Shown here: positions 1 through 23,840 of the stretch, piece by piece | Numbering within the stretch: position 1 is the first letter of the stretch | How the letters are laid out: the number at the start of each line of letters is the position of its first letter | Virus record (IMG/VR): IMGVR_UViG_3300027491_000018 | Location: 1 to 23,840 of that record | Direction: 5' to 3' (one strand) | Source: a virus | Length of the DNA: 23,840 bases | The notes under the pieces: generated by a model | What the model saw: the letters and a program-made list of their open reading frames with translations, nothing else | What the model was told of the DNA's origin: nothing | Databases searched by the model: none | Made by a program: the position numbers and the translations under genes

Positions 1-335
1 CATTTCACCCCACCCCCTGCGATTTTCTCAGACACCCCATTCACCCACCAGTGGTCCCGCACGCTCTTGCCGTACTTCTCCGCAATCACTCGGAACGTTT
101 GGCGCTTCGCGTTACCCTGCGCATGGGCAAGCTTCAGAATCGCAGCACAGCGCGCCGGACTGTAGCCCGTGCGCTTGGCCCAGTCCTCGGTCGTCAGCCA
201 ACCAGGCGGAGCGTACGCCAGCACGGCGCACATGTCCGCGATGCGCTGCGCCCAGTTATCGGTAGCTGGCGAACTCGATTGGCGCGTGGAATGCGCCTTG
301 GATCCGGCGGACTTGGTTGAGCGTGTATGTCCCAT
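1..335 (-). CDS. Putative helix-turn-helix DNA-binding protein, cut by window edge
   Basis: An open frame starts at the ATG at 335-333 and runs 111 codons to the left edge. The last two visible bases are TG, so a TGA stop is probable; the final ATG (3-1) could then start the next gene with an ATGA overlap. The first 30 residues are basic and Ser-rich. They are followed by a helix-turn-helix-like stretch (GWLTTEDWAKRTGYS, then ARCAAILKLAHAQG) and a basic tail with a DHWWV motif. The first 80 bases overlap the 3' end of the phosphoesterase gene, so a later start at the internal Met near 228 is possible. The function, perhaps regulator or small DNA-binding accessory protein, is inferred only from the helical pattern. 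Confidence 0.5.
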   Translation of the reverse strand, partial: MGHTRSTKSAGSKAHSTRQSSSPATDNWAQRIADMCAVLAYAPPGWLTTEDWAKRTGYSPARCAAILKLAHAQGNAKRQTFRVIAEKYGKSVRDHWWVNGVSEKIAGGGVK

Positions 336-999
336 CTTCGTGTAGAATGCCGCTGGCCCAGCCTTGGCCCCAGCGCAACTTCGCGGTCTTGGCATTGCAG
401 TAGTCCATGTCGCGGATGCACAGGCAGCCGATGCTGCGGGCCTCGCAGGGTTCAAGCGAAGGGATCGCGCTGCTTTCGATCGTGTGGACGTGGCCGAAGA
501 TGACGTTGCCGTACACGTTGGCGTGCGCCCTGGTGGCCCCGGCGCCGGTGTGGTAGCCGTGAACCACTCTCAGCTCGCCCAATTTCAGCACACCCAGCGC
601 GCTGTCATATGGCAGCATCTTGGTCCGCGTCTTGCGCATGAGTGCTTCCACGCGCTTGATCCCGTCGTGCGCGTAATCGCGTAAAAGCCCAGTCGCTGAA
701 TTCGCGAAGTGCCACAGCCGCTCGTCGTGATTGCCGCGAAGGAAGTGGTTCTCTTTGCCTCCCTCGTAGAACTTGATGAGGAACTCGGTGCCGGCCTCCC
801 AATCGTCGACCAAGCTCGCGGCCTTTTCATCGTCGCTCGCACCTTTGCGCAGGTTTCGGAAGTCCCAGGCATCGCCGGCATGCACGCGAATCTCCGGCTT
901 CCAGTCCTTTAGGAACGCGAACAGCGCCGACGCCACCTTTGGGTCGAGCATGTCGCCGTGCGAATCGGCAACGACGACGAAGCGTTTAGAGCTTGGCAC
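256..999 (-). CDS. Calcineurin-like metallophosphoesterase
   Basis: A 247-residue protein with the full set of metallophosphoesterase metal-binding motifs: ADSHGD (residues 11-16), GDAWD (42-46), GNHDE (89-93), HGYH (147-150) and GHVH (169-172). Members of this superfamily use a two-metal centre to hydrolyse phosphomonoesters, phosphodiesters or nucleic acids; the sequence does not fix the substrate. There is no signal peptide or membrane segment, so it should be cytoplasmic. The start is GTG at 999, overlapping the upstream holin-like gene by 14 bases. Phages encode such enzymes for RNA repair, nucleotide turnover or DNA processing, and none of these roles can be chosen here. The 3' end overlaps the following HTH-like gene. 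Confidence 0.88.
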   Translation of the reverse strand: MPSSKRFVVVADSHGDMLDPKVASALFAFLKDWKPEIRVHAGDAWDFRNLRKGASDDEKAASLVDDWEAGTEFLIKFYEGGKENHFLRGNHDERLWHFANSATGLLRDYAHDGIKRVEALMRKTRTKMLPYDSALGVLKLGELRVVHGYHTGAGATRAHANVYGNVIFGHVHTIESSAIPSLEPCEARSIGCLCIRDMDYCNAKTAKLRWGQGWASGILHEDGTYTLNQVRRIQGAFHAPIEFASYR

Positions 1000-1144
1000 G
1001 GGCCTCGCGCCGCCAGCGCCATAGCAAATACGCGATGCCTAGCAGCGATCCCACGATGCCTAGAAACTCGTTGGCCTGGGACACGACCGTGGCCGAGACC
1101 GTAGGAGCTGCTGCCGCGAGAATGTCAGCCGGTCGCAGGTTCAT
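986..1144 (-). CDS. Small single-span membrane protein, holin/antiholin candidate
   Basis: A 52-residue protein starting at ATG 1144, which overlaps the upstream stop as ATGA. It has a polar N-terminus, one hydrophobic helix at about residues 26-43 (NEFLGIVGSLLGIAYLLW), and a strongly basic tail (RWRREARAK) that should stay in the cytoplasm. The size, single span and position directly behind another membrane protein fit a class III-type holin or an antiholin. No endolysin is recognisable nearby, so the lysis role is inference from context. A longer frame opens upstream, but it would run deep into the preceding gene. Confidence 0.6.
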   Translation of the reverse strand: MNLRPADILAAAAPTVSATVVSQANEFLGIVGSLLGIAYLLWRWRREARAKL

Positions 1145-1548
1145 GCTTTCTTCATGCGCACTGCCATGCGGTCGCCAAACCACCAGCCAATCGCGTTGAA
1201 AGCGGCGAACTGGATCTCGGAGATCATGCCGGCCTGTTCAGTTGATGTCACTTGAAAGAAGACCACAGCGACAAGTACTAGTAACAGCAGCGTGATTCCT
1301 GGGCGAAATAGCGTGATGACGGCCGCAGCCCACCAGGGCGTTGAGCTCGGCGCAATGGAAGCGTTCTGCGATGCCGTAAAGGCGTCCCACGCGGCCTTGT
1401 CCGCCGCGATGCCGGCCATCACCTTTGCCTCTTCGAGCTTGCGCTGATGCTCGCGACCGGCGCGGAACTCTTCAAATACGCCGTTGCCGATGCGCAGCAG
1501 CACGCCAGCCGCCCCACCACCCATTGCACTGGCGAGCCACTCAAACAT
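1141..1548 (-). CDS. Putative holin-like membrane protein
   Basis: A 135-residue protein starting at ATG 1548, just after the TGA of the preceding 29-residue ORF. Residues 1-30 form a Gly/Ala-rich amphipathic segment. A charged helical stretch follows (30-60), then a long hydrophobic region at about 72-100 and a second shorter one ending in GWWFGDR (121-127), a motif I associate from memory with phage holin-like proteins. The C-terminus is basic (RMKKA). The topology suggests two membrane passes with helical cytoplasmic parts. It overlaps the next membrane protein by four bases, so the two are probably co-translated. Holin is the best guess; a tail-associated membrane protein is the alternative. 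Confidence 0.6.
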   Translation of the reverse strand: MFEWLASAMGGGAAGVLLRIGNGVFEEFRAGREHQRKLEEAKVMAGIAADKAAWDAFTASQNASIAPSSTPWWAAAVITLFRPGITLLLLVLVAVVFFQVTSTEQAGMISEIQFAAFNAIGWWFGDRMAVRMKKA

Positions 1549-1549
1549 G

Positions 1550-1639
1550 TCAGGCAAAGAACATGAACGCAGCGCACGCAGCAAGCGTGACAGTTGCGCA
1601 GATCAGCGCCATTTCCAAATCACTCAGCGGCTTTCGCAT
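1550..1639 (-). CDS. 29-residue membrane peptide ORF
   Basis: A very short frame from ATG 1639 to TGA 1552-1550. It encodes a charged N-terminus (MRKPLSDLE) and one hydrophobic helix (residues 10-29: MALICATVTLAACAAFMFFA). It overlaps the preceding 52-residue gene by 20 bases and ends one base before the ATG of the 135-residue holin-like gene, so it fills the space between them exactly. That spacing and the membrane-helix composition favour a real gene, for example a small lysis or leader peptide. The small size alone could also arise by chance. Two Cys residues are present but no clear lipobox. Confidence 0.42.
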   Translation of the reverse strand: MRKPLSDLEMALICATVTLAACAAFMFFA

Positions 1640-1778
1640 CATATGCTTTAACGGCCGTTTCCACGGCGCGGAATGAACGCTCCAGCAACTCGTGTTCCTG
1701 GCGAGTGCCGCGGAACTGGGCGAGTGCCTGAGCGAGAACTTCGAGACCTTGGATCGGGGTAATCGTGTTTTTGTCCAT
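1620..1778 (-). CDS. Small helical protein of unknown function
   Basis: A 52-residue frame from ATG 1778 to TGA at 1622-1620, starting six bases after the stop of the signal-peptidase-like gene. The protein is soluble and almost entirely helix-forming, rich in Ala, Glu, Gln and Arg (for example GLEVLAQALAQFRGTRQEHE). It has no membrane segment or metal motif. Its 3' end overlaps the start of the next tiny ORF. No function is recognisable. The tight spacing on both sides is the main reason to accept it as a gene. Confidence 0.6.
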   Translation of the reverse strand: MDKNTITPIQGLEVLAQALAQFRGTRQEHELLERSFRAVETAVKAYDAKAAE

Positions 1779-1784
1779 AAAATC

Positions 1785-2243
1785 TTATTTCTGTTTGTAA
1801 GCTACAATGGCAGTCCCTAAATAGTTTTTTTCGGTAACGCGAGCCCAACTTTCGGAGACTCTCGCGCTATCTCCAGACATCAACCAGCCGTGCGAATCAC
1901 GTTGAACGGCTCTGTGGATAATCGGCTTGTCGTGGTAGGTAGCCGTGTAAACCAGCACTTCTCCGGTACGAATTGTCTCGTAGCGGTAAAACGTCACAAC
2001 GTACTCCCCGCCCTGCAATAGCGGCTTCATGGATCCGGTGAAGCCAACCTGCCAGACCTTGCCGCCAAGCTCGTCTGCTTTGGCCTGGGCGGCATTTGCG
2101 GGCATCGCCGCAACCTCAACAGGGAAGTCCACCCGCACCGGCCTCCAGCCAAACGCAAGCAGCCACCCCGCCCCGATCAGGCAGACGTAGGTGGCTAGGC
2201 AATGCGGCCAGCTAGTGAAGGCCGATTTGAGCAAATCACGCAC
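1785..2243 (-). CDS. Signal peptidase I-like (S24/S26) membrane-anchored protease
   Basis: A 152-residue protein with an N-terminal membrane helix at about residues 14-33 (HCLATYVCLIGAGWLLAFGW) followed by a soluble domain. Three boxes match the S26 signal peptidase pattern: GSMKP with candidate nucleophile Ser71, IIHRAV with His110 where bacterial enzymes carry the catalytic Lys, and SGDS with Asp125. A Ser/His pair is typical of the ER/archaeal-type branch. The known family cleaves secretory leader peptides at the outer face of the cytoplasmic membrane; the substrate here is unknown. The start is GTG at 2243, overlapping the upstream gene by eight bases. The gene lies just before the candidate lysis cluster. 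A LexA/UmuD-fold protease is the alternative reading, but the membrane anchor argues against it. Confidence 0.72.
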   Translation of the reverse strand: MRDLLKSAFTSWPHCLATYVCLIGAGWLLAFGWRPVRVDFPVEVAAMPANAAQAKADELGGKVWQVGFTGSMKPLLQGGEYVVTFYRYETIRTGEVLVYTATYHDKPIIHRAVQRDSHGWLMSGDSARVSESWARVTEKNYLGTAIVAYKQK

Positions 2244-2565
2244 GGGTCAGGCCGAGGTTCGTGGCGATGCAATCAAGCTGGTAGGGCTCGTCTTCCGTGA
2301 TCGGGCCAGCCGCCCAGTTGTCCCATTGCTCCTCGGTCATGTTCACGTTGCCGTTTTTCAGCACCGTGACAATGGTCTTCTCGTCCTGAGCCGCGACAAT
2401 CACCGCGCCGGTGGTCGGGTCGAGTTGCTCGGCGACGGGAGGAACCACCACGACGTTGGAAAGCTCATAGAAGAAGCTCGGGGGTGGGCCTAAGGTAATG
2501 CTGCGAATCGTCAAAGTATTCGCCACGCTTGGATAAACAGCGACCGGAACGATTTTAGTATTCAT
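2236..2565 (-). CDS. Small phage protein of unknown function, paralogue of the 31-residue ORF
   Basis: A 109-residue protein starting at ATG 2565, seven bases after the HNH gene stop. Residues 1-29 match almost the whole 31-residue ORF at 3344-3439: both share PVAVYPS, then AN, then IRSITLGPPP. The C-terminal half (TIVTVLKNGNVNMTEEQWDNW, ending CIATNLGLTRA once past an acidic stretch) resembles small proteins often found after phage tail-fibre genes, recalled from memory. It has no membrane segment. A tail-fibre-associated or assembly role is plausible from position but not shown by any motif. Confidence 0.7.
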   Translation of the reverse strand: MNTKIVPVAVYPSVANTLTIRSITLGPPPSFFYELSNVVVVPPVAEQLDPTTGAVIVAAQDEKTIVTVLKNGNVNMTEEQWDNWAAGPITEDEPYQLDCIATNLGLTRA

Positions 2566-2572
2566 TGAAATG

Positions 2573-3304
2573 TTAGTATGAGAATTGAAGTGCGTTGGAG
2601 TAACCAGAAGGCATCAGATAGTTTAGCTTATCCTTCTTCCGAGCGTTTAGCTTGGCAGGTATGACCTGAAGGTTGGAGGCTTCATGCAGTCCACCCCTTG
2701 AAAGCGGAACAATGTGATCTACTGCAAACGCGACCCTGAACTTACGGTCAATGTGCGGCGCTGACCAAGCCTTGGTAAGACGAACGGCTTGATCGTAAAA
2801 GGTCTGAATCAAACTTTGGTTTGCGTCGCTAGGTGTCTGTCCGTTTTGCAACGCCCGACGACGTGCTCCCTTTGCGCAAAACTTATCCTTGTTGGCTTCG
2901 TAATAAGCCTTCTTCCACTCCGTCATTCTGTCTTGGTTGGCTGCAAACCAAGCCTTCATTAAATTGAAATGGCGGTCTTTGTTAGCCAGATACCAAGCCT
3001 TCGTTGCCTTGGCGCACTTATCCTTGTTTGCCTGATAATAAGCCTTACGTTTCTCGGCTACCTTCTCCTTGTTGGCCTCGCAATAGGCTTTAGCGGAGGC
3101 GGCAATCTTCTCCTTGTTAGCCGCACGGTAAGCCCTGCCCGATGCAGCCCGCTTTTCCTTGTTAGCCTCGCGGTACGCCCTGCTGGCAGCTTGTTTCGCT
3201 TGGAAGTCCTCGGGAGTCACCCATTTCTCAACGCCTCTTTTGCGCTTCCAAAACACCAAACCATCCTCCCTCACGAAACCTCGTTTAAACTTCATGGTTT
3301 GCAT
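2573..3304 (-). CDS. HNH endonuclease with N-terminal 15-residue repeats
   Basis: A 243-residue protein. Residues 42-146 are seven tandem 15-residue repeats with consensus KAYxxANKDKxxxxx, highly charged and helical, possibly contacting DNA. The C-terminal part carries an HNH nuclease motif: VDHIVPLSRGG with His197, then Asn211 (ASNLQVI) and Asn220 (KLNARKK). Such free-standing HNH genes are common in phages and act as homing or DNA-nicking enzymes. The gene separates two paralogous small genes, which suggests a mobile insertion. The start can be ATG 3304 or ATG 3295; neither has a Shine-Dalgarno sequence. A packaging role, known for some HNH proteins next to terminase genes, is less likely so far from the terminase. 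Confidence 0.85.
   Translation of the reverse strand: MQTMKFKRGFVREDGLVFWKRKRGVEKWVTPEDFQAKQAASRAYREANKEKRAASGRAYRAANKEKIAASAKAYCEANKEKVAEKRKAYYQANKDKCAKATKAWYLANKDRHFNLMKAWFAANQDRMTEWKKAYYEANKDKFCAKGARRRALQNGQTPSDANQSLIQTFYDQAVRLTKAWSAPHIDRKFRVAFAVDHIVPLSRGGLHEASNLQVIPAKLNARKKDKLNYLMPSGYSNALQFSY
2867..3181 (-). repeat. Seven 45-bp tandem repeats inside the HNH gene
   Basis: Seven in-frame copies of 45 bp each encode a 15-residue unit centred on ANKEK or ANKDK. The first three copies carry ANKEK, the later ones ANKDK, ANKDR and ANQDR, so the copies have diverged in order. The DNA motif on the plus strand is a recurring TCCTTGTTRGCC. Copy number could change by slippage or recombination. Confidence 0.9.
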
Positions 3305-3343
3305 GATGGTTGAATGGTTTCTGCCGACAAGAAGTTTAAGCCC

Positions 3344-3439
3344 TTACAACGCGGGCGGCGGCCCGAGCGTGATGCTGCGGATCAGAAGGACGTTGGCCGT
3401 GCTGGGATAGACGGCGACCGGAGTGATTGGTGTTTGCAT
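3344..3439 (-). CDS. 31-residue ORF, short paralogue of the 109-residue protein
   Basis: A short frame from ATG 3439 to TAA 3346-3344, beginning 13 bases after the tail-fibre stop. It encodes PVAVYPSTAN and IRSITLGPPP and then stops after Ala-Leu, whereas the 109-residue relative at 2236-2565 continues for another 80 residues. Differences between the two include many third-codon-position changes, so both were probably under protein-level selection after duplication. It may be a functional short form or a remnant truncated when the HNH gene arrived. No sequence like the missing 80 residues is visible after its stop. Confidence 0.6.
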   Translation of the reverse strand: MQTPITPVAVYPSTANVLLIRSITLGPPPAL

Positions 3440-3452
3440 GATGAATGATTAA

Positions 3453-6431
3453 TTACCAAGTGGCGATTGCTACGCGCTTCCAAGTGTTAGTAGCGGTGCA
3501 GACGTAGATGTAGCTGGCATCCCAGACAATTTGACCTGCGGTTCCTGCCGCAGAAGCCGATGCGGGCGTAATTGCAACGCCGCCTTGGGTCGTGATGTAT
3601 CCGGTATCAGAGATTCGGAATTGAACTGTGGCGCTTGAATCGCGCCCGAAGAAAATCCATTTACTGCCACCGGAAGGAGCTTGGACTGAAAGACCAACGG
3701 CTGCGTCTGGTGCTATTTGAATTCCAACAACACCCGCGAAGTTTGCGCGCTGGCTGCTGTCGAGCGTCAGGGCGAGCGTATTGGCTGAAAATAAACGAAT
3801 CGAACTAGAAGCTGCTTCCGAAATAATGTCGAAAGAGCCTGACGGATTAAACTGCGTGTAAGCCTTTCGAGTGCCGGAAATGGCATAACCAAAAAATGGA
3901 TTTGCTCCCTCAAGAACAATCCAACCTCCAGAGCCACCGCTGTACAACGAAGTTGATCCGCTAAAGGCAATGCCTCCTGTTTTATCGCTATGACTGGCGA
4001 GTTGCAGCTTGCCGTTGCCCGCGTCCGTCGTCGTGCCGAGGAGGAGGTTGCCGTTTGCCAGCAAGCGCATCTTCTCGGTCGAAGTGTCCGTCGTGCCGCT
4101 GGCCTTGGCTTCCGTGTAAAACGCAAGGAACGAAGCGTAGGTCGAGGCCGAGGAAGTATCCCGACCGCCAAACACGCGAGCGTGCTCAAATCCAATTCCA
4201 TCCGGCGTCCCGCGGTACAGGCTGTAGGTATTGGTCAGCGTTGCGGCGATGGACTGCACCGACGAATAGGCCGACGTGCCAACCAACCACGTCCCCGCCA
4301 CGCTGCTCGTCCCCGTCCCGCTGACGGTGAGGTTGCCGGCGAGGGTGGCGTTCAGCGAATTGGTAAGCTGAAAAATTGCTGTATCCGATCCTGTCCTAAA
4401 CTCATGAACAATCGCGGAACCGGCTCCCTTGTAGTATGAGGTGCCGCTTGAGCTGAAAAAGAAACGATTAAGACCATCTCCTCCAGTATTGTGCCAAACT
4501 CCGTTCGGAATGGTAAGGACTCCACCTAAAGTCAAATTGCTTCCAATTGTCGCGGACTTCTCCACGCCCAGCCCGCCCTCGGTAATGATGGCACCCGTGT
4601 CCTTGCTGCTGGAATCGGTCGTGCTGTTGACCGTCAGCGTCGTGCCTAGCGTTCCCGAGCCTGTCAGGTTGAAACTCGTTCCCGTCGCCGCGCCAATATT
4701 GGGCGTGACTAGCGTCGGAGTATTCGCAAATACCAGCGACCCCGTCCCGGTCTCGTCCGAAATCACGCCAGCAAGTTCCGCGGACGTAGTAGCAGCGAGC
4801 GCGGACAGCTTGTCAGTCGTAACAACCAGCGTCTTGCTGCTCGGGATCGTCGTGCTGTTAATTGAGGTCGCTGTGGCCGCGCCAATGTTCGGGGTCGTGA
4901 GCGAAGGCGATGTGCCGAAAACAAGGGCGCCCGATCCCGTCTCGTCGCTGATAACGCCGGCCAGCTCGGCAGAGGTCGTCGCCGCAAGCGCGGATAGCTT
5001 GTCCGTTGTGACGACCAGCGTCTTGCTCGATGGAATGCTGGTTCCGTTAATCGACGTTGCGCTGGCAGCGCCCAGGGAAGGCGTGGTCAGACTCGGCGAG
5101 GTGGAAAGCACCACGGATCCCGTGCCGGTCGATGTCGTGACGCCCGTTCCGCCATTCGCAACAGCTACGGTGCCAGTGAGTCCAACGGTAACCGCTGCGT
5201 CTCCGTTCGTAACCGCGATGTTGGTGCCCGCGGTCAGCCTGGCGGCCTTCCACAACGACAGCGTGTTGTCCCGAATCAGCAGCGACCCCGAAGCCGGTGG
5301 GGTCGTGATCTGCACGTCGTGGATCTCGTCGAGCTCGTAGCCGTTTTGAATGCGGACGTAAAGTTCGCCGTTGCCGGCGTTGGCCCGCTCAATGATGCCG
5401 ACATAAACCAAGTGATTTGGCGCGTAAGGTTTGGTGGCGGTGATGCTGCCCGGCGTCGCGCCTAGGTAAACCGTGTCGCCGTCGTTGTATGTCCCCAGGT
5501 TGAGTCCATCAACGACTCCAACGCAGGTAACGGTGCCGGTGCCGCCGGCCGCGATTGAAGCATCCGATACCACGCCAAAGGTCTTGGCCGAAGTCGCATC
5601 GCCGGTATTGTAAGCGAGCTTTACCGACGGCCGGTTTCCGGTAGCGCCGAAGATGTAAACCACCTGGCCCTTGGTAATCGGTGTGGCTTCGGCGTTAGTC
5701 ACCGTCGCCGTGAGCAGCTCCTGGGCGCTTGTCGCGTCGATGGTGATGCTGCCGGATCCGTTGGTGATCGCGACTCCAGTGCCGGCGGTGAGCGTGGCCT
5801 TGGTAAAACCGGTCCCGTTGCCGATGAACAGCTGGCCGTTGCTTGCAGTGCCGAGCGCCGAGGTTGGCACCGGGTTGGCCGCGTAGAACTGCGCGTCGGT
5901 GGGCGTCGTAAGCTCGTTTACGTTATTGACGGTCACGAAGCGGCCGCCAGTAGGCGAAGCGCTCTCGGTGTTCTGCGTGTCAGAAATCGCCCGGTAGCGG
6001 ACCGGCGTCCAGACCATTGCCCGCGTGATTTCGTTTCCGCTCGGATCGGTTACGCGCAGCTGCTGCCAGAGATTCGTGACGGGATAGGGTTGCCCCACGC
6101 GCTTGGTGTTCAGCAGCCCCACCAGGTCGTAGCTGTTGAGCGGCAGGACCACGCTCCATCCTCCCGTGATCGGGGTTGCATTGCCCGTCGTCGCCGCCGG
6201 GGCAAAATCCCCAGCCACCGCATCCGACAGCGCCCAGGTCAGCGTGTAAGCCGCATTGCCGGCCCAGCTCGGCCAGACGTTCGTGTTGTCCGTGAAGTAA
6301 AAATTGAAGGTCGGCGTGTCCCCTAGCACCAGCTCGGGAATGGTCGCAGCCGTCATGTCCTGCTGCCCGGTCACGACAGCATCCGCGGGAGACAGTGAAT
6401 TGATGTTAAGGTAAACGTCGTTGCGGGCCAT
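3453..6431 (-). CDS. Long tail fibre / receptor-binding protein
   Basis: A 992-residue protein rich in Ser, Thr, Gly and Ala, the composition of beta-structured trimeric fibres. Residues 1-150 look like a baseplate or tail attachment domain. Residues 445-570 contain two 63-residue repeats with a partial third (SPSLTTPNIGAATATSIN type). Residues 609-637 carry the KDTGAIITEGGLGVEKSATI-type motif familiar from phage fibre shafts. The C-terminus ends with SYIYVCTATNTWKRV, a terminal pattern I recall from environmental-phage fibres. No enzyme domain or self-cleaving chaperone is visible. It is the last large structural gene, which fits a host-recognition role at the tail tip. The ATG at 6431 has no Shine-Dalgarno sequence. 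Confidence 0.88.
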   Translation of the reverse strand: MARNDVYLNINSLSPADAVVTGQQDMTAATIPELVLGDTPTFNFYFTDNTNVWPSWAGNAAYTLTWALSDAVAGDFAPAATTGNATPITGGWSVVLPLNSYDLVGLLNTKRVGQPYPVTNLWQQLRVTDPSGNEITRAMVWTPVRYRAISDTQNTESASPTGGRFVTVNNVNELTTPTDAQFYAANPVPTSALGTASNGQLFIGNGTGFTKATLTAGTGVAITNGSGSITIDATSAQELLTATVTNAEATPITKGQVVYIFGATGNRPSVKLAYNTGDATSAKTFGVVSDASIAAGGTGTVTCVGVVDGLNLGTYNDGDTVYLGATPGSITATKPYAPNHLVYVGIIERANAGNGELYVRIQNGYELDEIHDVQITTPPASGSLLIRDNTLSLWKAARLTAGTNIAVTNGDAAVTVGLTGTVAVANGGTGVTTSTGTGSVVLSTSPSLTTPSLGAASATSINGTSIPSSKTLVVTTDKLSALAATTSAELAGVISDETGSGALVFGTSPSLTTPNIGAATATSINSTTIPSSKTLVVTTDKLSALAATTSAELAGVISDETGTGSLVFANTPTLVTPNIGAATGTSFNLTGSGTLGTTLTVNSTTDSSSKDTGAIITEGGLGVEKSATIGSNLTLGGVLTIPNGVWHNTGGDGLNRFFFSSSGTSYYKGAGSAIVHEFRTGSDTAIFQLTNSLNATLAGNLTVSGTGTSSVAGTWLVGTSAYSSVQSIAATLTNTYSLYRGTPDGIGFEHARVFGGRDTSSASTYASFLAFYTEAKASGTTDTSTEKMRLLANGNLLLGTTTDAGNGKLQLASHSDKTGGIAFSGSTSLYSGGSGGWIVLEGANPFFGYAISGTRKAYTQFNPSGSFDIISEAASSSIRLFSANTLALTLDSSQRANFAGVVGIQIAPDAAVGLSVQAPSGGSKWIFFGRDSSATVQFRISDTGYITTQGGVAITPASASAAGTAGQIVWDASYIYVCTATNTWKRVAIATW
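4722..5099 (-). repeat. Two 189-bp repeats in the tail-fibre gene
   Basis: Two adjacent in-frame 189-bp units (5099-4911 and 4910-4722) encode 63-residue repeats, and the first part of a third copy continues to about 4680. The stretch TTDKLSALAATTSAELAG is identical in both proteins, but the DNA differs at about one base in five, nearly all at third codon positions. Confidence 0.9.
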
Positions 6432-6449
6432 TTGGAAAAGCGGGTTTCG

Positions 6450-6797
6450 TCAAGTTGTCGGCAGGATCTTGGTCGTTTGAAGGTCGGATATCAGCGCCGC
6501 CACGCGCTCGGCCAGCTGCGCGGTTGTAACCGTGCTCGTCGCGAAGGTCGTTCGCGTCAGTGTGCCGGTCGGCGTGCCGTAGCCGTTCGGTGATTTGATC
6601 GGAAGCGCGAGCGTGAACTGATCTGGATTCTGCAGCAGCACTTGGTCGGTTGCAACCGTGCCGGGCGCAACCAGACGTAGGTTCAACGCATAAAGCCTGT
6701 TTACGATTGAAACCAGATCGTTGGCCGCGTTCGGATAGCGCTGCCGCCACTCAAGCAGCGAGTCGCCTGGAAGCGGAACTGGTGAGTTCGTCGCCAT
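6450..6797 (-). CDS. Small protein upstream of tail fibre, unknown
   Basis: A 115-residue protein whose ATG at 6797 shares one base with the upstream stop (TGATG). It contains a helical N-terminal half (SLLEWRQRYPNAANDLVSIV, then NRLYALNLR) and a Thr-rich C-terminal half with a second helix (TAQLAERVAALISDLQ). There is no membrane helix or catalytic motif. Position between a distal tail protein and the fibre suggests a fibre connector or tail-tip component; this is inference from gene order only. Confidence 0.7.
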   Translation of the reverse strand: MATNSPVPLPGDSLLEWRQRYPNAANDLVSIVNRLYALNLRLVAPGTVATDQVLLQNPDQFTLALPIKSPNGYGTPTGTLTRTTFATSTVTTAQLAERVAALISDLQTTKILPTT

Positions 6798-7978
6798 CAG
6801 AGGTCGTCCACGTTAATCTGAATTAAACGTTGCCGGTAAACTGGACTCTGGTCGCTCGGCCATCCCGTGATAGGTTCGGCGTCGTAGTTCTGAAAGCCAG
6901 TCGCAGATGCGGCGATTAGATCGAGCAACTGTGTGTCATTGATTGCAACATCTGGCACCGGAATATCTGCGGCCGTTGTGATTCCTGGGGTGATCGTCGG
7001 GAGATAGAATTTGTCGGTTTGCTTAGTCAGGACGCGATCGGTGCCTGGCGTGTATGTCCTAAGAAGTGTGCGATATTGATTAGGATCATACAAGAAAAAC
7101 GTGTTGCTTTGAACAAACGTAAAAGCATTTACATTCGTGATTGTAATTCCAGTTTTTACATTTGTGCCGGATGCGCCAAAAATCGAATAAAGAATAATTG
7201 AACTTGTGTTAGTTAGTCCGTGGGATGTACTCGTGACAATTACATTTCCACGCGATGCAAAATATCCGACAAATGTATCGATCCCTGAATATTTGTTCAC
7301 ATACTGGTCTGGTGTAAGGCTAAAAGACGCAGTAAGACTTGAGATAGAATTGGTTCCGGTACTCCTTGAAATGTTTAGCTGCGGATAGTAGGTATTCGCT
7401 ATGTTATTAGTGACGGTTACCGTGATAGCGTTAGAAATAGCACCAGCTAGTCCGTTTATTGCGGTTGCAATCGTAGCGTTTGAATCGTTGTAATTTAGGC
7501 TGGCCGTTGTGCTTCCGTTGTAGGTTACGGTAAAAGTTCCTCCGCTTACATTGTAGGTTGCACTACAATTTACATTGGTTCCGTAAACATTTGAGGTTGT
7601 TAGAGCATTTTCAATGAAGCTCGTGCCGTAGAATGAAAAGTACTGACTCGCGGCTACATTGAACGGAGGAAACTGCGGCTTGTTAATGACAATGGACGAA
7701 TAATCCACTTGATCAGTCGGAACCTTGCAGTAGGTGCGCGAGAATCGTCCAAGCCCACCTTCAACGCTGAGTTCGCTTTCATTTAAGAGATACTGCGTAT
7801 TGTCTGCCGGATCCGTGCTAAGCGCCGCGGCTGGCGTGTAGCTGGACGGCACGACGACGTAATTGCGAACGGTTCCCTTCGTTACGTTGTCCTTCGTGGC
7901 CGCGTTGATGAACGGATAGAAGATCCGCGCCGGACCGTCTTGGATCGCGTTCGTGAAGTTGCCGTCTTGGTAAGCCAT
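6797..7978 (-). CDS. Putative distal tail / tail-tip protein
   Basis: A 393-residue protein rich in Asn, Thr, Ser and Tyr, predicted mostly beta. It lies directly after the tape measure gene, where distal tail and baseplate proteins are expected. The N-terminus MAYQDGNF closely matches that of the tail tube protein (MPYQDGTF), at DNA level too. The central part (about residues 110-310, bases 7050-7650) is clearly AT-richer than the rest: 33% GC in 7141-7200. This suggests an acquired or fast-evolving insertion domain. No enzymatic motif is visible. The start is ATG 7978, four bases after the tape measure stop. Confidence 0.72.
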   Translation of the reverse strand: MAYQDGNFTNAIQDGPARIFYPFINAATKDNVTKGTVRNYVVVPSSYTPAAALSTDPADNTQYLLNESELSVEGGLGRFSRTYCKVPTDQVDYSSIVINKPQFPPFNVAASQYFSFYGTSFIENALTTSNVYGTNVNCSATYNVSGGTFTVTYNGSTTASLNYNDSNATIATAINGLAGAISNAITVTVTNNIANTYYPQLNISRSTGTNSISSLTASFSLTPDQYVNKYSGIDTFVGYFASRGNVIVTSTSHGLTNTSSIILYSIFGASGTNVKTGITITNVNAFTFVQSNTFFLYDPNQYRTLLRTYTPGTDRVLTKQTDKFYLPTITPGITTAADIPVPDVAINDTQLLDLIAASATGFQNYDAEPITGWPSDQSPVYRQRLIQINVDDL

Positions 7979-7982
7979 AAAC

Positions 7983-9431
7983 TTACTTGGAGAATCCGGC
8001 CTTTAGCAGCCGCTGGTTAATGTCGAAGAGGTTCTGATTGGTCTCGCGTGCGATTTCCTGCGCTGTGCGCGTGTCCTGCACGAACCGCTGCACCAGCGCG
8101 TCAAACTGCGTGGGGTCGCCTCGGAATGTTCTGCGGGCGCCTTCAACTCCCATCGTGCGGATATCGCGGCGCAGATCGTCGCGTGCGCGTAACACGGCTT
8201 CGGCATTCTGGGCCTCGAAGCGGAGACGGGCAGCTTCGCCTTCATTGAAGCCGGCTTGGCTCGGGCCAAATAGCGCTGGGTTGGTGATGTTTGCCGCCTG
8301 GCTACGGTTGCGGCGAATGATTTCCTGCAGCGCCTCGTCGCTTAGTTCATTAAACGTGCCACCGCCGCGAATTGGGCCGAGAATGCGCAGCTTTTGCTCC
8401 TCTTCAACGCGCTTCGCTGCGGCCTTGGCAGAGCGTTCGGCTTCGTTGGCGGCTTCCTTTTCAATGTCGGCGCGGACCTTTGCGAGCTGATTGCCTTTCT
8501 CCAGCAGCAGGATTTCAACGTCGGTGGTCTCCAGTCCGTCGCGCCTGGTCTCGCGGTATTCGCGCTCAAGTGCGGATAGCTCCTTGGAGAGTACCACTTC
8601 CTGCTCGGATGCCGTCAGCGTCTCAAACTTAAGCTTTTTCAGCTTCTCGCGAGCCGCCAGCGTCTCGTCGATGGCCTTAAACTCGGCTTCCAGTGCCTCT
8701 TCGGCTTCCTTGGCTTCGATCTTCTTAAGCTTGGCGGTTTCGCTCGCGATCTCGGCGCGGTACTTCTCCAGTTCGCCCTGCAGCTGTAAGCCCTTAACGG
8801 TGGCTTCGCCCACGCGGGCAATCTCTTCCTTCACCATCTTTTCGCGCTGCAGCAGCACGAAGATTTTGCCCACCTCGTCGGCATTCTTCGCGAAGGCGTC
8901 GAGCCTGGCGGACGCAAGGCGCTCCTCGGCCTCGCGGATCTTCTCGGGACTGTTTTCCTCGCGAGCCTTTGCCAGCCGGCGTTCGGCCGCTTCTGCATTC
9001 GTAGCTGCGCGAATGGCGGCTTCCTCTTGCTCAGCTGAGATGCCGCGCAGACGGTTTATCAGGCTACCAGCGGCCTCGCCAACGTAGGTTAAACGCGAAA
9101 CGAGGAAAATCGAGGCGTCGCTGCCAAACTTCTTTAGCGCGTCGAATCCGTCGCCGAGTGCCGCAACAGACAGCGTGGCATCGTCCACCGTCTTGCCCAT
9201 CTTCTCGGCCTCGTCCCGCAGCTTTTGCGCGGAGTCAGCGGCCGACATAAGCCCGCGGATGAGCGTCGTTCCGAGTCCAATGGTGGTTAGATTCTTCCAG
9301 ATGGACGATTCGCCGAAGGTGTCGCCTAGCGTGCGTTTAAGCACCTTGGCCTCTTCGCCGGCGCTGCGCATGCCGGCGGCCAGCTCGTCCGTCTTGGCAA
9401 AGAAGCGAAACCCTACGCCGAATTCAGCCAT
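7983..9431 (-). CDS. Putative tape measure protein (short)
   Basis: A 482-residue protein with a small hydrophobic segment near residues 48-65 and a long, charged coiled-coil region (about 125-340) rich in Glu, Lys, Arg and Ala, for example EAAERRLAKAREE. It lies after the tail tube and assembly-chaperone candidate, the usual place for the tape measure, which sets tail length and helps DNA entry. It is short for the family; at roughly 0.15 nm per residue the tail would be about 70 nm. It has one of the few clear Shine-Dalgarno sequences here (AGAGGA, about 7 bases before ATG). A coiled-coil tail or ejection protein is the alternative. Confidence 0.72.
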   Translation of the reverse strand: MAEFGVGFRFFAKTDELAAGMRSAGEEAKVLKRTLGDTFGESSIWKNLTTIGLGTTLIRGLMSAADSAQKLRDEAEKMGKTVDDATLSVAALGDGFDALKKFGSDASIFLVSRLTYVGEAAGSLINRLRGISAEQEEAAIRAATNAEAAERRLAKAREENSPEKIREAEERLASARLDAFAKNADEVGKIFVLLQREKMVKEEIARVGEATVKGLQLQGELEKYRAEIASETAKLKKIEAKEAEEALEAEFKAIDETLAAREKLKKLKFETLTASEQEVVLSKELSALEREYRETRRDGLETTDVEILLLEKGNQLAKVRADIEKEAANEAERSAKAAAKRVEEEQKLRILGPIRGGGTFNELSDEALQEIIRRNRSQAANITNPALFGPSQAGFNEGEAARLRFEAQNAEAVLRARDDLRRDIRTMGVEGARRTFRGDPTQFDALVQRFVQDTRTAQEIARETNQNLFDINQRLLKAGFSK

Positions 9432-9433
9432 TG

Positions 9434-10063
9434 TTAATTCCTCTGGTTAGCGCCGGCCAAAAAGTCGGTGGCGAGTTTGTCGCTCTCATTCGTTAAGGGC
9501 GTGCCGTAAATCCGCCGCGTCGAAAGTCGCACCAGCTGCCAGAGCCGAGCAATCGGCATGTCCAGCATCTCGTCCACGGAGATTTTGAAGCCACCGGCCG
9601 CTAGCGTGTCCGCGATGTAAGCCGGCATGGCCGCAACCGCCGTTCCTTGCGATCCTGAGCCCTTCGGGGCGTCCATAAAGGAGTCGCGCAGGAACTTGTT
9701 TGTTTCCTCGGCTAAACGCTTAGGATGGCGCGCCAGATAGCTCAGCAGCTGCCGCTGACGCCCGGCGACCCACGGATGGAAGATGCTGCGAGAGTAAATC
9801 GGCGGCTTCGGCAGATCCGACAGCCACCACACCAGCTGCGCGCAGTGGCTCAGATATTCCTCGTCGCTGTCGAAGCGCCACGGACAGAAAAAGCCGTTTT
9901 GCAGCTCCTCCAGAATGACCACATCCCGCAGCGTGAGTACGCGGACGCGCACCCCGCATATCTGCGTGTGGCTGTGAGCCCACGCCTCGCGACGCACCGA
10001 AGCCTCGCGGCGCAAAGCATCCGCGAAGCCGGGGATTTCTCGGAACTCAAGGGTTGCCGACAT
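9434..10063 (-). CDS. Putative tail assembly chaperone (gpG position)
   Basis: A 209-residue protein beginning at ATG 10063; a GTG lies one codon earlier. It is mainly helical with many Trp, Leu and Arg, including RVRVLTLRDVVILEELQNGF and LWQLVRLSTRRIYGTPL. No catalytic or membrane signature is visible. Its place between tail tube and tape measure genes, with the tape measure ATG two bases after its stop, fits a tail assembly chaperone. I see no overlapping second frame of the lambda G/GT type, so if it is a chaperone it seems to be made without a frameshifted extension. The role rests on position. Confidence 0.6.
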   Translation of the reverse strand: MSATLEFREIPGFADALRREASVRREAWAHSHTQICGVRVRVLTLRDVVILEELQNGFFCPWRFDSDEEYLSHCAQLVWWLSDLPKPPIYSRSIFHPWVAGRQRQLLSYLARHPKRLAEETNKFLRDSFMDAPKGSGSQGTAVAAMPAYIADTLAAGGFKISVDEMLDMPIARLWQLVRLSTRRIYGTPLTNESDKLATDFLAGANQRN

Positions 10064-10070
10064 CACGCCA

Positions 10071-10086
10071 ACCGGCGCGTGCCGGT
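10071..10086 (-). other. Perfect hairpin between tail tube and next gene
   Basis: ACCGGC-ACGC-GCCGGT on the minus strand forms a six-base-pair stem with a four-base loop. It starts two bases after the tail tube stop and ends seven bases before the next ATG. There is no U tract, so it is more likely an mRNA-stabilising or translation-modulating hairpin than a terminator. Confidence 0.6.
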
Positions 10087-10088
10087 CC

Positions 10089-10451
10089 TCAGTTGATCTT
10101 TTCCTGCCAGTTCAGGGTCGCCGTCCAGGGCGCGTCCTTCGGCTTCGAGATCGAAACGGACGTGATAAAACAATTCACGTTCGCGTTGTCGATGGTCGTG
10201 ATGAAGGTGCCGGTGGTCGAGCTGTAAGCCGCGGTCGTCGGCTCCACCGTCGTGTTGGCGGCAAACTGAACCTCGGCCGTGCCGTTGCGCGGCTGCTTAA
10301 AGCTGATGGCGCCGCTGGGGTCCCCGTTGTTGTCCGTGATGTTCACGGTGTTGGCGGGCTTGGTGACGGTGAAACTGTTAGCCTTGTAGGCAACAGCGTT
10401 AATCGTGATGGTGGGCGAGCCACTCGGGAAGGTGCCGTCTTGGTAGGGCAT
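10089..10451 (-). CDS. Putative major tail tube protein
   Basis: A 120-residue Thr/Asn-rich protein predicted to be all beta, starting MPYQDGTFPSG and containing FTVTKPANTVNITDNNGDP and CFITSVSISKPKD. The small size, beta composition and position before the chaperone and tape measure genes fit a tail tube subunit, which stacks as hexamer rings around the tape measure. A hairpin directly follows the stop. The ATG at 10451 has no Shine-Dalgarno sequence. The N-terminal motif recurs in the 393-residue tail protein at 6797-7978. Confidence 0.72.
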   Translation of the reverse strand: MPYQDGTFPSGSPTITINAVAYKANSFTVTKPANTVNITDNNGDPSGAISFKQPRNGTAEVQFAANTTVEPTTAAYSSTTGTFITTIDNANVNCFITSVSISKPKDAPWTATLNWQEKIN

Positions 10452-10476
10452 GGTAGTCTAGAAAAGTTCGGCGGCG

Positions 10477-10974
10477 TCAACTTGCCGGCCATTGATCGGG
10501 CTTAATGTAGAATTCGAGGTTGTATGTGAGCTGCGTCGAAATCTCGTCGTTCTCAGCGTCGCTGAGCGAGACGCATGCGCCCTCGCGGAGCGTGATGACC
10601 TGATAATAAGGCAGCGTGTTTACGTTGAGCGCAGCCGTGGCCGCTAGCATCGCCTGACGGATGGATCCGCGCAGCGTGCCGAGCGATTGGCCCGTGCCGT
10701 CTCGGCGAGTCGTACCGATGGCCTGAACGGTGCCAAGCTTGTGAGAGTCGTAATCCTGCGCCGTGTTTTGCCGGGTCGCCGTCTGGTTCGGATTCGTGCC
10801 GTTAATTCCCACAACCAGCGTGATTCTCGGCGTCGTCAGAATTGGCGCCGTTCCGATCAGCACCCGTGGCGTCAGAATCTGCGTAGTCGGCAGGGTGTTC
10901 TGGAAATGCGTTGCCAGCGCGTTTTCAATGTTGGTCTCGTAGTCGAGCAGGGAAGCGATTGTGCTGGCGGGCAT
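10477..10974 (-). CDS. Putative tail terminator (gpU position)
   Basis: A 165-residue protein starting at ATG 10974, one base after the upstream TAA; an upstream TTG at 10995 would overlap the previous gene and is less likely. The first 40 residues are helical (TIASLLDYETNIENALATHF), then alternating beta segments follow (RITLVVGINGTN, LTYNLEFYI). This order resembles tail terminator and minor tail proteins that cap the tube at the neck. In the lambda order this is the gpU place, just before the tube. No motif proves the role. Confidence 0.6.
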   Translation of the reverse strand: MPASTIASLLDYETNIENALATHFQNTLPTTQILTPRVLIGTAPILTTPRITLVVGINGTNPNQTATRQNTAQDYDSHKLGTVQAIGTTRRDGTGQSLGTLRGSIRQAMLAATAALNVNTLPYYQVITLREGACVSLSDAENDEISTQLTYNLEFYIKPDQWPAS

Positions 10975-10975
10975 A

Positions 10976-11776
10976 TTATTGGAACTGTTCGGCAATCGCC
11001 TGTTGCTGCAGCTGGAACGGCGTCAGTTCGCCCTCAGATACCATCTTGCCGATGGTCTCAAAGTAGCTGCGCATCGCATTTGTGCGAGCGCGAATCGAGT
11101 TGTTCATTATGCGCTCGGCCTCGTCGCTGCGCTTACCCCAGCTTGTTTGATTGTAAGCCGCGATGAATGGATTGCTTGCCTGGCGGCCGTCCTCCCACAG
11201 CCCTTTGCCCGGGAAATGCCGCTGCACCCACTCTGGCGTGCGGTCGCCTCGTAATTCCGTGTAAGCGCGCACCCAGCCGGCCTTTGCGAATCCCACGTTT
11301 TGCTGGGACTCAGTGATAATTTGCTTCAGCGTGCGCTGCTGCGGTTTCAGCGTCACCATATTTTGCCTAGGACGATCAAAGGCCCGGCCGCGTTTGTTTC
11401 TGTTCTGCTGGTGAATCGCCTTGGTAGGCACCACCGCGATGGAGTCCCTCAGATTGCCCTCGCGCAGATTCCGCGAGAAATTGTTCCATGCGACCGGATC
11501 GCCTTTGCGAATGAGCTTCGCAATGCTCTCGCTCTTAAACTTGGACGGATCCAAAGGGCGGAAGATCTTCTCAAGGTCGAGCTGGACGCGCTTTTTACCC
11601 TGTGCGAGATTCCGCGGTGGGGTCAGTCGCATCACATGCTCTAGCAGCAGCTTACCCTGAACGCTGAGCGTTCCCATCCCGGGATCGACTAATCCCTTTT
11701 GCGCCAGCTCTCTGATGCGCTGCAGACGATAAGCCAGCTCAGATTCCAGATTCTCCTTGTAGCCAAAGGAAATCAC
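10976..11776 (-). CDS. Putative minor head/tail completion protein (gpZ position)
   Basis: A 266-residue basic protein. I choose the GTG at 11776 because it overlaps the upstream stop as GTGA; the frame stays open to 11905 but there it lies inside the preceding gene. The sequence is helical and very rich in Arg, Lys and Gln (KPQQRTLKQIITESQQ), with Trp-containing patches (GKGLWEDGRQASNPF). It has no enzyme motif. It occupies the gpZ place of the lambda order and may join or complete the tail. The 266-residue length is long for HK97 gp10-type proteins. Confidence 0.62.
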   Translation of the reverse strand: MISFGYKENLESELAYRLQRIRELAQKGLVDPGMGTLSVQGKLLLEHVMRLTPPRNLAQGKKRVQLDLEKIFRPLDPSKFKSESIAKLIRKGDPVAWNNFSRNLREGNLRDSIAVVPTKAIHQQNRNKRGRAFDRPRQNMVTLKPQQRTLKQIITESQQNVGFAKAGWVRAYTELRGDRTPEWVQRHFPGKGLWEDGRQASNPFIAAYNQTSWGKRSDEAERIMNNSIRARTNAMRSYFETIGKMVSEGELTPFQLQQQAIAEQFQ

Positions 11777-12108
11777 GAAAGCCGTTTCAGCCGCAGCGTG
11801 TACCACGGATCGCCCGCGGTGTCGGTTGCGTCGATCTTGTCGATAACGTAAGCCACCCCGCCGTAGGTGATCGTGGCCCGGTTCGCCGGAACGGTAGCGC
11901 CCCACTGCGTTTTTGAAGTGCAGCAGTCCAGTTCCACCGTCCGGCGTTGCGAATGATCCTCGAAAAGATAAGTGCTTTCCACCTGGTTAAACACCCCAAC
12001 CAGCCCAGAGGTGGTCACGCCGGCCAAGGACGTGTACGAAAAGGTTTCCCCCATCGTGTCCTCGGCAAACTCGGCGGCGCGGGTGTTAAGGTCGGTGAAG
12101 GCACTCAT
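11773..12108 (-). CDS. Putative head-tail connector (gpFII-like)
   Basis: A 111-residue protein with a helical N-terminus (AFTDLNTRAAEFAEDTMGET), then beta-rich sequence (TYGGVAYVIDKIDATD, WYTLRLKRLS). Lambda gpFII, the head-tail joining protein, is of similar size (about 117 residues) and fold composition, and this gene has the equivalent place after the capsid gene. Two adjacent Cys residues (LDCCTSK) are unusual. The next gene overlaps it through GTGA. The family call rests on size, composition and order. Confidence 0.62.
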   Translation of the reverse strand: MSAFTDLNTRAAEFAEDTMGETFSYTSLAGVTTSGLVGVFNQVESTYLFEDHSQRRTVELDCCTSKTQWGATVPANRATITYGGVAYVIDKIDATDTAGDPWYTLRLKRLS

Positions 12109-12111
12109 GGC

Positions 12112-12984
12112 TCAAACAAGCGTCTGCGGGCAATCGGGATGCTTGATGCGACGCAACTCCGCGACCGCCGCGAAGATCTCTTTGGCGTTGGCGGGATAGG
12201 TAAGGTCGCCGATGTGGGACAGCGCCACCTTCGTGTCGGTGTGCACCTTGCCGCCCAGATTGCGCCACTCATGGCAAAGCATGTAGTCCTCGCTTAGCCA
12301 AATGGGGTTGCCAGGCATCACCTCGCGGACGCCGGATTTAAAATAGGCACGCGACGTTTTCAGCGTGTGCACGTCGGGATCATTCGATCCGAGGTTGTAT
12401 TCGTCCGCGAGCCCGGCCTCGCGCATCTTGTCGAACACGCTGCGGTGAATCAGCATGAAGCCCGTTCCGGCGTGCACCACTTCAATTAGCCCCCGTTCGT
12501 CCACCTTGGCGCCATTGAGCCCGTTGATCGCGAATTGCGGCACGACGCCTTTGAGCGCGTACGGAGCCGTCACGACCTTGTGCCCGATCATTCCGTGCTG
12601 CCAGAGCCGCGCCACGGCCGCAGCAGGGAAAACAATGTCAGAGTCAATGAAGAGCAGCCAGTTGTATTTCGTCGCGAGGAACTTGGCTACGATCTTGTTT
12701 CGCGCCCGGTCGATGTGGCTTTCCTTGTCCAGAAACATGGACTCGGCCACCAATGGCTGAAGCTCCACATCGCCCGCGGCATTCTTAACGCGGATGCTGA
12801 CGTGCAACAGCAGCTCGTTGTATGAGGTCATAAACCCCATTTTCACATTCCCGCCGTAGCAAGGAGTGCCAATCACGATTCGGTCGGCCTCGTCGAAGAC
12901 CATAGGCGCCGAAGCGTCAGAGACCGCGGCCACTTGCGCCGCGTGATCTGTTAGCGTTGAACTATCTTCGTGTGTAGCGGTCAT
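12112..12984 (-). CDS. GT2/GT-A-type glycosyltransferase
   Basis: A 290-residue protein with a GT-A nucleotide-sugar fold: IVIGTPCYGG at the N-terminus, the metal-binding DSD in LLFIDSDIVFP (residues 114-116), an acceptor-side WLSEDYMLCHEW (229-240), and a late His in ALSHIGDL (254-261). ARNKIVAKFLAT before the DSD is typical of this phage-associated family. It should transfer a sugar from a nucleotide sugar to an unknown acceptor in the cytoplasm. It sits between capsid and connector genes, where a virion-modifying enzyme would be expressed together with its possible target. The first 30 residues lack a clear domain. The three hairpins upstream may lower its expression relative to the capsid. 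Confidence 0.85.
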   Translation of the reverse strand: MTATHEDSSTLTDHAAQVAAVSDASAPMVFDEADRIVIGTPCYGGNVKMGFMTSYNELLLHVSIRVKNAAGDVELQPLVAESMFLDKESHIDRARNKIVAKFLATKYNWLLFIDSDIVFPAAAVARLWQHGMIGHKVVTAPYALKGVVPQFAINGLNGAKVDERGLIEVVHAGTGFMLIHRSVFDKMREAGLADEYNLGSNDPDVHTLKTSRAYFKSGVREVMPGNPIWLSEDYMLCHEWRNLGGKVHTDTKVALSHIGDLTYPANAKEIFAAVAELRRIKHPDCPQTLV

Positions 12985-13002
12985 AAAATTGTGTCCTGAA
13001 TC

Positions 13003-13016
13003 ACTGTCCTAACAGT
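13003..13016 (-). other. Short hairpin before glycosyltransferase gene
   Basis: ACTGT-TAGG-ACAGT on the minus strand is a perfect five-base-pair stem with a four-base loop. It lies about 18 bases before the ATG at 12984 and follows the larger hairpin at 13022-13049. Confidence 0.45.
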
Positions 13017-13021
13017 CCAAA

Positions 13022-13049
13022 CCCTCCACCAGCCGAAGCCAGTGGAGGG
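13022..13049 (-). terminator. Strong UUCG hairpin after major capsid gene, possible terminator
   Basis: On the minus-strand RNA, CCCUCCACUGGC and GCUGGUGGAGGG form a 12-base-pair stem (two G-U wobbles) closed by a C(UUCG)G tetraloop, one of the most stable RNA loops. Only three U residues follow (UUUGG), so termination would be partial. It may act as an attenuator or 3' stabiliser for the abundant capsid mRNA. Confidence 0.6.
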
Positions 13050-13062
13050 AGGACACACGAAC

Positions 13063-13076
13063 CCAGCGAACGCTGG
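13063..13076 (-). other. Hairpin just after the major capsid stop
   Basis: CCAGC-GTTC-GCTGG on the minus strand forms a perfect five-base-pair stem. It begins 11 bases after the capsid stop codon and precedes the UUCG hairpin. Confidence 0.45.
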
Positions 13077-13087
13077 AAGTCGGAAAC

Positions 13088-13954
13088 TTAAGCAGTCTTG
13101 ACGTGCGCGCCGGCGGTGTTGTCGCCGAGAGCGGCGCCAAACATCACATCCAGCGAGGCCCACGCGGAACGGCTGGAGAGCGAGCCCCAGGTGTTCAGCT
13201 GGACCGAGATTCCGAGGTCAGGCAGCGTGATCGTGCGGGAGCCGGCGAGCATCGAAGCCACGCCAGGATCGACGATCGGCAGACCGGCCGCGGCAGCGAC
13301 CGCCTCGGGACCAACCGCGAAGCCGTAGATGTTCGTGCCGGCGCCATCCCAACGGGTGTTGAGGATGATTCCGTCGAAACCATAGGCGCCGGGGCGGTAG
13401 CTCGAAGAGCCACCCGTCGGGAGCTGGAAGTTTTCACCGCTCGTCGGGAGGAGCTGCGCGAACGCAGTTCCGTCCAGAATCAGATGGCGCAGCGAGCTCT
13501 TCGCCACGAAGCCCCAAAGGGTCTTGGCGTTCGCAGCGGCGAACGAAGCCTGGGCAACGGTGACGTTGCTGGGGAAGTTCGTGGCGGTGATCGGTGCCAG
13601 CGCGATGTCGATGAGCTTGTTAGCGAGCACCTGCGCATTGATCGCGGCGAGCTGCTCAAGGCGGAAGCCCTGGTTCAGCTCCTGCGAGCTCAGGTTGTAG
13701 CTCTTCGAGTAGTGCTTCACCTGGACGGCAACGTTGGTAACGTTGGTGTCGCCGGTCTCGAAGTTCGTCGGGTTGGTCTGCACCGCGCCGGCCGCATTGG
13801 CCTTGCGAACCTGAACGTAAGCGTTCTGGTTCATCTGGTCGGTGGTGAAGTCCGTGCTGAAAGCGCGGAGGGGAGCCAGGCGGTTGCCCAGCGTCGTCAG
13901 GGTGGCCTCGGCGAGAGTGTCGAGGACGAGGGAGGAAGACAGACTGTTAGCCAT
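13088..13954 (-). CDS. Major capsid protein
   Basis: A 288-residue protein starting at ATG 13954 with the composition of a HK97-fold capsid subunit: Ala, Thr, Ser and Asn rich, few Cys. It has an extended N-terminal part (LRAFSTDFTTDQMNQNAYVQ), a helix segment with YNLSSQELNQGFRLEQLAAI, and a late stretch ITLPDLGISVQLNTWGS followed by a GAALGDN end. It lies directly after the protease-scaffold gene, as expected. No N-terminal delta domain is present, in keeping with a separate or fused scaffold upstream. The start has no Shine-Dalgarno sequence, which is striking for the most abundant phage protein. Stable hairpins follow the stop. Confidence 0.85.
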   Translation of the reverse strand: MANSLSSSLVLDTLAEATLTTLGNRLAPLRAFSTDFTTDQMNQNAYVQVRKANAAGAVQTNPTNFETGDTNVTNVAVQVKHYSKSYNLSSQELNQGFRLEQLAAINAQVLANKLIDIALAPITATNFPSNVTVAQASFAAANAKTLWGFVAKSSLRHLILDGTAFAQLLPTSGENFQLPTGGSSSYRPGAYGFDGIILNTRWDGAGTNIYGFAVGPEAVAAAAGLPIVDPGVASMLAGSRTITLPDLGISVQLNTWGSLSSRSAWASLDVMFGAALGDNTAGAHVKTA

Positions 13955-13977
13955 TTAAGTGGTTGGTTTGATGGTTG

Positions 13978-14442
13978 TTATTTACGGACAGAAAAAGCAG
14001 CGAAGAGCGCCTCGCGGTTCATCTTGCGGAACGAGCGCTTTTCCGCGCCTTCGGGCATCGCCTCGTACGCGGTCAGCATCTCTTCCGGCGTCTTGAAGGC
14101 GGCGGACTTGCGAGCGAGCTGAGCGTGCGCGACCTTGACAGGCGCTACGCCGAGCTGGCGAGCGTCGAAGGCAGCGAGATCCTCGACCTTGCTCTTAAGC
14201 TCGTCGCGCTCCTTGGAGAGCTCGGCAACGACGGCTTCGGCCTTGGTCTTGTCAGCGGTCAGCGTGGCAATGATGGCGTCACGCTCAGCGAGCGCGGCCT
14301 TGTGGGTCTCGCCCAGCTTGGAAAGCTCGGCAACCTGCTTCTCGGCTTCAGCCTTGAAGGTGGCGATTTCGGAATCCTTGGCGGCGAGAGCGGCGGCATC
14401 AACAGCCGGGGCGATCTCGGTCTTGATTTCGGGAGTGGTCAT
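13978..14442 (-). CDS. Possible nested scaffold protein from an internal start
   Basis: An in-frame ATG at 14442 (Met190 of the fusion) lies exactly at the boundary between protease-like and coiled-coil parts and would give a 154-residue scaffold. Lambda makes scaffold Nu3 from an internal start in gene C in the same way. There is no Shine-Dalgarno sequence before it, but most starts in this window lack one. Evidence is positional. Confidence 0.4.
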   Translation of the reverse strand: MTTPEIKTEIAPAVDAAALAAKDSEIATFKAEAEKQVAELSKLGETHKAALAERDAIIATLTADKTKAEAVVAELSKERDELKSKVEDLAAFDARQLGVAPVKVAHAQLARKSAAFKTPEEMLTAYEAMPEGAEKRSFRKMNREALFAAFSVRK

Positions 14443-15009
14443 GGAGGTCTGCAAAGATTTGCTATCGTCAACGGATAGAAGCCCGTTGGGGTTGGCGGCG
14501 GGGCGCTGCACCAGGTCGGCGCTCATTACGTTCGCGATGCGCATGCTGGGAGCGGAGCGAATGGCGCCAGACGGGGCGGCATCCCCGAGCATGGCCGGAA
14601 TCTCGGTTCCGTCAGCCATCACCCACACAGGACGGTATTCCAGCACCAGCGAAACGCCAAACTGGTCCGGCACCTTTTGCGCCAGTTCCACCAGCTTGTC
14701 ATAGGTGGCGCCAGCTTCGCGCTTGAACGATTCGAGAAACTCGAAGCTCTTCGCCTTAATCTTTTGCCCGTCGCGGTAAATGCCGCTGAAGAATCCGATT
14801 TCCTGGCCCAGTCGGTCCGTGCCGGCGCCGTCGTGCTTCAGATAAGCACGCAGACTTTTTCCAAGCAGCAGCCGCATCGCGTCTTCAATGCTCTTGTCAT
14901 CGATGTACAGCCCGTGTCCGGCAGCTTCGATCCCGCCCGTGATGAGCGAGACGTTGCGAAAGCCGGTAGAATCGGCGTTGAACTGTTCAAGGCAGACGCG
15001 GTTTGCCAT
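13978..15009 (-). CDS. Prohead protease-scaffold fusion protein
   Basis: A 343-residue protein; ATG 15009 is chosen because the longer frame (to 15102) runs back into the portal gene. Residues 1-185 look like a capsid maturation protease: LRAYLKHDG with candidate catalytic His59, FGVSLVLEY with candidate Ser120, and MSADLVQRPAANPNGL (162-177), a motif recalled from such proteases. Residues 205-282 are a charged heptad-like coiled coil typical of scaffold. The end (EGAEKRSFRKMNREALFAAF) is basic and may bind the capsid shell. The protein would guide assembly of the capsid subunit encoded next and then cleave the core. The catalytic residues are assigned by pattern only. Confidence 0.75.
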   Translation of the reverse strand: MANRVCLEQFNADSTGFRNVSLITGGIEAAGHGLYIDDKSIEDAMRLLLGKSLRAYLKHDGAGTDRLGQEIGFFSGIYRDGQKIKAKSFEFLESFKREAGATYDKLVELAQKVPDQFGVSLVLEYRPVWVMADGTEIPAMLGDAAPSGAIRSAPSMRIANVMSADLVQRPAANPNGLLSVDDSKSLQTSMTTPEIKTEIAPAVDAAALAAKDSEIATFKAEAEKQVAELSKLGETHKAALAERDAIIATLTADKTKAEAVVAELSKERDELKSKVEDLAAFDARQLGVAPVKVAHAQLARKSAAFKTPEEMLTAYEAMPEGAEKRSFRKMNREALFAAFSVRK

Positions 15010-15026
15010 AATCTTTTGCGGACTCG

Positions 15027-16856
15027 TCAACTTTCGCGTTCGATTTCGAGCACCTTCCGTTCGGCCCAGGCGTAGCCGGCATCTCCGCCCCAGAGCGCCC
15101 ACGCGATGCGGCCGGCAGAGGGATAACCTGGCTCGCCAGGGTTAAAGCCTTGGCCCTCTTTGTCCACTTCGTGCCGGCGGAAATACGCCTTCATGCGGAA
15201 AATCGTGTCTTCCGACAGATTGCGCCGGTTGCTGATGTCGCGAGCGCGTGCCACGCCAACCTCGGTGCCTCCGCGGCCGTACTCGTCGCGCCATTCAAGC
15301 CCGCGGGCAGCTTCAACGGCCATCTCGTCGGTGGGTCGAGTGTCCACCTGAAGGGTGGCAACGGACATCTGCGCGGCATCCATTGGCACCTGAACTGGCA
15401 CCGGGATCGGCTCGTTAGCGGTCGGCGAAAGATCCCCGCGGAGACCAGGCACCGGCAGACCAGCTTCCTCGAGCGCGTCATTCTCCGCGGCGCGGCTGGC
15501 AATGTGCGTCTTCAGGTCGATTCCCCGTTCCGCGCAGATGTCGCCTAGGTTGATAATGCCCGACAGATAATCGTCGCGCTGAGCGGCGGCATCGCGGCCG
15601 AAATCCACGGTCAGCCGCGGCGGCATCGTAAATGACCAGCGCCACCAGTCCTGAGAGGCAGGGAGGCGTCCCATCTTCACAGCCTTGGCAATCGCGTAAC
15701 CCACGGCGCGCCGAGCGAACGGCTTTAGCAGGTCTTGCCGATCTTCAACGGAGCGCATCGCCGTTGAGATGACGAAGCGAGTGTTGGCGCCGCCTAGCGC
15801 GCTGATGTCCCACGCAAGCTCGAACGGCCAGTTGATGCCGGCCATCGCGTTACGCAGCAGCCGGTCCATGAACTTTTGCCAGGCGTCGCCGGGTCGGTCG
15901 TTCTTGAACGCTTCGAGCTTGGATCCGCTGCCGGCCTTGAAGTGGCGGACCATTCCGCCCATGAATTCCTTCGCGGCCACGTCCTGCGTGACGAGCGGTG
16001 AGCCAGAAAGCGCAATCGCCGGGTCGCTCGTGTCAGCCAGCCCGCTCTCGTTGTATTCGATAAGCCCGATGCTGGACGCGAGCGCCGATGCCATCTTTTC
16101 GTAGCCCTGCACCGTCCGCAAATCCTTAAGGTCCAAAATCGCGTGCGCGAAGCCCGGCAGACCGCGGAATTGATTGATCCACGCCGGCTCGGCCAGCAGC
16201 ACCATATCGCGAGCGGTGACGTACTCGCGAGATTCTTCCATCTCTTCGCCGCCAGGCATCTGGCCCTCTTCCTCGACGTAATACGCGACCGGACGGCCCT
16301 GCGGGTTGATAATCACGCCATCGACGCACCGCAGCCCGGTAAACGGCCCTTCGAGCAGGAAGCCGTGACGGTCCACCTTGTCTGAACTCGGGTTGTGGAC
16401 TGCTTCGCTCGGGATTAACTGAATAGCTGGAAAATCGGTCTCGTACTGCGTGAGCAGAGCGCCCACGTCTCCGTCGCGATCCACGGCGACAGATGCCAGG
16501 TAAAGCGAGGTCTGGAAGTCGCGGCCGCCCACGTCGGCAATCGGATACCACTCGTTGATGAGCCAATCGCGTGCACGTTCGCCCCACGCCTGGTCCGTGC
16601 CTTCGAACTTAGGAAGCCAGCTGCGTCCAACCGCATACATTGCCTTGGCGTCGATAGCGCCTTTAGCTGGCCCCAAGTTGGCGTACAGCTTGCGCGAATC
16701 GCTCAGCAGTTGCTCGCGGTCGGTGGAATTTACCTCGGAGGAAATGCTGCCGATGGTGCGCACTTCTAGCGGCCGGCGCACAATCTCTTTGCGGTTGGTG
16801 GCGTCGAAAAGAGCACCCAGAGCGGCGCGGAATCGCTGCGGAAGTGGCGTCGGCAT
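15027..16856 (-). CDS. Portal protein (lambda gpB family) with extra C-terminal domain
   Basis: A 609-residue protein starting at ATG 16856, two bases after the upstream stop. The portal part covers about residues 1-480: LYANLGPAKGAIDAKAMYAV near the N-terminus, the wing-like region with AVDRDGDVGALL (124-135), RGLPGFAHAILDLKDL (231-246) and a C-terminal crown with DDYLSGIINLGDICAERG. It forms the dodecameric ring for DNA entry. After a Pro-rich linker (480-510) comes an unusual domain at 516-602 with YGRGGTEVGVARARDISN, HEVDK and YPSAGRIAWALWGGDAG. I recall this domain from other phage morphogenesis proteins, including proteases, but cannot name its function. Confidence 0.87.
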   Translation of the reverse strand: MPTPLPQRFRAALGALFDATNRKEIVRRPLEVRTIGSISSEVNSTDREQLLSDSRKLYANLGPAKGAIDAKAMYAVGRSWLPKFEGTDQAWGERARDWLINEWYPIADVGGRDFQTSLYLASVAVDRDGDVGALLTQYETDFPAIQLIPSEAVHNPSSDKVDRHGFLLEGPFTGLRCVDGVIINPQGRPVAYYVEEEGQMPGGEEMEESREYVTARDMVLLAEPAWINQFRGLPGFAHAILDLKDLRTVQGYEKMASALASSIGLIEYNESGLADTSDPAIALSGSPLVTQDVAAKEFMGGMVRHFKAGSGSKLEAFKNDRPGDAWQKFMDRLLRNAMAGINWPFELAWDISALGGANTRFVISTAMRSVEDRQDLLKPFARRAVGYAIAKAVKMGRLPASQDWWRWSFTMPPRLTVDFGRDAAAQRDDYLSGIINLGDICAERGIDLKTHIASRAAENDALEEAGLPVPGLRGDLSPTANEPIPVPVQVPMDAAQMSVATLQVDTRPTDEMAVEAARGLEWRDEYGRGGTEVGVARARDISNRRNLSEDTIFRMKAYFRRHEVDKEGQGFNPGEPGYPSAGRIAWALWGGDAGYAWAERKVLEIERES

Positions 16857-16858
16857 GG

Positions 16859-17137
16859 TCAGCGTAGGAAGGCGGCGGTTTGTGAAACGGGAGCAGTAAA
16901 GCCGGCGTCAATCGTCTGGATTGCCAACTCGCTTGCCATAATGAGATCAGCAATCGTCGTTCCTGGCAGCGCCTGAACGGTAATTGATTTCCCGTTAAGC
17001 GCCGTGCCGACGATCTGTCCGTTTTGCGCGCTCATGTCGGTCCACTTGGAGGCTTGCAGGTCTTCGAGCCATTTGCGCGGGTTGGCGGCATTATTGCGCC
17101 TCGCTTGACGCAATAGGATGCTCACAAGGATTTTCAT
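16859..17137 (-). CDS. Small protein in gpW position, putative head-tail joining
   Basis: A 92-residue protein from ATG 17137. The frame can be extended to a TTG at 17179 overlapping the upstream gene, which is less likely. A basic N-terminal half (LLRQARRNNAANPRKWLEDL) is followed by IVGTALNGKSITVQ and a helix (TTIADLIMASELAIQTID). Lambda gpW, encoded between terminase and portal, has a similar two-strand then helix pattern in 68 residues. The match is by order and pattern only. Confidence 0.55.
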   Translation of the reverse strand: MKILVSILLRQARRNNAANPRKWLEDLQASKWTDMSAQNGQIVGTALNGKSITVQALPGTTIADLIMASELAIQTIDAGFTAPVSQTAAFLR

Positions 17138-17156
17138 CTTAAAAACGCGGAATGCG

Positions 17157-17855
17157 TCAACGCAAGCCCGCGTGGGCAATGTCTATTGCCGAGATCTCGG
17201 GAGGACGCATTTCGCCGCTTTTTCGCAGGGTTGAGAACTCCACCGCAAGATTGTCGCGCACAATGCAATAACCTTCTCGCAGCGAAGCCTTGACGAGTGA
17301 CTCGGGGTGAATCGGGCAGCCCGCCTCGATCAGCTTTTGTAACTTCGCAAAGGTCTGGAAGTATTCCGACGCAGCGTGACTTCCCATGATCGCGAAACGG
17401 TCATTGATGCCACCGAATCGGCCCCACCAGGGCGTCAGTGCCTCGTTTACAAGCGGCATGTAATTCTGCTCGCAGCTGTGGAAGAAGAGGTCTGGCCTGA
17501 GACGCACGAAGACCTCGGGATCCTTGGCCGGCATGTCGCAGTAGAGTTCCCACCCCTTTTGCAGCTGCCAGAGCTGGCGCAGCACCGCTTGCATTGGAAC
17601 GCTGCGCGCATACGGCTCGAAACGCACCGGCTCGGCCGGCTCAGGAATCTCTGGCTGCGACGGCTCGACCTTGGCAACCGATGTTGAGCCGAAAAGCCCT
17701 CCCGTAATCATGTGCGACATCGCGTCCTCGTCTTCGACGGTCGAGAAGTAGAAATGCAGCGGCTGCGGAAGATGTCGTGCAACGTGCCATTTAAAAGTGT
17801 GCGCGCACGTCTTCCAGGTGCGCATTTGTCCGGTAACGATGATGACGCTGCTCAT
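17157..17855 (-). CDS. Glycosyltransferase-like protein
   Basis: A 232-residue protein starting ATG 17855, overlapping the radical SAM gene stop as ATGA. It has the pattern of sugar transferases found in surface-polysaccharide loci and large viruses: IIVTGQMRTWKTC at the N-terminus, VRLRPDLFF in the middle (an R-x-R/DL-type nucleotide-sugar site), and GGINDRFAIMGS toward the C-terminus. A Pro/Glu-rich insertion (about residues 63-80) is a probable loop. No membrane segment is present. Tight coupling to the radical SAM enzyme suggests they act on one pathway. The donor sugar and acceptor cannot be told. Confidence 0.72.
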   Translation of the reverse strand: MSSVIIVTGQMRTWKTCAHTFKWHVARHLPQPLHFYFSTVEDEDAMSHMITGGLFGSTSVAKVEPSQPEIPEPAEPVRFEPYARSVPMQAVLRQLWQLQKGWELYCDMPAKDPEVFVRLRPDLFFHSCEQNYMPLVNEALTPWWGRFGGINDRFAIMGSHAASEYFQTFAKLQKLIEAGCPIHPESLVKASLREGYCIVRDNLAVEFSTLRKSGEMRPPEISAIDIAHAGLR

Positions 17856-19195
17856 AATTTCATGCCTCGCAGTTTAGCGGCCCCGTCTGGATTCGCGATG
17901 TAGCCGTCGTCGATCTTCGCGGCAGCGTATTTCTCAAGCGAGCCGGTAACTTTGAGCGTGTGCAGTGGCGTGCCTTCGATTTCGGCCGTTCCGCTAAGTT
18001 GATGCGTGTCCAGTCCGCCGGTGGCGTAAAGGTTTTGGATGTACGCGACGGTTTCCTTTTGCTGTTCGGCAGTCTCGCCTGGCAGCCCAACGGTGAACGT
18101 GCCATGCACCGTCATGCCCATTGACTTTAACATGCGCGCCGTGTCCGCGGCCTTTTCCAAGTTAAGCCGCTTGTTGATGATGGAATCAATGACAGTCTGC
18201 GAGCCGCTTTCAAATCCGAGCTTCACCCCGAAGCAGCCGCAGTCGCGCATGAGCTGCCAGGTCTCTGGTTTCACCGTATCGGCTCGGCACATCGCGGACC
18301 ACGGGAGCCCTATTTCCTTCATCACCTGCGAAATGGCGCGGGTGTGCTTCTCGGTCAGGTTAAAGGTGTCGTCGTCCAGATAAATTGAGTTGTAGCGCAC
18401 GCCGGCATCCGCGGCCGCGTTAATCTGTGCAATGATTGATGCCTTCACCCATTCCGGCGTGTGGCATCTGACTGTCCGAGCGCGGGTGCCGTCGGGGTCG
18501 TTTCCAGTCATCACTGCCGGCCAAACGCAGAAAATGCACTTGTAAGGACAGCCCCGGCTGGTGATGAGCTGCAGGTGCGGCGACTTTTGTCCGGTCGGGC
18601 ATGCGTCCCAATAATGCCCGATTGTTTCTGGGTCGTGCAAAGGGAACGGCAAAGAATCCATTTCCTTTAGCGTCAGCAGGTCGTGTTCGAGCACGCCACG
18701 TTTGCCGCCGATAACCTTCGCAATCTGCTTGTCGTATTCGCCCTTTATGATCGCGACCACGTTTGGGTGATCGGCCAGAATGCTGTCGGCCTTCGCGCAG
18801 TCGAGCGGTCCGCAAAGAATGATCTTGGCCTTGGTTTGAGCAGCAAGCCAGCGAATCACCTTTTGATCGTGGACCCACGCCGCGGTGGCGGTTTCAATCA
18901 CCACGAAGTCCGGCGCAATCTGTGCGACGGCTGCACAGAATTCGTCGTAGGTCTCGCCACGAGCGATTGAATCTCTCACCTGAATTTCGGCTCCCGCCAG
19001 CAGCTGCTGCGTCATCGCCGCGGCCGAGGTCAGGAAAAACGGGAACGGCAGATACCCGCCAAACTTGAAATCGCCTGGCTTGTGAACGCTGTAGCGCGTG
19101 AAGGGCCAACGGGAGCCAGCCCGCACGCCGATTAGTAGCTGTCCGTTGCTCGGATCAATGTCCCACCACGGCGGGTTGGAGAATATGATTTTCAT
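17852..19195 (-). CDS. B12-binding-type radical SAM enzyme
   Basis: A 447-residue protein from ATG 19195. The open frame continues to 19375, but there it lies within the terminase gene. Residues 1-180 form a Rossmann-like domain resembling the cobalamin-binding domain of this family (KIIFSNPPW, FVVIETATA, KIILCGP, VVAIIKGE); the DxHxxG His motif is not seen. The radical SAM core has the 4Fe-4S cysteines C216, C220 and C223 (RGCPYKCIFC), then IYLDDDTF (271-278), GFESGSQ (328-334) and VGLPGE (369-374). Enzymes of this group cleave S-adenosylmethionine and often methylate unactivated carbons or rearrange rings. The substrate is unknown. The gene overlaps terminase by 41 bases and is followed by a sugar-transferase gene. 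Confidence 0.87.
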   Translation of the reverse strand: MKIIFSNPPWWDIDPSNGQLLIGVRAGSRWPFTRYSVHKPGDFKFGGYLPFPFFLTSAAAMTQQLLAGAEIQVRDSIARGETYDEFCAAVAQIAPDFVVIETATAAWVHDQKVIRWLAAQTKAKIILCGPLDCAKADSILADHPNVVAIIKGEYDKQIAKVIGGKRGVLEHDLLTLKEMDSLPFPLHDPETIGHYWDACPTGQKSPHLQLITSRGCPYKCIFCVWPAVMTGNDPDGTRARTVRCHTPEWVKASIIAQINAAADAGVRYNSIYLDDDTFNLTEKHTRAISQVMKEIGLPWSAMCRADTVKPETWQLMRDCGCFGVKLGFESGSQTVIDSIINKRLNLEKAADTARMLKSMGMTVHGTFTVGLPGETAEQQKETVAYIQNLYATGGLDTHQLSGTAEIEGTPLHTLKVTGSLEKYAAAKIDDGYIANPDGAAKLRGMKL

Positions 19196-20969
19196 CGTGT
19201 TTTTCTGGTGAAGGGATAAGTTGAAGGGCGAGTGCCACGGCCACCTGCATGGCCTCGCAGTCCCACATATGGTTCGGCCCTTGTTTCGTCCAGCGCCATT
19301 CGCTGCGGCCGGTCGCCTTGCTGATGCGCTCGCGCTTGATTTCGCCGCGCAGGTGGCGTGCATACTCCTCGCCATGATCGCGGCCGCATTCCCACGGGTG
19401 TGAGGTTCCGGCGACGAGCGCAGCCAGGATGTCCTTTACTGGATCGGATGCCCAGAACATGTAACGAGCGTAGCCGCCGGGCACCTGCGTTTGTTTGATG
19501 CTCGAAAAGAATTTCTGCACCTTCTGCCCTCCACGGCCTAGGTGCGCAAACGAGTCTTCGCCGCTGCCGTGAAGCGCCGTCCAGCCGTAGCGGATGCAGT
19601 CTTCGTAAACTTGAGCCGTGGAAAACTGCGCGTCCTCGAAGCACAGTTGCGGCTCCACGCCGAAGCGGGCGCGCACTTCTTCGGCCTGTTCGGTCGTGCT
19701 GATTTTGCCACGCCAGAGCAGCCGCGAGCCGCCGTCGCTGCGCCAGGCGCGAATGACCGCCCAGAAATGGTCGCGCTGCCGGTCAATGGTCATCATGCGG
19801 CGCGCTTCGTTTTCTATGCGTTCTGCGGCCTTCTCTTGAAATTCGCCCAGCAGGTAATCGCCGCGCAGCTCCACGGTAGCCCGCGTGATTTGCTGCTCCT
19901 CGTTGCGCCAGGGTAGCGCCAGCCGTTGCATGTAGAAATCGCGCAGCGGCGCGATCTGGCCGCGTTTTTTAAACTCGCCGGCCTGGATGAACTCCACGGC
20001 AAGCTGGCCGAGATCCTCCGCGAGCAGCGCGTTCCAGTTAAAGCTGCGGTGTTTCCCGTCTCGGTCAGAGCGCGGCGCGCTGTACCGCCCCGTGGCGTTC
20101 CACTTAGCCCGTGTGCCGGCCGAGTTCGTGTGTTCGTGACCGCACCGCGGACAGAGCCACCGGGTTGATGCTCGCACCTTTTGCTCGTCCCATTGGCCGT
20201 TGTCGCGCTTCGCGTTTTCGTCCCAGACGACGCACGCACGCTTTGCGGCTTCGCCCTCGGCGCGGCCGAAGAAGACCAGCGGTTGAAACGTGCCGCACCC
20301 GAAGCACTGCACGCTCCAGGCTTGGCTGGTACCATCGTGCCAGAGCCGGTCGAAATCGTCGCCATCCTGCGAGCCCTGGCTTTCGTTCAGAATCTTTGAA
20401 ATCCCGTCGCGGGCGTAAGCCGAGACGCGCCGGCGGGCGTGCGTTAGCAGCCCTTGCTTCCAGAGCCAGCACTCGCTGTTCAACTTCCAGCGGATCGACT
20501 TGCTCTGCAGATTGTTAAGATTCGCGCCGTTAATGATGATGTAGAAATCGCCGAAGTAGATTTCGCAGGTTGCCGCGTCGTGCTTGTTTTTCGGCAGCAG
20601 CCGAGCCACCGGCTCACAGTTGCGCAGCAGGTTTCGGTAGCGTCCCTTGACGTGCTCGGCTGCGCTCTCGTCGTCCTGCTGGGTCCACATGATCGGCCCC
20701 GGCTCGTTTGCGATGGCCCAGAGCGAGCAGATTTCCACGAACAGCGTTTTGAGCGTCTGGATCGCAGCGCGGCATGTCACCTCGCGCACGCGCTCGTCGG
20801 CCACAGCCTCGAACGGTTCAAGCAGGTGTCTGCAGGTGCGGATGTCAAAGGCGCCCTGGCGAGCGTAGCCACCGCCCAGCTGCACGAAATCCCGCGCCCA
20901 ATCGTGAATCGGCCGGCGATCTGGAAGCGCCCAACCGCGACGCCAGCCCTGCAAATTCTCGACGCTCAT
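19155..20969 (-). CDS. terL: Large terminase subunit (gpA family)
   Basis: A 604-residue packaging ATPase-nuclease starting ATG 20969, overlapping the small-subunit stop as ATGA. It has a degenerate Walker A (IQTLKT, residues 70-75), the conserved gpA-family stretch PIMWTQQDDESAAEHVKGRY (92-111), and two CxxC pairs (222/225 and 273/276) that make a zinc-binding insertion. The nuclease part has FEDAQFSTAQVYEDCIRYGW, an ASD motif (MFWASDPVKD) and a late acidic NHMWDCEAMQVA. Together with the small subunit it cuts concatemers and pumps DNA through the portal. Gly is replaced by Leu in the QTLKT box, common among divergent terminases. The C-terminus overlaps the radical SAM gene. Confidence 0.88.
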   Translation of the reverse strand: MSVENLQGWRRGWALPDRRPIHDWARDFVQLGGGYARQGAFDIRTCRHLLEPFEAVADERVREVTCRAAIQTLKTLFVEICSLWAIANEPGPIMWTQQDDESAAEHVKGRYRNLLRNCEPVARLLPKNKHDAATCEIYFGDFYIIINGANLNNLQSKSIRWKLNSECWLWKQGLLTHARRRVSAYARDGISKILNESQGSQDGDDFDRLWHDGTSQAWSVQCFGCGTFQPLVFFGRAEGEAAKRACVVWDENAKRDNGQWDEQKVRASTRWLCPRCGHEHTNSAGTRAKWNATGRYSAPRSDRDGKHRSFNWNALLAEDLGQLAVEFIQAGEFKKRGQIAPLRDFYMQRLALPWRNEEQQITRATVELRGDYLLGEFQEKAAERIENEARRMMTIDRQRDHFWAVIRAWRSDGGSRLLWRGKISTTEQAEEVRARFGVEPQLCFEDAQFSTAQVYEDCIRYGWTALHGSGEDSFAHLGRGGQKVQKFFSSIKQTQVPGGYARYMFWASDPVKDILAALVAGTSHPWECGRDHGEEYARHLRGEIKRERISKATGRSEWRWTKQGPNHMWDCEAMQVAVALALQLIPSPEKHDENHILQPAVVGH

Positions 20970-21472
20970 TCGGCAGGTTGCGCGGCCTGTGCGGCGGCCT
21001 TGCGTTTGGCTTTCTGCTCAGTCTTCCAGTCTTCCAGCGCGTTCTGCATGGACACGCACACCAGGTCCGCGTGTTCACGGGACAGCTTGCGGATCTCGCC
21101 CACGTCCAACCCGGCGACTTTAGGCGGAAGCTCGGTCGTGAATCCCTGATACATAGCGGATTTTACCCTGGCGGCCAAAAATAACAAAAAGTTGTCCACA
21201 TCCTCCGCGGGAATCAGCTTCGCCTCGGCTTGTGCGATCTTAATTTGATTCAGCCGTACCTCGCTCGCGAGCTTTTCCACGAGCAACTCTTCGCGACGCC
21301 GGCTTTTCCGAGGCCCAGCCTGGCCGAGCCCGTGCCGGTCGATGAATTCGCGCCACTCGGCCTCGGCGTAAGCCTTCGGCGAGTCGGGATATTCGCGCTG
21401 CCAGTTGCGGATCGCCGTCGGAGAGCAGCCGAGCGCCCGCGCCAGCGCCGTGTGCGTCTTGTGTTCGCTCAC
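20966..21472 (-). CDS. terS: Putative small terminase subunit (Nu1-like)
   Basis: A 168-residue protein starting with GTG at 21472, overlapping the upstream TAG by one base. Residues 5-28 form a helix-turn-helix (HTALARALGCSPTAIRNWQR), which would recognise the packaging site. A central basic helix (RKSRRREELLVEKLASEVRL) and a further helical C-terminus follow, as in terminase small subunits, which oligomerise. It ends in a charged, Ala-rich tail (KAKRKAAAQAAQPAE) and overlaps the large-terminase start through ATGA. A DNA-binding protein in exactly this place makes the call strong. Confidence 0.8.
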   Translation of the reverse strand: MSEHKTHTALARALGCSPTAIRNWQREYPDSPKAYAEAEWREFIDRHGLGQAGPRKSRRREELLVEKLASEVRLNQIKIAQAEAKLIPAEDVDNFLLFLAARVKSAMYQGFTTELPPKVAGLDVGEIRKLSREHADLVCVSMQNALEDWKTEQKAKRKAAAQAAQPAE

Positions 21473-21852
21473 TAGATCTTTTTGAGGTCGTTGATCGCGC
21501 CGGCCAGTTCTGGGAAGTGTCGCGCAATCACACCCAGCGCCCGCTCGGTCTCCTGCTGCTCAGCCTGTTTCGTGCGGTTGTGCTTCTTTCCCAGCTCCGT
21601 AAAGCTCCTGGTGAGCTGGCCCAGGTCGCCGGTTGAAAGCCGCAAGTAAAGCCAGATGGCTTCCGTGCTTTCGGGATCGGCCCCCATCCTTCCGAGATTG
21701 TAAATCCAACGATGCACCCGCTCGGGCGTTTCAAGTTCGCGCCATTCAATCAGGCGTTCGGCGATTTCCCCAACGAGCTCAGCCCGCTTCGGCCGTTCCA
21801 GCTGAGCCCACGGGTTCGTGGTCAGGTTTGGCTGCAGCGGAACAAAGTTCAC
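21472..21852 (-). CDS. Unknown small helical protein before terminase
   Basis: A 126-residue protein starting with GTG at 21852, overlapping the upstream stop as GTGA. It is mainly helical and charged (RAELVGEIAERLIEWRELET), with a long Gln/Lys/Glu segment (KKHNRTKQAEQQETERA) and no membrane segment. No known motif is visible. It is translationally coupled with its neighbours, so it may serve in replication-to-packaging transition or be an accessory DNA-binding protein. Confidence 0.72.
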   Translation of the reverse strand: MNFVPLQPNLTTNPWAQLERPKRAELVGEIAERLIEWRELETPERVHRWIYNLGRMGADPESTEAIWLYLRLSTGDLGQLTRSFTELGKKHNRTKQAEQQETERALGVIARHFPELAGAINDLKKI

Positions 21853-22103
21853 TGGTAGCGGGCCAGCGGGCTTTCCAAAATGCGGCGAAGCTCGGGAGTC
21901 AGCGTGGTTTCGATGTCAAACAAGTCGGGCTGATGCAGCGTCTCCACGGTCGCCAGCTTCAGATCCAGATTCTTCAGCGCCCGCAAATCCTCGTCATAAG
22001 CCGAAACGGCCTGTTTCTTCGCCGCCGACAAAACGTGGGTTGCTATTCTCACGCGCAGCAAAACGTCGCTCGCGGTCTTGTAGGGTGTGTGTGTCTTGCT
22101 CAC
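21849..22103 (-). CDS. Unknown small protein, first gene of the late block
   Basis: An 84-residue protein with a GTG start at 22103 and no Shine-Dalgarno sequence. It is helical with basic N-terminal and acidic C-terminal parts (LHQPDLFDIETTLTPELRRI). It is the first gene after the 164-base control region, so its transcript leader probably starts close to the palindrome at 22119-22130. No domain is recognised. Confidence 0.65.
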   Translation of the reverse strand: MSKTHTPYKTASDVLLRVRIATHVLSAAKKQAVSAYDEDLRALKNLDLKLATVETLHQPDLFDIETTLTPELRRILESPLARYQ

Positions 22104-22118
22104 AAATGCAGCGAAAGG

Positions 22119-22130
22119 TTTACATGTAAA
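22119..22130. promoter_or_regulatory. Perfect 12-bp palindrome, possible operator
   Basis: TTTACATGTAAA reads identically on both strands and ends 16 bases before the GTG of the first late gene. Its place between a -35-like TTGACT and the gene start fits an operator for a dimeric regulator. The short length means a chance origin is possible. Confidence 0.45.
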
Positions 22131-22141
22131 AAGTCAACGGT

Positions 22142-22162
22142 AAGGAAAAGTGCCGTTTCCTT
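22142..22162. other. 7-bp inverted repeat with 7-base loop
   Basis: AAGGAAA-AGTGCCG-TTTCCTT is a perfect inverted repeat upstream of the palindrome. The stem is AT-rich and not followed by a close U tract in either direction, so a protein-binding site is more likely than a terminator. Confidence 0.4.
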
Positions 22163-22267
22163 TGCATTTCGGACTGTCAGATTATCAAAACAGGCACCAG
22201 GAGTCATGTTTGATCGAATATGTGCCTTAAAACGCAAGGAATCGTGTGTTTTGGGCCATTTAGCGGC

Positions 22268-23840
22268 TTAGGTCTTCTTAAAATAAACCCTCGGCTTGTG
22301 ATCTGGCGCCTCCAGGAACTGCTGTGACGACTTGTGCAACCATAGCCCCCGGATCGGCTCTTCGCCCCCTTCGCGCTGTTTCCAGACGGTCAGTTGTCCG
22401 TCCTTGATCTTCTCCAAAGCGACCCGGCCGGCCAAGTCGCCCGGCGGCATCGTCTGCAGCCTCTGCTCTTTGTCCTTGTTTCGCCAGACCGTAAAGCCGT
22501 TATGCACTAGGTCAGCCAGTGTGCCAGATCCGCGGACATCCATTTTGCCGGGCACCTGGGCTTCGTCGGCGCCTTTTCGCGGGTGTGCGACGATGTGAAC
22601 GTGTCCAAACTTACCGGCAAAAGTCGTTAGCTCGCCAACAAATTCTTTCTGTTCGTCGTAATCGTCTTCACCAATCGCGCAGCGCACCAGCGAATCAATG
22701 ACAAATCGAGTGCAACCGTAGCGCTTGGCGGCGTATTCCATCACGCCCAGCAGCTCACGCCACGGCATAATTCCCACGCGATCAACAATCCAGAAATGTC
22801 CCGCCAGCCAATCCAAAGCACCTTTCGCGAGCGCTTCCTCTGTTTTGGCCGGCATCGTTCCCAGAGCCATCCGCACCAGTTGCGCGGCCACCTTCGCGCC
22901 TGGCATTTCCAAGGACGCCACGCACACGTTTTGTCCCTGGAACGCATCGTGCAGAGCAAATTGCATAAGCAGTTGCGACTTGCCATGCCCGTTAATGCCA
23001 GACCAGAGCGTGACCTCGCCGTGTCGGCAGCGCCACGGCATTGATATTGGCGGCTCCGTCCCGATGGCGCGTTCGTTTGTTGGATGCAGAGCCTCCCAGG
23101 CGTCGGTTGCAAAATCCCCGATTGAACGCAGGGTTTCGGGATCCAACGTTCTCGCCTCGGCGACAGCAGCTTCCCATTGCTCACGCCCGAAATCGTTGTG
23201 CATGAGCGCCTCGTTCGCGTCCTTAACCGGAAGCGTCACTCGAAAGCAGCGAGTGCGCCCCAATCGCTTGGCGATCTGCTCGGCACAAGCCCGCCCCTCT
23301 GTGTCCATATCGGTGCAAATCAGAATGCGCTCGAATCGCTCCAGCGCCTCGTAATCGTGTTCGATCCAGTCAAACGCTTTAACGCCACGCGGGATTGAAA
23401 GGGCGCGAGTGCCCCATGATGCGACCGTAAATGCGTCGATCTCGCCTTCGGTGATGCAGATCTCGCGGTCGTTTGGCTGAACGGTTTTCCAGCCTATCAA
23501 ATGGTCTTTTGACTCCGCGCTCGACCAGGAGCGCTTTTTCCCGTCCGTGTCACGGTCCACCGCCAGATATTTGACGAGCTCAATATTTTTACCGCTCGGA
23601 TCGTGAGCGGGAAAAACGCAGGTCGGCCCACTCGCCCCGTGGATCATCTGTCGCACATCGTAAGCGCGCAGGATCTCAGCAGGAATAAACCGTTCCTTTG
23701 TCAGATAGTCGAAGACGGCGCCGCCACTCTCAAGCGGGGTTACGCGGTCCAGCACCGGCTTCACGAATGTTTTCGCAGCCACGAATGGCTTGGCGAACTT
23801 CCGTTCGTCGCGATCATCTACGCCGAGCCATCCCTTGATG
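22268..23840 (-). CDS. Primase-helicase (T7 gp4-like), N-terminus outside window
   Basis: The frame is open to the right edge, at least 19 codons beyond the GTG at 23782 (visible residues include IKGWLGVDDRDERKFAKPF), so the true N-terminus, probably with the zinc finger, is missing. Counting from 23782, the Toprim primase domain has TEGEIDA (111-117) and ICTDMDTEG (155-163). The RecA-like helicase domain has Walker A SGINGHGKS (261-269), Walker B FVIDSL (360-365), HIVAHPRK (397-403) and MDVRGSGTLADLVHN (414-428). It unwinds the replication fork and makes RNA primers. It is the only replication gene here and stands immediately before the late control region. Confidence 0.88.
   Translation of the reverse strand, partial: IKGWLGVDDRDERKFAKPFVAAKTFVKPVLDRVTPLESGGAVFDYLTKERFIPAEILRAYDVRQMIHGASGPTCVFPAHDPSGKNIELVKYLAVDRDTDGKKRSWSSAESKDHLIGWKTVQPNDREICITEGEIDAFTVASWGTRALSIPRGVKAFDWIEHDYEALERFERILICTDMDTEGRACAEQIAKRLGRTRCFRVTLPVKDANEALMHNDFGREQWEAAVAEARTLDPETLRSIGDFATDAWEALHPTNERAIGTEPPISMPWRCRHGEVTLWSGINGHGKSQLLMQFALHDAFQGQNVCVASLEMPGAKVAAQLVRMALGTMPAKTEEALAKGALDWLAGHFWIVDRVGIMPWRELLGVMEYAAKRYGCTRFVIDSLVRCAIGEDDYDEQKEFVGELTTFAGKFGHVHIVAHPRKGADEAQVPGKMDVRGSGTLADLVHNGFTVWRNKDKEQRLQTMPPGDLAGRVALEKIKDGQLTVWKQREGGEEPIRGLWLHKSSQQFLEAPDHKPRVYFKKT

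Follow-up and report, generated by a model that had tools for sequence, protein, structure and literature searches.

Radical SAM and glycosyltransferase genes among phage head genes as a candidate virion-glycosylation cassette

Enzyme genes within the head region

We analyzed an IMG/VR virus record of 23,840 bases (hereafter the window, i.e., the whole stretch at its full length), in which all phage genes discussed lie on the minus strand. The head region opens with TerS (20966–21472) and a GpA-type TerL (19155–20969; GpA_ATPase, 2.4e-17; GpA_nuclease, 2.2e-12), the end of which is overlapped by the start of a gene for a 447-aa radical SAM enzyme (17852–19195; Pfam Radical_SAM, 1.1e-14). This gene and the next one, encoding a 232-aa DUF7796-family protein (GT1, 17157–17855), are bounded upstream by TerL and downstream by a 92-aa gpW-like small head gene (16859–17137), which was named from its size and position, had no significant family match in a Pfam scan, and is kept in relatives. 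There follow a lambda-family portal (15027–16856; Phage_portal_2, 1.3e-30; phrog_21 and phrog_2859), a protease/scaffold gene (13978–15102), and a candidate for the 288-aa major capsid protein (13088–13954). The latter was identified by its position after the portal and protease/scaffold genes, which is that of the P22-coat-like gene in phage P8625, and is weakly similar to capsid-position ORFs of three other phage contigs (L029, L035, and L109). Directly downstream of it lies GT2 (12112–12984), encoding a 290-aa GT-A-like glycosyltransferase, with more virion genes after it in the gene order.

This layout agrees with a previous sequence-only reading of the window, which had described a radical SAM enzyme joined to a sugar transferase and inserted between terminase and portal. 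Its coordinates and motifs for this locus were right (RGCPYKCIFC, DDDTF, GFESGS, and GLPGE were all found), and the stop codon of the radical SAM gene does overlap the start codon of GT1 in an ATGA (17852–17855), which is the site of a further gene, X, in most relatives. The GpA and Phage_portal_2 matches bear out the terminase and portal around the inserted genes, the gpW-like gene being placed by size and position, and GT2 is the second glycosyltransferase that had been noted behind the capsid gene.

Portal relatives about 30% identical were found in 17 of the 289 genomes searched from a single phylum, the Verrucomicrobiota, and the cultured Verrucomicrobia phage P8625 was among the better annotated portal matches, which gives a tentative hint of the host. 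Since the TerL–portal gap of P8625 holds an HNH-like gene (by sequence inspection), we regard this gap as an insertion site; it accepts other inserts, and position alone could therefore reflect a hot spot. Separately, a C-terminal portal domain of ~105 aa (residues ~502–608; RGGTEVGVARARDISNRRNLS...HEVDKEGQGF...AGRIAWALWGGD) was 55–77% identical across many otherwise dissimilar phage contigs. A domain of this type forms the N-terminus of the next (protease/scaffold) gene in L029 and L035, and occurs in small ORFs of about 118 aa in two genomes (G390 and G387).

The radical SAM gene is an intact ORF with an N-terminal Rossmann/B12-like domain and a canonical CX3CX2C motif, whose three cysteines were invariant across 12 diverse members, placing the protein in the radical SAM superfamily. 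Structure prediction from a shallow alignment yielded a low-confidence model (mean pLDDT 60), to which the nearest fold was AprD4 (6fd2, E 3e-12), and which also resembled cobalamin-bound TsrM and OxsB. The B12-type label is plausible, with a B12-binding Pfam match (E 0.007) that falls below its cut-off (16.6 versus 32.1 bits). AprD4, which deoxygenates paromamine (PMC5461906), is the closest solved relative by both fold and sequence (profile match, 3.3e-22), and its substrate contains a sugar. However, identity to AprD4 is 18% in the fold alignment, cysteine spacing differs in the profile alignment, no AprD3-like reductase was recognized, and the NCBIfam AprD4 score (64.3 bits against a cut-off of 500) leaves the protein outside the AprD4-type diol dehydratases. 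The best NCBIfam match, covering most of the protein, was HpnJ (9.9e-44), at 150 bits against a cut-off of 577.6, i.e., outside that family as well. HpnJ converts BHT-glucosamine into BHT cyclitol ether (PMC12583986); its substrate thus bears a glucosamine, whereas its hopanoid context is absent from the window. Because these nearest characterized relatives both act on sugars, we propose that the radical SAM protein is a sugar-modifying enzyme. A match to PDC-M51A in a defence-system library (1.6e-11) was considered and set aside as a superfamily match rather than a defence assignment.

GT1 is probably a soluble GT-A-like glycosyltransferase. The window protein had no match in its own Pfam scan, while 7 of 12 members of its family matched DUF7796 (best 8.6e-7), with conserved R-x-R-x-D-L, NDR, and HPE motifs. 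Its predicted structure, also from a shallow alignment (mean pLDDT 45), was used only for the coherence among its fold matches, nearly all of which were glycosyltransferases (best E 7e-3). GT2 scored just above the Glyco_transf_21 cut-off (21.9 versus 21.7 bits), matched phrog_1574 (7.7e-19) and the glycosyltransferase family phrog_34859, and carries a conserved FID/YID-x-DI motif. Glycosyltransferase identity is accordingly supported for GT2 by Pfam and PHROG matches, and less firmly for GT1 by DUF7796 and low-confidence fold matches. X, located between the radical SAM and GT1 genes in most relatives, encodes a class I methyltransferase of 178–181 aa (Methyltransf_24). Profile searches of the PDB with GT1, GT2, and X returned nothing useful, and no strongly hydrophobic segment was found in the radical SAM enzyme, GT1, or GT2.

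In an annotated phage collection, GT1 had no match and the radical SAM enzyme only distant ones, in Streptomyces phage SF3 and two unannotated records. In the cultured SF3 (L125:8332-10906), a B12-type radical SAM gene adjoins genes for a thymidylate kinase and a NUDIX hydrolase, possibly a nucleotide-related context. GT2-family genes were found in two T4-like phages, Caulobacter phage Cr30 (L228:5959-6807) and Sinorhizobium phage phiM12 (L229:5962-6939), where they are annotated as hypothetical and, away from the capsid gene, belong to the replication cluster, close to gp46/gp47 and the sliding clamp. These may be DNA or other glycosyltransferases.

Gene content, selection and recurrence across phages

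We compared the window with 21 other contigs sharing the same head region (portal 79–100% identical), i.e., a family of 22. GT1 was present in all 22 and GT2 in all 15 that reach its site, while the radical SAM gene was found in 16 and X in 18, X being called from an ORF or tblastn match in part of the loci and otherwise from a matching gap of ~540 bases. Both genes occur together in 12 contigs, four have the radical SAM gene without X (the window, L002, L013, and L014), six have X without the radical SAM gene (L007, L011, L023, L024, L026, and L118), and none lacks both. Junctions are clean where X is missing: the flanking genes overlap in an ATGA in the window and in L002 and meet at TAA-TTT-ATG in L013 and L014. 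A contig 98% identical to the window (L003) carries X at positions 1997–2536. On a TerL+portal tree of 21 family contigs, much of it poorly resolved, X and the radical SAM gene each underwent at least two state changes, and their frames are intact. Since both genes occur in the divergent pair L004/L005 and in the near-identical L003, losses are the simplest reading: the ancestral cassette would have comprised four enzymes, and the three-enzyme state of the window would derive from loss of X. Judged by gene content, the radical SAM enzyme and X are individually dispensable.

Median dN/dS, estimated by a pairwise counting method with synonymous sites strongly diverged in many pairs, was 0.086 for the radical SAM enzyme, 0.074 for GT1, 0.054 for GT2, and 0.14 for X, compared to 0.07 for the portal and 0.13 for the capsid. 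By these ratios, the cassette enzymes are under purifying selection. Given medians of 0.05–0.09 and radical SAM homologues that stay intact down to 48% identity, the arrangement is not due to chance. In the early region of one relative (L222, 4631–6823), we also observed a 731-aa protein in which an SNF2-type helicase is fused to an N6/N4 DNA methylase.

A profile search of viral contigs recovered radical SAM relatives at 48–57% identity. Of the 22 contigs in this second set, 19 carried a DUF7796 GT1 and 18 a related methyltransferase, compared to 0 of 59 control phage contigs for either gene. Because several of these contigs were also sources of queries and some are nearly identical to one another, the independent evidence amounts to a handful of lineages. 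The three contigs lacking GT1, one of them from the window's own family (L111), break off within the radical SAM gene or shortly past it. Besides the window family, the lineages represented are L093, L095, L100, L101 and its kin, L109, and the L096/L112–L115 group. In L093, L100, and L101, the enzyme set comes just behind the capsid gene, and L101 has a nucleotide-sugar epimerase and more glycosyltransferase-like genes besides. L109 has a methyltransferase and GT1 in the TerL–gpW gap and GT2 after the capsid gene, while X and the radical SAM gene are upstream of TerS. In L096/L112–L115, the set is not clearly beside a capsid gene.

Two related phages, L029 and L035, lack the radical SAM and GT1 genes and hold no enzymes of this kind in the TerL–portal interval. 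Instead, a 723–736-aa glycosyltransferase and a second, small glycosyltransferase-like gene directly follow the capsid gene (L029:6451-9294 and L035:13759-16572). Compared to the window family, this indicates that glycosyltransferases next to the capsid gene are a recurring feature, with the particular enzymes varying. Overall, phage glycosyltransferase genes are tied to virion structural genes across these relatives.

The search for co-occurrence in related phages, which the sequence-only reading had suggested as a check, thus showed the radical SAM and GT1 genes (with a methyltransferase) recurring together, mostly near capsid genes, and did not turn up the pattern it had named as contrary, relatives with just one of the three genes at unrelated loci. 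Its proposal of a three-enzyme set needs revision: a recurrent set does sit in the head gene region, but with four enzymes ancestrally and the methyltransferase lost here. GT1 and GT2 are always kept; the radical SAM enzyme and the methyltransferase are individually dispensable, and GT2 is not tied to the others, since L029 and L035 have other post-capsid glycosyltransferases and T4-like phages carry GT2 relatives.

Bacterial counterparts and flagellin genes

Bacteria that carry homologues of the radical SAM enzyme (37–54%) include Opitutaceae, Chthoniobacter, cyanobacteria, Rhodospirillales, Magnetococcales, and Pelagibacteraceae, among others. These homologues commonly have epimerases and glycosyltransferases nearby; one annotated example is on an Azospirillum plasmid. 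A phage-like radical SAM–GT1 pair was seen in three loci (L126, L131, and L153), all from Opitutaceae. Both L126 and L131 have two flagellin genes, then the radical SAM gene, then the DUF7796 GT1, with FliS and FliD homologues further upstream; in L126 (4389–12048), nucleotidyltransferase, WavE, and methyltransferase genes come after GT1. The L153 contig begins inside the radical SAM gene. Adjacency of the pair to flagellin genes is confined to two loci, a third having one flagellin gene about 7 kb away; a wider tally of flagellin neighbors was skewed by which proteins had been picked and does not serve as a frequency here. DUF7796 matched once per genome in three Opitutaceae genomes, each time the GT1 of the pair, and in 0 of 14 control genomes; within the order of L131, GT1 was found in 1 of 177 genomes, that of L131 itself. 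The L126 and L131 loci are candidate flagellin glycosylation loci with a radical SAM enzyme, and none of the ten papers listed on flagellin glycosylation mentions radical SAM.

Bacterial flagellin glycosylation islands resemble the phage cassette in that glycosyltransferase, methyltransferase, and sugar genes adjoin the gene of a protein that is abundant and self-assembling, and the two Opitutaceae loci hold homologues of the phage radical SAM–GT1 pair. The phage copies differ in lying by head genes, rather than next to flagellin.

A possible role in virion glycosylation

On balance, we lean toward a reading in which this head-operon cassette would produce a modified sugar and link it to a virion protein, with the major capsid protein as the likeliest acceptor. 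Specifically, the enzymes would be expressed late with the head genes; the radical SAM enzyme would remodel a host-supplied sugar by deoxygenation or C-methylation; X, in most relatives, would cap it by methylation; and the soluble GT1 and GT2 would attach the sugar to the virion protein and extend it, with shielding or altered surface binding as the potential benefit. The acceptor, the sugar, the reaction, and the order of steps are those we infer. More tentatively, the outcome might be a head bearing a radical SAM-tailored (deoxygenated or C-methylated) sugar, and the cassette behind it, interchangeable and capsid-linked, might have a common ancestry with bacterial loci for flagellin glycosylation.

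Virion glycosylation is suggested by the constancy of GT1 and GT2 in the family, the recurrence of the radical SAM–GT1 pair against its absence from the controls, the enzymes following or flanking the capsid gene in the window family, L093, L100, L101, and L109, and the different glycosyltransferases that L029 and L035 carry immediately behind that gene. It is also consistent with the epimerase and additional glycosyltransferases of L101, the Opitutaceae pair directly following flagellin genes, the bacterial homologues near epimerases and glycosyltransferases, the sugar substrates of the nearest characterized radical SAM enzymes, three enzymes free of strongly hydrophobic segments, the purifying selection on them, and the lack of recognized base-hypermodification genes among the ORFs scanned in a 32.3-kb relative. 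Mycobacteriophages offer a precedent: glycosyltransferases that they encode themselves add sugars to capsid and tail tube (Che8 gp110 and Corndog gp38; Freeman et al. 2023, as cited in PMC12363180). The likeness lies in the phage-encoded glycosyltransferases; there, however, glycosylation of capsid and tail tube is shown, and PMC12363180 mentions no radical SAM enzyme, whereas the window enzymes sit in a head operon and their role in glycosylation is putative. Phage virion glycosylation as such is already known (PMC12363180); the new elements would be a radical SAM step, a capsid-linked layout with interchangeable enzymes, and the parallel to flagellin.

Several observations weigh against virion glycosylation: the GT2 relatives of Cr30 and phiM12 sit in a DNA replication cluster, the TerL–portal gap may be a hot spot, the radical SAM enzyme and X are each dispensable, the radical SAM gene of L109 is upstream of TerS and the L096/L112–L115 set is not clearly capsid-linked, GT1 was assigned as a glycosyltransferase from a DUF and a low-confidence model, and flagellin adjacency is limited to two loci.

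Among the alternatives, the enzymes may instead alter host LPS, capsule, or glycolipid, thereby blocking superinfection or easing release. Many bacterial radical SAM homologues do have epimerases and glycosyltransferases close by, in the manner of surface-polysaccharide loci, and the glycosyltransferases of pelagimyophages, aquatic phages with both glycosyltransferase and radical SAM genes, have been interpreted as modifying the O-chain (PMC7029224). The pelagimyophage genes, however, lie in a hypervariable region with tail fibres (PMC7029224), unlike those of the window. We consider host-surface modification unlikely given enzymes without a strongly hydrophobic segment, no flippase recognized in the window, and genes placed among head genes and recurring by capsid genes in several lineages.

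It is more doubtful that the glycosyltransferase, radical SAM, and methyltransferase genes are unrelated morons gathered at a permissive site without a joint pathway. The HNH-like insert of P8625, the independent coming and going of X and the radical SAM gene, and the L029/L035 glycosyltransferases that follow the capsid gene without the other enzymes would all fit such a scenario. Yet the radical SAM, methyltransferase, and DUF7796 genes recur in other lineages at other sites, the radical SAM–DUF7796 pair also exists in bacteria, and X and the radical SAM gene are never both missing from a family contig.

Finally, decoration of packaged DNA bases by the glycosyltransferases, which had been raised from the sequence alone and would fit the Cr30/phiM12 homologues adjoining gp46/gp47 and the sliding clamp (a replication-cluster region where T4 keeps a DNA glucosyltransferase gene too), is improbable, because the radical SAM–GT1 pair adjoins flagellin in bacteria and because no nucleotide hydroxymethylase, thymidylate-synthase-like, nucleotide kinase, or deazaguanine gene was recognized among the ORFs scanned in the 32.3-kb relative (ends overlapping by 123 bases).

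Phage virion glycosylation has been shown in few systems so far. If our favored reading of virion glycosylation holds, a radical SAM cassette by capsid genes in several uncultured lineages would represent new chemistry and provide gene-level markers for it. The radical SAM–DUF7796 pair beside flagellin, for its part, offers a tangible system for testing what this protein family of unknown function does.
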